From contig NZ_RRCM01000001.1 of NCBI RefSeq assembly GCF_003862485.1, positions 107,124 to 171,123 of the forward strand: a stretch of DNA of 64,000 bases. Reading direction: 5' to 3'. This stretch comes from Lachnoanaerobaculum orale (GTDB lineage Bacteria > Bacillota > Clostridia > Lachnospirales > Lachnospiraceae). The notes beneath the pieces were generated by a model that did no database searches, was not told where the DNA came from, and saw only the letters and a program-made list of their open reading frames with translations. Shown piece by piece: positions 1 to 64,000 of the stretch (the first letter of the stretch is position 1; the number at the start of each line of letters is the position of its first letter). Both the position numbers and the translations under genes were made by a program.

Positions 1-75
1 GTAATGCAGGTTCTTGAAGCTATTTGGAAGTCTTCAGAGAAAAACGAAGTAATAAAATTTGATGGAGGCCTGTAA
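1..75 (+). CDS. 3' end of an unidentified gene, possibly a Gfo/Idh oxidoreductase (partial)
   Basis: Only the last 24 codons are in the window, ending with TAA at 73-75. The stop overlaps the ATG of the ThuA-like gene by one base, so the two are translationally coupled. The tail (VLEAIWKSSEKNEVIKF) resembles the C-terminal helix of Gfo/Idh/MocA oxidoreductases, which often precede ThuA-like genes, but the piece is too short to be sure. Confidence 0.45.
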   Translation, partial: VMQVLEAIWKSSEKNEVIKFDGGL

Positions 76-806
76 TGCGAGTTGTTGTCTGGGATGAAAG
101 TTTGCATGAAAAAGAGGAAAGAGTACATGATGTTTATCCGAACGGTATTGCTAATGAAATAGCCGACGGAATAAAAAAAGAATTGTCCTTTATGAATGAC
201 TGTGAAATTAAATGTTCAAATTGCGAAATGGATGATTTCGGATTTACTGAAGAGATGTTGGATAACACAGATGTACTTGTTTTTTGGGCACACCGCAGTC
301 ATGATGCTTTTCCTGATGAAATAGTAGAAAGAATATATAACAGAGTAATGAAGGGAATGGGACTGATTGTATTGCATTCGGCTCATTTAAGTAAAGTCTT
401 TAAAAGGCTTATGGGTACAAGTTGTACATTAAAGTATCGTTTTGGAGATTATGCACGTATATGGACCACCACTCCCTCACATCCTATTGCCAAAGGAATA
501 CCTGAATATTTTGATCTGGATGAGGAGGAAATGTATGGGGAATTTTTTGATATACCTAAGCCTGATGATGTGGTTTTCACTACTTGGTTTTCGGGAGGCA
601 ATTTATTTAGAGGTGGTTGCACGTGGCAAAGAGGATATGGAAAGGTTTTTTATTTTCATCCGGGACATGATACAAATTTAGCATATTATAATCAGACGGT
701 TTTGAAGGTGATTAGTAATGCTGTTTTGTGGGCTGCTCCGATAAATGAAAGAAAAGATATTAGATGTGAAGAATATCCAAAAATAAATTTACGTAAAAAT
801 GTATAA
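75..806 (+). CDS. ThuA-like domain protein
   Basis: 243-residue cytoplasmic protein of the ThuA-like family, which has a class I glutamine-amidotransferase-like fold. Family features seen are the N-terminal MRVVVWDES strand, a central LIVLHSAHLSKVFKRLMG segment near residue 101, the HPIAKGIPEYF segment, the EEMYGEFF stretch and HPGHD near residue 195. ThuA proteins act with Gfo/Idh dehydrogenases (for example ThuB) on 3-keto sugars in trehalose and disaccharide use; the exact reaction here is not known. A GGAGG site at 64-68 lies 6 bases before ATG, and the start overlaps the stop of the preceding gene. It probably ends an upstream transcription unit, because a strong promoter follows at 894-922. 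Confidence 0.85.
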   Translation: MRVVVWDESLHEKEERVHDVYPNGIANEIADGIKKELSFMNDCEIKCSNCEMDDFGFTEEMLDNTDVLVFWAHRSHDAFPDEIVERIYNRVMKGMGLIVLHSAHLSKVFKRLMGTSCTLKYRFGDYARIWTTTPSHPIAKGIPEYFDLDEEEMYGEFFDIPKPDDVVFTTWFSGGNLFRGGCTWQRGYGKVFYFHPGHDTNLAYYNQTVLKVISNAVLWAAPINERKDIRCEEYPKINLRKNV

Positions 807-893
807 AATAATTTGTATTTAACGTGATATAAAGGATAAACACCTAAAAATCAAATAATACAAAACAAAAAAGCAAAATAATATATAAAAATA

Positions 894-922
894 TTGACAA
901 ATATAATTAAAAATTATATAAT
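894..922 (+). promoter_or_regulatory. Sigma-A promoter of the sugar operon
   Basis: Perfect consensus boxes: TTGACA at 894-899, a 17-base spacer and TATAAT at 917-922, in the 204-base gap before the first TIM-barrel gene. It should drive the genes from 1011 to 7617. Confidence 0.85.
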
Positions 923-935
923 AAGTCATAAGTTG

Positions 936-965
936 ATACGTATTAGAAATAAGATTTGCGCAAAT
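936..965 (+). promoter_or_regulatory. Candidate LacI-type operators
   Basis: Two perfect palindromes with a central CG lie just downstream of the -10 box: ATACGTAT at 936-943 and ATTTGCGCAAAT at 954-965. LacI-family operators are short palindromes with a central CG, and a LacI-type regulator is encoded at the end of the operon (7851-9905). Their position at or just after the transcription start fits repression by road-block. The assignment to that regulator is an inference. Confidence 0.55.
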
Positions 966-1010
966 AATATGATGTTATAAAAATAAAATTAATATGAATG
1001 GAGAAAATGT

Positions 1011-1823
1011 ATGAGATTAGGGTATATGACAAATGCATTTGGGCCTTTAGTTGGATCAGGAGCGGGAGTAACAAGTGTTAAAGATATCAGATATTTAACA
1101 ATGTGTGATGATTCGGAAGCTATGAAGACAATACGTGACATCGGATTTGAATATATCGAGGTGCTTGACGGAAATTTAACCAAGTATGCAGATAATATTG
1201 ACGAACTCAAAGAGATGATGAAAAATGCAGATGTACATATGATGAGCGTGTGTATAGGTGCCAATTTTATTTATAAAGATGCTTTGGAAGATGAGATGGC
1301 TCATGTTGAAGAAGTTTGTAAGGCGGCTAAGGAAGCAGGAGTTACTTATTTGGTAATTTGTGGAGGGGCAATAAGAACAGGTGGAATAAGACCGGGAGAT
1401 ACAAAGCTTTTAGCTGAAGGACTTGATGAATTGGAGAAAATAACCGACAAATATGGCTTGGTTGCAGCTTTCCACCCACATCTTGGATCAATTGCTGAGA
1501 GTCCAAAGGAGATAGATGAGCTTTTTGCATATTCAAATATTAAGGTTTGCCCGGATGTTGCACATCTCCTTGCAGGAGGATATGATCCGATTGAGTTTAT
1601 TAAGAAATACTACGACAGAATTGCATTGATACATTTAAAAGACCTTAATGATGAGGGATTTGCACCGCTTGGAACAGGAAGAGTTGATTTGGACGGAGTG
1701 ATTTCATATGTTAAATCAAGAGGTTATGACGGTGATTGGCTTGTAGAAGTGGACGGATATGCAGGTGATGCAAAGGAAGCTTGTAGAATCTCATATGAGT
1801 TTTTAAAGGGTAAACTTGTATAA
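1011..1823 (+). CDS. Sugar phosphate isomerase/epimerase family TIM-barrel protein
   Basis: 270 residues of the xylose-isomerase-like TIM-barrel family (AP endonuclease 2 superfamily), which includes IolE, IolI, hydroxypyruvate isomerases and 3-keto-glycoside epimerases or lyases. Likely metal ligands are H155 in FHPHLG, D182 and H185 in CPDVAHL, H208 in ALIHLKD and E246 in VEVDGY. GGAG at 1000-1003 is 7 bases from the ATG. It is the first gene behind the promoter and operator site and lies 34 bases before the lipoprotein gene. The substrate cannot be told from sequence; context suggests a sugar or keto-sugar imported by the adjacent ABC system. Confidence 0.85.
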   Translation: MRLGYMTNAFGPLVGSGAGVTSVKDIRYLTMCDDSEAMKTIRDIGFEYIEVLDGNLTKYADNIDELKEMMKNADVHMMSVCIGANFIYKDALEDEMAHVEEVCKAAKEAGVTYLVICGGAIRTGGIRPGDTKLLAEGLDELEKITDKYGLVAAFHPHLGSIAESPKEIDELFAYSNIKVCPDVAHLLAGGYDPIEFIKKYYDRIALIHLKDLNDEGFAPLGTGRVDLDGVISYVKSRGYDGDWLVEVDGYAGDAKEACRISYEFLKGKLV

Positions 1824-1857
1824 AATAATATTAAGAAAAAGAATTAGGGAGAAAAAA

Positions 1858-3027
1858 ATGAGAATTAAAGCGTTGGCAGCAATAGCACTTGCAGCAATGG
1901 TTATAAATGCAACAGGATGTGCACAAAACGGAGATAGCGGTAAGACTGAATCAGGTCAGTCAGCAGCGGAGCAGACAGTTAAAGAAGATAACTCTACAGG
2001 AAATACTCAAAGTTCAGGTGAAGAGGATCAAATATTGACAAAGGGACCTCATGGAGAGCAGGGAGTTAATGCCGATACTATCACTTTGAGCGATGAGCAG
2101 AAGAATGCAATAAAGGAAGGAAAATTCAAAGTTGCACTTTGTATGCATTATGGCGGAAATGACTGGGCAACAGCACAAATAAATGCGATTAAGGATACTT
2201 GTGCAGAGCTAAATATGGAAGTTGTAGCAGTAACAGATGCCAATTTTTCAGCTGAAAAGCAGGTTTCAGATATAGAAACTGTAATGGCATTAAAGCCTGA
2301 TGCAATAATTTCAATACCTACCGATATTACAGCTACAGCGGATGCTTATAAGAGAGCTATAGATTCAGGAATTAAAGTTGTTTTTATGGATAATGCTATG
2401 AAAGATATGGAAGGTGGAAAAGATTATGTATCTTGTGTATCTGCAGACAGTTATGGAAATGGAGTTGCTGCTGCCAGATTGCTTGGTGAGAAGTTGAACG
2501 GTAAGGGAAAAGTCGGAATGGTATATTACGATGCGGATTTCTTTGTTACCAACCAGAGAGATGCAGGTTTTAGAGATACTTTGAAGAAAGAATTTCCGGA
2601 TATTGAGATAGTTGCCGAGCAGGGATTTACAGATGAGAATGGTTGTAACGAGCAGGCAGATGCCATATTAACTCAGTTCCCTGATATTGACGGTATTTAT
2701 GCTTCATGGGATATACCTATGGAAGGAATACTTTCATCTGTAAGAGCTGCAGGAAAGGAAGGAAAGATTGCGTTAGTTGCAATTGACCTTGGTAATAACA
2801 TTGCACTTGAAATTGCAAAAGGCACAGTAGTGGGTGTAGGAGCACAGATGCCTTATGATCAGGGTGTTGCAGAGACTAAACTGGCTGCATTGTCATTGAT
2901 AGGTGAAAGCACACCGGCATATGTTGTATGTCCTGCAATGAAGGTAGACAAAGAGAATGTACTTGATGCATATAAGGCTGTTTACCATGTAGACGCTCCA
3001 AGCTGGCTTTTAGAAGCTGATAAGTAA
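1858..3027 (+). CDS. Sugar ABC transporter substrate-binding lipoprotein
   Basis: 389 residues from the ATG at 1858, chosen because AGGGAG stands just upstream and the signal peptide then begins MRIKALAAIALAA; a longer reading from 1816 would add charged residues before it. The lipobox is NATGC with lipidated Cys21, so the protein is anchored outside the membrane. A Ser/Thr/Glu-rich linker runs to about residue 60, followed by a type I periplasmic-binding fold of the ribose/galactose type (Peripla_BP_4). The mature domain is clearly homologous to the C-terminal half of the LacI-type regulator at 7851-9905; shared blocks include TNQRD, PDIDGIYASW versus PEIDGIYVSW, and DYVSC versus GYVSC. First component of the importer, with the ATPase and permease next. 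Confidence 0.93.
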   Translation: MRIKALAAIALAAMVINATGCAQNGDSGKTESGQSAAEQTVKEDNSTGNTQSSGEEDQILTKGPHGEQGVNADTITLSDEQKNAIKEGKFKVALCMHYGGNDWATAQINAIKDTCAELNMEVVAVTDANFSAEKQVSDIETVMALKPDAIISIPTDITATADAYKRAIDSGIKVVFMDNAMKDMEGGKDYVSCVSADSYGNGVAAARLLGEKLNGKGKVGMVYYDADFFVTNQRDAGFRDTLKKEFPDIEIVAEQGFTDENGCNEQADAILTQFPDIDGIYASWDIPMEGILSSVRAAGKEGKIALVAIDLGNNIALEIAKGTVVGVGAQMPYDQGVAETKLAALSLIGESTPAYVVCPAMKVDKENVLDAYKAVYHVDAPSWLLEADK

Positions 3028-3066
3028 AAATACGATAAGTACCTGATTTAATTTTAAGGGGATATA

Positions 3067-4572
3067 ATGGAAAACACAGTATTAAAGATGGAAGGTATCT
3101 GCAAATCATTTGGCGATGCTAAAGTACTTAAGAATGTGCAATTTGAATTAAAACATGGAGAAGTTCATGCACTTGCGGGAGGTAACGGTGCAGGCAAATC
3201 CACATTGATGAAGATAATGACAGGAGTATATACGCATGATGAGGGAAAGATTTTCATTGATGGGAAAGAGACTGTAATTGAAAAACCTCTGGATGCTAAA
3301 GAGCAGGGTATCGCAATGATCTTCCAGGAACTTTCACTTGTACAAACAATGACGGTTGCAGAGAACATTTTCCTTGGTACGGAAATTGTTAAAAACGGTG
3401 TCAGAGATGTTAAAAAGATGAATGAAAAGACAAGTCAGATTTTGCATCGTCTTGGAATGGACATCTCTCCATCAACTGTTGTGTCTGAATTAAGTGTAGG
3501 AATGAGTCAGATGGTTGAAATTGCAAAAGCAGTTTCAAAAGATGCTAAAATTCTTGTTTTTGACGAACCGACAGCTGCACTTTCAGATTCAGAAACAAAA
3601 CGTTTATTTGAGATAATAACGCAGCTGAAAAATGAAGGGGTTTCGATGGTATATATATCCCATCGTATGAATGAGATTTTAAGTATATGTGACAGTATTA
3701 CAATTCTTAAGGATGGTGAGTATGTAACCACCCAGAATATAAAGGACATGACATTAGATAAAATAGTGTCTTATATGATGGGAGGAACTTCCGGAAAAGG
3801 TCATAAGTTTGAGTGGGTCGAAAGAAAACATGATGAAAATGCTAAAGATGTACTGAAGGTAGATCATTTAAAAATAAACGAGAAAATAAATGATATTTCA
3901 TTTTCATTAAAGCATGGTGAAATCGTCGGTTTTGCAGGATTGATGGGAAGTGGTAGAACAGAGATTCTTGAGTGTTTATTTGGATTGAGGAAGAAAGAAG
4001 GCGGAACGGTAATACTTGATGATAAGGAAGTTCATATAAAAAATCCTACTGAGGCTATAAAGAACGGACTTGCTTTTATTCCGGAAGACAGGAGAAAAGA
4101 GGGACTTGTATTGATGCATTCAATAAAAGACAATGCAGTACTCCCTATTTTGGATAGATTAAGTATTAAAGGAATATTTAATGATGATAAGAAGGAGCGT
4201 GCTCTTGTCGGAGAAAATATTAAAAAATTTGGAGTTAAGGCAGAGCATATTGATCAGGAAATAGGTCTTTTGTCAGGTGGGAACCAGCAAAAAATAGTTA
4301 TTGCTAAGTGGATGAATACTTGCCCTAAAGTGATTATGCTTGATGAACCTACCGCCGGAGTGGATATAGGTGCAAAAGGAGAAATACTTGAAATAGTAAG
4401 AAGTTTTGCGGATCAGGGTTGTGGAGTTCTCTTCGTGTCTTCTGAGCTTACGGAGATGATGGCAATATGTGATCGAATCATTGTACTATTTGATGGTCGA
4501 ATTACAGGAATGATAAGTCGAAAAGATATTAAATTAGAGGAGGAGTTACAGAATGCAATCCAAATGTCATAA
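3067..4572 (+). CDS. Sugar ABC transporter ATP-binding protein (RbsA/MglA type)
   Basis: 501 residues with two fused ATPase domains, the usual form for ribose/galactose-type importers. The first has Walker A GGNGAGKST at residues 38-46, signature LSVGMSQM near 139 and Walker B ILVFDEPTAAL. The second has the divergent GLMGSGRTEIL loop typical of RbsA, signature LSGGNQQK near 402 and VIMLDEPTAGVD. An AGGGGATATA ribosome site precedes the ATG. It overlaps the permease gene by 20 bases, so expression is coupled. It energises uptake of the ligand bound by the lipoprotein at 1858. Confidence 0.95.
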   Translation: MENTVLKMEGICKSFGDAKVLKNVQFELKHGEVHALAGGNGAGKSTLMKIMTGVYTHDEGKIFIDGKETVIEKPLDAKEQGIAMIFQELSLVQTMTVAENIFLGTEIVKNGVRDVKKMNEKTSQILHRLGMDISPSTVVSELSVGMSQMVEIAKAVSKDAKILVFDEPTAALSDSETKRLFEIITQLKNEGVSMVYISHRMNEILSICDSITILKDGEYVTTQNIKDMTLDKIVSYMMGGTSGKGHKFEWVERKHDENAKDVLKVDHLKINEKINDISFSLKHGEIVGFAGLMGSGRTEILECLFGLRKKEGGTVILDDKEVHIKNPTEAIKNGLAFIPEDRRKEGLVLMHSIKDNAVLPILDRLSIKGIFNDDKKERALVGENIKKFGVKAEHIDQEIGLLSGGNQQKIVIAKWMNTCPKVIMLDEPTAGVDIGAKGEILEIVRSFADQGCGVLFVSSELTEMMAICDRIIVLFDGRITGMISRKDIKLEEELQNAIQMS

Positions 4573-5512
4573 AAAGTTGGAATTGAGTAAATTTACTGTA
4601 TACATTGTACTTGGTATAGTATTTATATTTTTCTCAATTGCCTTAAACGGTAAGGGATTCATAGCTTCGGGAAACTTATTGAACATATTAAGACAGACAG
4701 CAATGGTATCTGTTATGGCCGTTGCCGGAGTATTTGTTCTCGGAGCGGGACAAATAGATTTGACGGTAGGTTCAACAGCTGCAATGAGTGCGATGTTTTC
4801 AGCCCTGGTTCTACAAGCTACAAATAATATGTTACTTGCTATTTTAGCATCTATATTATTTGGAATATTTGTAGGATTTATAAATGGCTTACTTGTAACA
4901 AAGCTTAAATTGCCATCATTCTTAGCCACACTTGGTATGATGCAGATGATTCGCGGAATGGCTATGTGGATAACCAATACCGCTGCCGTACCTATCAAAA
5001 ACCAAACTTTCAATACAATTTTTGGAACAGGTTATATTGGTGGTGTATCAGTTTTAATTTTGTGGACAATTGTTTTCTACATTATAGGATTTGTATTATT
5101 TAATAAGACAAGATTTGGACGTCATGCACTTGCGACAGGAGGAAATGAACTCGCAGCAAAATATTCAGGTTTAAAAACTGAAAAAATAAAAATGATAATT
5201 TTTATGATGTCAGGAGCGTTTGCAGCATTTGCAGGAATAATGTATGCAGGAAGAATGCAATCAGGTCGATATTCATTTGGAGACGGAGATGAAATGTCGG
5301 TAATCGCATCTGTAGTACTTGGAGGTGCTGCAATGTCCGGAGGAACCGGATCTATGATAGGAGCACTTGCAGGTTCTCTATTGATGGGAATGATTAACAA
5401 TGCTTTGATCTTAGCCGGTCTTTCATCCGCTCAGCAGAAAATTGTAAATGGAGCAATTATTATTTTCGCGGTAGCTTTAAGTAATATTGTTCAAAATAAA
5501 AAAAGGAAATAG
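4553..5512 (+). CDS. Sugar ABC transporter permease (RbsC type)
   Basis: 319-residue integral membrane protein of the BPD_transp_2 family, with about eight to ten hydrophobic segments. Family landmarks are VLGAGQIDLTVGSTAA near residue 65, TRFGRHALATGGNELAAKYSG near 190 and the C-terminal GGAAMSGGTGSMIGALAG. It starts inside the ATPase gene with GAGGAGG just upstream of ATG. Only one permease gene is present, as expected for a homodimeric ribose-type channel. Confidence 0.93.
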   Translation: MQSKCHKKLELSKFTVYIVLGIVFIFFSIALNGKGFIASGNLLNILRQTAMVSVMAVAGVFVLGAGQIDLTVGSTAAMSAMFSALVLQATNNMLLAILASILFGIFVGFINGLLVTKLKLPSFLATLGMMQMIRGMAMWITNTAAVPIKNQTFNTIFGTGYIGGVSVLILWTIVFYIIGFVLFNKTRFGRHALATGGNELAAKYSGLKTEKIKMIIFMMSGAFAAFAGIMYAGRMQSGRYSFGDGDEMSVIASVVLGGAAMSGGTGSMIGALAGSLLMGMINNALILAGLSSAQQKIVNGAIIIFAVALSNIVQNKKRK

Positions 5513-5530
5513 ATTTAGGAGGTAAAAACC

Positions 5531-6706
5531 ATGAAGAAAATGGGAATTGGAGTTGTAGGAGCAGGATTTATGGGAAAAGCACATTGTGTTGCACTTTCCA
5601 ATATGCCGAAATTATTTACTGATGCACCTTATGTACCGGTATTCAAAACTGTATGTGATATAGTGCCTGAGATTGCAGAGGATTTTAAGGAGCGTTTTTC
5701 TTTTGAAAAGGCATGTACAAACTATATGGATGTAGTAAATGATCCTGAAATTGACATTGTATGTGTATGTACTCCAAATGATTCACATGCTGAAATCTCA
5801 ATAGCTGCACTTAAGGCAGGAAAGCATGTTATTTGTGAGAAACCGATTGCAACAAAGACAGAAGATGCAAAGGCTATGGCTGAGGCTGCAGAGGAAGCGG
5901 CAAAGAAGGGCATTGTATCTATGTGCGGATATCAGTATAGAAGAGTTCCTGCAATTGATGAAGCTAAAAAGATTATTGAAAGCGGAAGACTGGGAGAAAT
6001 CACAAATGTACGTGCACAGTATCTACAGAGCTGGTCTGCAGATCCAAGATCTCCATTGTCATGGCGTTTTGTAAAGGAAACAGCAGGTGCAGGTACACTT
6101 GGCGACATCTTTACACATGCACTTGATATTGCACAGTACCTTGCAGGTAATGTAACAGATGTAGTATCAATGGTAAAGACATACATAAAGGAGCGTCCGG
6201 TTCAGGAAGGCGGAGTAGACCTTTTAGGAACAGTAAAGCTTGGTGATGATGCAAAGAAGCAGGTTGTAGATGTTGATGATGAGGTATCAATACTTTGCAA
6301 CTTTGACAGCGGTGCAATCGGTAGCGTAGAAGCTACAAGAATGGCTTGGGGACGTAATAACTACCTTACAGTTGAGGTTCACGGAACAAAGGGTTCACTT
6401 ACATGGAACTATGAGCGTTTGAATGAGCTTGAAGTATGCTACGGTATGGAAGATAATGACGGGGAGAGAGGATTTAGAAAGATATATACAGGTCCTGCAA
6501 ACCCACATGGTGATGTAACTTGGAATATACCTGGAATGAACATTGGTTACGGTGAATTAAAGGCAATTGAAGCATATGAGTTTGCAAAGGCAGTTGTAGG
6601 AGGATATCAGCCAACTACAAACTTTAAAGTAGGATATCAGCTTGACAGAGTTTGTGAGGCGGTTCTTGAATCAAATGAGAAGAAAGCTTGGGTACAGGTT
6701 AAATGA
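5531..6706 (+). CDS. Gfo/Idh/MocA family NAD(P)-dependent oxidoreductase
   Basis: 391 residues. The N-terminal Rossmann domain has GVVGAGFMGKAH (residues 7-18) and the EKP motif (CEKPIATK, near 103) characteristic of the family, followed by the C-terminal alpha/beta substrate domain with GTLGDIFTHALDIAQYLAG. Family members oxidise sugar hydroxyls, for example at C2 of inositol or C3 of glucosides. AGGAGG stands directly before the start region. Its stop overlaps the next gene's ATG (ATGA at 6703-6706), which links it to the second TIM-barrel enzyme. This pairing of dehydrogenase and epimerase/lyase is what is seen in 3-keto-glycoside pathways. Confidence 0.92.
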   Translation: MKKMGIGVVGAGFMGKAHCVALSNMPKLFTDAPYVPVFKTVCDIVPEIAEDFKERFSFEKACTNYMDVVNDPEIDIVCVCTPNDSHAEISIAALKAGKHVICEKPIATKTEDAKAMAEAAEEAAKKGIVSMCGYQYRRVPAIDEAKKIIESGRLGEITNVRAQYLQSWSADPRSPLSWRFVKETAGAGTLGDIFTHALDIAQYLAGNVTDVVSMVKTYIKERPVQEGGVDLLGTVKLGDDAKKQVVDVDDEVSILCNFDSGAIGSVEATRMAWGRNNYLTVEVHGTKGSLTWNYERLNELEVCYGMEDNDGERGFRKIYTGPANPHGDVTWNIPGMNIGYGELKAIEAYEFAKAVVGGYQPTTNFKVGYQLDRVCEAVLESNEKKAWVQVK

Positions 6707-7617
6707 AAATAGGTTTTGTAAGTGCTATACTCGATAAAAGCGATTTCGAGGAAATGATTAGTGTAGCATCTGATTTGGGATACAAATGTGTCGAAGTAGC
6801 CTGCTGGCCTAAAGGAAAAGCAGAAAGAAGATATGCCGGTGTAAGTCATATTGATGTAGAAAATAATGATGACTCCTATGTATCATATATACAGAATTTT
6901 TGTAAAGATAAGGGAGTGGAAATTTCATCTCTGGCATATTACCCTAATCCTTTAGATGGAGACTTGGAGAAGAGAACTGCAGCTGTAGAGCATTTAAAGA
7001 AAGTAATACAGTTTAGTGCTAAACTTGGTGTTAATATGGTCACAACCTTTATAGGAAGAGATCAGAGCAAAAGAGTTGAAGAGAATCTGGAACTTGTAAA
7101 GGAAGTATGGCCACCTATCATTAAGCTCGCTGAAGAATGTGGAGTAAAAGTGGCAATCGAGAACTGTCCTATGCTGTTTGGTCCGGACCAGTGGCCGGGA
7201 GGGCAGAACCTGATGACAACACCGTCTATCTGGAAAAAAGTCTTCGATATTCTTCCAAGTGATAACCTAGGAATAAACTATGATCCGTCTCATTTTGTAT
7301 GGCAAATGATAGACTATATAAAGCCGATTTATGAATTTAAGGATAAAATTTTCCACGTTCATTTTAAGGATATAAAGCTCTATCGCGACAAATTAGATCA
7401 GGTGGGTGTAATGGCGTATCCATTGGAGTACATGTCACCTAAAATACCGGGTTATGGAGATGTTGATTGGGGAAAATATGTATCTGCATTAACTGATATC
7501 GGTTATGACGGATATACTTGTATAGAAGTGGAAGACAAATATTTTGAAGGATCAAAGGAAAAAGTTATTGATTCATTGAAGCTTTCAAAACAGTATATGA
7601 CAAATTTTGTAATCTAA
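6703..7617 (+). CDS. Sugar phosphate isomerase/epimerase family TIM-barrel protein (second copy)
   Basis: 304 residues, same superfamily as the protein at 1011 but clearly a different subgroup. Likely metal ligands are E152 in VAIENCPM, D194 and H197 in YDPSHFVW, H218 or H220 in FHVHFKDI and E273 or so in CIEVEDKYF. It is translationally coupled to the oxidoreductase by an ATGA overlap and is followed by the operon terminator. It could be an epimerase, an isomerase or a 3-keto-glycoside lyase; the sequence alone does not decide. Confidence 0.87.
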   Translation: MKIGFVSAILDKSDFEEMISVASDLGYKCVEVACWPKGKAERRYAGVSHIDVENNDDSYVSYIQNFCKDKGVEISSLAYYPNPLDGDLEKRTAAVEHLKKVIQFSAKLGVNMVTTFIGRDQSKRVEENLELVKEVWPPIIKLAEECGVKVAIENCPMLFGPDQWPGGQNLMTTPSIWKKVFDILPSDNLGINYDPSHFVWQMIDYIKPIYEFKDKIFHVHFKDIKLYRDKLDQVGVMAYPLEYMSPKIPGYGDVDWGKYVSALTDIGYDGYTCIEVEDKYFEGSKEKVIDSLKLSKQYMTNFVI

Positions 7618-7655
7618 ATTTATGCAAAGAATAAATTGATTTAATTAAAGATAGT

Positions 7656-7690
7656 AAGGCACTGATTCTATACGTTTCAGTGCCTTTTTT
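7656..7690 (+). terminator. Rho-independent terminator of the sugar operon
   Basis: Ten-base-pair stem, AAGGCACTGA (7656-7665) with TCAGTGCCTT (7677-7686), then a T-run to 7690. It follows the last catabolic gene by about 40 bases. Confidence 0.9.
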
Positions 7691-7772
7691 ACAGAACTGT
7701 TATAAAGATGGGGTAAACCTTAGTAGAAATCTAAAGGCTTGAATGCTATAATGAGTAAAATTAGATTTTATA

Positions 7773-7801
7773 TTGACATACAGATTAAAACTATATTTAT
7801 T
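7773..7801 (+). promoter_or_regulatory. Probable promoter of the LacI-type regulator
   Basis: TTGACA at 7773-7778, 17-base spacer and TTTATT at 7796-7801. The -10 box is weak. No copy of the ATTTGCGCAAAT palindrome is visible here, so autoregulation through that site is not indicated. Confidence 0.45.
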
Positions 7802-7850
7802 AAAGCCGAGAATTACAAAAGTATAAAAATATTTTAAAATAGGAGAAGAG

Positions 7851-9905
7851 ATGGCATCCATAAAAGATATAGCCAAAATGGCAGGAGTATCTACCGCAAC
7901 AGTTTCACATGTAATAAATAAAACAAGATATGTAAGTCCTGAACTTGTGGAAAAGGTGGAACAGGCGATAAAGAATGCAGATTCTCCACCTAAATTTGTT
8001 GTTAGAAGACAAAAAAAAATCCGTGAAAATATACATCAATCTCAAAACGGAGTATTATTGTATATTTGTCAGTATGAAGAGGATAATTATGCCGGAGGAG
8101 TTTGGAGTAAGCTTAAGCCCATAATGGAGAGCAAGGGCTATACTATGATTCGTTGTAATTGTAACAGCGATCTTGAATTTGGACTTGTTGATAAGTTGTT
8201 ATCTGATCATGTAGAGATTATAGGTATGTTTGTCTCTGCAAGAACGGATGAGTTTTATATTCAAAAAATAGTGCGTACAACCAATATTCCCTGTGTTGTA
8301 ATTGGGAATGAAGTAGATGATGTGGCATTTGATAGAGTATCAACGGATATATATAAGGCTGCATATGATTGTACAATGCATTTTATAAGAAGCGGTCATG
8401 ATAAAATAGCGATTCTTATGGGAGATTTACTGAAAAGTTATAATAATGAAGTTATAAGGGGATATGAAAATGCTCTTGAATATGGTGGGGTTAAATTTAA
8501 AAATCGATATATTCTGCATAAAGACAGTGAAGAAAAAAAAATATCTGATATGTTATCAGAGCTTTTAGATGGAAATGATAATCCGAGTGCACTTTTAATT
8601 GCAGATTCTGAACATATTTACAGAGTTTATCGATATATGATGAAAAGAAATATAAGGTGCCCGAAAGACTTGTCTATTATGTGTATTGGAAATGAAGGCA
8701 GTGCACCATATCTTAATCCTGCTCTTTCTATGGCAGAGAATAATTTTGAATATATTGCAGAGAAAGCAATGGATCTTATGTTAGACAGAATAAAAGAATT
8801 ATCGGAAAAAGATAAGTATGAGGCTGTTCTTAAGAAGACCTCTAAAATACTTGTATCACCTAAAATAATTATTCGAGATTCGATAACAGGTACGGCAAGA
8901 GGTCCGTTTGGAGAAAAAGGTGCTGATATAAATATGCTTTCCTTAACGGAAAAAGAGATGGATATTTGCAGAATGAAAAGGTATACCGCCGTTATTGTCT
9001 ATCATTATATCGGAGCTTCATTTATGAAACTGCATGAACAAGGTGTCAGAGACGTTTTTGATAGAATCGGTATTACTGTAATTGCGGTAATGGGATGTCA
9101 GATGGATTTTTCTATGCAAAAAAAGCAGATAGAGAGTCTTCTAATGCTTGAGCCTGATATAATGATTGCATTTCCTGTAAACCATACATTAACACAGGAG
9201 GTATTTGAGGAAGTAATAAGAACGAAGACAAGGCTGATATTTATGGGACATGTACCGGATAGATTTGAAGGAAGCGGGTATGTATCATGTATCAATGTTA
9301 ATGAAAGGAGTAACGGAAGAAACATAGGCAGAGGACTTGGAGATTATCTGCTTTTGAATCATAAGAAAAACATAGGAATAATTCGATACGGACATCAATT
9401 CTACACTACAAACCAGAGAGATTTAGCTGTAGAACAGATCCTTAGAGAAGAATATCCTGAATTAAGAATTTGTGCGACAGAAGTATTTTCAAAAGATGAA
9501 TATGATAAAACAAAGGAGCTCCTGATGTGGCATCCGGAAATTGACGGAATATATGTCTCATGGGAAGGACCGGCAGTAAAAGTTTTGGAAGCTCTTCATG
9601 ATATAAACAGAGAGGATATTGCTGTTGCAACATCGGATCTGGACTTTTCGGTTGCATTGGATATGGCTAAAGGTGGATGCATAAAGGTATTAAGTGCGCA
9701 GCAGCCTTTTGAAGAAGGACAAGCGGCAGCGTTATGTGCAGCAAATGATTTACTTGGAAAAACGGTTCCATCATTTATTGCAGTCGAACCGGTATTTATA
9801 ACTATAGAAAACTTGATCAAATCTTGGAATACGATATATAAAACAAAGGCTCCTAAAGAAATAGTACAGGCTTTGCAAGAGAATGAGCAGTTTATGAGCG
9901 AATAA
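7851..9905 (+). CDS. LacI-family regulator with a second, SBP-like ligand domain
   Basis: 684 residues, about twice the usual LacI length of 330-350. Residues 1-48 form a canonical LacI helix-turn-helix (IKDIAKMAGVSTATVSHVIN), residues 65-345 a LacI-type sensor domain, and from about 376 to the end a second periplasmic-binding fold. That second domain is homologous along its length to the binding lipoprotein at 1858-3027 (shared TNQRD, IDGIYxSW and the LSxxE lead-in before the domain). There is no signal peptide, so both ligand domains are cytoplasmic. It probably controls the operon upstream through the palindromes at 936-965. GGAGAAGAG precedes the ATG. See the findings for the implied sensing mechanism. 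Confidence 0.93.
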   Translation: MASIKDIAKMAGVSTATVSHVINKTRYVSPELVEKVEQAIKNADSPPKFVVRRQKKIRENIHQSQNGVLLYICQYEEDNYAGGVWSKLKPIMESKGYTMIRCNCNSDLEFGLVDKLLSDHVEIIGMFVSARTDEFYIQKIVRTTNIPCVVIGNEVDDVAFDRVSTDIYKAAYDCTMHFIRSGHDKIAILMGDLLKSYNNEVIRGYENALEYGGVKFKNRYILHKDSEEKKISDMLSELLDGNDNPSALLIADSEHIYRVYRYMMKRNIRCPKDLSIMCIGNEGSAPYLNPALSMAENNFEYIAEKAMDLMLDRIKELSEKDKYEAVLKKTSKILVSPKIIIRDSITGTARGPFGEKGADINMLSLTEKEMDICRMKRYTAVIVYHYIGASFMKLHEQGVRDVFDRIGITVIAVMGCQMDFSMQKKQIESLLMLEPDIMIAFPVNHTLTQEVFEEVIRTKTRLIFMGHVPDRFEGSGYVSCINVNERSNGRNIGRGLGDYLLLNHKKNIGIIRYGHQFYTTNQRDLAVEQILREEYPELRICATEVFSKDEYDKTKELLMWHPEIDGIYVSWEGPAVKVLEALHDINREDIAVATSDLDFSVALDMAKGGCIKVLSAQQPFEEGQAAALCAANDLLGKTVPSFIAVEPVFITIENLIKSWNTIYKTKAPKEIVQALQENEQFMSE

Positions 9906-9940
9906 TAGTTTTGGTAGCAAAATAACAATATAAAAAATCA

Positions 9941-9973
9941 CGAGGTCACCCCAAGTAGGGATGACCTCGTTTT
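9941..9973. terminator. Bidirectional terminator between convergent genes
   Basis: Stem CGAGGTCA (9941-9948) with TGACCTCG (9962-9969), extended by an inner CCC/GGG pairing, with T-rich sequence after it on the plus strand and TTTTTTA on the minus side. It separates the LacI-type gene from the convergent activase gene. Confidence 0.85.
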
Positions 9974-9974
9974 A

Positions 9975-12900
9975 TTATGATATCACTTTTTTATTCTTAT
10001 TTTCTTCTTTCAAATTCTTTTGTGCTGTTGAGAGCATCAGCTTGATTCGGTTGAGCTGGTTAACTTCTGAAGCACCCGGATCATAGTCTACCGCTATGAT
10101 ATTTGCTTCAGGGTGTGAGCGGCGAAGCTCTTTGATAACACCCTTGCCCACTACGTGGTTCGGCAGACAACCAAAAGGCTGTGTACAGACGATATTCGGT
10201 GTGCCTGTCTCTATAAGCTCAAGCATTTCTCCGGTTAAGAACCAGCCCTCACCGGTCTGATTACCTATAGATACATAATCCTTTGCCATATTTGCAAGGT
10301 GATCTATTCTTGAAGGAGCGATGAAATGCTTGCTCTTTTCAAGCGCTTTTCTGGCATCACCTCTGAGAGCCTCAAGTACCTTGATACCTGCATTTGCCAT
10401 GAACGCCGTCTTCTTTGACATACCGAGGTGCTCGGCCTTGAAGTTGCTGTTGTAGAAGCTGTACAGCAAAAAGTCCATAAGATCGGGCATTACAGCCTCG
10501 GCACCTTCTTTTTCAAGCAATTCCACTATATGGTTATTTGCAAGAGGAGAGAACTTAACAAGGATTTCTCCGACTATACCTACTCTAGGTTTTTTGATAT
10601 TGAGTCTTGGAAGATTATCAAAGTCTTTTACAATGCCTCTGATATTTCTCTTAAACTCACCGAAGTTCGGTTTTCTTACAGACAGAGAGTCAATAACACG
10701 ATTTCTCCACTTTTTATGGAGTCTGTTGGCAGCACCTTTTTCCTTTTCATAAGGTCTGGTAGCATACAAGACTCTCATAAACAGGTCGCCGTATACGACA
10801 GCCTGCATAGCCTTAATAATCATGGCAGGAGTCATCTTAAATCCTTCGTTGGTCTCCATGCCGTTGGCATTGACAGAGATTACAGGTATCTGTTCCATAT
10901 CCACTTTTTCAAGAGCTCTTCTGATAAAGCCGATATAGTTGCTGGCTCTGCATCCGCCACCTGTCTGGCTCATAAAAATGGCGGTCTTATTCGGATCGTA
11001 TTTTCCTGAAAGCAATGCTTCCATTATCTGTCCTACAACTATAAGTGAAGGGTAGCAGGCATCATTGTTTACATATTTAAGACCGCAGTCTATAGCGGAA
11101 CGTGAATCATTTTGGAGTACCTCTACATGGTAGCCGAAAGCGTTGAGTGCCGGCTCCAAAAGGTCAAAATGTATAGGAGACATCTGTGGACATAGAATGG
11201 TGTATTCGTCCTTCATCTCCTTTGTAAACACCTTTCTGTGGTAAGCTGAGGATTGAATTTTTCTCTCATAGTTTTTCTTATCTCTTACACGCAGTGCGGC
11301 GATAAGTGAACGTATACGGATTCTTGCTGCACCGAGATTGTTTACCTCATCGATTTTAAGTACAGTATAGATTTTTCCTGAACCTGTAAGTATATCACTT
11401 ACCTGATCTGTGGTCACGGCGTCAAGTCCGCAGCCGAAGGAGTTTAGCTGTACAAGATCAAGGCAGTCATCTTTTTTTACAAGGCTTGCTGCCGCGTAGA
11501 GTCTTGAGTGATACATCCACTGATCGCTTACGATAACAGGTCTTTCAACCTTGGCAAGGTGAGATACGGAGTCCTCTGTAAGTACTGCAATACCGAATGA
11601 TGTTATCATATCAGGTATACCGTGGTGTATCTCAGGGTCAACATGGTAAGGTCTGCCTGCAAGTACAATGCCGTGGCGATTGTTCTTATGCAGCCACTCT
11701 ATAGTCTTTTCACCTTCACGCTCGATATCTTTCTTTGCCTGTATAAGCTCGGTCCAAGCCGCGTGAGCTGCGAACTTTACTTCTCTTTCATTGATATCGA
11801 ATTCATCCTTCATAACCTTTATAAGCTGATTTGTAAGTACCTCTTCATTTGTAAATGCCATGAAAGGATTTAAAAATCTTGTATTGGTCTCGCGGATTTC
11901 CTCCACATTGTTCTTTATATTCTCAGCATATGAAGTGACGATAGGGCAGTTGAAATGGTTGCCTGCATCAGGCTGCTCATTTCTCTCATAAGGTATACAA
12001 GGGTACCATATAGTGCGGATACCGTTCTTTATAAGCCATGAGATATGACCGTGTGTAATCTTGGCAGGATAGCACTCGGACTCACTTGGGATGGATTCAA
12101 TACCAAGCTCGTATATTTTCTTTGTTGACATAGGAGAGAGTACTGTTCTGAAGCCCAAGCTTCTAAAGAATGTTGCCCAGAACGGGAAGTTCTCATACAT
12201 ATTTAAAACTCTCGGTATGCCGATAGTACCTCTGAATGCCTTATCCGGAGTAAGCGGTTCATAGTCAAACATACGGTGATATTTGTAATCATATAGGTTT
12301 GGAACATCCTTTTTTACTCTGTCTTTTCCAAGACCTCTTTCACATCTGTTTCCTGATATGAAGTTTCTGCCGCCTTCAAATTTGTTTACTGTCATTACAC
12401 AGTTGTTGTTACAGCCACGGCATCTTGTCATAGAGGTGTCATACTGTAAGCCTATGATTTCATCAAGAGGAAGCATAGTTGTCTTTTTGTTTTCGTATCT
12501 TTCTCTTGCAATAAGAGCCGCACCGAAAGCTCCCATGATACCAGCAATGTCCGGTCTTGTCACAAATCCGCCTGAAATCTTTTCAAATGCACGAAGTACG
12601 GCGTCATTGTAGAATGTACCGCCCTGTACTACGATATGCTTTCCAAGGTCTGCCGCATTTGAAATCTTTATAACCTTAAACAGTGCATTTTTAATAACCG
12701 AGTATGCAAGTCCTGCTGAAATGTCTGCGACTGTAGCTCCTTCTTTTTGTGCCTGTTTTACATTTGAGTTCATGAAAACAGTACATCTGGTACCGAGGTC
12801 TACAGGACTCTTTGCAAAGAGGGCTTCCTTGGCAAAGTTTTGAACGGAGAAGTTTAATGAACCTGCAAAGGTCTCGATAAATGAACCGCAACCTGCCGAA

Positions 12901-14243
12901 CAAGCTTCGTTTAGCTGTACCGAATCTACAGTACCGTCTTTGATACGGATACATTTCATATCTTGACCGCCGATATCAAGTATACAGTCAACATTAGGTT
13001 CAAAGAATGCCGCCGCATAGTAGTGTGCTATAGTCTCAACTTCGCCCTCATCAAGCATAAATGCGGCTTTCAGTAGTGCCTCGCCGTAGCCGGTGGAACA
13101 TGAATAGACTATCTTTGCATCAGGGCGAATCTTATCCTTTACCTCTTTGATTGCTTTGATAGCTGTAGCTAACGGTGAGCCGTGGTTGTTTGAGTAGAAG
13201 TTCCAAAGCAGGCTTCCGTCTTCACCTACAAGCGCAATCTTTGTGGTGGTTGAACCTGCATCTATACCTAGGAAGATATTTCCGCTGTAATCCTCAAGCT
13301 TTCCGGTCTTTACACTGTGGCCGAAATGTCTCTGTGAAAACTCTTCATAGTCGGCTTCGTCCTTAAATAAAGGCTCAAGTCTGGCAACCTCATGTTCCAT
13401 CTTGATACCCTCACGAAGTTTTTTGATAAGGTCTGAGATACCGATCATAGAATCATTGCTTTCACAGTTGAGTGCGGAACCGATGGCTGCAAAAAGATGT
13501 GAATTTGGCGGGTCTACGATGTATTCGCCTGTAAGGTTGAGTGTTCTTATAAAGGCCTGCTTAAGTTCTGAAAGAAAGTGCAGCGGACCTCCAAGGAATG
13601 CCACATGACCTCTTATAGGCTTACCGCAGGCAAGACCTGAGATAGTCTGATTTACCACAGCCTGGAAAATGGAAGCTGAAAGGTCCTCTCTGGTTGCGCC
13701 CTCATTGATAAGCGGCTGTACGTCAGTCTTTGCAAAAACTCCGCATCTGGCAGCTATAGGATAGATTGACTTATAGTTTTTGGCATACTCATTAAGTCCG
13801 ATGGCATCTGTCTGAAGCAGTGAAGCCATCTGGTCGATAAAGCTTCCTGTACCTCCGGCACAGATACCGTTCATTCTCTGGTCGATACCGCCTGTGAAGT
13901 AGATAATCTTTGCATCCTCACCGCCAAGCTCTATTGCCACATCGGTTTGCGGTGCAACTGCCTTAAGTGCGGTAGCTACGGCTACAACCTCCTGTACAAA
14001 GGTTGACTTAAGATGCTTTGAAAGTGTGAGACCGCCTGAGCCGGTGATCATCGGAATGATATTTACTTCTCCTATTTTCTCAAAGGCATCTGAGAGCTGT
14101 GCCGCCAAAGTCCCCTGAATATTTGCATAATGTCTGCGATAATCTGAAAATACTACATCGTGATTGCTGTCAAGTATAGCAATTTTTACTGTAGTAGAAC
14201 CTATATCTATTCCAAGTACATAGGTTTTTTCTGTGTTTTGCAT
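9975..14243 (-). CDS. Giant 2-hydroxyacyl-CoA dehydratase activase-like protein
   Basis: 1422 residues. Two BadF/BadG/HgdC-type ATPase domains: the first begins [14 protein letters not shown] (about residue 11) and has [13 protein letters not shown], the second begins [13 protein letters not shown] (about 325) and has [13 protein letters not shown]. These Cys-bearing loops ligate the bridging [4Fe-4S] cluster in Hgd[10 protein letters not shown] plus NRC cluster follows near residue 607, then a DUF2229 region and an HgdB-like C-terminal region. The protein family is widespread in anaerobic Firmicutes; HgdC-type activases pass electrons to radical dehydratases by ATP hydrolysis, but the partner of the giant form is not established. 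No dehydratase subunit genes adjoin it here. It is a single-gene unit with its own promoter. AAGAGG stands before the start. Confidence 0.92.
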
Positions 14244-14290
14244 ATAATAACCTCTTAAATAAGCTTAAAATCAAATTTGTGTCTTTTATA

Positions 14291-14319
14291 TTTGAAATAT
14301 CTTTAACAGGTATTTCAAA
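14291..14319 (-). repeat. Hairpin in the activase 5' leader
   Basis: Inverted repeat TTTGAAATA (14291-14299) and TATTTCAAA (14311-14319) in the untranslated leader of the activase transcript. No known riboswitch is recognised; its role is unknown. Confidence 0.5.
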
Positions 14320-14380
14320 CTTTTATTTTTGCATCAAATATAATTGCGTACAAAAACAACATGTAAAAACATGATTTTAT

Positions 14381-14409
14381 ATCATAGCACATTGCTAGGA
14401 ATAAGGCAA
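14381..14409 (-). promoter_or_regulatory. Promoter of the activase gene
   Basis: On the minus strand: TTGCCT (14404-14409), 17-base spacer, TATGAT (14381-14386). This implies a leader of roughly 130 bases. Confidence 0.6.
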
Positions 14410-14439
14410 TGAATAAGAGATTAAAAGAGTGTTAAAAAT

Positions 14440-14479
14440 AAAAGTGCCAAAACCGACTTTCATCGGAATTGGCACTTTT
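14440..14479 (-). terminator. Terminator of the aroF-trp operon
   Basis: Eleven-base-pair outer stem (AAAAGTGCCAA, 14440-14450, with TTGGCACTTTT, 14469-14479) plus an inner CCGA/TCGG pairing, followed on the minus strand by a T-rich run. It lies just past the trpA stop. Confidence 0.88.
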
Positions 14480-14497
14480 GATATTATTTTTGGCATC

Positions 14498-15268
14498 CTA
14501 GTTCATGGCTTCTTTCATTTCTTTTACATACTCTCCGATATATTTCGGGGCTTCGGTTTTATATTTTTTGAGCAGTTTTATTATTGCGGAACCTACTATG
14601 ACTCCGTCAGCAATTTGGCTCATCTCATTTGCCTGCTGCGGTGTGGATATACCGAAGCCTATAGCACATGGGACGGATGTATTTTCTTTTACTATTTTTA
14701 CTATGGAGTCAAGGTCGGTGGTTATCTCACTTCTTGTACCTGTTACACCGAGACTTGATACGATATATAAAAATCCCTTTGCCTCTTTTACAATCATAGC
14801 GATTCGGTCGTCCGAAGTCGGAGCGATGAGAGATATAAGGTCAACATTATGTCTGTCCGCCACATCAAGAAACTCTTTCTTTTCCTCAAACGGTATATCG
14901 GGAAGTATTATTCCGTCAATGCCGACTTCATTACATCTTGTGAAAAATTTTTCGGCACCGTATGAGAAGACCACATTGGCGTAGGTCATAAACACAAGAG
15001 GGATACTTACTTCTTTTCTGACATCCGCAACCATATCAAAGACCTTGTCAGTTGTGATGCCGCCTGCAAGCGCTCTGATATTGGCACCCTGTATTACAAC
15101 ACCCTCTGCTGTCGGGTCTGAAAACGGAATGCCTATCTCTATGAGGTCGGCACCGTTTTTTACCATCTCCAATATAGTGGCTTTTGTAGTGGCCACATCA
15201 GGGTCGCCACAGGTGATAAACGGAATAAATGCTTTTTTATTTTTGAATGCTTCATATATCTTATTCAT
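14498..15268 (-). CDS. trpA: Tryptophan synthase alpha subunit
   Basis: 256 residues from the ATG at 15268, chosen because GGAGAAGACC precedes it and [20 protein letters not shown] is the normal alpha-subunit start; a reading from 15316 would overlap trpB heavily. It cleaves indole-3-glycerol phosphate to indole and glyceraldehyde 3-phosphate. The catalytic Glu and Asp are in [16 protein letters not shown]. Last gene of the operon, overlapping trpB by 8 bases, consistent with the alpha2beta2 complex. Confidence 0.96.
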
Positions 15269-16451
15269 ATAGGTCTTCTCCTTTATATCTTGCAATGGCT
15301 GCACAATCTTTGTCACCTCTTCCGGAGATTGTTATTACAATTATTTTGTCCTTGCCCATAGAAGGTGCTATTTTCTTTGCATAGGCTACTGCATGAGCTG
15401 ATTCAACAGCCGGAATAATTCCTTCCGTTCTTGAGAGGTACTCAAATGCCTCTACGGCTTCATCATCCGTTACAGGTACATAGCTTGCTCTCTTTATGTC
15501 GTTTAAGTAGGCGTGCTCAGGTCCTACTCCCGGATAGTCAAGTCCTGCGGAAATAGAATAAACAGGGGCAATCTGGCCGTATTCATCCTGACAGAAGTAT
15601 GACTTCATACCGTGGAATATACCGAGGCTGCCTGTATTGATTGTGGCTGCGGTTTCAAAGGTATGTATACCCTTTCCTGCGGCCTCACAGCCGATGAGAG
15701 CCACTTCCTTGTCCTCTATAAAGTTGTAGAAACTTCCGATGGCATTTGAGCCTCCGCCTACACAGGCAACTACTGCATCAGGAAGTCTGCCTTCTTTTTC
15801 CAAGATCTGCTCTTTGATTTCCTTTGATATTACCGCCTGAAAATCTCTTACTATTGTAGGGAAAGGATGAGGTCCCATTACGGAGCCGAGGCAGTAATGT
15901 GTATCGTCAATTCTGCTGGTCCACTCCCTCATAGCCTCTGAAACGGCATCTTTTAGAGTCTTTGTACCGCTTGTTACAGGGATAACGGTTGCACCTAAAA
16001 GTCTCATCTTGTACACATTAAGTGCCTGACGAATTGTGTCCTCTTCACCCATAAACACTACACATTCCATGCCCATAAGAGCCGCTGCTGTAGCGGTTGC
16101 TACACCGTGTTGTCCGGCACCTGTTTCCGCGATAAGTCTCCTCTTGCCCATCTTTTTTGCAAGCAGTGCCTGACCGAGTACATTGTTTATCTTATGTGCG
16201 CCTGTATGTGTGAGGTCTTCACGCTTGAGATAAATTTTTGCACCGCCCAGGTCCTCAGTCATTTTCTTTGCAAAGTAAAGCTTTGAAGGCCTGCCTGCAT
16301 AGTCATTCAAAAGATAATTCAGTTCCTTATTGAATTCAGGATCGTTTTTATAATGATTGTACGCATTTTCAAGCTCTATTACCGCATTCATCAGGGTCTC
16401 AGGTATGTACTGACCGCCGTGAATTCCAAATCTTCCCTTAGTTTCTTTCAT
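15261..16451 (-). CDS. trpB: Tryptophan synthase beta subunit
   Basis: 396 residues, the standard TrpB1 length. It condenses indole with serine using pyridoxal phosphate; the PLP lysine is K87 in HTGAHKINN, and the phosphate-binding loop [10 protein letters not shown] is present. It overlaps trpF by 14 bases and trpA by 8, so the genes are translationally coupled. GAGAGG stands before the start. Confidence 0.97.
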
Positions 16452-17052
16452 TTTCTACCTCTCTCACTAATTTTACAAATTTTCTCATTTTATCTGCATC
16501 TTTTTTGCCGCCTGTTTCTATCCCGGAGCTTACATCCACGCCGAAAGGGTGCAGGGTATTTATCTTTTCACATATATTGTCGGGAGAAAGTCCGCCGGCT
16601 AAAAAGTAATCGCCTTTAAAATCCTTTAATATCGACTCGTCCAAGGTTTTGCCGTCACCTGCGCCTGCATCCAGTAATATAAAGTCACTTCCTTCTTTAT
16701 ATAATGTATTTATATCGGCTTTTGACTTTATTTTGAAGGCTTTTATAACAGGTATATTTACGTATTTTTTAAGCTTACTTATATAGTCACTGTCCTCGTC
16801 TCCGTGTAGTTGGATGAGGTCGATGATATCATTTCTTACCAAATATATGATATTTTCAATGCTCTCATTTACAAATACACCGACAGCCTTTACCCTTTTA
16901 TCAAGTCTTTTTTTTAATGCTTTTGCCATATCATAGGATATAAATCTTTTGCTTTTTTTGGCAAAGACAAATCCTATATAGTCAGGCAATAATTCATTGA
17001 CTACATCTATATCTTCATATCTTTGTATTCCGCATAATTTAATCTTTGTCAT
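16438..17052 (-). CDS. trpF: Phosphoribosylanthranilate isomerase
   Basis: 204-residue TIM barrel starting [15 protein letters not shown], where the Cys of KLCG is the family's general base; the acid Asp is in [11 protein letters not shown], and [10 protein letters not shown] and VDVSSGIE bind phosphate. It is a separate protein here, not fused to TrpC as in enterobacteria. Overlaps trpC by 14 bases and trpB by 14. Confidence 0.96.
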
Positions 17053-17836
17053 TCTTACCCTTTAGCCAATCCAATGTGGCTTTTTTATCTTTTGAACGCA
17101 TAAGTATTTCACCGACAAGGGCCGCATCCGCTCCCATATCTTTGATATTTTTAATATCCTCGGGAGAACTTACGCCGCTTTCAGAGACAAATAATACATC
17201 TTTCGGTACAAGGTCACGCAATCTTTTGCTGTTGTTTGTGTCTACGGAAAAATCTTTCAGATTTCTGTTGTTTACCCCGATAATGCGTGCATTTATTTTT
17301 TGTGCCATCTCTATTTCAGCTTCGTCATGACATTCCACAAGAGCGGAAAGTCCAAGCTCGTCACAGATATCTTTATAGTACTTAAGCTCGGGAACTGAAA
17401 GTATGGAGCATATCAAAAGCACACATGAGGCGCCCATTGCCTTGGCTTCATATATCATATATTCGTCAACTGTGAAATCTTTTCTAAGAAGCGGAACTTC
17501 GGTAATCTTTGCTATTTCTCTCAGATATTCATCGCTTCCCAAAAACCACTTAGGCTCCGTAAGTACGGATATGCAGTCGGCACCGGCTCTTTCGTATTCC
17601 TTTGCAATTCTTTGATAAGGAAAATTCTCCGCAATAATACCTTTTGAAGGTGAAGCCTTCTTGCACTCACATATAAAGGAAAGCTCAGGTTTTCTTAACG
17701 CGGTTTCAAAGGAAAACCTGTCTGATATTATCTTATCGGCTTCAAGTTTTACCTTTTGTAAAGGTATTTTTTTCTTTTTTTCTTCTATTCTTTCTCTTGT
17801 ATAATTTGCTATTATATCTAAAATCGTACTACTCAT
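17039..17836 (-). CDS. trpC: Indole-3-glycerol phosphate synthase
   Basis: 265-residue TIM barrel. Catalytic residues visible are the Glu and Lys of [13 protein letters not shown], Lys in [11 protein letters not shown], Glu in [10 protein letters not shown], and NNRNLKDF, ending with [11 protein letters not shown] for phosphate binding. It catalyses ring closure of CdRP in tryptophan synthesis. Overlaps trpD by 8 bases. Confidence 0.97.
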
Positions 17837-18845
17837 TGCTCACCTTGATAAAGTCTTCCAATACCTTTAATGCTTTCTTGCTGTCAATAAGTCTTGCTGC
17901 AAGGTTTATTCCTTCCTGAATACTTTTTGCTTTTTCGCCGATATAGAGCGCCGCTCCCGCATTTAGAAGTACGGCATCTCTTTTGGCACCTTTTTCACCT
18001 TCTAATATGGAAAGAGTGATGGCGGCATTTTCTTTCGGGTCGCCACCTGCCAAATCCTCTTTTTTGCAATGGGAAAGGCCGAAGTCCTCAGGTTTTATTT
18101 CGTATGTATGCAGTGAGCCGTCCTTTATCTCACATACTTTTGTATGTGCGGAGAGTGAGATCTCGTCAAGTTTGTCCATGCCGTAGACTACCATACCTCT
18201 TTTTACTCCAAGTTCCATGAGAACTTTTGCAAGCGGCTCTATCAGGTATTCATCATAAACTCCGAGAAGCTGGCGCTTCGGATGTGCAGGGTTTGTCAGA
18301 GGCCCCAGAATATTGAAGACCGTTCTGAATCCGAGTTCCTTTCTGATTGCACCGACATATTTCATTGAGGTGTGATATTTTTGTGCAAAGAAGAAGCAAA
18401 TGCCCACTTTTTCAAGAAGTTCTCTGCACTTAGCAGGGTCTTCGTCAATGTTTACACCCAAGGCTTCAAGGCAGTCTGCCGTACCGCATTTTGAAGATGC
18501 GGCTCTGTTGCCGTGCTTGCTGACTTTCATACCGCCTGCGGCTGCAACTATTGCGGATGTTGTAGAGATATTGAAGCTTCCTGCGTTGTCACCTCCGGTT
18601 CCGACTATTTCAAAAAGGTCAAAGTCTGTATCAACAGGTGTGGCGTGTTTTCTCATAGCTTTGGCACAACCGGCAATTTCGCCTGTGGTCTCCGCCTTGG
18701 CACTCTTTGTAGACAGTGCTGCAAGAAATGCGGCGTTTTGAGTAGGTGTGGTCTCGCCGTTCATTATTTCATTCATTACGGTGTAAGCTTCGTCAAAACT
18801 TAAATCTTCTTTATTTACAATCTTTATAATAGCTTCCTTAATCAT
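17829..18845 (-). CDS. trpD: Anthranilate phosphoribosyltransferase
   Basis: 338 residues with the type III phosphoribosyltransferase motifs: [18 protein letters not shown] for PRPP binding, [21 protein letters not shown] and [16 protein letters not shown]. It transfers the phosphoribosyl group to anthranilate. The TGA of trpG overlaps its ATG (ATGA at 18842-18845). TrpD is separate from TrpG here. Confidence 0.97.
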
Positions 18846-19414
18846 AATTTTTCTCCTATAAAGTTTCTAAGCATCTCTTTTCCGTAGGTTGTCATAATGG
18901 ATTCCGGATGGAACTGCACACCGTATATCGGAAAGGAGATATGTTTTACAGCCATTACCTCACCGTCATCCGTTTTTGCAACTACCTTAAGAGTATCAGG
19001 GAGTGTATTTTCAAGAGCGGCAAGAGAGTGATATCTTGCAACCTTGCTTGTATCAGGTATGTCTTTAAATATAGGGCAGTTTGTATCAAAGTGAGTGGTG
19101 GAGTCTTTGCCGTGCATCAGTTTTTTGGCATAGGTGACAGTTGCACCGAAAGCCATACATATGGCCTGATGTCCTAGGCACACTCCAAGTATCGGAATAC
19201 TTTGTCCGAGTTTTTTTACCACGTCTATAATGACTCCGGCATCTTCAGGCCTGCCGGGACCCGGAGAAATAATTATTTTTTCAGGTGAAAGAGCTTTTAT
19301 ATCATCTACGCTCATTTCATCATTTCTTATAACTTTTATATCAGGATTTATTTCTCCTACCATCTGAAAGAGGTTATAGGAAAAACTGTCGTAATTATCA
19401 ATCAATAGAATCAT
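18842..19414 (-). CDS. trpG: Anthranilate synthase component II (glutamine amidotransferase)
   Basis: 190-residue class I glutamine amidotransferase. The catalytic Cys79 is in GVCLGHQAI and the His-Glu pair in GVQFHPESI near residue 168. Pairs with TrpE; overlaps trpE by 4 bases and trpD by 4. It could also serve a PabA role if the genome has no separate pabA, but that cannot be seen here. Confidence 0.96.
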
Positions 19415-20862
19415 TTGTTCATCTCCTGTGCTTTTTTCAGGGCGTCGACTACGGCTCCGGCCTTATTGATACTCTCCATATATTCCTTATCGGGGTCAGA
19501 GTCCGCCACGATGCCGGCACCGCTTCTTATAAATACTTTGCCGTTTTTCTTATAGGCAAGTCTTATTGCTATGCAGGTATCCATGTTTCCGGTAAAGTCG
19601 ATATAGCCTATCGCACCTCCGTATATACCTCTTTTGTTGTTTTCAAGTTCTTCTATAAGTTGACAGGCACGAATCTTAGGAGCACCTGAGAGAGTACCTG
19701 CAGGAAGTACGGCTTCAAGCGCGTTGAGCGCATCGTATTCAGGCCTTATCTCGCCTCGAACGGTGGAACCTATGTGCATTACATGAGAGTATCTTTCTAT
19801 AGAGTGGAATTTTTCCACAACCACGCTGCCGAATTTGCTTATCTTTCCAAGGTCGTTTCTTCCGAGGTCTACAAGCATGTTGTGTTCCGCAAGTTCCTTT
19901 TCATCAGCCAAAAGTTCGGTTTCAAGTTCTTTATCCTCTTTTTCGCTCTTGCCTCTGGGTCTTGTACCTGCAAGAGGGAAGGTGTGTAATATACCGTCTT
20001 CAAGTTTTACCAAAGTTTCAGGAGATGCACCGGCAACTTCCACATCTGTTCCTGAAAAGTAGAACATATATGGTGAAGGATTGACGGTTCTAAGTACTCT
20101 GTAGGTATCCAAGAGGCTTCCTTCAAAGTTTGCCTGTAGTCTGTTTGAAAGTACGATTTGGAAAATATCGCCCTCCTTGATATGATGTTTTGCCTTACCG
20201 ATCATCTTTGAAAACTCGTCCTTTGAAAATAGCGGTGTTACTTCACCGAGCAGCTTTCCGCCTTCAAAGGACTTCTTGCCTGTATGTAAAAGTTCTTTGA
20301 TTGAATTGAGTCTTTTTAATGCTTTTTCGTATTCAACATCTATGTCTTTGTCAAGTTCGATATTTGTTATAAGTATTATCTTTTGCTTAACATTGTCAAA
20401 TGCTATAACATCTTTAAACAGCATCAGGTCTATATCTTTAAAGCCTTCACTGTCGTCAATATTCATTTTTGTGCTAGGCTCTTTGTAGTTTATAAAGTCA
20501 AATGAAAAGTACCCTACCAGACCTCCTGTAAAAGGTGGGAGAGAAGATATTCTCGGACTTTTGTATTTTTTCAGAAGTTCTCTGAGATAGTTTGTCGGGT
20601 CGCTGCATTCAAATTCTTTTCCGTCCACATTCATCTTGCCGTCAATGCAGCTGATTGAAAGCTCCGGTTCAAATCCCAAGAAGGTGTATCTGCCCCAGTT
20701 TTCATTGGCCTTGGCTGATTCAAGTAAGTAAGCATGAGTGGATGCCGCTTTCAGAATTCTCATAGCTTCAATCGGTGTGATAAAATCCGACAAGATTTCC
20801 ATACTTATAGGCGCCAGTGTGTATTCTTTATTTTCTTTAAGTTTTTTTAGGTTGGCTAACAT
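19411..20862 (-). CDS. trpE: Anthranilate synthase component I
   Basis: 483 residues, chorismate-binding fold. Feedback-site residues typical of TrpE lie in the N-terminal LLESAKANENWGRYTFLG segment; catalytic core motifs include ASPETLVKLEDG, AGTRPRGKSEKED, LVDLGRNDLGK, PAGTLSGAPKIRA and GGAIGYIDFTGNMD. GAAGGAGAATAT-like ribosome site before ATG. It follows aroF after 9 bases, so the first committed steps of the shikimate and tryptophan routes are co-transcribed. Confidence 0.97.
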   Translation of the reverse strand: MLANLKKLKENKEYTLAPISMEILSDFITPIEAMRILKAASTHAYLLESAKANENWGRYTFLGFEPELSISCIDGKMNVDGKEFECSDPTNYLRELLKKYKSPRISSLPPFTGGLVGYFSFDFINYKEPSTKMNIDDSEGFKDIDLMLFKDVIAFDNVKQKIILITNIELDKDIDVEYEKALKRLNSIKELLHTGKKSFEGGKLLGEVTPLFSKDEFSKMIGKAKHHIKEGDIFQIVLSNRLQANFEGSLLDTYRVLRTVNPSPYMFYFSGTDVEVAGASPETLVKLEDGILHTFPLAGTRPRGKSEKEDKELETELLADEKELAEHNMLVDLGRNDLGKISKFGSVVVEKFHSIERYSHVMHIGSTVRGEIRPEYDALNALEAVLPAGTLSGAPKIRACQLIEELENNKRGIYGGAIGYIDFTGNMDTCIAIRLAYKKNGKVFIRSGAGIVADSDPDKEYMESINKAGAVVDALKKAQEMNK

Positions 20863-20871
20863 ATATTCTCC

Positions 20872-21885
20872 TTACAATGTCTTTCCTTCAAGTACAACTC
20901 TTTTTTTGATGTCCTGCATCAAATGGTCAAATTGGTCAAGGTCAAGTGACTGTGCTCCGTCACAAAGAGCTTTTGCCGGATTGTTGTGCACCTCCACCAT
21001 AATGCCGTCTGCACCTACGGCAAGTGCGGCCTTTGCAAGAGGCGGTACAAGTGATCTGATACCTACCGCATGGCTTGGGTCTACCAGTATAGGAAGATGT
21101 GTTTTTTCTTTTAACAGTGCAACAGCTCCAAGGTCAAGGGTGTTTCTTGTAGCGGTTTCAAAGGTTCTTATGCCTCTTTCACAGAGGATTACGTTTTCGT
21201 TTCCTGATGCCATTATATATTCGGCACTCATCAGGAATTCTTCTATAGTATTGCAAAGTCCTCTTTTTAGAAGTATAGGCTTTTTCAATTTGCCGACTTC
21301 TTTTAACAGGTCGAAGTTTTGCATATTTCTGGCTCCGATTTGTATGATATCTACATTTTCAAACAGAGGTATCTGTGTCTGATTCATTACTTCAGAGATA
21401 ATCGGAATATTTACAGCTTCTTTGGCAGACTCAAGGTAGTCAAGTCCTTCTTTTCCAAGCCCTTGGAAGGCATATGGTGAGGTTCTTGGCTTAAATGCGC
21501 CTCCTCGAAGGATTACGGCGCCGCTTTTTTTCACGCTGTCAGCCACCATTGTTATCTGTTCTCTTGTCTCTACACTGCAAGGTCCTGCAATAACTGTGAA
21601 TGTGCCGCTGCCTATATTCACATCGCCGACTTTTACGATTGTATCGTCAGGGTGAACTGTTCTTCCGGCTGCTTTATATGTCTCTGTTACTCTTTTGCCG
21701 TAGTCCACTATCGGATGTGTGGCTACTATTGTGTCCATATCTATTTTTGCAGTGTTGCCGATAAGGCAGACTGCAGTATGCTCCGTGCCCGGAGCGTATA
21801 TTGTATCAAATCCTATATTTTCAAATTCTTGTCTGAAGTTTTTTATTGCCTCTTCGCTGACGCCGGCTTTTAAAATAAATACCAT
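20872..21885 (-). CDS. aroF: 3-deoxy-7-phosphoheptulonate synthase (DAHP synthase)
   Basis: 337 residues from the ATG at 21885, chosen because AGGAGG lies just before it; the in-frame extension to 21990 reads through the inserted repeat element and is not real coding sequence. Residues 1-70 form the ferredoxin-like regulatory domain of type I-beta enzymes (as in Thermotoga), and the rest is the KDPG-type TIM barrel with AGPCSVETREQ, KPRTSPYAFQGLG, RGLCNTIEEF and VDPSHAVGIRSLVPP. It makes the first shikimate intermediate. Placement with trp genes behind a Trp T-box ties its supply to tryptophan need. Confidence 0.95.
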   Translation of the reverse strand: MVFILKAGVSEEAIKNFRQEFENIGFDTIYAPGTEHTAVCLIGNTAKIDMDTIVATHPIVDYGKRVTETYKAAGRTVHPDDTIVKVGDVNIGSGTFTVIAGPCSVETREQITMVADSVKKSGAVILRGGAFKPRTSPYAFQGLGKEGLDYLESAKEAVNIPIISEVMNQTQIPLFENVDIIQIGARNMQNFDLLKEVGKLKKPILLKRGLCNTIEEFLMSAEYIMASGNENVILCERGIRTFETATRNTLDLGAVALLKEKTHLPILVDPSHAVGIRSLVPPLAKAALAVGADGIMVEVHNNPAKALCDGAQSLDLDQFDHLMQDIKKRVVLEGKTL

Positions 21886-21949
21886 ATGTCCTCCTAATAA
21901 TGTGTTATATAAGTGATATAAAAGTAGTAAGCTTGGTGGTGCTTTTGAC

Positions 21950-22130
21950 TTGCGTGATACTGCATTGCTCCGCACTGCGTGCTCCCGCAATCCGTACAGG
22001 CATTTGTACTCCGCGCATTTTCCTGACTGAAAATGGCTGCGTACTCATGTCTGTACGAGTCTCAAGGACTTACCCCCTCTTACAACAAGTTGAAGAGTGG
22101 GTAATCCTTTGAGACTCTAGTATCACGCAA
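21950..22130. mobile_element. Inverted-repeat (MITE-like) element in the aroF-trp leader
   Basis: About 181 bases bounded by perfect 12-base terminal inverted repeats, TTGCGTGATACT (21950-21961) and AGTATCACGCAA (22119-22130). Inside are further foldbacks, such as GAGTCTCAAGGACTTACCCC (22057-22076) with its near complement at 22099-22117. The interior is visibly GC-richer than the flanks and carries no credible ORF. Its outer edge abuts the T-run of the T-box terminator. No clear target-site duplication is seen. A non-autonomous element or a genome-wide intergenic repeat fits; a purely structural leader cannot be excluded. Confidence 0.6.
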
Positions 22131-22420
22131 AAAAGTCCTTGTTAAGTAAAACCTTAGCGGTTTTATTTAACAAGGACGAAATTTCAACAAAAAAATCGCG
22201 GTGCCACCTTGATTCACAGTATGACCTGTGCACTTTAAGATACCTACATATCCCTTGCAACTAACGTATGCGAACGTCGTAGAATACTCTGCTTACGCAT
22301 TTGACTACGCCCTCCATGGTCCATTTGTCAGACTGTTTCTTATCCGGCTCTCAGCCACCCGGACTCTCTGTGAAGTCATAACCGACTTTATCTCCATATC
22401 AACGGTTTGCTTGATTTCAC
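22129..22420 (-). ncRNA. T-box riboswitch, tryptophan type
   Basis: Read on the minus strand, the leader shows stem I motifs (AGAGAG, then GGTGGCTGAGAGCC), a specifier context AA-TGG-ACC with TGG at 22323-22321 (Trp codon), and the conserved T-box AAGGTGGCACCGCG at 22210-22197. It ends in a terminator: GTCCTTGTTAA (22177-22167 on minus) pairs with its complement at 22145-22135, followed by a T-run at 22134-22129. Uncharged tRNA-Trp should stabilise the antiterminator and turn on aroF-trpEGDCFBA. The T-box core is certain; the specifier assignment is by pattern. Confidence 0.92.
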
Positions 22421-22421
22421 G

Positions 22422-22450
22422 ATTGTAATATAAAATCATGTGACTGTCAA
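22422..22450 (-). promoter_or_regulatory. Promoter of the T-box-aroF-trp operon
   Basis: Minus strand: TTGACA (22445-22450), 17-base spacer, TACAAT (22422-22427), immediately before the T-box leader. Confidence 0.85.
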
Positions 22451-22479
22451 CAAAAATAATCATTACAGTTCAGGCGTTT

Positions 22480-22611
22480 TTTGAGGTGCAAAAATGTCAC
22501 CTCAAAAATGAAGAAAGTTCAGGCGTTAGAAGATATATGCCATATATGTTTACAGAACAAGGAATTGTGATGCTTTCCGCTTTTATGGTCATTTACATAA
22601 AAGCCTTATAA
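22480..22611 (+). pseudogene. ORF6N-domain (phage antirepressor-like) gene remnant
   Basis: The frame ending in TAA at 22609-22611 reads FEVQKCHLKNEESSGVRRYM followed by PYMFTEQGIVMLSAFM. The RRYxPYxFTEQGxxMLSxxL block is the hallmark of the ORF6N/KilA-N-type domain of phage and mobile-element antirepressors. No start codon or N-terminal part remains, and the reading stops soon after the motif, so this is a decayed fragment. The region 22612-22694 after it holds nothing recognisable besides the ribosome site of the next gene. Confidence 0.7.
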
Positions 22612-22694
22612 ATGATATAATGCTACCTAAGATTGTGCTTGGCAGTCTTAATACTGCAAGTAAATCATTAAAGCGTCACAAAGAAAGGAGAATG

Positions 22695-23516
22695 ATGGCT
22701 TTTTTTGAAAAACTGGAGAGGAAATTTGGAAGATACGCAATCAGAAATCTGATGATGTATCTGACTGCACTGTATGCTGTAGGTTTTGTGATATCTTTGG
22801 TGAATATACAGATATATTATGAATATATGTCTCTTGATGTGGCAAAGATACTTTCAGGGCAGGTTTGGAGACTTATCACATGGATTATGTATGTACCCGA
22901 GCAGAATGTGCTGTTTGCGGCAATAATGCTTGTACTGTATTACAGCCTCGGAACAAATCTTGAGAGAGTTTGGGGCAGTTTCAGATTTAACGTGTATATG
23001 TTCATGGGGTATATATTCCTTATAATAGGAGCATTTATCTTATATGCGGTATATGGTGAAGCGGCAAGCGTCTTTTTACTTACACCTGACAGCCTGAATA
23101 TGTCCATATTTTTGGCATTTGCACTTACATACCCCGATATGACATTTTATCTGTACTTTGTACTGCCTATAAAAGCGAAATATTTGGCGTTTGTATATTT
23201 GCTTATTGAAGTTTATAGTTTTATAATAGGAGGCGTCATAACAAAGGTATCTATAGGGCTTAGCTTGTTAAACTTTGTTATATTCTATCTGATGACAAGA
23301 AATTGGAACAGAATATCACCGAAGAATGTAGTCAGACAGGTAAAGTTTAAAAAGGCGGTAAAGATGAGACCGGCAGGTGAGCCTATACACAGATGTGCAG
23401 TATGCGGAAGAACCGAAAAAGATGACGATACACTTGAGTTTAGATATTGCTCAAAATGTAAAGGTAATCTTGAGTACTGTTCAGACCACTTATATACACA
23501 TACTCATGTGGAATAA
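22695..23516 (+). CDS. Rhomboid-like membrane protein with zinc ribbon, catalytic motif absent
   Basis: 273 residues. The start at 22695 (or 22692) follows AAAGGAG; an in-frame ATG at 22620 has no ribosome site and lies in an untranslated stretch. Six or so membrane segments carry rhomboid-fold landmarks: GQVWRLITWIMYVP after the first segment and LGTNLERVWGSFRFNVYMFMG. The GxSG serine motif and the late catalytic His are not found; the matching segment reads SLNMSIFLAFALTYPD. The C-terminus has CAVCG, then CSKC and a Cys-His-rich tail (YCSDHLYTHTHVE), a probable zinc ribbon. Best described as a pseudo-rhomboid or derlin-like protein of unknown role. Confidence 0.7.
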   Translation: MAFFEKLERKFGRYAIRNLMMYLTALYAVGFVISLVNIQIYYEYMSLDVAKILSGQVWRLITWIMYVPEQNVLFAAIMLVLYYSLGTNLERVWGSFRFNVYMFMGYIFLIIGAFILYAVYGEAASVFLLTPDSLNMSIFLAFALTYPDMTFYLYFVLPIKAKYLAFVYLLIEVYSFIIGGVITKVSIGLSLLNFVIFYLMTRNWNRISPKNVVRQVKFKKAVKMRPAGEPIHRCAVCGRTEKDDDTLEFRYCSKCKGNLEYCSDHLYTHTHVE

Positions 23517-23546
23517 ATGAGATACCCTGTAATGATGTAACATTTT

Positions 23547-23570
23547 ATAAATGTATCTTGATACATTTAT
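23547..23570. promoter_or_regulatory. Perfect dyad overlapping a candidate pyk promoter
   Basis: ATAAATGTATC (23547-23557) and GATACATTTAT (23560-23570) form a perfect 11-base inverted repeat with a 2-base centre, too tight to be a good terminator and without a T-run. A possible promoter (TTGATA 23558-23563, 17 bases, TAGTAT 23581-23586) overlaps its right half, so it looks like an operator. Confidence 0.45.
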
Positions 23571-23620
23571 GGATGAGTGGTAGTATTTTAGCTTGTAGAA
23601 AGATAAAGAGGAAAAGGAAA

Positions 23621-25057
23621 ATGAAAAGAACAAAAATTATATGTACTATGGGTCCGAATACAAACGACAAAAAGCTTATGAAAGATATGGCAATCGCAGG
23701 AATGGACGTTGCCAGATTCAACTTTTCACATGGTGATTATGAAGAGCATTTGGGCAGATTGAATATATTAAGAGAAGTAAGAGAAGAAACCGGAAAAGAG
23801 GTGGCTGCACTTCTTGATACAAAGGGACCTGAGATAAGAACAGGTTTACTTGAGGGCGGAAACAAGGTTACTCTTGTTGCCGGAAATGAATATACACTTA
23901 CAATAAACGAGTGTGTAGGAAATGACAAAAAAGGCTTTATCAACTACAGCGGGCTTAACGAAGATGTAAAGGCAGGCGATAAAATACTTATAGATGACGG
24001 TCTTATCGCACTTGAAGTTATAAATGTGGACGGACCTGATATCCACACCAAAGTTTTAAACGGCGGTGAGCTTGGAGAAAAGAAGGGTGTTAATGTACCG
24101 GGAGTTTCAATAAAGCTTCCTGCACTTACACAAAAAGATATAGAGGATATAAAGTTTGCCTGTGACAACGGATTTGAGTTTATAGCGGCATCTTTTATCA
24201 GAAACGGTGATGCGGTTCGCCAGATTAAAGAAATTCTTGCAGAAAAGCATGCAAACATCCAGGTTATCTCAAAGATTGAAAACCAAGAGGGTATCGACAA
24301 TATGGACGATATCATTGAAGCAAGTGACGGTATCATGGTAGCAAGAGGAGATATGGGTGTTGAGATAGACGCCGCAAGACTTCCTTTCATTCAGAAGAAA
24401 CTTATCGAGAAGTGTTCAGTGGCAGGAAAGCCTGTAATCACAGCTACACAGATGCTTGATTCCATGATCAGAAATCCAAGACCTACAAGAGCCGAGGTTT
24501 CAGATGTGGCAAATGCTATCTACGACGGTACGGATGCCATAATGCTCTCAGGAGAGTCCGCAATGGGTAAGTATCCGCTTGAGGCACTTAAGATGATGGT
24601 TAAGATTGCAAAGGAGACAGAGATACACCTTGATCATACACAGTACAGAAACAGAAAAGTAAACAAAATGGATAAGAAGAATATTTCAAATCAGGTAGGA
24701 TATGCTGCAGTTTCTACAGCGGATCAGCTTGAGGCGAAGGCAATTATTGCACCTTCCATCAGCGGATTTACTACAAGAATGCTTTCAAAGTGGAGATCGA
24801 CTATTCCTGTTTACGGAATGAGCCCAAGCATCACAACAATTCGTCAGATGCAGCTTTTATACGGAGTGGTACCTGTATTTGCAAAGAGAGCCGATACTAC
24901 AGATGTACTTATAGAGTCATCTATAGATATTCTTAAGAGAGAAAAATATCTTAAGTCGGGAGATTTGGTAGTCGTTACTGCAGGTATTATACCTAAGAAG
25001 GCTGACAGAGGACCGGCAAGATACACCAATACAATGCAGGTTGAGACTGTAAAATAG
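23621..25057 (+). CDS. pyk: Pyruvate kinase
   Basis: 478 residues from the ATG at 23621 (MKRTKIICTMGPNTNDKKLM), with AAAGGA just upstream; the ATG at 23558 lies in the promoter dyad. Motifs seen are NFSHGDYEEH, LLDTKGPEIRTG, KIENQEGIDNMDDI, VARGDMGVEI and TQMLDSMIRNPRPTRAEVSDVANAIYDG (read in parts). It makes pyruvate and ATP from PEP. It lacks the extra C-terminal PEP-utiliser-like domain found in Bacillus Pyk. Confidence 0.97.
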   Translation: MKRTKIICTMGPNTNDKKLMKDMAIAGMDVARFNFSHGDYEEHLGRLNILREVREETGKEVAALLDTKGPEIRTGLLEGGNKVTLVAGNEYTLTINECVGNDKKGFINYSGLNEDVKAGDKILIDDGLIALEVINVDGPDIHTKVLNGGELGEKKGVNVPGVSIKLPALTQKDIEDIKFACDNGFEFIAASFIRNGDAVRQIKEILAEKHANIQVISKIENQEGIDNMDDIIEASDGIMVARGDMGVEIDAARLPFIQKKLIEKCSVAGKPVITATQMLDSMIRNPRPTRAEVSDVANAIYDGTDAIMLSGESAMGKYPLEALKMMVKIAKETEIHLDHTQYRNRKVNKMDKKNISNQVGYAAVSTADQLEAKAIIAPSISGFTTRMLSKWRSTIPVYGMSPSITTIRQMQLLYGVVPVFAKRADTTDVLIESSIDILKREKYLKSGDLVVVTAGIIPKKADRGPARYTNTMQVETVK

Positions 25058-25172
25058 TTTTGTCATATAGGCTTTAAAAACTACATTTTTTAGCAAAGGT
25101 CTCATATTTTTGTACAAAAACAGACTAAGATATGATAAAATATATATAATGAACGGTCGAAAGACCCAATCC

Positions 25173-25210
25173 ATAAAGTCACAAAGGTGTTTACATCTGA
25201 GTGACTTTAT
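25173..25210 (+). repeat. Hairpin between pyk and the cyclophilin gene
   Basis: ATAAAGTCAC (25173-25182) pairs with GTGACTTTAT (25201-25210). No T-run follows, so it may be a weak terminator for pyk or a leader structure of the cyclophilin mRNA. A TATAAT lies upstream at about 25144-25149. Confidence 0.45.
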
Positions 25211-25232
25211 TGAGATTAAAAAGGAGAAACAT

Positions 25233-25751
25233 ATGAAAAATCCAATAGTAACATTGACAATGTCGGATGACTCGGTAATCAAAATCGAACTTTACCCTGA
25301 AGTGGCACCTAACACTGTAAGAAACTTCATAAGTCTTATCAATCAGAAGTTTTATGACGGACTTACTTTCCACAGAGTAATAAACGGATTTATGATACAG
25401 GGCGGATGTCCGCAGGGAAACGGTATGGGCGGCCCTGATTATCAAATCAAGGGTGAGTTCAGTCAGAACGGATTCCAAAACGACCTCGCACATACAAGAG
25501 GAGTTATCTCAATGGCAAGAGCTATGAGCCCTAACTCGGCAGGTTCACAGTTTTTTATCATGCATCAGGATGCACCTCATCTTGATGGAGCATATGCCGC
25601 ATTCGGTTCCGTAATAGAGGGAATGGATGTTGTAGACAAAATAGCATCAGTTGATACGGACTACAATGACAGACCGAATACCGAGCAGAAGATAAAATCA
25701 ATGACGGTTGAGACATTCGGCGAAGATTATGCAGAGCCTGAAAAGTGTTAA
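25233..25751 (+). CDS. Peptidyl-prolyl cis-trans isomerase, cyclophilin type
   Basis: 172 residues from ATG 25233 behind AAAAAGGAG. Cyclophilin motifs are TVRNFISLINQKFYDGLTFH, FHRVINGFMIQGG, MARAMSPNSAGSQFFIM (active-site Arg/Phe/Gln region) and LDGAYAAFGSVIEGMDVVD. No signal peptide, so it is a cytosolic folding helper. The following GNAT gene starts within its last codons. Confidence 0.95.
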   Translation: MKNPIVTLTMSDDSVIKIELYPEVAPNTVRNFISLINQKFYDGLTFHRVINGFMIQGGCPQGNGMGGPDYQIKGEFSQNGFQNDLAHTRGVISMARAMSPNSAGSQFFIMHQDAPHLDGAYAAFGSVIEGMDVVDKIASVDTDYNDRPNTEQKIKSMTVETFGEDYAEPEKC

Positions 25752-26355
25752 TATCTGTGGAAGGCACTGTGATATAGTGATTTCAGATGAGAATGTGGCT
25801 CTTTGGGAGGCGTTTAACTCCCATAGAGCCACAGTTGCTATACTTGGCAAAGAAGATATAGATATAGCGGTTTCAAAGTATGCGGTACTTGACTATGCCG
25901 ATATAGACGAAAAGTATTTGGAGAAAGTGGCTTGCAGATATTTGCATATACCTGTATGTATAGGAAAAACGGATGATATAAAAATTCGTGAGCTGTGTCT
26001 GGACGACTTTGAAATTTTCTCAAAGTTTTGTGAGTTTCCGTTTAAAAATATAGAGAGGTTGCGGGAGTATATAGATTTTCACTATGATTTCTACGGATAC
26101 GGACTGTATGTGTTTGAGAATGAGAAAGAAGTGATGGGACTGGCAGGATTTTATAATGAAGACAACAGATGTTTTCTCTCATATATAACAGATAAAAAGT
26201 ATCGAAGAAGAGGCTATACATTCAAAGTTTGTAAATATTTACTGAAATATATTGAGGAAACATATGGAGCAAGGGATGTGTATACAAGAATAGATATTTC
26301 CAATACGGCATCTATAAATTTAGCCGATAAGTTGGGAGTAAATATATTAAATTGA
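25729..26355 (+). CDS. GNAT-family N-acetyltransferase
   Basis: 208 residues from ATG 25729, which overlaps the cyclophilin gene by 23 bases; a TTG at 25708 is an alternative start, and neither has a strong ribosome site. The N-terminal 85 residues are a small non-catalytic domain; residues 90-208 form the acetyltransferase with ITDKKYRRRGYTFKVCKYLL as the acetyl-CoA loop and the terminal RIDISNTASINLADKLG helix. Substrate unknown. Confidence 0.8.
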   Translation: MQSLKSVNICGRHCDIVISDENVALWEAFNSHRATVAILGKEDIDIAVSKYAVLDYADIDEKYLEKVACRYLHIPVCIGKTDDIKIRELCLDDFEIFSKFCEFPFKNIERLREYIDFHYDFYGYGLYVFENEKEVMGLAGFYNEDNRCFLSYITDKKYRRRGYTFKVCKYLLKYIEETYGARDVYTRIDISNTASINLADKLGVNILN

Positions 26356-26400
26356 CTGTGAAAGTATTTTTTGTGCCATAGAGTTAGAAAAACCTAACTG

Positions 26401-26429
26401 TTGTTTTTATACAGTTTTTAATGTATAAT
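26401..26429 (+). promoter_or_regulatory. Promoter of the ispE operon
   Basis: TTGTTT (26401-26406), 17-base spacer, TATAAT (26424-26429). A small AACTGT/ACAGTT hairpin overlaps the -35 region. Confidence 0.7.
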
Positions 26430-26474
26430 TTTAGATACAAAATTTTGGGCACTGAAAAGAACAGGGGTTAGTAG

Positions 26475-27353
26475 ATGAAGGTAAAGGCATTTGCAAAGAT
26501 AAATTTATGCTTGGATGTATTATCAAGAAGAGCTGACGGATACCATGATGTAGAAATGGTTATGACAAATGTTGATATTGCGGATGTACTCGAAATAAGA
26601 GAACTTGAAGAAAAGAAGATATCACTGATATGTAACAATAAGGATTTGGCGACAGATGAGACCAATCTTATATATAGGGCGATAGTACTGTTACAAAAGG
26701 AAACAAAAAAAGATTTCGGCGTAGAGGTCAGACTTGAAAAGAACATTCCTATGCAAGCCGGTATGGCAGGCGGAAGTGCGGATGCGGCGGCCACACTTAA
26801 AGCTGTGAACGAGCTTTTCAATCTGGGTATTACAACTGAGAGGTTGATTGAACTCGGAGCAAGTCTGGGAGCCGATATTCCGTTTTGTATAATGGGCGGC
26901 ACGGTATTGGCAAAGGGTATCGGAGAGAAGTTGATACCGCTTAAGAAATTGCCGAAGCTTAAGCTTTTGGTTGCAAAGCCTGCAGCAGGGCTTTCAACAA
27001 AGCTTGTATACGAAAATTTGAATATTGAGACTCTTAATAAGACCGGATTTAAACATAAGGATGTAAGAGAGATGGTTTCAATTATTGAAAGCGACGATAC
27101 GGATGACATAAAGACTGTAAAGATAGCTAAAGCGCTTGACAATATTTTGGAAGTACCGTCTTTGAAACTTTTACCTTTTATTGCACAGATAAAGCAGATA
27201 ATGTATGACAACAATTGTTTGGGAAGCCTGATGAGCGGCAGCGGAACCGCTATTTTCGGTATCTTTGATAACGACAGTGATATGCTTAGAACAAAAGCCG
27301 TACTGGAAAAAGATGACAGAATAAATTATATAGAGACTACAACTACTGTTTAG
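26475..27353 (+). CDS. ispE: 4-diphosphocytidyl-2-C-methyl-D-erythritol kinase
   Basis: 292-residue GHMP kinase of the MEP isoprenoid pathway. The N-terminal MKVKAFAKINLCLDVLSRRADGYHDV block and the ATP loop PMQAGMAGGSADAAATL are diagnostic; the third motif is GSLMSGSGTAIFGIF. AGGGG precedes the ATG. Followed at 16 bases by a GntR regulator, an arrangement that recurs in Clostridia. Confidence 0.96.
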   Translation: MKVKAFAKINLCLDVLSRRADGYHDVEMVMTNVDIADVLEIRELEEKKISLICNNKDLATDETNLIYRAIVLLQKETKKDFGVEVRLEKNIPMQAGMAGGSADAAATLKAVNELFNLGITTERLIELGASLGADIPFCIMGGTVLAKGIGEKLIPLKKLPKLKLLVAKPAAGLSTKLVYENLNIETLNKTGFKHKDVREMVSIIESDDTDDIKTVKIAKALDNILEVPSLKLLPFIAQIKQIMYDNNCLGSLMSGSGTAIFGIFDNDSDMLRTKAVLEKDDRINYIETTTTV

Positions 27354-27369
27354 ATAGATGGAGGATAAA

Positions 27370-28050
27370 ATGACAAATTTTTCACATGCAGATGTAGATG
27401 AATATATGCCGCTAAGAGATGTGGTTTTTAAAACTTTGAGGCAGGCAATACTCAGAGGAGAGTTGCAGCCGGGTGAGAGACTTATGGAGATAGCTCTTTC
27501 AAAGAAGCTTGGAGTATCAAGAACTCCTATCAGAGAGGCTATAAGGATGCTTGAGCTTGAAGGTCTGGTGCTTATGATTCCTAGGAAGGGAGCCGAGGTG
27601 GCAGGTATTACGGAAAAGAGCCTAAGAGATACACTTGAGGTAAGAAGGGCACTTGAGGAACTTGCAATAGAGCTTTCATGCACAAAGATTACGGATGATG
27701 AGATAGAAGAATTGAAACAGGCCGAGGAAGAGTTTGTTAATTCTATAGAAAATAAAGATATTATTGATATTGCGCGTGCAGATGAGAAATTTCATGATAT
27801 AATATTTACAAGCACAGGTAATGATAAGCTGGTACAGATGATCAATAATTTGCGTGAGCAGATGTACCGTTACAGACTGGAGTATGTTAAGGCGGAAGCT
27901 ACAAGAAATCAGCTTATGGATGAGCATGAGATGATACTTAGAGCATTGGAGAGTAGGGATAAGTCGGAAGCTAAGAGAATCATTGCCGAGCATATAAATA
28001 ATCAGGAGGTCAATGTTTCCAGACAAATTAAGGAAGCACCTACAAGGTAA
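27370..28050 (+). CDS. GntR-family transcriptional regulator (FCD type)
   Basis: 226 residues from ATG 27370, 5 bases after GGAGG; the ATG at 27358 overlaps that ribosome site. The N-terminal winged helix shows LRQAILRGELQPGERLMEIA and LGVSRTPIREAIRMLELEGL. The FCD domain follows with DEKFHDIIFTSTGN and a late DEHEMILRALESRD and AEHI, giving the usual Asp/His metal-ligand set. Its effector is unknown. The TAA overlaps the ATG of ddl. Confidence 0.93.
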   Translation: MTNFSHADVDEYMPLRDVVFKTLRQAILRGELQPGERLMEIALSKKLGVSRTPIREAIRMLELEGLVLMIPRKGAEVAGITEKSLRDTLEVRRALEELAIELSCTKITDDEIEELKQAEEEFVNSIENKDIIDIARADEKFHDIIFTSTGNDKLVQMINNLREQMYRYRLEYVKAEATRNQLMDEHEMILRALESRDKSEAKRIIAEHINNQEVNVSRQIKEAPTR

Positions 28051-29099
28051 TGAGGAGATTAGCAATAATATTCGGAGGTCAGTCCTCTGAGCATGAGATA
28101 TCTGTAATATCTGCAACGAATGTGTCAAAGCAGGTGGATACGGATAAGTACGAGCTTATACTTATCGGTATTACAAAGGAAGGCAAATGGCTTAAGGTAG
28201 ACAGTATAGCTTCAATGGAGGACGGCAGCTGGCTGAATTCAAAAACAGGCGCATATATTTTGCCTGATGCTACAAAAAAGTGTATAATGATAGAGACAGG
28301 GGGAGAGTATAAAGAAATTCCTGTAGATGTGGTTTTCCCTGTTCTGCACGGACTGTACGGAGAAGACGGAACAATTCAAGGTTTGTTGGAGCTGGCAAAG
28401 ATTCCTTATGTGGGATGTGGAGTACTTGCAAGTGCCATAGGCATGGACAAGCTCTACACAAAGCTTGTAGTAGATAAACTCGGAATAAGACAGGCGGCAT
28501 ATGAGGCTGTACTTGACTATGAGGTCAAGGAGGATTTGACAGGGAAGATAAGAACAATAGAAGACAGATTTGAGTATCCTGTATTCATAAAGCCTTCAAA
28601 TGCGGGTTCTTCAAGAGGTGTATCAAAAGCCTCAAACACTGAAGAACTTAAAAAGGGCATACTTGAAGCACTAAAGCACGACAGAAAGGTCCTTGTTGAG
28701 GAGACGATAGTAGGGCATGAGGTGGAATGCGGAGTACTTGGAAGACCGGGAGATGTAGTGGCAAGCGGTGTAGGAGAGATAAAATCCGCTGCAACATTTT
28801 ATGATTACGATGCCAAGTATAAGCTTGATTCACTTACTTTGCTTGATTCAAAACTTCCTGACGGCGTGAGAGAGAATCTTCCTGAGTGTGCGAAAAAGAT
28901 TTTTACGGCTTTAGACGGTTTCGGACTTTCAAGAGTGGACTTCTTTGCAAAGGAAGACGGAGAGATTGTATTCAACGAGATAAATACCATGCCGGGATTT
29001 ACGGCAATAAGTATGTATCCGATGTTATTTGAGGCTGCAGGTATTGACAAAAAATCTCTTGTTGATAAACTAATAGAATTAGCTTTTGAGAGAGGGTGA
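28050..29099 (+). CDS. ddl: D-alanine-D-alanine ligase
   Basis: 349-residue ATP-grasp enzyme that makes the D-Ala-D-Ala dipeptide of peptidoglycan. Motifs: IIFGGQSSEHEISVISA at the N-terminus, HGLYGEDGTIQGLLE, IKPSNAGSSRGVSKA, VEETIVGHEVECGVLG and the C-terminal NEINTMPGFTAISMYP. It overlaps the regulator's stop by one base and is followed directly by murI, so two cell-wall precursor enzymes are co-expressed. Confidence 0.97.
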   Translation: MRRLAIIFGGQSSEHEISVISATNVSKQVDTDKYELILIGITKEGKWLKVDSIASMEDGSWLNSKTGAYILPDATKKCIMIETGGEYKEIPVDVVFPVLHGLYGEDGTIQGLLELAKIPYVGCGVLASAIGMDKLYTKLVVDKLGIRQAAYEAVLDYEVKEDLTGKIRTIEDRFEYPVFIKPSNAGSSRGVSKASNTEELKKGILEALKHDRKVLVEETIVGHEVECGVLGRPGDVVASGVGEIKSAATFYDYDAKYKLDSLTLLDSKLPDGVRENLPECAKKIFTALDGFGLSRVDFFAKEDGEIVFNEINTMPGFTAISMYPMLFEAAGIDKKSLVDKLIELAFERG

Positions 29100-29103
29100 T
29101 TTT

Positions 29104-29904
29104 TTGAATTTACCTATAGGAGTATTTGATTCCGGTGTAGGCGGACTGACGGTCGCCAAGGAAATTATAGCGCAGATGCCGAATGAAAGTATTGTATACT
29201 TCGGTGATACGGCCAGAGTTCCATACGGCTCCAAGTCCAAGGATACAATTATCAAGTATTCCGGCCAGATTGTTAAATTTTTACAGACAAAAAATGTAAA
29301 AGCTATTGTGATTGCGTGTAATACCGCCAGTGCTTTTGCACTTGACATATTGAAGACAGAGATTGATATACCTATTATGGGTGTTATCCATGCAGGCGCC
29401 ATAACCGCAGCCAAGACTACCAAGGTCGGTAGGATAGGTGTGGTAGGTACCAGCGGTACAATATCCAGCGGTATATATGAAAAGACTATTCATGAGATAA
29501 ATAGCGAGCTTGAAGTAATACAAAAAGCCTGTCCGCTGCTGGTTCCGTTGGTGGAGGAGGGACTTATCAATGACAGTGTTACAGATGAAATCATTTCCAG
29601 ATATGTCAGCGACTTAAAAAGCAGACATATTGACAGTTTAGTATTGGGATGTACTCATTATCCTTTACTATATAATACATTCAGAAGGATTATGGGTGAG
29701 GGAGTTTCCCTTGTGAATCCTGCATACGAAACAGCAAAGGAATTGAAATCTTTGTTGACGTGTGAAAACTTATGTGCCGATAAGGGTGAGGTTTTCCATG
29801 AGTTTTATGTCAGTGACATGGCAGAAAGATTTAGTGATTTTGCATCTTCTATTATACCCGGTGTTGTGAAGAATACGGGTGTAATCAATATAGAAGAATT
29901 TTAA
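29104..29904 (+). CDS. murI: Glutamate racemase
   Basis: 266 residues from TTG 29104, preceded by GAGAGGGTGA at a good distance; a TTG at 29086 inside ddl is less likely. It supplies D-Glu for peptidoglycan. The two catalytic cysteines are in ACNTASAFALD and LGCTHYPLLY, and the N-terminal IGVFDSGVGGLTVAKE motif is present. Confidence 0.96.
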   Translation: MNLPIGVFDSGVGGLTVAKEIIAQMPNESIVYFGDTARVPYGSKSKDTIIKYSGQIVKFLQTKNVKAIVIACNTASAFALDILKTEIDIPIMGVIHAGAITAAKTTKVGRIGVVGTSGTISSGIYEKTIHEINSELEVIQKACPLLVPLVEEGLINDSVTDEIISRYVSDLKSRHIDSLVLGCTHYPLLYNTFRRIMGEGVSLVNPAYETAKELKSLLTCENLCADKGEVFHEFYVSDMAERFSDFASSIIPGVVKNTGVINIEEF

Positions 29905-30164
29905 AAAACATTAGGCTTTGCAGAATGCATACAAATAGATTAGCTAGATAAGGTATACAAGACGCAGACAGGCATTCTTTGTTGAGCATAGTTATCAGTT
30001 TTTTATTTAAGGTTATTTTATATAGAATAGTGGGGAGATACATTTTTCTAGTAAACTATCATTCTTTTATTTTAAACTTGATATTTGCATAAACAACCGG
30101 TGGTAGCTTAGGGTTGGGTAGAGACCGTATTGCGGCTTCTGCTATAGTTTTAAGGTAGAAGATT
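29905..30164. other. Intergenic gap, possibly a structured leader
   Basis: 260 bases without a gene. A weak long-loop inverted repeat (AGAATGC 29922-29928, GCATTCT 29972-29978) could end the murI transcript. The last 70 bases before the next gene are GC-richer (GGTGGTAGCTTAGGG and onwards) and may fold, but no known RNA family is recognised. Confidence 0.35.
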
Positions 30165-30611
30165 ATGAAAGAATTTGTAGATATTGAGATTAGCGGCGCT
30201 CATCTTAGATACGATGAGACAGATCCTATTGCCGTGAATATTTCAGGTAATCACTATGTTGATGGTGATACACATAAGATAACTTACGTGGAAGAAGCCC
30301 AAGGTTTTGATGAAATTATCCTTAATACAATAATAGTAAAGAAAAATAAGGTTGAAATTATCAAAGAGGGTGTGGTGAATTCCAAGATGGTATTTGCCAA
30401 TAACAGTAGGTTTAAAGCAATATATGACACTCCCTTTGGCAGATTGAATATGGAGACGGAGACGAAGCTCCTTTTGATCGATATGAATGAAGATGAGATA
30501 AATGTCTATATTGAGTATTTGCTTTATATAGAGGGAGATCGTGCATCTAATTCAAAAATGAGAATTCATATAGTTGAAGCGGTTGACAGAGTTGATAATA
30601 AGGGTGGGTGA
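30165..30611 (+). CDS. DUF1934 (YwiB-like) calycin-fold protein
   Basis: 148 residues. The pattern of the YwiB/DUF1934 family is visible: an N-terminal VDIEISG strand, a central NSKMVFANNSRFKAIYDTPF block near residue 70-90, GRLNMETETKLLLID, and the IYVEYLLYIEG-like strand near the end. The fold is a small lipocalin-like beta barrel; function unknown. GGTAGAAGATT is a weak ribosome site. Confidence 0.75.
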   Translation: MKEFVDIEISGAHLRYDETDPIAVNISGNHYVDGDTHKITYVEEAQGFDEIILNTIIVKKNKVEIIKEGVVNSKMVFANNSRFKAIYDTPFGRLNMETETKLLLIDMNEDEINVYIEYLLYIEGDRASNSKMRIHIVEAVDRVDNKGG

Positions 30612-30638
30612 CTGCCCTTATTCGGTATGCGGAGGAGT

Positions 30639-31220
30639 ATGGATAAAAAATTAAAAATTTCATTTAATTCACCAATTATTCTAGGATTTGTGATTCTAAG
30701 TTTTATAGTATATGTGGTAGACAATCTGACAGGAGGGTTTTCCACAAGATTGTTGTTCAGTGTTTACAGGTCATCATTTATAGACCCGTTCACCTACTTC
30801 AGATTTTTCGGACATGTACTTGGTCATGCAAACTTGGATCATTTCCTCGGGAATATAATGTTGATACTTGTAATAGGACCTATGCTTGAGGAAAAGTACG
30901 GTTCTGCGAATATACTTTTTGTAATACTTGCCACGGCGCTTGTGACAGGTCTGGTTCACTTTTTTGTATTCCCGCACGTTTATTTGCTTGGTGCAAGCGG
31001 TGTGGTATTCGCCTTTATTTTGCTCTCATCCTTTGCGGGATTCAGAGAAGGCAGGATTCCTTTCACATTTATTGTGGTTGCACTTTTATATATAGGGCAG
31101 CAGGTATATCAGGGAGTCTTTGTACAGGACAATATCTCAAACCTTACTCATATACTTGGCGGTATAGTAGGTGCGGTACTTGGATATATTATGAATAAGG
31201 GGAAGATGAACAGGTACTAA
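30639..31220 (+). CDS. Rhomboid-family intramembrane serine protease
   Basis: 193 residues from ATG 30639, just after GGAGGAG; ATG 30627 overlaps that site and is less likely. Six membrane segments with the rhomboid set: HANLDHFLGN (HxxxN-type motif), LEEKYGSANIL, the catalytic serine in LGASGVVFAF and the catalytic histidine in LTHILGGIVG. It cleaves membrane-protein helices in the bilayer; substrates unknown. The contrast with the inactive homologue at 22695 is notable. Confidence 0.92.
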   Translation: MDKKLKISFNSPIILGFVILSFIVYVVDNLTGGFSTRLLFSVYRSSFIDPFTYFRFFGHVLGHANLDHFLGNIMLILVIGPMLEEKYGSANILFVILATALVTGLVHFFVFPHVYLLGASGVVFAFILLSSFAGFREGRIPFTFIVVALLYIGQQVYQGVFVQDNISNLTHILGGIVGAVLGYIMNKGKMNRY

Positions 31221-31227
31221 GGATTTT

Positions 31228-31464
31228 ATGGAGAGAGAAATAATATGTAATATTTCTGTTTTGGAATATGTGTTATTTTGTATAGAAGGTGTTGCAAAAA
31301 GACTTGGAAAAGATGGAAGAGAAGTATATCGAATACTGACAGAGGACAGCGATATATTAAACAGTTATATAGTACCGTCATATGATGTATTACATACACA
31401 GGGTAAGGACTATATTATTGAAGATATTTTGGATGTGATGAAGAAAAGAGGTTTGCCGGTATGA
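31228..31464 (+). CDS. DUF3791 protein
   Basis: 78 residues, all helical in appearance, matching DUF3791: an N-terminal LEYVLFCIEGVAKRLGKDGR block, then IVPSYDVLHTQGKDYIIEDI. These proteins almost always sit next to DUF3990 genes. Its stop overlaps the start of the DUF3990 gene by 4 bases, so the two are translationally coupled. The start lies just after the rhomboid stop with a weak AAGGA site. Function not established; an antitoxin- or immunity-like role is an inference. Confidence 0.82.
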   Translation: MEREIICNISVLEYVLFCIEGVAKRLGKDGREVYRILTEDSDILNSYIVPSYDVLHTQGKDYIIEDILDVMKKRGLPV

Positions 31465-31934
31465 GATTATATCATGGTTCATATCTGGAAATTAAATCAC
31501 CGGATTTATTACATTCAAGAAAAAATGTTGATTTCGGATTGGGATTTTACACAACGCCATTGTATGAACAGGCCGTAAATTGGGCAAGAAAGTTTAAGAG
31601 AAATGGAGGCAGTGGGATAATCTCATATTATAGATTTGATGAAAAAGTACTTCATAAATTAAAAGTATTACATTTTGATACATATTCAGATGAATGGTTG
31701 GACTTTATTTTAAATTGTAGAGCGGGCAAGGATGTATCAGATTATGATTTGGTAATAGGTGGTGTTGCTAATGATAAAGTATTTAACACTATTGAATTAT
31801 TCTTTGACGGGCTGATTGACAAGAAAGAGGCTATAGGTCGATTAAAATATGAAAAGCCTAATCTACAGATATGCTTCAGAACACAAAAAGCGTTGGATTA
31901 CAGTTTATTATATGAGGGAAGTGAGACTATATGA
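31461..31934 (+). CDS. DUF3990 protein (ADP-ribosyltransferase-like fold)
   Basis: 157 residues. DUF3990 landmarks: MRLYHGSYLEIKSPDL, then VDFGLGFYTTPLYEQAVNWA near residue 27-46, GISYY-like strand, DYDLVIGGVANDKV and LQICFRTQKALDYSLLY at the end. The family is placed in the ADP-ribosyltransferase clan; the early YHGS and FYTT motifs would be the NAD-contacting elements and the late Gln/Phe block the third motif. Whether it modifies a protein, RNA or nothing is unknown. It is sandwiched between two DUF3791 genes with 4-base overlaps on each side. Confidence 0.82.
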   Translation: MRLYHGSYLEIKSPDLLHSRKNVDFGLGFYTTPLYEQAVNWARKFKRNGGSGIISYYRFDEKVLHKLKVLHFDTYSDEWLDFILNCRAGKDVSDYDLVIGGVANDKVFNTIELFFDGLIDKKEAIGRLKYEKPNLQICFRTQKALDYSLLYEGSETI

Positions 31935-32161
31935 ATGCAAATCCTGTGTTATTACAAAAGAAATATGCACGTATTATAGAAAAATTTGCACGAAAAAAAA
32001 ATATTTCAATTGATGAATCTTTAGATTTTTTTTATCACTCATTTACATATGAATTGATGAGTAAAGGAATTTCAGATATGCATTGTATGAGTGATGAATA
32101 TTTGATTGAGGACTTGGAGCGAGAATATAGTGGTGAGTATGTAAACAGGAAAGCTATATGA
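31931..32161 (+). CDS. DUF3791-like protein, second copy
   Basis: 76 residues related in layout to the first DUF3791 protein but divergent: KKYARIIEKFARKKNISIDE in place of the LEYVLFC block, then MSDEYLIEDLEREYSG where the first has QGKDYIIEDI. It is coupled to the DUF3990 gene by ATGA (31931-31934). Two different partners around one DUF3990 protein is worth noting. Confidence 0.7.
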   Translation: MNANPVLLQKKYARIIEKFARKKNISIDESLDFFYHSFTYELMSKGISDMHCMSDEYLIEDLEREYSGEYVNRKAI

Positions 32162-32258
32162 AATATACTCAACAGATGATGAGAGCTTTAGCGTAGGATA
32201 TCTGCTGTACCAAAATGACGATATCTGTATATTTAAAGCTTTTAATGATCAGGGATAA
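32145..32258 (+). pseudogene. Remnant of an unidentified gene
   Basis: A frame without a start codon reads GKLYEIYSTDDESFSVGYLL then YQNDDICIFKAFNDQG and stops at 32256-32258. Its amino-acid make-up looks coding (it resembles small proteins with an FSVGYIxxxDxxxxxxKxxDxxG pattern), it begins inside the last codons of the second DUF3791 gene and has no N-terminus. Probably the broken start of a once larger downstream gene. Confidence 0.5.
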
Positions 32259-32269
32259 TTGTTTAAAAT

Positions 32270-32312
32270 GGAGATATCACAAAATTCTTATACTTTGTGA
32301 TATCTCCATTTA
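32270..32312. terminator. Bidirectional terminator
   Basis: Fourteen-base-pair stem, GGAGATATCACAAA (32270-32283) with TTTGTGATATCTCC (32294-32307), followed by a short T-rich stretch. It separates the DUF3791/DUF3990 module from the convergent toxin gene. Confidence 0.8.
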
Positions 32313-32314
32313 TA

Positions 32315-32572
32315 TTAATTATAGTGACCGCGACAGGATAGAATTTCCAAAACCCCAGTAGAAATCCTATATATTAATCTATTGGTATCATCGATACGCC
32401 TGCTCCAAAAGCCGCTGAATTCGCCTTTAAGAGGCTCGGGTTTGCCTATACCGTCAAAATAATTGCGTTCGATATCCTTGATCAGCCCATTAATACGTTT
32501 TAGAGTTTTTTTATCCTGACTTTGCCAATAAAGGTAGTCTTCCCATGCTTCATCAAACCATATTTTATGCAT
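32315..32572 (-). CDS. yoeB: YoeB-family mRNA interferase toxin
   Basis: 85 residues, very similar in layout to E. coli YoeB (84 residues). The catalytic residues are in the same positions: E46 in GKPEPLKG, R65 in DDTNRLIY, H83 and Y84 in the terminal CRGHY. YoeB cleaves mRNA at the ribosomal A site. It lies 5 bases after the antitoxin gene, in one operon. Confidence 0.93.
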   Translation of the reverse strand: MHKIWFDEAWEDYLYWQSQDKKTLKRINGLIKDIERNYFDGIGKPEPLKGEFSGFWSRRIDDTNRLIYRISTGVLEILSCRGHYN

Positions 32573-32577
32573 AAGTT

Positions 32578-32835
32578 TTACTCCTCTATAATATCATGCT
32601 CTACACCAAGCCCGGCATTAAGGGCAGCCACTCCTCGGCGTAAATGAGCTACATTACTCTCCGAATAAAACGGATCCACAGAAACTTCAAAAGGTATACG
32701 GTGCTCTCTGCCCATTTTTTTGGCAAATATGGTAAAGGCTGCACTCATAGAGAGTCCAAGTTCACTACATACGCTCTCCATTTTTTTCTTGTCGGCTTCA
32801 TCCATACGAAAGTTTACATTAACGGTCTGTGCCAT
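32578..32835 (-). CDS. RelB/DinJ-family antitoxin
   Basis: 85 residues. N-terminal ribbon-helix-helix: VNVNFRMDEADKKKMESVCS followed by ELGLSMSAAFTIFAKKMGRE, typical of RelB/DinJ. The C-terminal tail should wrap the YoeB toxin. Classic YoeB partners are YefM (Phd fold), so this is a mixed pair. It likely represses its own promoter at 32867-32894. Confidence 0.92.
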   Translation of the reverse strand: MAQTVNVNFRMDEADKKKMESVCSELGLSMSAAFTIFAKKMGREHRIPFEVSVDPFYSESNVAHLRRGVAALNAGLGVEHDIIEE

Positions 32836-32866
32836 AAAACTTCTCCTTTCTTATATTGTTGAGTTT

Positions 32867-32894
32867 ATTATAGCATTTGTAAAGAAAAGTACAA
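32867..32894 (-). promoter_or_regulatory. Promoter of the relB-yoeB operon
   Basis: Minus strand: TTGTAC (32889-32894), 16-base spacer, TATAAT (32867-32872), about 30 bases before the antitoxin ATG, with AGAAAGGAGAAG as ribosome site. Confidence 0.65.
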
Positions 32895-33010
32895 GAAAAA
32901 TAATATAAAATATATTTACATAATATATTTCATATTAATTTTCACAGATACTCTCCAATTTCCAAAAATATGATATAATATACTCAATATGAACTTAAAA
33001 AAGGAGAACT

Positions 33011-36000
33011 ATGTCTTTTACACATTTACATGTACATACGGGATATTCACTGCTTGACGGGTCCTGTAAGATAAAAGAGATAATAAGTCGTGCAAAGGAA
33101 CTGAACATGACTTCACTGGCTATCACTGACCACGGCGTGATGTATGGAGTCATTGATTTTTATAAAGAAGCTAAGGCAAACGGTATAAAGCCGATACTTG
33201 GATGTGAGGTGTATGTAAGCCCTTCATCAAGATTTGAAAAACAGGCAAAGCAGGGTGATAGATACTATCATCTTATTTTATTGGCAAAAAACAATGAAGG
33301 ATATGAGAATCTGACAAAGATAGTGTCAAAAGGCTTTACTGAAGGGTTTTATTACAAGCCAAGAATAGATTTTGAACTGTTACAGGAATATCACGAGGGC
33401 ATAATAGCACTTTCAGCCTGTTTGGCGGGAGAGATACCGAAGCTTATATCAAGAGGAAGAGAAGATGATGCCAAAAAGGTGGCAAAAAAGTATAAGGACC
33501 TCTTTGGAGAAGGTAATTTCTATCTGGAATTACAAAACCACGGCATACCCGAGCAGAAGTTTGTAAATCAGTCACTTGTAAGGATAGGCAAGGAACTGGA
33601 TATTCCGCTTGTGGCGACCAATGATATCCACTATATCAATGCTGAGGACGCTACGGCACATGATATACTTTTATGCATACAGACCGGTAAGACGGTATCA
33701 GACCCTGACAGGATGAGATATGAAGGCGGACAATTCTTTTTAAAGTCTGAAGATGAGATGAAAGCATTATTTCCTTATGCGCCTGAGGCTATTGAAAATA
33801 CGGGTAAGATTGCAGATATGTGCAATGTGGAGATAAAGTTCGGTGAGACCAAGCTACCTGAGTATCAGGTTCCGAACAATATGTCCGCCAAAGAGTACCT
33901 TGAGAGCTTATGTAGGAGCGGTTTTGAAAGAAACTACCACAAAGATTATGAAAACCGTGAAGAGATAGAAAAAAGAATGTACTATGAGCTTGGAGTCATA
34001 GAGACAATGGGCTATATAGATTACTTTTTGATAGTTTGGGACTATATAAATTATGCGAGAAGTGTGGGAATATCTGTAGGACCGGGAAGAGGATCGGCGG
34101 CAGGAAGTGTGGTATCGTATTGCCTTGGTATTACGGATATTGATCCTATCAAGTACAATCTTATCTTTGAGAGGTTTTTGAATCCCGAGAGAGTATCCAT
34201 GCCCGATATAGATGTGGACTTTGCCGATGAGAGAAGAGGAGAGGTCATTGAATATGTGGTAAATAAATACGGCAGCGAGAGGGTGTGTCAGATAATCACA
34301 TTCGGTACATTGCAGGCAAGAGGTGTTATCAGAGATGTGGGCAGGGCTATGGAGATTCCGTATGCCAGATGTGACAGCATTGCAAAGATGATACCGAGAG
34401 ATAAGGACATCACACTTAGTTTGGCACTTGAAAGAAATAAAGAACTTAAAGAACTTTATGACGGTGACGAGGCGGTACATGAGCTTATTGACTACAGCTT
34501 AAAGCTTGAGGGCTTGCCGAGACATGCCAGTATGCATGCGGCAGGTGTCGTAATTTCAAAAAAGGCTGTTGAGGAGTATGTACCGCTTGCACTTGGAATT
34601 GATGATGCGGTGACAACACAGTTTACCATGACCACCTTGGAAGAACTGGGCCTTCTGAAGATGGACTTTTTGGGACTTCGTACACTTACGGTACTTCAAA
34701 ACGCCTTGGATATGATAAAGAAAAATCACGGTGTGGATATTGACCTTAAAAAGATAGATTACGCGGATAAGAAGGTGTATGAGTTCATCTCTACCGGAAA
34801 GACCGATGCGGTGTTCCAGCTTGAAAGCGGCGGAATGCAAAGCTTTATGAAGAGGTTAAAGCCTGAAAATTTGGAAGATATCATAGCCGGTATTTCACTG
34901 TACCGTCCGGGTCCTATGGACTTTATACCGAAGTACATTGAAGGAAAGAATTCAAAGGGCAAGGTAAGTTATGATACTCCACAGCTGATTTCAATACTTG
35001 AGCCTACTTACGGATGCATTGTATATCAGGAGCAGGTAATGCAGATAGTCAGAGACCTTGCAGGGTATACTATGGGCGGAAGTGATGAGGTTCGTCGTGC
35101 GATGAGTAAGAAAAAAACTCATGTCATGGAGATGGAAAGAAAAAATTTCATCTACGGAAATGAAGAAAAGAACATTACAGGTTGTATAAAAAACGGTATA
35201 GATGAAAAGATAGCAAATCGAATCTTTGACGAAATGATTGACTTTGCAAGCTATGCCTTCAACAAGTCACATGCCGCCTGCTATGCGGTAATTTCATACC
35301 AGACCGCTTATCTGAAGTACTATTATCCGAAGGAATTTATGGCGGCATCGCTTACCTCTGTAAGTGACAATCCTGCAAAGCTGTCAGAATATATGGGAAG
35401 CCTTTTGGATATGGGCATCAAGATTTTACCGCCTGATGTAAACTTGGGTGAAGGAGCCTTCAGCGTGGATAAGGACGGAATCAGATTTGGACTTGCCACT
35501 ATAAAGGGAGTAGGTAAGGCTGTAGCGGATGCATTGGTCAGAGAGAGGACATTGAACGGAAAATATTTGACACTTGAAAATTTCATAAACAGATTGCCGC
35601 AAAAGGATTTGAACAAGAGGAGTATTGAAAGTTTTATAAAGGCCGGTGCGCTTGACTGTCTGGACGGAAACAGACATGAAAAGATTTTGAATGCGGAACT
35701 TTTGAGTGATAAAAAGTCCAAGGAGAGCAAGGCGACGATACCGGGACAGATGTCATTTTTTGATGTGGTGGCGGATGACGATAAAGACAGTTTTGTGTCC
35801 GAGATGATACATATAGAAGAGTACAAAAAAGAAGAACTTTTAAAGTATGAGATGGAAGTACTCGGAATGTATGTAAGCGGTCATCCTTTGGAAGAGTATA
35901 TCCCGATGCTTGAAAAGTATGCAGACGCCAGAAGTATAGACTTTTATCCCGATGAGGACGGCAATATTTTGCTTGAGTCGGGCAGAAAGGTGGTAGTCGG

Positions 36001-36469
36001 AGGTCTGCTTACCGAGGTGAATAAAAGGTTTACAAAAAAAGGTGATATGATGGCTATATGTACTCTGGAGGATATGTACGGAAGAATAGAGCTTGTAGTA
36101 TTTCCGAAGGCGTTTGAGGGCTACGGCAGCGAGCTTATTGAAGGCGGAAAGGTCTTTGTTAAAGGAAGAGTGGACACCTCGGGAGAGGAAGAGGGAAAGC
36201 TTATTGTAGAGACTGTGAGAGAGTTCGGAAGAATAAAGAAAGAACTTTGGATACAGTATCCTGATAAGGTAAGTTATGAAGAGGACCTTGGCAACCTCCT
36301 TGCAGATATAGGAACATTAAACGGCAATGACAGCGTCATCATCTATTTGAAAAAAGAGAGAGCAAAAAAGGATCTTGGAGGTGAGTGGTGCGTGCCTGCA
36401 AGCGAGGCTTGTGAGATTTTAGCGCAGAGACTTGGCAGTGAGAATGTAAAGGTGGTTGAGAAAATATAA
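33011..36469 (+). CDS. dnaE: DNA polymerase III alpha subunit, DnaE type
   Basis: 1152 residues. The PHP domain opens with FTHLHVHTGYSLLDGS; the polymerase active site has PDIDVDFADERR with D399, D401 and D403, and GPGRGSAAGS. Finger and tau-binding regions follow, and near residue 1010 an OB fold (VVVGGLLTEVNKRFTKKGDM). The PHP motifs read as complete. AAAAAGGAG before ATG; a TATAAT at 32974-32979 without a good -35 may be its promoter. Confidence 0.97.
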   Translation: MSFTHLHVHTGYSLLDGSCKIKEIISRAKELNMTSLAITDHGVMYGVIDFYKEAKANGIKPILGCEVYVSPSSRFEKQAKQGDRYYHLILLAKNNEGYENLTKIVSKGFTEGFYYKPRIDFELLQEYHEGIIALSACLAGEIPKLISRGREDDAKKVAKKYKDLFGEGNFYLELQNHGIPEQKFVNQSLVRIGKELDIPLVATNDIHYINAEDATAHDILLCIQTGKTVSDPDRMRYEGGQFFLKSEDEMKALFPYAPEAIENTGKIADMCNVEIKFGETKLPEYQVPNNMSAKEYLESLCRSGFERNYHKDYENREEIEKRMYYELGVIETMGYIDYFLIVWDYINYARSVGISVGPGRGSAAGSVVSYCLGITDIDPIKYNLIFERFLNPERVSMPDIDVDFADERRGEVIEYVVNKYGSERVCQIITFGTLQARGVIRDVGRAMEIPYARCDSIAKMIPRDKDITLSLALERNKELKELYDGDEAVHELIDYSLKLEGLPRHASMHAAGVVISKKAVEEYVPLALGIDDAVTTQFTMTTLEELGLLKMDFLGLRTLTVLQNALDMIKKNHGVDIDLKKIDYADKKVYEFISTGKTDAVFQLESGGMQSFMKRLKPENLEDIIAGISLYRPGPMDFIPKYIEGKNSKGKVSYDTPQLISILEPTYGCIVYQEQVMQIVRDLAGYTMGGSDEVRRAMSKKKTHVMEMERKNFIYGNEEKNITGCIKNGIDEKIANRIFDEMIDFASYAFNKSHAACYAVISYQTAYLKYYYPKEFMAASLTSVSDNPAKLSEYMGSLLDMGIKILPPDVNLGEGAFSVDKDGIRFGLATIKGVGKAVADALVRERTLNGKYLTLENFINRLPQKDLNKRSIESFIKAGALDCLDGNRHEKILNAELLSDKKSKESKATIPGQMSFFDVVADDDKDSFVSEMIHIEEYKKEELLKYEMEVLGMYVSGHPLEEYIPMLEKYADARSIDFYPDEDGNILLESGRKVVVGGLLTEVNKRFTKKGDMMAICTLEDMYGRIELVVFPKAFEGYGSELIEGGKVFVKGRVDTSGEEEGKLIVETVREFGRIKKELWIQYPDKVSYEEDLGNLLADIGTLNGNDSVIIYLKKERAKKDLGGEWCVPASEACEILAQRLGSENVKVVEKI

Positions 36470-36511
36470 TGCAGGCGGATTAAATACATGGAAAAATGTA
36501 GAGTCTTTTAG

Positions 36512-36581
36512 TATAATAATATGGTACCGCGTTTCGGTACAAGATTTTAGTAAGAAAGGAAATCATAGACTTAGGTCTATG
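36512..36581 (+). promoter_or_regulatory. Structured leader of mrp
   Basis: TATAAT at 36512-36517 is followed by a hairpin (GTACCG/CGGTAC, 36523-36540) and then by AAGAAAGGA (about 36552-36560), which is 31 bases from the mrp ATG. A second perfect hairpin, CATAGAC-TTAG-GTCTATG (36564-36581), sits between that ribosome site and the ATG and would bring them to about 13 bases apart when folded. Confidence 0.5.
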
Positions 36582-36591
36582 TGGTTTTAAT

Positions 36592-37362
36592 ATGGCAAAT
36601 AATGAATTCAGGGAAGAGCTCGACCCTCAAAGCAGTGTAAATAAAGTTATAGGAATTGTCTCCGGAAAGGGAGGCGTAGGTAAGAGCCTTGTAACATCTC
36701 TTATGGCTGTAAAGGCTATGACAAAGGGATTCAGAGTGGGTATTATCGATGCGGACATTACAGGACCTTCAATACCTAAGGCATTCGGACTTAGCGGAAA
36801 GCTTGGCGTAACATACGATCAGCTTATGGTTCCTGCAGTTACAAATACAGGAATCAATGTGGTAAGTACAAATCTTATTTTGGAGAATGAGACAGACCCT
36901 GTTATATGGAGAGGACCTGTAATAGCAGGTGTTGTAAAGCAGTTTTGGAAGGATACCGTATGGAATAATATCGACTATATGTTTGTGGATATGCCTCCGG
37001 GTACAGGAGATGTTCCGCTTACAGTATTCCAGTCAATACCTGTAGACGGCATCATAATAGTTACAAGTCCGCAGGAGCTGGTTTCAATGATCGTTACCAA
37101 GGCTGTAAATATGGCTAAGAAGATGAATGTACCTATCCTCGGTCTGGTTGAGAATATGAGCTATTTTGAGTGCCCTGACTGCGGACACAGACATGAGATA
37201 TTCGGCAAGAGCCACATTGATGAGATCGCAAAAAAAGAGGGACTTAAAGTTTTGGCAAAGATCCCGATTGACCCTGAGGTGGCAAAGCAGGTTGATGCCG
37301 GTCTTGTAGAATATGTGCAGGCACCTTGGCTTGATGAAGCGGCTGATTCTATTTTAAAATAA
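36592..37362 (+). CDS. mrp: Mrp/NBP35-family Fe-S cluster carrier ATPase
   Basis: 256 residues. Deviant Walker A SGKGGVGKS (residues 24-32), IIDADITGPSIPKAFG, FVDMPPGTGDVPLT, and the cluster-binding pair CPDC (C194, C197). It loads Fe-S clusters on target proteins in the cytosol. No N-terminal DUF59 domain, the short form common in Clostridia. No ribosome site stands right before this ATG; the nearest is upstream of a hairpin. Confidence 0.94.
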   Translation: MANNEFREELDPQSSVNKVIGIVSGKGGVGKSLVTSLMAVKAMTKGFRVGIIDADITGPSIPKAFGLSGKLGVTYDQLMVPAVTNTGINVVSTNLILENETDPVIWRGPVIAGVVKQFWKDTVWNNIDYMFVDMPPGTGDVPLTVFQSIPVDGIIIVTSPQELVSMIVTKAVNMAKKMNVPILGLVENMSYFECPDCGHRHEIFGKSHIDEIAKKEGLKVLAKIPIDPEVAKQVDAGLVEYVQAPWLDEAADSILK

Positions 37363-37412
37363 AATTTTGATGTGGACAGGTTTATTTTGCCCACATACAG
37401 GCGGGAGAACTT

Positions 37413-38126
37413 ATGTATATATCAAACAATCCGAATAACGAGCTGGAACAGTCCATTGTACAGGTTCCTGATTTGGTGCAGATACCGGATGAAATACATG
37501 AAATGGCACAGAAATTTCAGGAAGCAATGATGATGTATACCTGTGCTATCAGAGAGGTGAAAACAAAGCTTGAGGTTTTAAATGATGAGCTTTCTGTAAA
37601 AAACAGGAGAAATCCTATTGAGGTGATAAAGTCCAGAGTAAAAAAGCCTAAGAGCATAGTGGAAAAGTTGAAAAGGCGAGGTCTGCCTCTGACACTTGAA
37701 TCCATAGTAAAAAATCTGGACGATGTGGCGGGTATCAGAGTCATATGTTCATTTCTGGACGACATCTATGAAGTTGCCGATATGCTTACAAGGCAGGATG
37801 ATGTAAAGCTTATTGCAGTCAAGGACTACATAAAGAAACCTAAAGAAAACGGATATCGTTCCTATCATCTTATAATTGAAATACCTGTATTTTTCTCAGA
37901 TAAAAAGCAGCCTATGAGAGTGGAAGTACAGATAAGGACAATTGCTATGGATTTTTGGGCAAGCCTTGACCATCAGCTTAAGTATAAGAAAGAGTTTATT
38001 GACTCCGAGGATGTGGAAAGACAGCTTAAAGAATGTGCCGATGTGATAGCAGGTACGGATGTACAGATGCTTAATATAAGAAAGAATATAGAGTCAAGGG
38101 GAATAGAGATAAGAAAACCCCGATAA
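37413..38126 (+). CDS. relQ: Small alarmone synthetase, RelQ type
   Basis: 237 residues with a single RelA/SpoT synthetase domain and no hydrolase or TGS/ACT domains. Motifs: RVKKPKSIVEKLKRRG, LDDVAGIRVICSFLDDIY, VKDYIKKPKENGYRSYHLI and VEVQIRTIAMDFWASLDHQL. It makes (p)ppGpp or pGpp in stress. CGGGAGAAC precedes the ATG; a strong bidirectional terminator follows. Confidence 0.92.
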   Translation: MYISNNPNNELEQSIVQVPDLVQIPDEIHEMAQKFQEAMMMYTCAIREVKTKLEVLNDELSVKNRRNPIEVIKSRVKKPKSIVEKLKRRGLPLTLESIVKNLDDVAGIRVICSFLDDIYEVADMLTRQDDVKLIAVKDYIKKPKENGYRSYHLIIEIPVFFSDKKQPMRVEVQIRTIAMDFWASLDHQLKYKKEFIDSEDVERQLKECADVIAGTDVQMLNIRKNIESRGIEIRKPR

Positions 38127-38139
38127 ATAGACGTTAAGA

Positions 38140-38182
38140 AAGGGTTGGTGTAACTTAAAAATGTTACACCAACCCCTTTTTT
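38140..38182. terminator. Bidirectional terminator
   Basis: Thirteen-base-pair stem, GGGTTGGTGTAAC (38142-38154) with GTTACACCAACCC (38163-38175), flanked by A-run and T-run. It ends relQ and, on the other strand, the MATE gene whose stop lies in the T-run. Confidence 0.92.
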
Positions 38183-39542
38183 AGTATATATTATTTTTTA
38201 ACCAACGTCTCATTTTGCTGAATAAAAACATATATATGATAAACAGTATACTTGTGGTTACCCATGAGAGAGGGTAAGCCCAAAGTATGGTGAAGATATT
38301 CGGGTACTTAGGTACCATCACAATTATCCATGCTATTCTTAGTACACATACGCCGCTTGCAGTCATTATCATAGGTATCCAGCTGTCGCCGATGCCGCGA
38401 AGAGAGCCGGAGAATATCTCAATGGTGATATAGGTCGGGAACGCGACTACCATGAAGTTGAGCATATCTGTGCCTATATCAAGTACACTTTTATCATTTG
38501 TAAACAGTGTATAGATACTTCTGCCGAAAAGCTTCAGTAAGAGCATAACTATTCCGGTAATCACAACGGAAAGAATCATTCCGTGTATGATACCTTTTTT
38601 TACTCTTTCTTTATTGCCGTAGCCGAAGTTTTGACCTGTAAATGTGGTTACGGATATACCGAGTGACTGTATTGTCATCCAAAACAGAGTATCTATTTTG
38701 CCGTAGGCTGTGAATGCGGCAATAGTATCGGTTCCCAGAGTGTTGATGGAAGCCTGTATAAGTATATTTGCAATAGTGTACATCGCAGATTGCATTCCTG
38801 CGGCGGTACCTATGCTGACCATCTTTCTTAACTCTGAGAAGTTGATATGCAGCTTTCTTATAAAAAGTCTCAGCGCGTCCTTTCTGCGTGAAAGCACTAC
38901 TATAACAAGTATTGCGCTGACCACCTGTGAGGTGACTGTGGCGACAGCCGCTCCGACCACGCCCATACCCATATATTTTATCAAAAGGATATCAAGTATT
39001 ATATTGATAAAGCAGCTGATAATAAGAAAAATCAGCGGAGTCTTTGAATCGCCTACAGCTCTTAAAAGCCCTGCACCCATGTTGTAGATAAGGTTCGGTG
39101 CAAGTCCGAGGAAGTAGATTTGAAGATAAGGGATTGCCATAGGCATTATATCTTCAGGCACGTTCATATATGAGAGCATAGTCTTTGAAAATATAGCACC
39201 CAATATACTTACCGCTATGCCTACTATAAGCGAGAACGTAATTGCGGTATGCACACATTCGCTTACAAGTCTGTGGTTTTTGGCACCGAAGTGTTGTGAA
39301 ATAATTACACTGAATCCTGACGAGAGCCCGACGAATATTCCGATAAAGAGGTTTATCAGTGTACTTGTAGTACCTCCTACCGCCGCAAGCCCCAGCTTTC
39401 CTACATTCTGTCCGACTATGACCGCGTCGGCGGTATTGTAGAGCTGTTGAAAGAATGTTCCGAGCAGTATCGGAAAGAAGAATAATAAAAGCTGTGCGGT
39501 TATATTGCCCTTTGTCATGTCAGGACTTTTTGATTTTGCCAT
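38181..39542 (-). CDS. MATE-family multidrug efflux transporter
   Basis: 453 residues, twelve membrane segments. MATE landmarks: the N-terminal LFFFPILLGTFFQQLYNTAD and VIVGQNVGKLGLAAVGGTTS segments, repeated in the second half by IAAFTAYGKIDTLFWMTIQS. Drug or cation substrates cannot be told. AAAGGA before the ATG; it lies 12 bases from fumC upstream on the same strand, so both may be one unit. Confidence 0.92.
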   Translation of the reverse strand: MAKSKSPDMTKGNITAQLLLFFFPILLGTFFQQLYNTADAVIVGQNVGKLGLAAVGGTTSTLINLFIGIFVGLSSGFSVIISQHFGAKNHRLVSECVHTAITFSLIVGIAVSILGAIFSKTMLSYMNVPEDIMPMAIPYLQIYFLGLAPNLIYNMGAGLLRAVGDSKTPLIFLIISCFINIILDILLIKYMGMGVVGAAVATVTSQVVSAILVIVVLSRRKDALRLFIRKLHINFSELRKMVSIGTAAGMQSAMYTIANILIQASINTLGTDTIAAFTAYGKIDTLFWMTIQSLGISVTTFTGQNFGYGNKERVKKGIIHGMILSVVITGIVMLLLKLFGRSIYTLFTNDKSVLDIGTDMLNFMVVAFPTYITIEIFSGSLRGIGDSWIPMIMTASGVCVLRIAWIIVMVPKYPNIFTILWAYPLSWVTTSILFIIYMFLFSKMRRWLKNNIY

Positions 39543-39553
39543 ATAAATCCTTT

Positions 39554-40918
39554 CTATACCATTTCTTCAGGTTTAAAAACCTTATCAAACTCTTCTTCAG
39601 TCATTAAGTCAAGTTTTAATGTAGCTTCTTTCAGTGATATGTTTTCCTTATGTGCAAGCTTTGCGACCTTGGCAGCCGATTCATAGCCGATATATGGGCT
39701 GATGGCGGTTACAAGCATCAGTGAATTGTGAAGATTTTCGTGCATCTTTTGTCTGTTTGCCTTTATTCCGCATACACAGTGTACTCTGAAGGAGTCCATA
39801 CCGTCAGAGAGCAGTCTTACGGACTGCAGGAAGTTGTGAATAAGTACAGGCATGAATACATTCAGCTCAAAATTGCCCTGACTTGAAGCCATATTTACGG
39901 CGACATTATTTGCCATAACCTGTACACAGACCATAGTCATGGATTCACACTGTGTAGGGTTTACCTTGCCGGGCATTATAGAACTTCCGGGTTCGTTTTC
40001 AGGTATAAATATTTCACCGAGGCCGCATCTTGGACCGCTTGAGAGCCATCTGATATCATTGGCTATTTTCATAAGGTCTGTTGCCAGTGAAGATAAGCTG
40101 CCGTGTACAAAGGAAAGCTCCGACTTTGAGGTAAGAGCGTGAAACTTGTTGCCATCCGTGATAAATTCCTTACCTGTAAGCTTTGAAATATTTTTTGCTA
40201 CAGATATGTCAAAGCCCTTAGGGCAGTTAAGTCCGGTACCAACGGCGGTGGCTCCGAGTGCAAGCTTTTTTATAAACTCAAGTGAGTTGCTTATCTGATT
40301 ACAGTCATTTTCAAGTGAAGCTCTCCAACCGCTGATTTCCTGTGAGAAAGCTATCGGAGTGGCATCCTGCAAATGTGTTCTGCCTGATTTTACGATGCCT
40401 GCATTCTCCTCTTCAAGCTTTTTAAAAGCAAGTATAAGTTCATTAAGTGAAGGCAGTAATTTATCGCTGATTTCAATCAATGCCGCTATATGCATTGCGG
40501 CAGGAAATGTATCATTTGAGCTTTGTGACATATTTACATCATCGTTGGGATGAAGCAATCTCTTACCTGCAAGTTCATTGCCTCTGTTTGTAATGACCTC
40601 GTTGACATTCATATTGCTCTGAGTGCCGCTGCCGGTCTGCCATACCGAAAGAGGAAAATGCTCATCAAGTTTTCCTTCAAGTATTTCTTTACAAACGGCG
40701 TTTATTATATCCGCCTTTTCTTTTGAAAGCTTGCCAAGCTCGTTATTTGTTGTGGCACAGGCCGCTTTCAGATATGCAAATGCTCTTATAACCTCAAGGG
40801 GTATCTTCTCGGTGCCTATTTTAAAGTTTGACAGGCTTCTGGCTGTCTGTGCACCGAAATATTTGTCCGCTTCCACCTCTATATTTCCCATAGAGTCATG
40901 CTCGATACGATATTCCAT
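39554..40918 (-). CDS. fumC: Class II fumarate hydratase
   Basis: 454 residues, iron-independent fumarase/aspartase superfamily. Motifs: FGAQTARSLSNFKIG, TGSGTQSNMNVNEVI, GRTHLQDATPIAFSQEISG and the signature GSSIMPGKVNPTQCE. It interconverts fumarate and malate. Aspartase is a homologue, but the QTARSLSNF and GSSIMPGKVNP patterns and length fit FumC. AGGAGAAG before ATG. Confidence 0.94.
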   Translation of the reverse strand: MEYRIEHDSMGNIEVEADKYFGAQTARSLSNFKIGTEKIPLEVIRAFAYLKAACATTNNELGKLSKEKADIINAVCKEILEGKLDEHFPLSVWQTGSGTQSNMNVNEVITNRGNELAGKRLLHPNDDVNMSQSSNDTFPAAMHIAALIEISDKLLPSLNELILAFKKLEEENAGIVKSGRTHLQDATPIAFSQEISGWRASLENDCNQISNSLEFIKKLALGATAVGTGLNCPKGFDISVAKNISKLTGKEFITDGNKFHALTSKSELSFVHGSLSSLATDLMKIANDIRWLSSGPRCGLGEIFIPENEPGSSIMPGKVNPTQCESMTMVCVQVMANNVAVNMASSQGNFELNVFMPVLIHNFLQSVRLLSDGMDSFRVHCVCGIKANRQKMHENLHNSLMLVTAISPYIGYESAAKVAKLAHKENISLKEATLKLDLMTEEEFDKVFKPEEMV

Positions 40919-41023
40919 AGTCTTCTCCTATATGCTATAATAAAACGAAGTTCTAAAAGAGAACTTTAATACACTGCTATACAGTAGTTTAACAAAAAAC
41001 AGAATAAAAAAACAGGGCAACAG

Positions 41024-41554
41024 ATGAAAATAAAGAAACAGGAATCAAAATTTTTAATTGTACTTGATACTCTTATGCAACTGGCGGTGATACTTTCACT
41101 TGCATGGTTTGTAGTATTCATATTCGGGGACAGAACATATATGGTGGGGCAGTCAATGTCGCCACAGATAGAACAGGGTGAAGCGGCGCTTATAAATAAG
41201 GCGGCATACACATTCTTCAAGCCGAAAAGATTTGATGTAATAGCATTTAAAAACAGAGACGGCAGAGTATGTATCAGAAGAGTAATAGGCCTTCCGGGGG
41301 AGACGGTAAATATAAAGGACGGCTATGTCTATATAAACGGAAAGGCGCTTGAGAAGTTTTGTGAAGCGAGTACAGGAGGTTTGGCCACAGAAGAGATACA
41401 GCTTATGTCAAAGGAGTATTTTGTACTTGGTGATAACAGAGTGGGAAGTGAAGATTCCAGAACTTCCACTATAGGCAATATAACAAAGGATATGATAATA
41501 GGTAATGCATGGATAAGATTGTTGCCTATAAAAAGAATAGGTTTTATCAGATAA
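41024..41554 (+). CDS. lepB: Signal peptidase I, with Arg at the catalytic Lys position
   Basis: 176 residues with one N-terminal membrane anchor (about residues 12-34). Catalytic Ser44 is in MVGQSMSPQIEQG, and box E is intact (VLGDNRVGSEDSR). In box C the family has YxKRxxGLPG with the general-base Lys; here the text is VCIRRVIGLPGE, so R85 takes its place (codon AGA, not AAA/AAG). Activity is therefore uncertain. The ribosome site is weak (CAGGGCAACAG). It heads a lepB-rbgA-rnhB-yraN-pgeF cluster typical of Firmicutes. Confidence 0.9.
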   Translation: MKIKKQESKFLIVLDTLMQLAVILSLAWFVVFIFGDRTYMVGQSMSPQIEQGEAALINKAAYTFFKPKRFDVIAFKNRDGRVCIRRVIGLPGETVNIKDGYVYINGKALEKFCEASTGGLATEEIQLMSKEYFVLGDNRVGSEDSRTSTIGNITKDMIIGNAWIRLLPIKRIGFIR

Positions 41555-41573
41555 GTATACGAAAGGATTTTTT

Positions 41574-42413
41574 ATGAAAATACAGTGGTATCCGGGGCAT
41601 ATGACCAAGGCAAAGCGTGCCATGTCAGATGCCATAAAGCTTGTGGATATTATTATAGAGATGACAGATGCCAGAGCTCCCGAGGCTACAAGAAACCCCG
41701 AGATAATGGGGCTTGGCACGGGTAAGTCAAGAATTATCATACTGAATAAGGCGGATTTGGCAGATGAAAATGCCAATATAAGATGGGCAAGTTATTATAA
41801 GGAGAAGGGCTATGAGTGTATGTTCATGGACTCAAGGCAAAAAAACGGTGTAAACTCACTTATAAAAGCGATAGAGACTGTATCTAAGGATAAGAGAGAG
41901 CGAGATGCCAAAAGAGGTATAAAGAACAGACCGGTAAGGGCGATGGTTGCAGGAATTCCGAATGTCGGGAAGTCGACTCTTATCAATACCGTTTCAGGAA
42001 GAGCTATGGCAAAGACAGGTAATAAGCCTGGTGTTACCAAGGGCAATCAGTGGATAAAGCTTAAAGGTCAGGTGGAACTTTTGGACACTCCGGGAATACT
42101 GTGGCCGAAGTTTGAGGATGAGAGAGTGGGAGAGATGATTGCATTTATCGGCTCCATCAACGATATGATTATAGATATCAGAGAACTTGGACTTGAACTT
42201 ATCAAATGGCTTTTAAAAAACAGGCCTGAAGTTTTGGAAGAAAGATTTGATATTAAAGAAGGTGAGGACGAGAATGCCGTCCTTATAAAAATAGCTACAG
42301 TAAGAGGATGTACCAAAAAGGGAGGAGAACTTGACTATGACAAGGCGGCCTCGGTTTTGGTAAACGAGTTCAGGTCAGGTAAGCTTGGCAGAATCACATT
42401 GCAGATGCCGTAG
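41574..42413 (+). CDS. rbgA: Ribosome biogenesis GTPase RbgA (YlqF)
   Basis: 279 residues with circularly permuted GTPase motifs: G4 (LNKADL) near residue 60 comes before G1 (GIPNVGKSTLIN) near 125 and G3 (LLDTPGILWPKF). N-terminal QWYPGHMTKAKRAM is diagnostic. It acts in late 50S subunit assembly. AAAGGA before ATG. Confidence 0.96.
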   Translation: MKIQWYPGHMTKAKRAMSDAIKLVDIIIEMTDARAPEATRNPEIMGLGTGKSRIIILNKADLADENANIRWASYYKEKGYECMFMDSRQKNGVNSLIKAIETVSKDKRERDAKRGIKNRPVRAMVAGIPNVGKSTLINTVSGRAMAKTGNKPGVTKGNQWIKLKGQVELLDTPGILWPKFEDERVGEMIAFIGSINDMIIDIRELGLELIKWLLKNRPEVLEERFDIKEGEDENAVLIKIATVRGCTKKGGELDYDKAASVLVNEFRSGKLGRITLQMP

Positions 42414-42419
42414 GTGGAT

Positions 42420-43064
42420 ATGAGAAAAATAAGTGAAGAAAAGCTTGCTCTTGAGAGACAAAGACTTGAGGGCATGAGAGAATTTGAAAATAAATACAGT
42501 GATTTGGGAGCGGTTGCAGGTATAGATGAGGCAGGCAGAGGACCGCTTGCAGGACCTGTGGTTGCTGCGGCGGTTATATTGCCGAAAGATATATTCTTGC
42601 CGTTTTTGAACGACTCAAAGAAGGTAACTGAAAAAAGAAGAGATGTGCTGTTTGATCAGATAAAACAGGAGGCGCTTGCCTACGGTATAGGTATTGCCTC
42701 AAATGCCCTTATAGATGAAATAAACATACTGCAGGCCACATATGAAGCCATGAGAGAGGCGATATCAAAGCTTAATAAGACACCTGATATTTTGCTGGTG
42801 GACGCGGTGCATATCCCCGATATAAATATAAAGCAGGTGGGTATAGTAAAGGGAGATGCAAAGAGTGTCAATATTGCGGCTGCAAGTATACTTGCAAAGG
42901 TAACAAGAGACAGGCTTATGCTTGAATATGACAAAATCTACCCTGAGTACGGATTTGCTTCCAATAAGGGATACGGTACAGCCAAGCATATAGAAGCGCT
43001 GAAAGCGTACGGTGCCTGTGATATACACAGAAGATCTTTTATAGGAAACTTTGTCGGTGAATAA
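42420..43064 (+). CDS. rnhB: Ribonuclease HII
   Basis: 214 residues from ATG 42420; a GTG at 42414, right after the rbgA stop, is the alternative start, and AGGTGG at 42412-42417 is close to both. Active-site carboxylates are in [14 protein letters not shown] and [10 protein letters not shown], and the GxG-KGY region ([20 protein letters not shown]) is present. It removes RNA from RNA-DNA hybrids. Confidence 0.95.
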
Positions 43065-43398
43065 GCGTAGGATAGGAAGCCTCGGAGAGGATATGGCTGT
43101 GGAGTTTTTAAAAAGCCGCGGAGTAAAAATATTGGAGAGAAATTATCAAAACAGATTCGGTGAAATAGACATCATAGCAAGAGAAGATAATACACTGCTT
43201 TTTATAGAAGTAAAATACAGAAAGGATCAGAGCTTCGGTTATCCGCTTGAAGCTGTAGATTTTAAAAAGCGGCAAAAGATAAAAAACATGGCAAGATTTT
43301 TCTTAAATGAAAATCATTACTTTAATATGAACATAAGATTTGACTGCATAGGTATTATGGGGTCAAATATTGACTGGGTAAAAGGAGCGTTTTATTGA
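43057..43398 (+). CDS. yraN: YraN/UPF0102 family nuclease-like protein
   Basis: 113 residues from GTG 43057 (GGAAA about 10 bases before); TTG 43051 is possible. Restriction-endonuclease-like fold with [20 protein letters not shown], the E-D-ExK nuclease pattern. N-terminal [17 protein letters not shown] fits the family. It overlaps the end of rnhB, the usual neighbour. Role still unclear, probably in DNA processing. Confidence 0.9.
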
Positions 43399-44246
43399 AG
43401 ATATTAAAAAAGAATGATAAGAATATTTTGACACTTAAAAGAGCAAAAAACGGTGTGGAATATCTGTCATTTGACGCATTGGAAAAATATGACAATATAG
43501 TACAGGGCTTTTCCACAAAGATAGGCGGAGTAAGTACAGGTGTGTATGCGACTATGAACCTAAGTTTCAGCAGAGAGCCTGATAACAGGGAAGGCGTACT
43601 TGAAAACTACAAAAGAATGGCACAGGCTCTGGGTGTTGAACTTGAAAGCTTTACCTTATCTTATCAGGAACATTCCACCAATGTAAGAGTGGTGAGTGCA
43701 GCCGATAAGGGCAAGGGAGTGCTGTTTGAGAGAGACTACAGAAATATTGACGGACTTATAACAAATGAAAGGGGCATTACATTAGGAGCTTTTTTTGCAG
43801 ACTGTATTCCCCTTTATTTTTATGACAGGGTAAATAATGTAATCGGACTGGCACATTCAGGCTGGAGAGGCACCTGTAAGAGAATGGGTGCGGTTATGGT
43901 AAAAGAGATGAACAGGCATTTTTTCAGCAGAGCTGAGGATATAATTGCCTGTATAGGTCCGGGGATTTGTCAAGACTGTTATCAGGTAAGCACTGATGTG
44001 TATGAGGAGTTTTCAAAAAACTTTGACAAAGAAGATATGGATAATATATTCAGGGAAGACGTAGATGACCACTTCAGGCTCTCACTTTGGAAAGCTAATG
44101 AAAAAGTATTAAAAGATGCAGGAATACCTGAGGAGAATATATTTACTTCCAACATATGCACAGCCTGCAATAAAGAACTTTTGTATTCACACAGAGTGAT
44201 GGGTGAGAAGAGAGGTAATATGGCGGCATTTATGGCACTTAGATGA
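43395..44246 (+). CDS. pgeF: Peptidoglycan editing factor PgeF (YfiH, multicopper-oxidase-like)
   Basis: 283 residues starting at TTG 43395, which overlaps the yraN stop, with AAAGGAG 5-6 bases before. Family motifs are QGFSTKIGGVSTG, TADCIPL-like (FADCIPLYFYD), LAHSGWRGTCKRMG with the metal His, and GPGICQDCYQV. PgeF hydrolyses non-native amino acids from UDP-MurNAc precursors; older names call it polyphenol oxidase. Confidence 0.93.
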   Translation: MKILKKNDKNILTLKRAKNGVEYLSFDALEKYDNIVQGFSTKIGGVSTGVYATMNLSFSREPDNREGVLENYKRMAQALGVELESFTLSYQEHSTNVRVVSAADKGKGVLFERDYRNIDGLITNERGITLGAFFADCIPLYFYDRVNNVIGLAHSGWRGTCKRMGAVMVKEMNRHFFSRAEDIIACIGPGICQDCYQVSTDVYEEFSKNFDKEDMDNIFREDVDDHFRLSLWKANEKVLKDAGIPEENIFTSNICTACNKELLYSHRVMGEKRGNMAAFMALR

Positions 44247-44274
44247 TTTTATCTGCCGATATATAAGCTTTTAC

Positions 44275-44303
44275 TTGCTAAAACTCATTTAAGTATTTAT
44301 ACT
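44275..44303 (+). promoter_or_regulatory. Promoter of the 44330 gene
   Basis: TTGCTA (44275-44280), 17-base spacer, TATACT (44298-44303), 27 bases before the ATG. Confidence 0.6.
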
Positions 44304-44329
44304 ATGTATATTTGAATAAAGGAGGCTAT

Positions 44330-44635
44330 ATGGAAGATTTTTTTAAGAAATTAAGTATATATGGAAGTATTGCAAAAGAAGAAGGACAGAAGATAGCACA
44401 GTCGGCTTTGAACAAGGGTAAAGAATTGGCAGATATAACAAAGCTGAAAAGAGACATAAAGATAGAAGAAGATATTATAAAGTCATACAAAATGGTTATC
44501 GGTGAGTATGTGGCCGCCAATGACCTTTTGAGAGAAGATGAGCTTGTATTTGACCAAAGATCAAAGATCTTAAAGAGTCAGGAAAAGCTTGAAGAGTTGA
44601 AGGAAAAGCTTGAGGAAATAAGCAAAAATAAGTAG
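44330..44635 (+). CDS. Small coiled-coil protein
   Basis: 101 residues from ATG 44330, behind AAAGGAGG (ATG 44312 has no site). No signal peptide or clear membrane segment. Residues 40-100 are charged and heptad-like (KLKRDIKIEEDIIKSYKMVI, then LKSQEKLEELKEKLEEISKNK in parts), predicting a coiled coil. No known family is recognised. It stands 16 bases before the aminotransferase gene and may share its transcript. Confidence 0.75.
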   Translation: MEDFFKKLSIYGSIAKEEGQKIAQSALNKGKELADITKLKRDIKIEEDIIKSYKMVIGEYVAANDLLREDELVFDQRSKILKSQEKLEELKEKLEEISKNK

Positions 44636-44651
44636 TTAGGAGATTATAAAG

Positions 44652-45932
44652 ATGCCATACGCAGATTTGACAAAAGAAGAATTGATGGAATTAAAGAAAA
44701 GCCTGAAGGCTGAATATAAGGCTATGCAGGCTAAAGATTTGAAACTTGACATGAGCAGAGGAAAGCCTTCACAGGAGCAGCTTGATATCTCAATGGGACT
44801 TATGGATGTGCTTTCATCGGATGCGGACCTTATGAGTGAGAACGGCTCGGACTGCAGAAACTACGGTGTACTTGACGGTATCCCTGAGGCGAAGGAACTT
44901 ATGGGAGATATGATGGAGGTTCCGGCTGATAACCTTATCATCTACGGAAACTCAAGTCTTAATGTAATGTATGACTGTATCTCAAGATCATATACACATG
45001 GAGTAATGGGTTCAACACCTTGGTGTAAGCTTGACAAAGTAAAATTCCTTTGTATTGTACCGGGATATGACAGACATTTTGCAATAACGGAGTACTTCGG
45101 TTTTGAGAATGTATGTATACCGATGCTTGAGAGCGGTCCCGATATGGATATGATAGAAGAACTTGTACAAAACGACGATTCAATAAAGGGAATCTGGTGT
45201 GTACCTAAGTATTCAAATCCTACAGGAAACTCATATTCAGACGAAGTTGTAAGAAGATTTGCAAGATTAAAACCTGCAGCTAAGGATTTCAGAATTTACT
45301 GGGATAATGCATACACAATTCACCATCTCTATGACCTTGACCAGGATCATCTTATAGAGATTTTAGCCGAGTGTAAGAGAGCGGGAAATCCGGATCTTGT
45401 ATATAAGTTCGCTTCAACATCAAAGGTTACATTCCCGGGTTCAGGTATTGCGGCACTTGCCACATCACATAACAATCTTGAGGATATAAAGAAGCAGTTG
45501 AAGATGCAGACAATCGGACATGACAAGGTAAATCAGCTTAGACATGTAAGGTATTTTAAAGATATTCACGGTATGGTGGAGCATATGAAAAAGCACGCAA
45601 ACTCACTCAGACCTAAGTTTGAGATGGTGCTTGATACACTTGAGAGCGAGCTTGGCGGACTTGGAATAGCAAGTTGGACAAAGCCGAAGGGCGGATACTT
45701 CATATCATTTGATACAATGGACGGATGTGCAAAAGAAGTAGTATCAAAATGTAAGAAAGCCGGAGTTGTACTTACAGGTGCCGGAGCTACATTCCCGGGC
45801 GGAAACGACCCTCATGACAAGAATATTCGTATCGCTCCTTCATTCCCGCCGGTAGGTGATTTGGAGATGGCCGCAAAGCTTCTGTGTCTTTGTACAAAGA
45901 TGGCGGCAGTTGATAAACTCTTAGGAGAATAA
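44652..45932 (+). CDS. Aspartate-type aminotransferase (PF12897-like)
   Basis: 426 residues, fold type I PLP enzyme. N-terminal LDMSRGKPSQEQLDISMGL, the LIIYGNSSLNVMYDCIS cofactor region, GIWCVPKYSNPTGNSYS, YWDNAYTIHHLYD with the Asp/Tyr pair, and the PLP-lysine segment KFASTSKVTFPGSGIA. This distinctive subgroup is annotated as aminotransferase class I/II or aspartate aminotransferase in Clostridia. TTAGGAGATTATAAAG before the ATG. Substrate is inferred from family only. Confidence 0.9.
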   Translation: MPYADLTKEELMELKKSLKAEYKAMQAKDLKLDMSRGKPSQEQLDISMGLMDVLSSDADLMSENGSDCRNYGVLDGIPEAKELMGDMMEVPADNLIIYGNSSLNVMYDCISRSYTHGVMGSTPWCKLDKVKFLCIVPGYDRHFAITEYFGFENVCIPMLESGPDMDMIEELVQNDDSIKGIWCVPKYSNPTGNSYSDEVVRRFARLKPAAKDFRIYWDNAYTIHHLYDLDQDHLIEILAECKRAGNPDLVYKFASTSKVTFPGSGIAALATSHNNLEDIKKQLKMQTIGHDKVNQLRHVRYFKDIHGMVEHMKKHANSLRPKFEMVLDTLESELGGLGIASWTKPKGGYFISFDTMDGCAKEVVSKCKKAGVVLTGAGATFPGGNDPHDKNIRIAPSFPPVGDLEMAAKLLCLCTKMAAVDKLLGE

Positions 45933-45934
45933 TA

Positions 45935-47572
45935 ATGATAAGTGCAAATGGAATAACCCTTAGATTAGGAAAGAAAGCCCTTTTTGAAGATGTTAATATA
46001 AAGTTTACACCCGGCAACTGTTACGGACTTATAGGTGCCAACGGTGCCGGAAAGTCTACATTCTTAAAGATACTTTCAGGACAGATAGAGCCTACCAACG
46101 GTGATGTGGTTATAACACCGGGAGAGAGACTTTCATTCTTAGAGCAGGATCATTTCAAGTATGATGCATATACGGTTTTAGATACTGTAATCATGGGAAA
46201 TGCAAGACTGTATGAGATAATGAAGGAAAAGGATGCAATATATGCAAAACCTGATTTTACCGAAGAAGACGGTATAAAGGCGGCAGACCTTGAAGGCGAG
46301 TTTGCCAATATGAACGGCTGGGAGGCCGAGTCGGATGCAGCAGCGCTTTTAAACGGACTTGGCGTGGATACCGAACATCACTACACATTGATGAGTGATA
46401 TGCCTTCAAACCTTAAGGTAAAGGTACTTCTTGCAAAGGCACTCTTCGGTAATCCGGACATACTTTTGCTTGACGAGCCTACAAACCACCTTGACTTGGA
46501 TGCTATTGCATGGCTTGAAGAGTTCCTTATCAACTTTGAGAACACAATCATAGTGGTATCTCATGACAGATATTTCCTCAATAAAGTATGTACAATGATT
46601 GCGGATATAGACTATGGTAAGATACAGCTCTATGCCGGAAACTATGATTTCTGGTATGAGTCAAGTCAGCTTATGGTTCGCCAGATGAAGGAAGCCAACA
46701 GAAAGAAAGAAGAAAAAATCAAGGAGTTGCAGGAGTTCATTCAAAGATTCTCTGCAAATGCTTCAAAGTCAAAGCAGGCTACTTCAAGAAAGAGAGCTTT
46801 GGAAAAGATTGAGCTTGACGATATCAAGCCTTCATCAAGAAAGTATCCTTATATAGACTTCAGACCGAACAGAGAGATAGGAAATGAGGTACTTACCGTT
46901 GAGAATCTTTCAAAGACAATTGACGGTGAGAAAATCCTTGATAATATAAGCTTTGTACTCAACAGAGAGGACAAGGTGGCACTTGTAGGACCTAACGAGA
47001 AGGCAAAGACGGTGCTGTTTAAGATACTTGCCGGAGAGATGGAGCCTGACAGTGGAAGCTTTAAGTGGGGACTTACCACCACACAGAGCTACTTCCCTAA
47101 GGACAATACAAAGGACTTTTCAGGTGATGAAACAATAGTTGACTGGCTGACAGGATATTCTGAGAATAAGGATGCCACATATGTAAGAGGCTTCCTCGGC
47201 AGAATGCTCTTTGCAGGTGAAGACGGTGTAAAGAAGGTAAATGTACTGTCAGGTGGTGAGAAGGTGCGCTGTATGCTCTCAAAGCTTATGATAAGCGGAG
47301 CAAATGTACTTATTCTTGACGAGCCTACCGACCACCTTGATATGGAGTCCATTACGGCACTCAACACAGGACTTGAAAAGTTCAAGGGTGTGCTTATATT
47401 CTCATCAAGAGACCATCAGGTAGTTCAGACTACAGCCAACAGAATCATGGAGATTATAAACGGAAGTCTTATAGATAAGATAACCACATATGATGAGTAC
47501 CTTGACTCCGATGAGATGGCAAGAAAGAGATTCACATATACAGTTTCTGCAGATGAAGAGAGTGACGACTGA
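45935..47572 (+). CDS. ABC-F family ATPase (YkpA/YbiT-like)
   Basis: 545 residues, two ABC domains and no membrane part, so it acts on ribosomes, not in transport. The first domain has Walker A GANGAGKST and ILLLDEPTNHLDLDA. A linker of charged helix follows (KEANRKKEEKIKELQEF). The second domain's Walker A reads GPNEKAKT, without the normal GKS/T glycine, and its signature is VLSGGEKVRC with LILDEPTDHLDME. It starts 3 bases after the aminotransferase stop. Confidence 0.93.
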   Translation: MISANGITLRLGKKALFEDVNIKFTPGNCYGLIGANGAGKSTFLKILSGQIEPTNGDVVITPGERLSFLEQDHFKYDAYTVLDTVIMGNARLYEIMKEKDAIYAKPDFTEEDGIKAADLEGEFANMNGWEAESDAAALLNGLGVDTEHHYTLMSDMPSNLKVKVLLAKALFGNPDILLLDEPTNHLDLDAIAWLEEFLINFENTIIVVSHDRYFLNKVCTMIADIDYGKIQLYAGNYDFWYESSQLMVRQMKEANRKKEEKIKELQEFIQRFSANASKSKQATSRKRALEKIELDDIKPSSRKYPYIDFRPNREIGNEVLTVENLSKTIDGEKILDNISFVLNREDKVALVGPNEKAKTVLFKILAGEMEPDSGSFKWGLTTTQSYFPKDNTKDFSGDETIVDWLTGYSENKDATYVRGFLGRMLFAGEDGVKKVNVLSGGEKVRCMLSKLMISGANVLILDEPTDHLDMESITALNTGLEKFKGVLIFSSRDHQVVQTTANRIMEIINGSLIDKITTYDEYLDSDEMARKRFTYTVSADEESDD

Positions 47573-47573
47573 T

Positions 47574-48332
47574 ATGAAAAAGATGATTTCATGGAATGTC
47601 AACGGTCTCAGAGCGGCTGTGACAAAGGTTTTTTTGGATTTTTTCAGAGATATTGATGCGGATATATTCTGCATACAGGAGTCAAAGCTCTCGGAAGGAC
47701 AAATTGAGCTTGACCTTCCGGGATACTATGACTATTGGAATTATGCAGCCAAGAAGGGATATTCCGGAGTGGCTGTATTTACCAAAGATAAGCCTCTTAA
47801 TGTAACTTACGGCATCGGAATAGAGGAGCATGACAATGAGGGCAGAGTGATTACGGCGGAGTATGAAGACTTTTATATGATTACCTGCTATACTCCTAAC
47901 TCTCAAAGAGGGCTTACAAGGCTTGAGTACAGAATGACTTGGGAGGACGCTTTCCTTAAGTATATTTTGGAACTTGAAAAGAATAAGCCTGTAATATTCT
48001 GCGGTGATTTGAATGTGGCACATACAGAAATAGATCTTAAGAATCCGAAGACAAACAGAAAAAATGCCGGATTTACAGATGAAGAGAGGGCAAAGATGGA
48101 TGTTATTTTGTCCTCAGGTTTTGTAGACAGTTTCAGAGTATTATACCCTGACAAGACAGATGCTTACTCATGGTGGTCCTATATGGGAGGCGCCAGAGCA
48201 AAAAATGTCGGTTGGCGTATTGACTATTTTATAGTATCTGATAAATTAAAAGATAGAATAAAAGAAGCCAAGATTCACAGTGAAATCTTCGGCTCAGACC
48301 ATTGTCCGGTAGAACTGGATATAGAAATATAA
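47574..48332 (+). CDS. xth: Exodeoxyribonuclease III
   Basis: 252 residues from ATG 47574, one base after the ABC-F stop; the in-frame ATGs further upstream lie inside that gene. AP endonuclease/exonuclease III motifs: MISWNVNGLRA, IFCIQESKLS with the metal Glu, CGDLNVAHTEIDL, and the catalytic FGSDHCPVELDI at the end. It acts in base-excision repair. Confidence 0.95.
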   Translation: MKKMISWNVNGLRAAVTKVFLDFFRDIDADIFCIQESKLSEGQIELDLPGYYDYWNYAAKKGYSGVAVFTKDKPLNVTYGIGIEEHDNEGRVITAEYEDFYMITCYTPNSQRGLTRLEYRMTWEDAFLKYILELEKNKPVIFCGDLNVAHTEIDLKNPKTNRKNAGFTDEERAKMDVILSSGFVDSFRVLYPDKTDAYSWWSYMGGARAKNVGWRIDYFIVSDKLKDRIKEAKIHSEIFGSDHCPVELDIEI

Positions 48333-48356
48333 TATGTATACTTAAAGGAGGTCGTT

Positions 48357-50159
48357 ATGGCAGTAAGAGTTGACAGAGATAAGAGTTTTTATTATCCGAC
48401 AGGAATTACCGTCACGCCCTCTTTTTTTTGCATAAAGGTTATAAGAAAGTGTAAGAGACTTTATATAAACCTTTATGAGAGAAATGTGGAAGAGGCGGTG
48501 GAAAAAATAGAGTTTCCGCCTGAATCAAGAATAGGTGATGTTTGGTTTATGCAGGTGGATATGCGCCTGAAAAAGAACATGGAGTACGCGCTTGAAGACG
48601 AGAAAGGGCTGTTTGCGGATGAGTACGGCAAGAGCTTTTCAGGAAAAGACAGCTTCGGAAAAGTAAGTCTGATAGACAATCCGAGAAGAAGCCCTGTATA
48701 TATAGCCGCTTTTGACTGGGGAAATGACCTTGAAAATGTGAAGGCTATAGAGGATAAGTCTTTAGATTCCTCATTTATATACAGACTTCACGCAAGGGGA
48801 TTTACAAAGTCGAATACTTCAAGGATAGTTGACAAAGGTACATTTAAAGGAATTCTTGAAAAGGTTGATTATTTGAAAGAAATCGGAGCGGATTTTATAG
48901 ATATAATGCCTGCTACGGAGTTTGACGAGTTTATAAGGAGCGCCGGAAGTTTTTTCTCACTGTTTGACAAAGAAAAGAAAGAGAAAAAAGAGAAGATAAC
49001 GCTCAATTATTGGGGATATACAAACAGTCTTAATTTTGCGCCTAAGGCAAGCTATGCTACAAGAAGATACAGAAATCCTGTAAATGAGTACAAAGCTATG
49101 GTAAAGTCTATGCATGAAGCCGGAATAGGAGTTATACAGGAATTTTTCTTTGAGAGAAAAAGTATAAGCTATATTATAGATGTCCTCAGATTTTGGAAGC
49201 TTGAATATCATATAGACGGTTTCCATCTTGCAGGAGTCAACTACTGTGACGAGATTGTAAAGGATCCTTATCTTCTTGACTGCAAGTTTATTTTTTCAAA
49301 TAAGATATATGATATCAGGTCCGCCAATATTATCTCCATGGACTATGAATATATGAACAATATGAGAAAGTACCTAAAGGGTGATGAGGGCATGGTTCCT
49401 TTCGTCTCAAATGTTCTAGGAAATAAAAACGGTTATTTAAACTTTATTGCGGATGTCAACGGATTTTCTCTGGCAGATATATACAGGTATGACTATAAGC
49501 ACAATGAAGAAAACGGTGAGGACAATGCGGACGGCTCGAATATGAATTTCTCATGGAACTGCGGTTTTGAGGGAGATACAAAGAAACTGCAGGTAATGAA
49601 TCTTAGAAAGAGAATGTATCTGAATGCAATATTTCTTTTGATGATTTCAAGAGGTGCCATAGGGGTTTGCAGCGGCGATGAAGTTTTACAGTCAAAGGGC
49701 GGCAATAACAATACCTACTGTCAGGACAATGATACAAGCTATTTTAACTGGAAGCTTGTAAATAAGAACAAGGATTTCTTAGAATTTTTTAGAGAAATGC
49801 TTGATTTCAGAAGAAAGTATATTCTGACAGATGATAAGCAAAAGATCTCCATACACGGAATGCAGGTTTGGAAACCTGATTTTGAGTACTACAACAGGCA
49901 GATGGGTGTACTTATAGAAGGAAAACAGGATGTATATATTATTTTAAATATGCATTGGGACAGCCACGAGTTTTCACTCCCTACTATAAAGAGGGGAAGC
50001 ACTTGGAATGTGCTTGTAAATACAGCTGATATAAATTTACCTTTTAAGAAAGAAGTTGTTAAGGTAAAAAATCAGAGAACCATATCTGTTGAAGGCAGAA
50101 GCTGTATGGTACTTATTGCTAAAGAAGATAAAAAGGCGGATGTAAGAAAGAAGGTATGA
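48357..50159 (+). CDS. GH13-fold protein related to glycogen debranching enzyme, catalytic residues lost
   Basis: 600 residues. An N-terminal CBM48-like region is followed by a GH13 barrel of isoamylase/GlgX type, shown by IYRLHARGFT, DYLKEIGADFIDIMPATEF, KHNEENGEDNADG, SWNCGFEG and CSGDEVLQSKGGNNNTYCQD. The nucleophile region reads DGFHLAGV instead of DGFRFDL, the general-acid strand has no Glu-containing motif (FIFSNKIYDIRSANIISMDY), and HDGFTL has become VNGFSL. So it is probably not an active hydrolase; a glucan-binding or regulatory role is possible. AAAGGAGG before ATG. The next gene overlaps it by 4 bases. Confidence 0.85.
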   Translation: MAVRVDRDKSFYYPTGITVTPSFFCIKVIRKCKRLYINLYERNVEEAVEKIEFPPESRIGDVWFMQVDMRLKKNMEYALEDEKGLFADEYGKSFSGKDSFGKVSLIDNPRRSPVYIAAFDWGNDLENVKAIEDKSLDSSFIYRLHARGFTKSNTSRIVDKGTFKGILEKVDYLKEIGADFIDIMPATEFDEFIRSAGSFFSLFDKEKKEKKEKITLNYWGYTNSLNFAPKASYATRRYRNPVNEYKAMVKSMHEAGIGVIQEFFFERKSISYIIDVLRFWKLEYHIDGFHLAGVNYCDEIVKDPYLLDCKFIFSNKIYDIRSANIISMDYEYMNNMRKYLKGDEGMVPFVSNVLGNKNGYLNFIADVNGFSLADIYRYDYKHNEENGEDNADGSNMNFSWNCGFEGDTKKLQVMNLRKRMYLNAIFLLMISRGAIGVCSGDEVLQSKGGNNNTYCQDNDTSYFNWKLVNKNKDFLEFFREMLDFRRKYILTDDKQKISIHGMQVWKPDFEYYNRQMGVLIEGKQDVYIILNMHWDSHEFSLPTIKRGSTWNVLVNTADINLPFKKEVVKVKNQRTISVEGRSCMVLIAKEDKKADVRKKV

Positions 50160-50848
50160 ATGTAATTATTATAGCGGCAGTTGCGGTAGCGATAATAGCG
50201 GTTTCTCTAATGATGAATATATCAAAGCCTAAAAGTTCTGACGATGATATGGCTGAATACTCAAAGTCTAAAGGGGATAAAAAAGAGTTTTCAAAGCCAA
50301 GCCTTAAAAAGGGATTTCAGGAAGAGGCAAGTGTAAAATGCATGGTTGCAAATGCTACCTGTTCACGCTTAAAATATATGGATTTTAAAGGCGATATTTA
50401 TGATGTAAAGTATGACGGTAAAAATGTGAACATCGAAAGAGAAACCGAGAAAGATGATACATTAAAGGATTATAAGATAGAAAAGGCCTATATGCAGGGA
50501 GGTTTTTCTCTTATAGAGGGCAATGAAACAGCCGAGAGAATAAATAACTTCAATCAAAATATGAAGCATATAAGGATTTATGATAAAGACGACAATGAGT
50601 ATAAGTCTATAACCTTTAAGCAGGGTATAAATGATTTTGTCGATATAAAAACTCTTGATGAACTTTGCGACTTTTTGAAAAAAGAGCTTCCACAGGGCGG
50701 TATCATTCTGGATAAACTTGTAAAAATAGGATTCGGAAAGAGAAACTTGTGGACAACCTTCAGCTATGACTACGGGGATGGAAGAAGTAAAGTTATTAAA
50801 AAAGATGATACACTGAAGTTTGAAGATTTATTTGAAAGATGGGAATAA
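50156..50848 (+). CDS. Membrane-anchored protein of unknown function
   Basis: 230 residues. One N-terminal membrane helix (about residues 2-20), a Lys/Ser/Asp-rich linker to about 55, then a mixed alpha/beta domain with no recognised motif. It is coupled to the pseudo-GH13 gene by an ATGA overlap, so the two proteins may work together. A terminator follows. Confidence 0.7.
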   Translation: MNVIIIAAVAVAIIAVSLMMNISKPKSSDDDMAEYSKSKGDKKEFSKPSLKKGFQEEASVKCMVANATCSRLKYMDFKGDIYDVKYDGKNVNIERETEKDDTLKDYKIEKAYMQGGFSLIEGNETAERINNFNQNMKHIRIYDKDDNEYKSITFKQGINDFVDIKTLDELCDFLKKELPQGGIILDKLVKIGFGKRNLWTTFSYDYGDGRSKVIKKDDTLKFEDLFERWE

Positions 50849-50862
50849 AATTTTTTATAAGA

Positions 50863-50893
50863 TAGGGCCTTTTTAATAGGCTCTATTTATTTG
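50863..50893 (+). terminator. Terminator after the 50156 gene
   Basis: TAGGGCC (50863-50869) pairs with GGCTCTA (50879-50885) including one G-U pair, followed by TTTATTT. Confidence 0.6.
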
Positions 50894-50923
50894 AAATTTT
50901 TTAAAAAAAAGTTCATTTTGCTA

Positions 50924-50952
50924 TTGACAAATGTATATAAGTGCAGTATTCT
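50924..50952 (+). promoter_or_regulatory. Promoter of tRNA-Gln
   Basis: TTGACA (50924-50929), 17-base spacer, TATTCT (50947-50952), 14 bases before the tRNA. Confidence 0.75.
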
Positions 50953-50966
50953 ATTAAAGTCAGTTT

Positions 50967-51038
50967 TGGGTTATCGCCAAATGGTAAGGCACTGGACTCT
51001 GACTCCAGCATTTCTAGGTTCGAATCCTAGTAGCCCAG
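50967..51038 (+). tRNA. tRNA-Gln (anticodon CTG)
   Basis: 72 bases. Acceptor stem TGGGTTA with TAGCCCA plus G discriminator, D-arm with AAATGGTAAGGC, anticodon stem CTGGA/TCCAG around loop CTCTGAC (anticodon CTG), and T-arm CTAGG-TTCGAAT-CCTAG. The CCA end is not encoded. A single-gene unit with its own promoter and terminator. Confidence 0.97.
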
Positions 51039-51043
51039 CTTTT

Positions 51044-51082
51044 AAAACTCCCATTCAAACAGAAGTTTGTGGGAGTTTTTTA
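51044..51082 (+). terminator. Terminator of tRNA-Gln
   Basis: AAAACTCCCA (51044-51053) pairs with TGGGAGTTTT (51070-51079), with an inner CAAAC/GTTTG pairing, then a T-run. Confidence 0.88.
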
Positions 51083-51105
51083 GTATATATGAATGAGGAA
51101 TTTTT

Positions 51106-51753
51106 ATGAAGGTGACACTGGCGGGGACGGAGAGTTTGACAAATTATATTGCGGCATTAAAAGCAAACGATATTGAAGTTATAAATACACTTGATGTAGA
51201 AGAGGCTCTAAAATGTGACGGATTACTTTTACCGGGCGGCGGAGATATAGATCCGAAATATTATGGCGAAGAGATGAACGGCTCAGATGAGCCTGACAGA
51301 GAGCTTGATAAGGCGCAGTGGGATGTTTTGGATGCTTTTGTAAAGGAAAAAAAGCCTGTATTCGGTATTTGCAGAGGTATGCAGCTTATCAATGTGTACT
51401 TTGGAGGGAGTCTTTATCAGGACTTAAAGACAAAAGATGCCCATTCAAGAAAAAACGGAGTTGACAGCGTACACAGTGTGAAAAGTATTGTAGAGGACAA
51501 TCTGTTTGAAAACCTGTACGGCAAGGAATTTTTTGTAAATTCGGCACATCATCAGGGAGTAAAAAAAATCGGTGAAGGTCTTATATCCGTTTTGGAAGCA
51601 AATGACGGAGTTTGTGAAGCTCTGCTTCATAAGGATTTGCCGATAGTGGCGACGCAGTTTCATCCTGAAAGAATGTCATATGAGCAAAGAAGAGATGATA
51701 CGGTTGTAGGTGAGGGCATATTTGAATATTTCAAATCCCTCTTAAAAGGTTAG
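51106..51753 (+). CDS. Gamma-glutamyl-gamma-aminobutyrate hydrolase family protein (peptidase C26)
   Basis: 215-residue class I glutamine-amidotransferase-like hydrolase. [16 protein letters not shown] near the start, nucleophile Cys in [20 protein letters not shown], and the catalytic His-Glu in [10 protein letters not shown]. PuuD-type enzymes split gamma-glutamyl amides; the natural substrate is not certain. Weak ribosome site GAGGAATTTTT. Confidence 0.9.
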
Positions 51754-51760
51754 GTAGATA

Positions 51761-52471
51761 ATGTATTCATTTAATGAAAGAATAAGATACAGTGAGTTGG
51801 GGGAAGACGGAGAGCTGTCATTACTTGGACTTTTGAATTTGTTCCAAGACTGTTCAACATTTCAATCTGAAGATTTGGGACTTGGAATAGAGTACCTGCA
51901 GGGCAAGAGAGAAGCCTGGTGGGTCAATTCATGGCAGATAGATATAAGCAGATTGCCGGTTCTCGGACAAAGAGTGGAAGTGGGCACATTTGCATATGCT
52001 TTTAAGAGCTTCTACGGCTTTAGAAATTTCTTTCTAAAGGATGAAAACGGTGAGTTTTTGGTTAAGGCGGATTCCATATGGTTTCATTATGATTTGGACA
52101 ATAAAAGGCCTACAAAACCTACGGATGAGGCGCTTGGTAAGTATCTGGCAGGGAATGATAAACACATGGAAATGACACAAATTGTCAGAAAATTCGATAT
52201 TCCAAGTGATTATGAGCTTGGTGATGAGATTATTGTCACTAAGAACGACCTGGATACAAATCATCATATGAACAATGCAATATATGTCAGTAAGGCAAGA
52301 AACCTTATCGACGAGGATTTTAAAGTAAAAAAAATAGGTGTACAATATAAGAAAGCAGCCGTATTACATGATATAATATTGCCGAGGATAACAAAGGATA
52401 AAGATTCTTATATTATAAATTTGGCGGATAAAAACGGTGATACATATGCTGTTGTTAAGTTTGATTATTAA
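51761..52471 (+). CDS. Acyl-ACP thioesterase
   Basis: 236 residues, double hot-dog fold. The N-terminal RIRYSELGEDGELSLLGLLN and WQIDISRLPVLGQRVEVGTF segments and the second-domain active site NDLDTNHHMNNAIYV (Asn-x-His) match bacterial FatA/FatB-like enzymes, which release fatty acids from acyl carrier protein. It starts 7 bases after the C26 hydrolase stop. Confidence 0.92.
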   Translation: MYSFNERIRYSELGEDGELSLLGLLNLFQDCSTFQSEDLGLGIEYLQGKREAWWVNSWQIDISRLPVLGQRVEVGTFAYAFKSFYGFRNFFLKDENGEFLVKADSIWFHYDLDNKRPTKPTDEALGKYLAGNDKHMEMTQIVRKFDIPSDYELGDEIIVTKNDLDTNHHMNNAIYVSKARNLIDEDFKVKKIGVQYKKAAVLHDIILPRITKDKDSYIINLADKNGDTYAVVKFDY

Positions 52472-52480
52472 GGGGGAGTT

Positions 52481-53302
52481 ATGGAATTAGGAAAGATACA
52501 GAGTCTTAAGGTGGACAGAAAAAAGGATTTCGGTGTGTATCTTACAGACGGAAACGGTGAAGATGTGCTGCTTCCTATGAAAGAGGTTCCTAAAGACTGT
52601 GAAGTCGGAAGTGAGATTGAGGTATTTATATACCGTGACAGCAAAGACAGACTTATTGCAACCACAAGGAAGCCTAAGCTTTTGGTAGGCGAGGTTGGCA
52701 GACTTTTTGTAAAGTCGACTACAGGAATAGGTGCATTTTTGGATATCGGACTTGAAAGAGATGTGCTTTTGCCTTTTAAGGAGACATTAGGTAAGGTAAA
52801 AGAGGGAGACGAGATACTTGTATATCTGTATGAGGATAAGAGTCACAGACTTGCAGCCAGTGCAAAGGTTTATTCTCGTCTGTCGACAAACAGCCCGTAC
52901 AAAAAAGACGATGAAGTGGTCGGTACAGTATTTGAAATCAAAAAGATGGGTATCTTTGTCGCTGTAGACGATAAGTATAACGGCATGATTCCTCCAAACG
53001 AGAACTTTGAAAATGTGAAGCCGGGAGACAGACTTGACCTTAGAGTAATCAGAGTGAGAGAGGACGGCAAGCTTGATCTAAGTCCAAGAAAAAAAGCATA
53101 TGTACAGCTTGTAAAGGATGCGGATGTTTTATACGGCATAATGGAAAGAAGGGGCGGAAGCTTGGGGTTTGACGAGAGCGTTTCTCCCGACAGAATAAAG
53201 GCTGAGCTTGAACTTAGTAAGAACGCCTTTAAGAGGGCTGTCGGTCATCTCTTAAAAGAGGGGAAGATAGAGATAGTTGACGGAGATATCAAAATAAAGT
53301 GA
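52481..53302 (+). CDS. cvfB: CvfB-like S1 RNA-binding protein
   Basis: 273 residues with three S1-like beta barrels and a C-terminal winged helix, as in CvfB/YitL. Visible blocks: KKDFGVYLTDGNGEDVLLPM, GIGAFLDIGLERDVLLPF, EIKKMGIFVAVDDKYNGMIP and the terminal AFKRAVGHLLKEGKIEI. It binds RNA and affects virulence genes in Staphylococcus. GGGGGAG before ATG, 9 bases after the thioesterase. Confidence 0.92.
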   Translation: MELGKIQSLKVDRKKDFGVYLTDGNGEDVLLPMKEVPKDCEVGSEIEVFIYRDSKDRLIATTRKPKLLVGEVGRLFVKSTTGIGAFLDIGLERDVLLPFKETLGKVKEGDEILVYLYEDKSHRLAASAKVYSRLSTNSPYKKDDEVVGTVFEIKKMGIFVAVDDKYNGMIPPNENFENVKPGDRLDLRVIRVREDGKLDLSPRKKAYVQLVKDADVLYGIMERRGGSLGFDESVSPDRIKAELELSKNAFKRAVGHLLKEGKIEIVDGDIKIK

Positions 53303-53310
53303 TGAAATAC

Positions 53311-53338
53311 AGACTGCAGGTTTTCTGCGGTCTTTTTT
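53311..53338 (+). terminator. Terminator after cvfB
   Basis: GACTGCAG (53312-53319) with CTGCGGTC (53325-53332), one G-U pair, then six T. It overlaps the spacer before the next ATG, so the endolysin-like gene at 53351 begins right after it. Confidence 0.75.
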
Positions 53339-53350
53339 GAAAGGAGATAT

Positions 53351-54340
53351 ATGGCTGTAGTTGACAATGTTATAAGCAAGGCAAGAGAATATATCGGTGT
53401 GAGTGAGAATCCGCCTGAGAGCAATAATGTAGTGTTTAATACGGACTACTACGGCAGAGAGGTTTTTGATAACGGCAGTGCCACGTATCCGTGGTGTGTG
53501 GTATTTTTGTGGGATATTTTCAGAATGAGCGGCGCCGGGAGTATATTTTGTGACGGTATGAAGACTGCATCGACCGAAGCCGTACTTACCCATTATAAGA
53601 ATAAGGGGATGTTGTTTTCTACAGGAAAAAGAGGTGATATCGTACTTATTATAACCGATGCGGCAGGAAGGGGCAGAAATGTAAATCATGCCGGATTGGT
53701 AACAGCCGTAAACGGTGACGGAACTTATGAAACAATAGAGGGGAATACCGGCAGCGGCAATATTGCAAACGGCGGCATGGTGATGAACAGAACCAGAAGC
53801 TTATCAGGCAGAGGCTATAAGATAGTGGGATTTGCAAGACCGAGTTATGAAGGTAAAAGCAGCACCGGTTATAATGAGATACCTATAAGTGCAAAGCTTA
53901 CCATAGTAGGCGACGGAATAAGGGTAAGAAGCGCACCGAATACATCGGCAGACGTTGTAAAAAATCTTGAAGAGGGTGCCGTTGTAAAGGCTATGGGTAG
54001 AATCGCAAGCAGGCACAACCCTTGGTTTCATATAGAAGGCGGGTATATAAGCGGAAACTTTGTAAGCGGATGGGTAAAAGATTACAATGACAACAAAAGA
54101 TGGTGGTATGTGGAAAAAGATTATAAATATGCCAAGTCACAGTGGAAAAATATAGCCGGTAAAGAATATTGCTTCGGTAAGGACTCATATCTGTTTGTAA
54201 ACTGCTATATAAAGTCTGCCGTAAACGGAACTTACTATTGGGTGGATGATGACGGAGTGTACCAAAACAGGTATGACACAACAAGCCCAAGCAGGAAGTA
54301 TAGAATAGTGGAAGATTATAAGAATGAAAATGCATTATAA
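53351..54340 (+). CDS. CHAP/SH3 endolysin-like protein without signal peptide
   Basis: 329 residues. Residues 1-165 resemble a CHAP amidase/peptidase, with Cys in YPWCVVFLWDIFRMSG and His in VNHAGLVTAVNGDGT near 117, then GNTGSGNIANGG. Residues 180-245 form an SH3b domain (IRVRSAPNTSADVVKNLEEG), and the tail has Trp/Tyr-rich wall-binding-like repeats (RWWYVEKDYKYAKSQWKNIA, YYWVDDDGVYQ). There is no signal peptide, as in phage endolysins that need a holin, but no holin or phage genes adjoin it. AAAGGAGA before ATG. Confidence 0.85.
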   Translation: MAVVDNVISKAREYIGVSENPPESNNVVFNTDYYGREVFDNGSATYPWCVVFLWDIFRMSGAGSIFCDGMKTASTEAVLTHYKNKGMLFSTGKRGDIVLIITDAAGRGRNVNHAGLVTAVNGDGTYETIEGNTGSGNIANGGMVMNRTRSLSGRGYKIVGFARPSYEGKSSTGYNEIPISAKLTIVGDGIRVRSAPNTSADVVKNLEEGAVVKAMGRIASRHNPWFHIEGGYISGNFVSGWVKDYNDNKRWWYVEKDYKYAKSQWKNIAGKEYCFGKDSYLFVNCYIKSAVNGTYYWVDDDGVYQNRYDTTSPSRKYRIVEDYKNENAL

Positions 54341-54366
54341 AAAAGGGGCCTAAGCCCCTCTTTTTT
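54339..54366. terminator. Bidirectional terminator
   Basis: GGGGC (54345-54349) with GCCCC (54354-54358), flanked by A-run and T-run. It separates the endolysin-like gene from the convergent small gene. Confidence 0.85.
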
Positions 54367-54601
54367 ATTCTCCCTGATACATAAACTTTATAAGTCTTTC
54401 AACATCCTCTTTATCATGTGCTACAAGGTCAAGCTCCTTTATATAGCCGTTTGAAAAGATATTTGCCATTGAAAGATACTGTGTAAGCTTACTCTTTAAG
54501 TTTATTCTGTCGCCTTCAGGTGAAACAAGCTCAACAGTGCCTTTGCACTCATCTACAACCTTAAAAAATGCCTCAACATCTTTGATATTCTGTATCTTCA
54601 T
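54365..54601 (-). CDS. Small HPr-fold-like protein without the phosphorylation histidine
   Basis: 78 residues from ATG 54601, with TTGGAGG just before; the reading to 54676 is not supported. KGTVELVSPEGDRINLKSKL followed by TQYLSMANIF aligns with the SDISLEY.GKTVNLKSIMGVMSLGI part of HPr, and DLVAHDKEDVERLIKFM with the last HPr helix. The N-terminal GIHARPA loop with His15 is absent, so it is not a normal phosphocarrier. Function unknown. Confidence 0.7.
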   Translation of the reverse strand: MKIQNIKDVEAFFKVVDECKGTVELVSPEGDRINLKSKLTQYLSMANIFSNGYIKELDLVAHDKEDVERLIKFMYQGE

Positions 54602-54755
54602 ACATACCTCCAAGTAAATAGTAATATCTTTTACAGTATAGCAAAATAGGTATCCGGAGTAAAGAAGACAATGCAAATGTGGAAAATATAATGCGGTTGT
54701 GCTACAATAAGCAAATGCCGTTTATGGGCAAAGTATTTCAGTAATGGAGATAGAA

Positions 54756-56114
54756 ATGCAGATAATAATTGTAGGTTGCGGCAAGGTCGGTTCGACTATT
54801 GCCGAACAACTTAGCGCAGAAGGACATGATATAACAATAGTTGATACGGATGAATCGGTCGTACAGGCTCTGGCTACCAGACTTGATATAATGGGTGTGA
54901 CGGGAAACGGTGCAACACATTCTATTTTGGCGGAAGCAGGAGTGGAAGAGGCTGACCTTTTGATTGCGGTTACAGAGTCCGACGAGCTGAATTTGCTCTG
55001 CTGTATGGTAGGAAAGAAGGCAGGTGCGGAACACACAATAGCAAGAGTCAGAAATCCTGAATACAGTCAGGATATCGGATTTATGAAAAAAGAACTGGGT
55101 CTTGCAATGACTATAAATCCTGAGTATGCCGCATCTACAGAGATGGCAAGACTTTTAAGATTTCCGTCTGCAATAGAGATAGATACATTCGGAAGAGGCA
55201 GAGTGGAGCTTTTGGAGTATAAGATAGAAGATGACAATATATTGGCAGGCAAAAGTCTTATCGATGTAGGTAAGAATATAAAGTCAGATATACTTATATG
55301 TGCGGTTGAAAGAGGAGAAGATGTTATCATACCGAACGGAAGCTTCGTACTTAAGAGCGGAGATATTATCAGCGTTGTCGCATCTACAGAGAATGCAAGA
55401 GATTTCTTTAAAAAGGTCGGTTGCGGCAGCAATGAAGTAAAGGATACTATGATAGTGGGCGGCGGAACCATTGCTTATTATCTGGCAAACCAGCTTATAC
55501 CTCTGGGCATAAAGGTAAAGATAATAGAAAAATCACACGAAAGATGTGAAGAACTTTCCGCAATGTTGCCGAATGCGGTAATCATACACGGAGATGCGGC
55601 AGATAAGGATGTACTGCTTGAAGAAGGTATTGAGAACTGTTCTTCATTTGTTTCACTTACAGGTATAGATGAGGAAAATGCGTTCCTCTCACTGTATGCA
55701 AAGAGCGTTTCAAATGCAAAGATAGTTACCAAGATAAATCGTATCTCATTTGATGATATTATAGAGAAGTTCGACCTTGGAAGTATGATTTATCCTAAGC
55801 ATATCACTGCGGAGTACATCGTAAGATATGTCAGAGGCTTACAAAACAGTGTAGGAAGCAATAATGTGGAGGCACTGTATAAGATAATACACGGTGAGGC
55901 TGAGGCACTTGAGTTTTATATTAAAGAAGATTCAAGTATGACGGATAAAACTCTTGAGGCAATGCCTATAAGAGAAGGAGTGCTTGTTGCAGGTATTATC
56001 AGAAACGGTAAGGTAATGATACCGAACGGTAAGTCCGTTTTCCAAAAGAACGATTCGGTTATCGTAATAACAAAGATTACAGGTATGCAGAATTTAGAGG
56101 ATATATTAAAGTAA
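54756..56114 (+). CDS. trkA: Trk-type potassium uptake regulatory subunit
   Basis: 452 residues from ATG 54756 (GGAGA 5-6 bases before; ATG 54744 overlaps that site). Two RCK units, each a Rossmann NAD-binding domain plus TrkA_C: the first starts MQIIIVGCGKVGSTIAEQLS, the second VGGGTIAYYLANQLIP near residue 235. It gates TrkH in response to nucleotides. The stop overlaps the trkH start by one base. Confidence 0.95.
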   Translation: MQIIIVGCGKVGSTIAEQLSAEGHDITIVDTDESVVQALATRLDIMGVTGNGATHSILAEAGVEEADLLIAVTESDELNLLCCMVGKKAGAEHTIARVRNPEYSQDIGFMKKELGLAMTINPEYAASTEMARLLRFPSAIEIDTFGRGRVELLEYKIEDDNILAGKSLIDVGKNIKSDILICAVERGEDVIIPNGSFVLKSGDIISVVASTENARDFFKKVGCGSNEVKDTMIVGGGTIAYYLANQLIPLGIKVKIIEKSHERCEELSAMLPNAVIIHGDAADKDVLLEEGIENCSSFVSLTGIDEENAFLSLYAKSVSNAKIVTKINRISFDDIIEKFDLGSMIYPKHITAEYIVRYVRGLQNSVGSNNVEALYKIIHGEAEALEFYIKEDSSMTDKTLEAMPIREGVLVAGIIRNGKVMIPNGKSVFQKNDSVIVITKITGMQNLEDILK

Positions 56115-57562
56115 TGAATTATTCAATTATATTATATATAGTAGGAAAGGTAATGATGTTGGAGGCCACCTGTTTTTTGATACCGGCTGTAACATCAATT
56201 ATATACGGTGAGCATGAGGGCCTTGCCTACCTGACAGTAGGTGTTGTGGCGGCTGTTATAGGATATTTGATTTCAAGCAAAAAGAAGTTTGAGCATGTAT
56301 TCTTTGCAAGAGAAGGCTTTGTAATGGTTGCGCTTTCTTGGATAGTACTCAGTGTGGTGGGAGCAATCCCTTTTGTAGTAACAGGTGAGATTCCCAACAT
56401 GATTGATGCACTTTTTGAGACGGTGTCGGGATTTACCACAACAGGAGCAAGTATACTCGAGGATGTGGAGAGCTTAAGCCATACTTCACTTATCTGGAGA
56501 AGCTTTACACACTGGGTAGGCGGTATGGGTGTTATAGTATTATTGCTTGCAATACTTCCGATGGCAGGCGGCTACAATATGCACCTTATGAAGGCGGAGA
56601 GCCCGGGTCCCGTAGTAGGAAAGCTTGTACCGAGGCTCAGAGATACCGCAAAGATTCTTTATCTTATTTATCTTGTAATGACCGTTATAGAGTTTGTTAT
56701 ATTGGTAATTATAAAGATGCCTGTATTTGATGCACTCTGTATCACATTCGGTACCGCAGGTACAGGAGGATTCGGAATAAAGGCCGACAGTATAGGCAGC
56801 TACTCCTATGCCATACAGGTGGTGGTCACTATATTTATGATACTCTTCGGTGTAAACTTCAATGCTTACTTTGTACTTTTGGGCAAGCACAAGAAAGAAG
56901 CGTTTAAGATAGAAGAGGTAAGGTGGTACTTCGGAATTATACTTGCTGCAATTGCGATTATTACAGTGAATATCAGAGGATATTTTGACAATATATTGAT
57001 AGCGTTAAATCACGCCGCATTTCAGGTCGGATCCATTATCACAACCACAGGATATTCAACCACAGACTTTGACAGATGGCCGCAACTTTCAAGAAATATA
57101 CTGATATTTCTGATGATGTGCGGTGCCTGTGCCGGAAGTACAGGTGGCGGTCTCAAGGTTTCAAGAATTGTAGTTATGGTAAAATCGGCATTTCAGGAAA
57201 TCGGATACTACATTCATCCGAGGGGTGTAAAGACTATCAAGATGGACGGTAAGGTACTTGAAAAGCCGGTACTTAACAGTATAAGAGTATTCTTAATTAC
57301 ATATGTGATGATTTATACTATTTCAATGTTTTTACTGTCACTTAATAATTTCGACTTTGAGACCAATTTTACAGCAATAGCGGCGACATTCAACAATATC
57401 GGACCGGGACTTGCCAAGGTGGGTCCTATGGCAAACTTCAATATATACTCATATTTTTCAAAACTGGTTTTGACCTTTGATATGCTTGCAGGAAGACTTG
57501 AGTTATATCCTATGCTCCTTTTGTTTTGCCCCGGCATATGGAAAATAGGAAAAAGTAAATAA
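56114..57562 (+). CDS. trkH: Trk-type potassium channel subunit
   Basis: 482 residues with four membrane-pore-membrane repeats. Selectivity-filter loops are TVSGFTTTGASIL, GTAGTGGFGI, SIITTTGYSTTDFD and FNNIGPGLAKVGP. It conducts K+ into the cell and is gated by TrkA, encoded in the overlapping gene upstream. Confidence 0.95.
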   Translation: MNYSIILYIVGKVMMLEATCFLIPAVTSIIYGEHEGLAYLTVGVVAAVIGYLISSKKKFEHVFFAREGFVMVALSWIVLSVVGAIPFVVTGEIPNMIDALFETVSGFTTTGASILEDVESLSHTSLIWRSFTHWVGGMGVIVLLLAILPMAGGYNMHLMKAESPGPVVGKLVPRLRDTAKILYLIYLVMTVIEFVILVIIKMPVFDALCITFGTAGTGGFGIKADSIGSYSYAIQVVVTIFMILFGVNFNAYFVLLGKHKKEAFKIEEVRWYFGIILAAIAIITVNIRGYFDNILIALNHAAFQVGSIITTTGYSTTDFDRWPQLSRNILIFLMMCGACAGSTGGGLKVSRIVVMVKSAFQEIGYYIHPRGVKTIKMDGKVLEKPVLNSIRVFLITYVMIYTISMFLLSLNNFDFETNFTAIAATFNNIGPGLAKVGPMANFNIYSYFSKLVLTFDMLAGRLELYPMLLLFCPGIWKIGKSK

Positions 57563-57571
57563 TGTAAAAAT

Positions 57572-57607
57572 AAAGCACTTGCAATTTTTTTGCAGGTGCT
57601 TTATAAT
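57572..57607 (+). promoter_or_regulatory. Terminator hairpin overlapping the metNIQ promoter
   Basis: AAAGCACTTGCA (57572-57583) pairs with TGCAGGTGCTTT (57591-57602) and could end trkAH. The same bases give a promoter: TTGCAA (57579-57584), 17-base spacer, TATAAT (57602-57607), reading into metN. No SAM riboswitch is seen before metN, which starts 39 bases later. Confidence 0.65.
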
Positions 57608-57645
57608 ACCTACTAACATAATAGGAAAGAGGAAATAAAGATACA

Positions 57646-58716
57646 ATGATTGAACTGAAAAATATTACAAAGACTTTCAGTGAAGGCAATATATCCGTAC
57701 ATGCAGTCAAAGATGTATCTTTAGTGATTGATAAAGGGGAGATATTCGGCATTATAGGATTTTCCGGAGCAGGAAAATCCACACTTGTCAGATGTATAAA
57801 TCTTTTGGAAAGGCCTGATGCAGGTAAAGTATTTGTTGACGGAAAGGATTTGACAGCCCTTAAAGCTAGAGATTTAAGAAGTGCAAGGAAAAAAATCGGA
57901 ATGATCTTTCAGCACTTCAATCTGATGCCGTCCAGAACGGTGGCAGGCAATGTGGAGTATTCGCTTTTCGGAAGCGGGCTTTCAAAGGAAGCAAAGAGAA
58001 AAAAGGTTAGAGAACTTCTGTCTTTGGTAGACATAGCCGATAAGGAGAACGCATACCCGAGTCAGTTATCAGGAGGTCAAAAGCAAAGAGTGGCTATAGC
58101 AAGAGCGCTTGCAAACGACCCGAAAGTACTTTTATGTGACGAGGCGACATCGGCACTTGATCCGCAGACTACGGCATCCATTTTGGATCTTTTGCAAAGT
58201 CTCAACAAAAAGCTGGGACTTACAGTGGTAGTTATCACACATGAGATGGCGGTTGTAAAGCAGATCTGTGACAGAGTGGCTGTAATGGAAGACGGAAATG
58301 TTGTGGAAGAGGGAGATGTATTCTCAATCTTTGCAAATCCTAAGCATCAGATTACAAAGGACTTTATAAAGACAACTTCAAACCTTCAAAAGATAGAGGG
58401 ACTGATAGCTTCAGGTTCGGATGTGGCCAAGTTAAAGCCGGGAGAGGTCATACTTAGACTGAGTTATAAAAAAGCAAATACTTCTGAGGCACTGATTTCT
58501 GAAGTGTCAAGAAAGTTTAATATAAATTTGAATATTATCTATGCGGATGTGGAGATAGTAAAAGATGCACCTATAGGCGGAACAGTTGCGATAGTAAGCG
58601 GCGAAAAGTCGGATATAGATGCGGCAATCAAATATCTGCAGGATAAGGAAGTAGGAGTGGAGGTGATAAAGGATGAAAGAAATATTGTACATTCTCTTAC
58701 CAAATGTATCGGCTAA
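57646..58716 (+). CDS. metN: Methionine ABC transporter ATP-binding protein
   Basis: 356 residues. Walker A GFSGAGKST (about residue 38), signature LSGGQKQRVAIARAL and Walker B VLLCDEATSALDP; the C-terminal NIL domain (about 270-350) senses methionine and inhibits transport. Together with metI and metQ it forms a methionine importer. The start of metI lies 44 bases inside it. Confidence 0.95.
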   Translation: MIELKNITKTFSEGNISVHAVKDVSLVIDKGEIFGIIGFSGAGKSTLVRCINLLERPDAGKVFVDGKDLTALKARDLRSARKKIGMIFQHFNLMPSRTVAGNVEYSLFGSGLSKEAKRKKVRELLSLVDIADKENAYPSQLSGGQKQRVAIARALANDPKVLLCDEATSALDPQTTASILDLLQSLNKKLGLTVVVITHEMAVVKQICDRVAVMEDGNVVEEGDVFSIFANPKHQITKDFIKTTSNLQKIEGLIASGSDVAKLKPGEVILRLSYKKANTSEALISEVSRKFNINLNIIYADVEIVKDAPIGGTVAIVSGEKSDIDAAIKYLQDKEVGVEVIKDERNIVHSLTKCIG

Positions 58717-59353
58717 GCCCAATGAGATAATAGATGCGACAGTGCAGACCATAAATATGATGGTACTCTCAGGTGCGATTTCACTTATCTTCGGTCTTAT
58801 CTTCGGTGTTATAGTGGTGGTTACCTCTCCGAGAGGTATATTAAAAAACGCATTTATCTACAATATTATGGATAAGCTGATAAATGTGTTCAGGTCAATA
58901 CCCTTTGTAATCTTGCTTGCGGCACTGATACCTTTTACAAGAATGGTGGTAGGAACCGCAATAGGAACAAAGGGTGCCATACTTCCGCTTGTATTCGGTA
59001 CGGTACCTTTCTTTACAAGACAGATAGAAAGTGCTTTATACGAGGTGGACAAGGGACTTATTGAGGCGGCACAGAGCATGGGTTCATCACCTATAGAGAT
59101 TATATTCAGAGTATATTTAAGAGAGAGTTTGCCGGGTATTATAAGAGGTGTACAGATTACATTTATTTCACTGCTCGGACTTACCGCTATGGCGGGTGCT
59201 ATAGGCGGCGGAGGTCTGGGAGACTTTGCGATAAGATACGGACATCAGAGAAATCAAACTGATGTAACATATGCTACAGTAATTATCATACTTATAATGG
59301 TAAGCTTGATACAGGGTCTTGGAAACAAGGCGATAAAGAAAACAACACATTAA
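58673..59353 (+). CDS. metI: Methionine ABC transporter permease
   Basis: 226 residues, five or six membrane segments. The EAA loop LIEAAQSMGSSPIEIIFRVY and the family's GLTAMAGAIGGGGLGDFAIR near the end are present. GGAGGTGATAAAGG before the ATG; the overlap with metN couples them. Confidence 0.94.
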   Translation: MKEILYILLPNVSAKPNEIIDATVQTINMMVLSGAISLIFGLIFGVIVVVTSPRGILKNAFIYNIMDKLINVFRSIPFVILLAALIPFTRMVVGTAIGTKGAILPLVFGTVPFFTRQIESALYEVDKGLIEAAQSMGSSPIEIIFRVYLRESLPGIIRGVQITFISLLGLTAMAGAIGGGGLGDFAIRYGHQRNQTDVTYATVIIILIMVSLIQGLGNKAIKKTTH

Positions 59354-59412
59354 GGTATCACAGGGTGAAAATACCCTTGTTATATAGAAAAATTCATGGA
59401 GGTTATTATATT

Positions 59413-60309
59413 ATGAGAAAATTAAGTAAATTTTTAGCAATCGGCGCAATATTGGCTTTGGGACTTACAGCATGCGGTTCAAGTCAGAAGGCGGATACAA
59501 CAAGTGCTGCAGGTGAGAGCAGTGCAAGCGAGAGCAAGGGCGCGGAGTCAAAGGCCGACGCTGCAAAGACTGAAGGTAGTACAACAGTAAAGATAGGTGT
59601 TGTAGGTGAGAACAATGAGCAGTGGAACCCTGTAATAGAGGCTATGGCAAAAGAGGGTATCACAGTGGAGCTTGTAAAGTTTGCAGACTATTCATTGCCT
59701 AACAGAGCGTTAAATGACAAGGAAATTGACTTAAACGCATTCCAGCACAAGGCATATCTTGCAAATGATGTTAAGGACAACGGCTATAAGATTGAGGCTA
59801 TCGGCGATACAATCATCGCACCTTTAGGAGTATATTCAAAGAAGATTAAAGATCTTTCAGAGCTTAAGGAAGGCGATACAATAGCAATCCCTAACGACGC
59901 TACAAACGGCGGCAGAGCTTTGAAGGTACTTGAGAGCGCAGGAGTTATCAAAGTAAATCCTGATGCCGGATATACACCTACACTAAGCGATATTACGGAA
60001 AACCCTAAGAACATCAAGTTCACAGAGGTTGAGGCTGCCAATACACCAAGTCTTTTACCTGATGTGGCTGCAGCTGTAATCAACGGAGGTCACGCAGTAG
60101 ACAACGGTCTTAATCCTAAGACAGATTCTATCTATCTTGAGAAGGTAGAGGACGGAGTAGACAACCCGTATGTAAATGTCATTGTTGCAAGAAGCGAGGA
60201 CAAGGACAACGAGACTTACAAAAAGATTGTAAAGGCATTCCAAAGTGATGATGTAAAGAAGGTTATAGAGGACACATATAAGGGTGCTTATATACCTGCT
60301 TGGAAATAA
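59413..60309 (+). CDS. metQ: Methionine-binding lipoprotein
   Basis: 298 residues from ATG 59413, with GGAGG about 10 bases before; the ATG at 59365 lacks a site. Lipoprotein signal peptide with lipobox LTAC, an Ala/Ser/Lys-rich linker to about 55, then the NlpA/MetQ fold with VELVKFADYSLPNRALNDKE, DLNAFQHKAYL and AIPNDATNGGRALKVLESAG. It delivers methionine to MetNI. Confidence 0.95.
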   Translation: MRKLSKFLAIGAILALGLTACGSSQKADTTSAAGESSASESKGAESKADAAKTEGSTTVKIGVVGENNEQWNPVIEAMAKEGITVELVKFADYSLPNRALNDKEIDLNAFQHKAYLANDVKDNGYKIEAIGDTIIAPLGVYSKKIKDLSELKEGDTIAIPNDATNGGRALKVLESAGVIKVNPDAGYTPTLSDITENPKNIKFTEVEAANTPSLLPDVAAAVINGGHAVDNGLNPKTDSIYLEKVEDGVDNPYVNVIVARSEDKDNETYKKIVKAFQSDDVKKVIEDTYKGAYIPAWK

Positions 60310-60334
60310 TTTTTAAATAAATATAGATAATTGT

Positions 60335-60386
60335 AGGCTGTCACATATTTAAAAGTAAAATTTAGATTATGTGACAGCCTTTTTTG
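60335..60386 (+). terminator. Terminator of metNIQ
   Basis: AGGCTGTCACAT (60335-60346) pairs with ATGTGACAGCCT (60369-60380), then TTTTTT. Confidence 0.9.
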
Positions 60387-60551
60387 TGGCTAAGAAAGGG
60401 ATAGTTGTGGATAAGCACCCGCTACGGTTCATATATTGTTCATAACTAATTCAAAAACCTTTTACATAAAAAACAAACTTTAGCCACTTTTATTTCCTAT
60501 AATCTTTTACATAGACAAGAGATAGCTAGTCTATAAATAAAAGATTTTTTT
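60387..60551 (+). ncRNA. Possible small RNA with its own terminator
   Basis: The gap contains a second, independent terminator-like hairpin: AATCTTTTA (60501-60509) with TAAAAGATT (60538-60546), an inner TAGAC/GTCTA pairing, and a T-run to 60551. No ORF lies between it and the metQ terminator, so something non-coding may be transcribed. No good promoter is visible; treat as a candidate. Confidence 0.35.
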
Positions 60552-60561
60552 CATAATACTC

Positions 60562-60621
60562 GAGCCGATACATATCGGCTCTCCTCCCAAAAATACAAGC
60601 CGACAGCGATGTCGGCTTTTT
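60562..60621. repeat. Two related hairpins before tcdA
   Basis: GAGCCGAT (60562-60569) with ATCGGCTC (60574-60581), and AGCCGACA (60598-60605) with TGTCGGCT (60610-60617) followed by TTTTA. The two stems share the AGCCGA core, so they look like a duplicated or paired terminator unit. Confidence 0.55.
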
Positions 60622-60627
60622 ATATTG

Positions 60628-60656
60628 TTGACAACTTAAGTGTAAAAATATAAACT
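60628..60656 (+). promoter_or_regulatory. Promoter of tcdA
   Basis: TTGACA (60628-60633), 17-base spacer, TAAACT (60651-60656). Confidence 0.55.
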
Positions 60657-60690
60657 TGCTTGATAGTGTAAAATAATGAGAGGATTATAT

Positions 60691-61458
60691 ATGGATCAAT
60701 TTGCAAGAACTCAGCTTTTGCTGGGTGTGGATGCCATGGAAAGGTTAAAAAAATCAAGAGTGGCGGTATTTGGAGTAGGTGGAGTAGGCGGCTACAGTGT
60801 GGAAGCTTTGGCAAGATCCGGAGTGGGAGCCATAGACCTGATAGATGATGACAAAGTGTGTCTGACCAATATAAATCGTCAGATAATAGCGGATGTAAAG
60901 ACTATAGGAAAGTATAAGGTGGATGTGGCAAAAGACAGGATCCTTGGCATCAATCCGAGGTGCAAGGTGACTACACATCAGTGTTTTTATCTGCCTGAGA
61001 ATGCAGGGGATTTTGATTTTAATGAATATGACTATGTAATAGATGCTGTGGATACGGTTACCGCAAAGATAAATCTGGTGATGCAGGCAAACGAATGTAA
61101 TGTACCTGTTATCAGCAGTATGGGTGCAGGCAATAAGCTGGACCCTACCGGCTTTATGGTGAGCGACATATATAAGACAAGTGTCTGTCCGCTTGCAAAG
61201 GTAATGAGAAGAGAGCTGAAAAAAAGAAATATAAAAAAGCTCAAGGTGGTTTATTCCAAGGAACAGCCTATAGTTCCGATGGAGGATGAGAGTATAAGTT
61301 GCAGATCACACTGTGTATGTCCTCCGGGTGCGGAGAGAAAATGTACTGACAGAAGAGCTATTCCGGGATCGGTTGCCTTTGTGCCGTCTGTGGTAGGGCT
61401 TATAATAGCAGGTGAAGTGATAAAAGATTTGACTAAGGATATTGTGAGGGAAGTATGA
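60691..61458 (+). CDS. tcdA: tRNA threonylcarbamoyladenosine dehydratase (ThiF/E1-like)
   Basis: 255 residues from ATG 60691, 6 bases after AGAGGA (ATG 60676 overlaps that site). E1-like ATP-binding fold: VFGVGGVGGYSVEALARSGV, LIDDDKVCLTNINRQI, DYVIDAVDTVTAK and SSMGAGNKLDPTGF. It cyclises t6A to ct6A at position 37 of tRNAs. Its TGA overlaps the ATG of the symporter gene. Confidence 0.93.
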   Translation: MDQFARTQLLLGVDAMERLKKSRVAVFGVGGVGGYSVEALARSGVGAIDLIDDDKVCLTNINRQIIADVKTIGKYKVDVAKDRILGINPRCKVTTHQCFYLPENAGDFDFNEYDYVIDAVDTVTAKINLVMQANECNVPVISSMGAGNKLDPTGFMVSDIYKTSVCPLAKVMRRELKKRNIKKLKVVYSKEQPIVPMEDESISCRSHCVCPPGAERKCTDRRAIPGSVAFVPSVVGLIIAGEVIKDLTKDIVREV

Positions 61459-62852
61459 TTGAAACAATTTCAAGGATAAACTCTGCTGTAAACGGGTTCA
61501 TTTGGGGTGTACCTGCAATGATTGCACTGATGGGTGTAGGTATATATTTGAGCATCAGATTAAAATTTATGCAGTTGACAAAATTTGCATATATAATGAA
61601 GACTACAGTCGGCAGAATTTTCAAAAAAAGAAATGTGGCTGACGGAGCGCTTTCACCTTTTCAGGCGGCGACTACCGCACTTGCGGCTACAGTGGGTACG
61701 GGAAATATAGCGGGTGTTGCAGGTGCAATATCCATAGGCGGACCGGGAAGTGTATTTTGGATGTGGATTTCGGCAATCTTAGGTATGTGTACAAAGTTTA
61801 CCGAGGTTACACTTGCGGTATACTTCAGAAAGAAAAACAAGAACGGAGAATTGGTAGGCGGACCTATGTATTACATAAGTAACGGACTGCCGAAAAAGTG
61901 GATATTTTTAGCATATGCCTTTGCCACCTTCGGTGTACTTACAGTGTTCGGAACCGGAAATGCGACGCAGGTAAATACCATAACCGCGGCTATCAATGTG
62001 GCACTTGAAGGATACGGAATAGTAAAATCGGGCGGAAGCGGAATGATAAACTTAATTATCGGAATAATTGTGACAATACTGGTGGGACTCGTATTACTTG
62101 GAGGTATCAAAAGAATAGGTACGGTTACTGAAAAGCTGGTTCCTTTTATGGCGCTTTTATATGTGGTGCTTGCACTGGGAGTTGTATTTTTAAATATAAA
62201 CAGAGTGCCTGAGGTATTTGGAAGCATCATATACGGAGCGTTCAATCCGAGAGCTGTTACCGGAGGAGTAATAGGAAGCTTCTTTTTAAGTATGAAAAAG
62301 GGAGTATCAAGAGGTATATTCTCAAATGAGGCCGGACTTGGTACCGGTCCTATAGCACACGCTTCGGCAGATACAGGTAAGCCTGTAAAGCAGGGATTTT
62401 TCGGAGTATTTGAAGTATTTGCGGATACCATTGTTATATGTACACTTACAGCGCTTGTAATACTTTGCTCAGGTGTGAATATTCCTTTCGGTTCTACGGC
62501 AGGTGCCGAACTTACTATAAGCGGTTTTATAAAGGCCTACGGACATGGCGTATCGGTATTTACAGCTGTGGCCATGTGCTCGTTTGCCTTCTCGACCATC
62601 ATAGGATGGGGGCTTTACGGCGCCAGATGTATAGAGTTTTTATTAAGTGAAAAGGTAATAAAGCCTTTTATGGTGGTATATTCACTGATGGCGATAGTGG
62701 GAGCGACCATGGACCTCGGATTACTTTGGGATATATCCGATACTTTCAACGGACTTATGGCAATCCCGAACCTTATAGCACTGTTCTTACTTGCAAATGT
62801 GGCGATAAAGCTTAAGAATGAGTACTTTGAGGGCGAAGGTAAAGAAAAGTAA
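61455..62852 (+). CDS. Alanine/sodium symporter (AGCS family)
   Basis: 465 residues, about ten to eleven membrane segments. Signature blocks are PFQAATTALAATVGTGNIAG, GPGSVFWMWISAILGMCTKF, GGPMYYISNGL, and SRGIFSNEAGLGTGPIAHAS. Imports alanine or glycine with Na+. Coupled to tcdA by ATGA at 61455-61458. Confidence 0.95.
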   Translation: MIETISRINSAVNGFIWGVPAMIALMGVGIYLSIRLKFMQLTKFAYIMKTTVGRIFKKRNVADGALSPFQAATTALAATVGTGNIAGVAGAISIGGPGSVFWMWISAILGMCTKFTEVTLAVYFRKKNKNGELVGGPMYYISNGLPKKWIFLAYAFATFGVLTVFGTGNATQVNTITAAINVALEGYGIVKSGGSGMINLIIGIIVTILVGLVLLGGIKRIGTVTEKLVPFMALLYVVLALGVVFLNINRVPEVFGSIIYGAFNPRAVTGGVIGSFFLSMKKGVSRGIFSNEAGLGTGPIAHASADTGKPVKQGFFGVFEVFADTIVICTLTALVILCSGVNIPFGSTAGAELTISGFIKAYGHGVSVFTAVAMCSFAFSTIIGWGLYGARCIEFLLSEKVIKPFMVVYSLMAIVGATMDLGLLWDISDTFNGLMAIPNLIALFLLANVAIKLKNEYFEGEGKEK

Positions 62853-62859
62853 AAAGTGC

Positions 62860-62887
62860 TTGACAATAAAATAAGATTGTGTAAAAT
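62860..62887 (+). promoter_or_regulatory. Promoter of trxA
   Basis: TTGACA (62860-62865), 16-base spacer, TAAAAT (62882-62887). A TATAAT overlaps at 62887-62892 but its spacing is too long. Confidence 0.75.
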
Positions 62888-62929
62888 ATAATCATAAACT
62901 ATTTAAGGAAAAATCGGAGGGGAAAAGTT

Positions 62930-63238
62930 ATGGCAGTAAAGACAATAACAAGTGCAAATTTTGAAGCTGAAGTTTTGAATGCAAAGGAACCTGTATTGGT
63001 AGATGTTTGGGCACCTTGGTGCGGACCTTGTAAGATGCTCTCACCTATAGTTGATGAGGTGGCTGAGGAAGCGGTAGGTTTCTCTGTAGGAAAGGTAAAT
63101 GCAGATGAGAATCAGGAGCTTGTAAACAGATTCCACATCATGTCAATACCTACACTTCTTGTATTTAAGAACGGTGAGTTGGTAAATAAGTCTGTAGGTC
63201 TTATATCAAAGGATGAAGTAAAGGCTTTATTGGGATAA
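62930..63238 (+). CDS. trxA: Thioredoxin
   Basis: 102 residues. Redox centre WCGPC with C31 and C34, and the cis-proline in MSIPTLLVFKNGE. AATCGGAGGGGA before the ATG. Reduced by the thioredoxin reductase encoded next. Confidence 0.97.
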   Translation: MAVKTITSANFEAEVLNAKEPVLVDVWAPWCGPCKMLSPIVDEVAEEAVGFSVGKVNADENQELVNRFHIMSIPTLLVFKNGELVNKSVGLISKDEVKALLG

Positions 63239-63294
63239 TCAAAGATTGTCGGGTTGATGATTAAGAGATTCGATATATAGAAAGAAGTGATATT

Positions 63295-64000
63295 ATGTAT
63301 GATATAGTAGTGGTCGGTGCCGGTACGGCAGGGCTCTCCGCCGCAATATACGGAGTAAGAGCCGGCAAGTCGGTACTTGTACTTGAAGGTGCTTCTTACG
63401 GAGGACAGATAATCAATACTCCCGAGATAGAAAATTATCCTGCTATCAAGAAGACTTCCGGATTTGAGTTTGCTACAGATCTTTTCAATCAGGCAAAGGA
63501 TTTGGGCGCCGAAGTAAAATACGAAAAGGTAACAGGAATAGGCCTTGAAGGAAATATAAAAAAGGTAAAAACCGATAAGGGAGAGTATGATGCCAAGGCG
63601 GTAATACTTGCAACAGGAGCAAAGAACAGACCGCTGGGACTTCCTAATGAGAAAAAGCTTGTAGGTTCAGGTGTTTCTTACTGTGCCACCTGTGACGGAA
63701 TGTTTTACAGAGGCAAGGTGGTCGCTGTAAACGGAGGCGGTAATACCGCTATAGAAGACGCGACATTCCTTGCAAATGTGGCAAGCAAAGTATATGTAAT
63801 ACACCGCAGAGACGAGTTTCGAGCCGAGGAAGCTGTAGTAGCGGCATTAAAGAAAAAGGACAATGTAGAGTTTGTTCTCAATTCAAATATTGTAGAGATC
63901 AAGGAAGAGTCTTTTGCAGTAAGCGGAGTGGTAGTGGAAGATAAGAATACACATGAAAGAAGAGAGATTGCTGTAGACGGTCTGTTTGTGGCAATAGGTC
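63295..64000 (+). CDS. trxB: Thioredoxin reductase (partial, cut at the window end)
   Basis: First 235 codons from ATG 63295; AAAGAAGTGA precedes it. FAD-binding GAGTAGLSAAIYGVRAGKSV at the N-terminus, the redox pair C130/C133 in YCATCDG, and the NADPH-binding GGGNTAIEDATFLANVASK. It passes electrons from NADPH to thioredoxin. The C-terminal FAD domain lies outside the window. Confidence 0.96.
   Translation, partial: MYDIVVVGAGTAGLSAAIYGVRAGKSVLVLEGASYGGQIINTPEIENYPAIKKTSGFEFATDLFNQAKDLGAEVKYEKVTGIGLEGNIKKVKTDKGEYDAKAVILATGAKNRPLGLPNEKKLVGSGVSYCATCDGMFYRGKVVAVNGGGNTAIEDATFLANVASKVYVIHRRDEFRAEEAVVAALKKKDNVEFVLNSNIVEIKEESFAVSGVVVEDKNTHERREIAVDGLFVAIG

Follow-up and report, generated by a model that had tools for sequence, protein, structure and literature searches.

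Regulators of the LacI/GalR family combine a helix-turn-helix (HTH) head with a core of the Peripla_BP_3 type, and those with a single ligand domain are the general rule. Btr of Bacillus subtilis, a cytoplasmic regulator of the AraC type, has as its one ligand domain a siderophore-type binding protein related to the one used by the importer under its control; it is described as the activator of feuABC-ybbA. In this work we analyzed a stretch of 64,000 nucleotides of Lachnoanaerobaculum orale (the window) in which a LacI-type protein carries, behind its LacI core, an additional domain that resembles the binding lipoprotein of the sugar importer encoded upstream. The locus raises the question of where this domain came from, and of which part of the protein could perceive a ligand. 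The gene product is organized as follows:

7851..9905, + strand: LacI-type regulator of 684 residues with a fused binding-protein domain of the Peripla_BP_4 (CUT2) type (ORF, Pfam and BLASTP)
7857..7976, + strand: LacI helix-turn-helix, residues 3-42 (Pfam LacI HTH, 56.6 bits)
8034..8885, + strand: LacI core, approximately residues 62-345 (Pfam Peripla_BP_3 at residues 177-344, 87.7 bits; alignment)
8898..9902, + strand: fused binding-protein domain, residues 350-684, without a signal peptide of its own (Pfam, BLASTP, tree and dN/dS)

The open reading frame has no internal stops, and its three Pfam matches all exceed the cut-offs, with the LacI HTH followed by a Peripla_BP-type core as in other LacI/GalR proteins. 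By profile score PurR, RbsR and CcpA are the nearest members of that family; the top NCBIfam score, 144 bits for PurR, is far below the cut-off of 501 of that model. The Peripla_BP_4 match (residues 382-637, 79.5 bits) covers positions 3-257 of a profile of 258, i.e. a full-length domain. By BLASTP, residues 350-674 of the regulator align with residues 62-387 of the lipoprotein (92 of 329 identical, 28%; 179 bits, E 2e-54), and the TNQRD, IDGIY.SW and YVSC blocks all lie within this alignment. Pfam and BLASTP together thus bear out the three-part architecture given in a preliminary description of this DNA, namely LacI head and core followed by a complete binding domain like the lipoprotein at 1858-3027, except that the last domain does not start at about residue 376: the homology begins around residue 350, where a G-P-F-G-E block of the regulator matches G-P-H-G-E just before the domain of the lipoprotein. 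This G-P-[FH]-G-E motif is located about 30 residues ahead of the Pfam domain, and its G-P..G-E letters are kept in 17/17 fused proteins and in 10 to 13 of 13 free ones; therefore, the fused piece corresponds to a mature binding protein with its N-terminal extension, minus the signal peptide. Neither a signal peptide nor a lipobox is present in the fused domain, which continues the LacI core in one frame. When the whole regulator was compared with its own genome, the lipoprotein was the sole other match to the fused part at E<=1e-3; of 16 Peripla_BP_4 matches in this genome 12 are above the Pfam cut-off, and besides the regulator and the lipoprotein these include 10 further stretches, some of them within ordinary LacI genes. 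Relatives of equal length are encoded by Lachnoanaerobaculum sp. OBRC5-5 (82% identity) and L. saburreum (86%), so the regulator is not an assembly artefact.

The genes that precede the regulator encode an importer and several enzymes:

75..806, + strand: ThuA-family protein (Pfam)
1011..1823, + strand: xylose-isomerase-like TIM barrel, IolE-like but below the cut-off (Pfam, NCBIfam)
1858..3027, + strand: binding lipoprotein of the importer, Peripla_BP_4 (Pfam, NCBIfam; lipobox-like start by eye)
3067..4572, + strand: sugar ABC transporter ATPase, RbsA/XylG/AraG-like (Pfam, NCBIfam)
4553..5512, + strand: sugar ABC transporter permease, CUT2 type (Pfam, NCBIfam)
5531..6706, + strand: Gfo/Idh/MocA dehydrogenase, levoglucosan dehydrogenase-like (NF052479, 535 bits, below the cut-off of 650)
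6703..7617, + strand: second xylose-isomerase-like TIM barrel (Pfam, NCBIfam)
7658..7690, + strand: terminator-like hairpin with a T run in the gap between operon and regulator (alignment, by eye; also in L001 and L002)

The operon opens to the left of the window with the gene of another Gfo/Idh/MocA dehydrogenase (6132-7199 of L016). Since the hairpin and its T run are shared with the L001 and L002 loci, the regulator gene probably forms a transcription unit by itself. The content of the operon suggests as substrate a levoglucosan-like anhydrosugar or glycoside. In Bacillus smithii S-2701M the levoglucosan cluster, as described in PMC7676230, comprises a LacI gene, an ABC sugar importer, a levoglucosan dehydrogenase, two isomerase-like enzymes and a second Gfo/Idh/MocA enzyme, a gene set which the operon studied here resembles. 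The two differ in the number of permease genes, two in B. smithii and one here; the regulator of the former is annotated in that description merely as LacI family, and the dehydrogenase of the latter scores under the model cut-off (PMC7676230).

The preliminary description had the regulator gaining a copy of the binding protein of its importer, and the adjacency of the two genes and their full-length homology would fit a recent local duplication of the neighbouring lipoprotein. A tree of 44 rows, however, unites the 17 fused domains, which come from different genera and families, in a single clade (100/100); these domains and 13 free family members stand apart (99/99) from the other binding proteins in the tree, eight of which belong to the genome of the window. 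When six further free proteins, encoded by five plasmids, were added, the 17 fused rows (100/100) and the whole family of 36 rows (100/100) were again recovered, and the adjacent lipoprotein was placed among seven free proteins that form a branch of their own (96/96); the lipoprotein of L002, whose frame has a run of N, is represented in the trees by its last 390 residues. When 25 free proteins were compared with the fused domain of the regulator, five outscored the adjacent lipoprotein and one tied with it; the best free match, from Klebsiella, reaches 35% identity and 219 bits, as against 28% and 179 bits. Forcing the three regulators and the three lipoproteins of the genus together costs 196 log units (AU test, p 3.6e-54); these six rows were named after the first tree had been seen, the idea itself being that of the preliminary description. 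The trees and the AU test rule out a recent copy of the neighbouring lipoprotein, to which we give next to no credence. What stands of the earlier proposal is that the fused domain belongs to the family of the adjacent lipoprotein and stands apart from the other binding proteins of the genome included in the tree. For their LacI parts, too, the 17 fused proteins make up a single clade (100/98), divided as the binding domains are into two main branches, A (8 proteins) and B (9 proteins), and the simplest account of these trees would be a single old fusion inherited as a unit.

The fusion is rare. Full-length relatives were found in 10 of 397 genomes of the Lachnospiraceae, 3 of 295 of the order, 2 of 291 of the class and 1 of 299 of the phylum, counts that are lower bounds given the threshold of E<=1e-60 and the two to four candidates scored per genome, and that come from overlapping samples in each of which the genome of the window itself is counted. 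A common architecture, which would have weakened the earlier interpretation, is ruled out by this census. Two further genomes of the genus (G088 and G387) showed no fused regulator. The association with transporters, also assumed before, holds in part: leaving aside the near copies L001 and L002, which were omitted from the locus, shuffle and pairwise counts, 8 of 14 loci contain an importer whose binding protein is of the lipoprotein family, and four contain an unrelated importer. In these four (L024-L027) the importer has a binding protein of another family and is next to a GH32-like enzyme, assigned by Pfam in L024 and by eye in L025-L027. The remaining two show no importer in view (L030, at a contig end, and L031). 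Free relatives of the lipoprotein adjoin ordinary LacI genes in G036, in G152 and in plasmids of Klebsiella and Metabacillus, while those of Mesorhizobium and Aminobacter are close to a gene of the ROK family; Gfo/Idh/MocA and isomerase-like genes are present at most of the loci of free relatives and absent at that of Aminobacter.

In three pairs of Lachnoanaerobaculum species the dN/dS ratio of the fused domain was 0.040-0.057; the free lipoprotein gave 0.037-0.043 and the LacI core of the regulator 0.13-0.16, with dS close to 1 in several of the comparisons. The fused domain is therefore kept as well as a working binding protein, under strong purifying selection. In every one of the 105 pairs that 15 fused proteins make (L001 and L002 omitted), the binding domain is more similar than the LacI core, with means of 47% and 28%. 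The ratio of the LacI core is high beside that of the fused domain, and a decaying core was considered; yet the core of an ordinary LacI protein of the genus gave 0.10-0.17 (one gene, four pairs), and so the core of the regulator is not decaying and evolves at a normal rate.

The residues that could contact a ligand were surveyed by aligning the 17 fused and 13 free domains with each other and with the solved ribose-binding-like protein 2ioy, using the contact residues of a ribose-binding protein of this type, Asp89 included. In the fused domains R523, W571 and Q617 are kept in 17/17 and D596 in 16/17; apart from these aligned pocket residues, H385 is kept in 17/17 as well. At the place of Asp89 the multiple alignment has an acidic residue in 12 of the 13 free and in none of the 17 fused domains, a loss that is alignment-dependent, since a gap in the phmmer pairwise alignment with 2ioy puts D470 where the multiple alignment has G466, and the position of D470 is acidic in 7/17. 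The Asn of TNQRD is present in 7/17 fused and 12/13 free domains, the Trp of the first loop is a Phe in the fused domains of Lachnoanaerobaculum, and 13 positions are switched between the two groups. Two AlphaFold models were poor (mean pLDDT 51 and 60), for which reason the pockets could not be compared in space. Despite the conserved Arg, Trp, Asp and Gln, the change at the Asp89 place would, on the multiple alignment, argue against the earlier notion that the regulator senses the imported ligand with the same site as the importer.

The preliminary description had also envisaged a second signal, received through the LacI domain. In LacI itself Asp274 and Arg197 are the usual effector-binding residues; their equivalents occur together in 8 of 10 ordinary LacI proteins, a convenience sample of five from the same genome and five from other loci, and in none of the 17 fused cores, which speaks against that notion. 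The Asp is lost in 16/17 and the Arg alone is kept in 11/17; in Lachnoanaerobaculum both are lost, and the regulator has G and V where ordinary LacI proteins mostly show Asp and Arg. The hinge motif, of the form N..A[RQKL].[LF], is likewise found in 0/17 fused proteins and 7/10 ordinary ones, so that, with three of the latter lacking it, the motif is not strictly defining for LacI/GalR.

The rule of one ligand domain per LacI protein, fair in general, has a second exception in the same genome, which also encodes a LacI protein of 727 residues with an SBP_bac_1/8 domain. LacI-SBP_bac_1 fusions were matched in 18 of 250 Lachnospiraceae genomes, 17 of which have a match across both parts. The 727-residue protein adjoins genes that by eye resemble an importer with a lipoprotein of the same general type; as a copy of that lipoprotein it was discarded, given that the two have no notable similarity (E 0.023). 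The LacI-SBP_bac_1 fusions (15 proteins) resemble the regulator in having a LacI head and core, an importer-type binding protein at the C-terminal side and no core with both effector residues (0/15); in contrast, their binding protein belongs to another family, the hinge motif is present in 15/15, and their LacI parts form a clade separate from the 17 fused regulators. L065, a near copy of L064, was left out of the LacI-part tree and is counted among the 15. Two separate clades of fusions, neither of them with both effector residues, indicate that a binding protein was gained twice and that this loss went along with each gain.

Two candidate operators precede the importer genes:

954..965, no strand assigned: predicted operator ATTTGCGCAAAT, which precedes 1011 by 46-57 bases and is conserved in the sister species (L001, L002)
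788..797, no strand assigned: predicted operator TTTACGTAAA, within the terminal part of the ThuA gene

The counterpart of the second site in L002 is at 1764, 242 bases ahead of the same TIM-barrel gene, and L001 has none there; TTTACGTAAA also occurs twice to the left of the window, ahead of the first gene of the operon. The region upstream of the regulator gene at 7851 contains neither TTTACGTAAA nor TTTGCGCAAA. The 14 loci with a fused regulator (273,572 bases) contain 20 TTTACGTAAA and 11 TTTGCGCAAA, i.e. 31 sites against about 0.6 expected from 30 dinucleotide shuffles (means 0.2 and 0.37, respectively; maxima 2 and 2). Read by hand, 30 of the 31 are within approximately 250 bases upstream of a regulator, importer or catabolic gene, the single exception being a site of L030 within an unrelated gene. 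The class of palindrome follows the clade of the regulator: the GCGC type is present in the clade-A loci L020, L021, L022 and L030, besides the window, and the ACGT type in seven clade-B loci (L023-L028 and L032); both classes occur in Lachnoanaerobaculum. In L024-L027 the palindromes precede the importer with the unrelated binding protein. No exact match to either class was found in L029, where just about 110 bases before the regulator are in view and none precedes the importer genes, or in L031, which shows no importer either. Even palindromes with a central CG (ATTTGCGCAAAT, TTTACGTAAA) are thus enriched at the loci of the regulator near the genes presumably regulated, as predicted sites only.

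These sites have to be read against their background. Of 15 genomes, 8 have more copies of the loose pattern WTTTRCGYAAAW than of its reversed control, 1 has as many and 6 have fewer; in the genome of the window it is rarer (4 vs 11), and three of the four sites are in this operon. Two Lachnoanaerobaculum genomes without the regulator have 7 and 1. There being no general genome-wide excess, only the clustering at these loci counts as evidence of function. Seven loci of free lipoprotein relatives without a fused regulator served as controls: L061, L062, L087, L088, L090 and L091 are devoid of TTTRCGYAAA, and L089 has one TTTGCGCAAA. The motif is not exclusive, as ATTTACGTAAAA is found about 200 bases upstream of an ordinary LacI gene in G077. 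The information in the palindromes is confined to approximately 12 bases, whereas LacI motifs are given mostly as 16-22 bases long in the account of PMC4052901, two measures that are not quite equivalent. The possibility that the half-sites are reversed relative to those of PurR was dropped, since other LacI operators fit no simple rule.

From the computed architecture, constraint, residue losses and palindromes we infer a ligand, the binding of the palindromes, a relay and the direction of the response. On balance it seems somewhat more likely than not that the protein is a cytoplasmic repressor of a sugar-import and catabolism operon, in which the CUT2-type domain, acquired once, acts as the ligand sensor. 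The imported sugar or an early product of it would bind in the cleft of the fused domain, in the cytoplasm, and close it; the LacI core, retained for dimerisation and as a relay, would pass this closure to the heads, and these would leave the predicted operators ATTTGCGCAAAT and TTTACGTAAA, so that the importer and the enzymes become derepressed. The molecule sensed may differ from the substrate of the importer, for instance a pathway intermediate for which the pocket was remodelled, an alternative that is compatible with this repressor and that we regard as a serious one, if somewhat short of an even chance. The acidic residue missing from the Asp89 place, the 13 switched positions and the four loci where an importer with an unrelated binding protein appears to be regulated favour it; the other aligned pocket residues are kept, however, the Asp89 place depends on the alignment, and a position of the changed residues in the pocket is putative.

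A two-signal integrator, with one small molecule bound by the LacI core and another by the fused domain, is rather unlikely. In its favour, both domains score above the family cut-offs, the core is under ordinary purifying selection and the Arg of its pocket survives in 11 of 17 proteins; but the Asp is gone from all cores except one, the pair from all of them, and the Lachnoanaerobaculum cores retain neither residue. We find it harder still to believe that the fused domain is mainly an assembly module that ties dimers together, with paired operators forming a loop and ligand binding secondary or lost. Palindromes do occur in pairs within one region at several loci (5946/6082 in L016, 1102/1248 in L001, 12001/12084 in L024 and 8783/8951 in L025), although their spacings close to whole helical turns were reckoned by hand and are not significant, and the invariance of R523, W571 and Q617 in 17/17 speaks against a mere assembly module. 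Beyond this locus, we tentatively propose, as a generalization that has perhaps one chance in three, that on two or more occasions a LacI repressor acquired an importer-type binding protein and then lost the sugar-sensing residues of its own core, the core becoming a pure relay and the transport protein a cytoplasmic transcriptional sensor; in the lineage of the regulator described here the hinge motif would also have been lost and the operator would have shrunk to about 12 informative bases. If true, these last two changes would imply that DNA binding and allostery are unlike those of known LacI proteins, and the loss of effector residues in two separate fusions would show the role of sensor moving between domains.

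The closest precedent is Btr, which like the regulator analyzed here has inside the cell a binding-protein domain akin to that of an importer; its layout joins an AraC-type DNA-binding domain to a siderophore-binding-protein domain, in contrast to the LacI HTH and Peripla_BP_4 domain of the regulator. From other LacI/GalR proteins the regulator differs by the extra binding-protein domain and by the absence, in 17/17 fused proteins, of the hinge motif and of the effector Asp and Arg pair. The parts are of known kinds and the principle has its precedent in Btr; the combination, its operators and the twice-seen loss of effector residues did not turn up in our searches of the open literature, whose listings name no natural LacI fusion with the binding protein of an importer. 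The locus offers a natural example of a putative sensor that joins a transcription factor with an importer's binding protein and comes with predicted operators, and in it the transfer of a signal from the cleft of a binding protein to a LacI core becomes directly testable. Synthetic chimeras in which a binding protein is joined to a DNA-binding domain have been engineered, according to PMC6079105; as in the regulator, a binding protein drives the DNA-binding domain of those constructs, and unlike them the regulator is natural and retains a LacI core between the two parts, a fusion that offers a template for the design of biosensors.

The single operon upstream of the fused regulator carries both predicted operator classes, the GCGC and ACGT palindromes, with sites at window 788-797 and 954-965. 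Its first gene lies to the left of the window and encodes a Gfo/Idh/MocA dehydrogenase; two TTTACGTAAA sites, with a spacing of 136 bases, are located ahead of this gene.

L016 (stretch reaching left of the window) 6132-7199: Gfo/Idh/MocA dehydrogenase

The recognition helix of the window's fused regulator is T-A, a type intermediate between those of most other members of clade A (T-S in three, I-S in one and A-A in one) and those of clade B, the other main branch of these proteins, where it is I-A or V-A. A palindrome was also present at the compared locus L082, adjoining an ordinary LacI gene whose product has the I-A recognition type.

L082 1074-1085: palindrome ATTTACGTAAAA, between the ordinary LacI gene and a divergent gene

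At loci L024-L027, where fused regulators are present, the palindromes precede an RbsB-like importer and a GH32-like enzyme; the binding protein of this importer and the fused domain are not related. Locus L028 has a tandem pair of fused regulators (7846-12149). Within the window's genus, the genomes G088 and G387 gave no match to the fused regulator at E<=1e-60.

The window's genome contains a second LacI fusion, which carries an SBP_bac_1/8 domain and whose relatives occur in 18 of 250 Lachnospiraceae genomes. Downstream of the fused regulator, the window encodes a protein that appears to join a 2-hydroxyacyl-CoA dehydratase activase to additional domains.

L015 (locus in the window's own genome) 265-2448, equivalent to G000:C1:1032964-1035147: LacI-SBP_bac_1/8 fusion
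Window 9975-14243, minus strand: protein of 1422 residues
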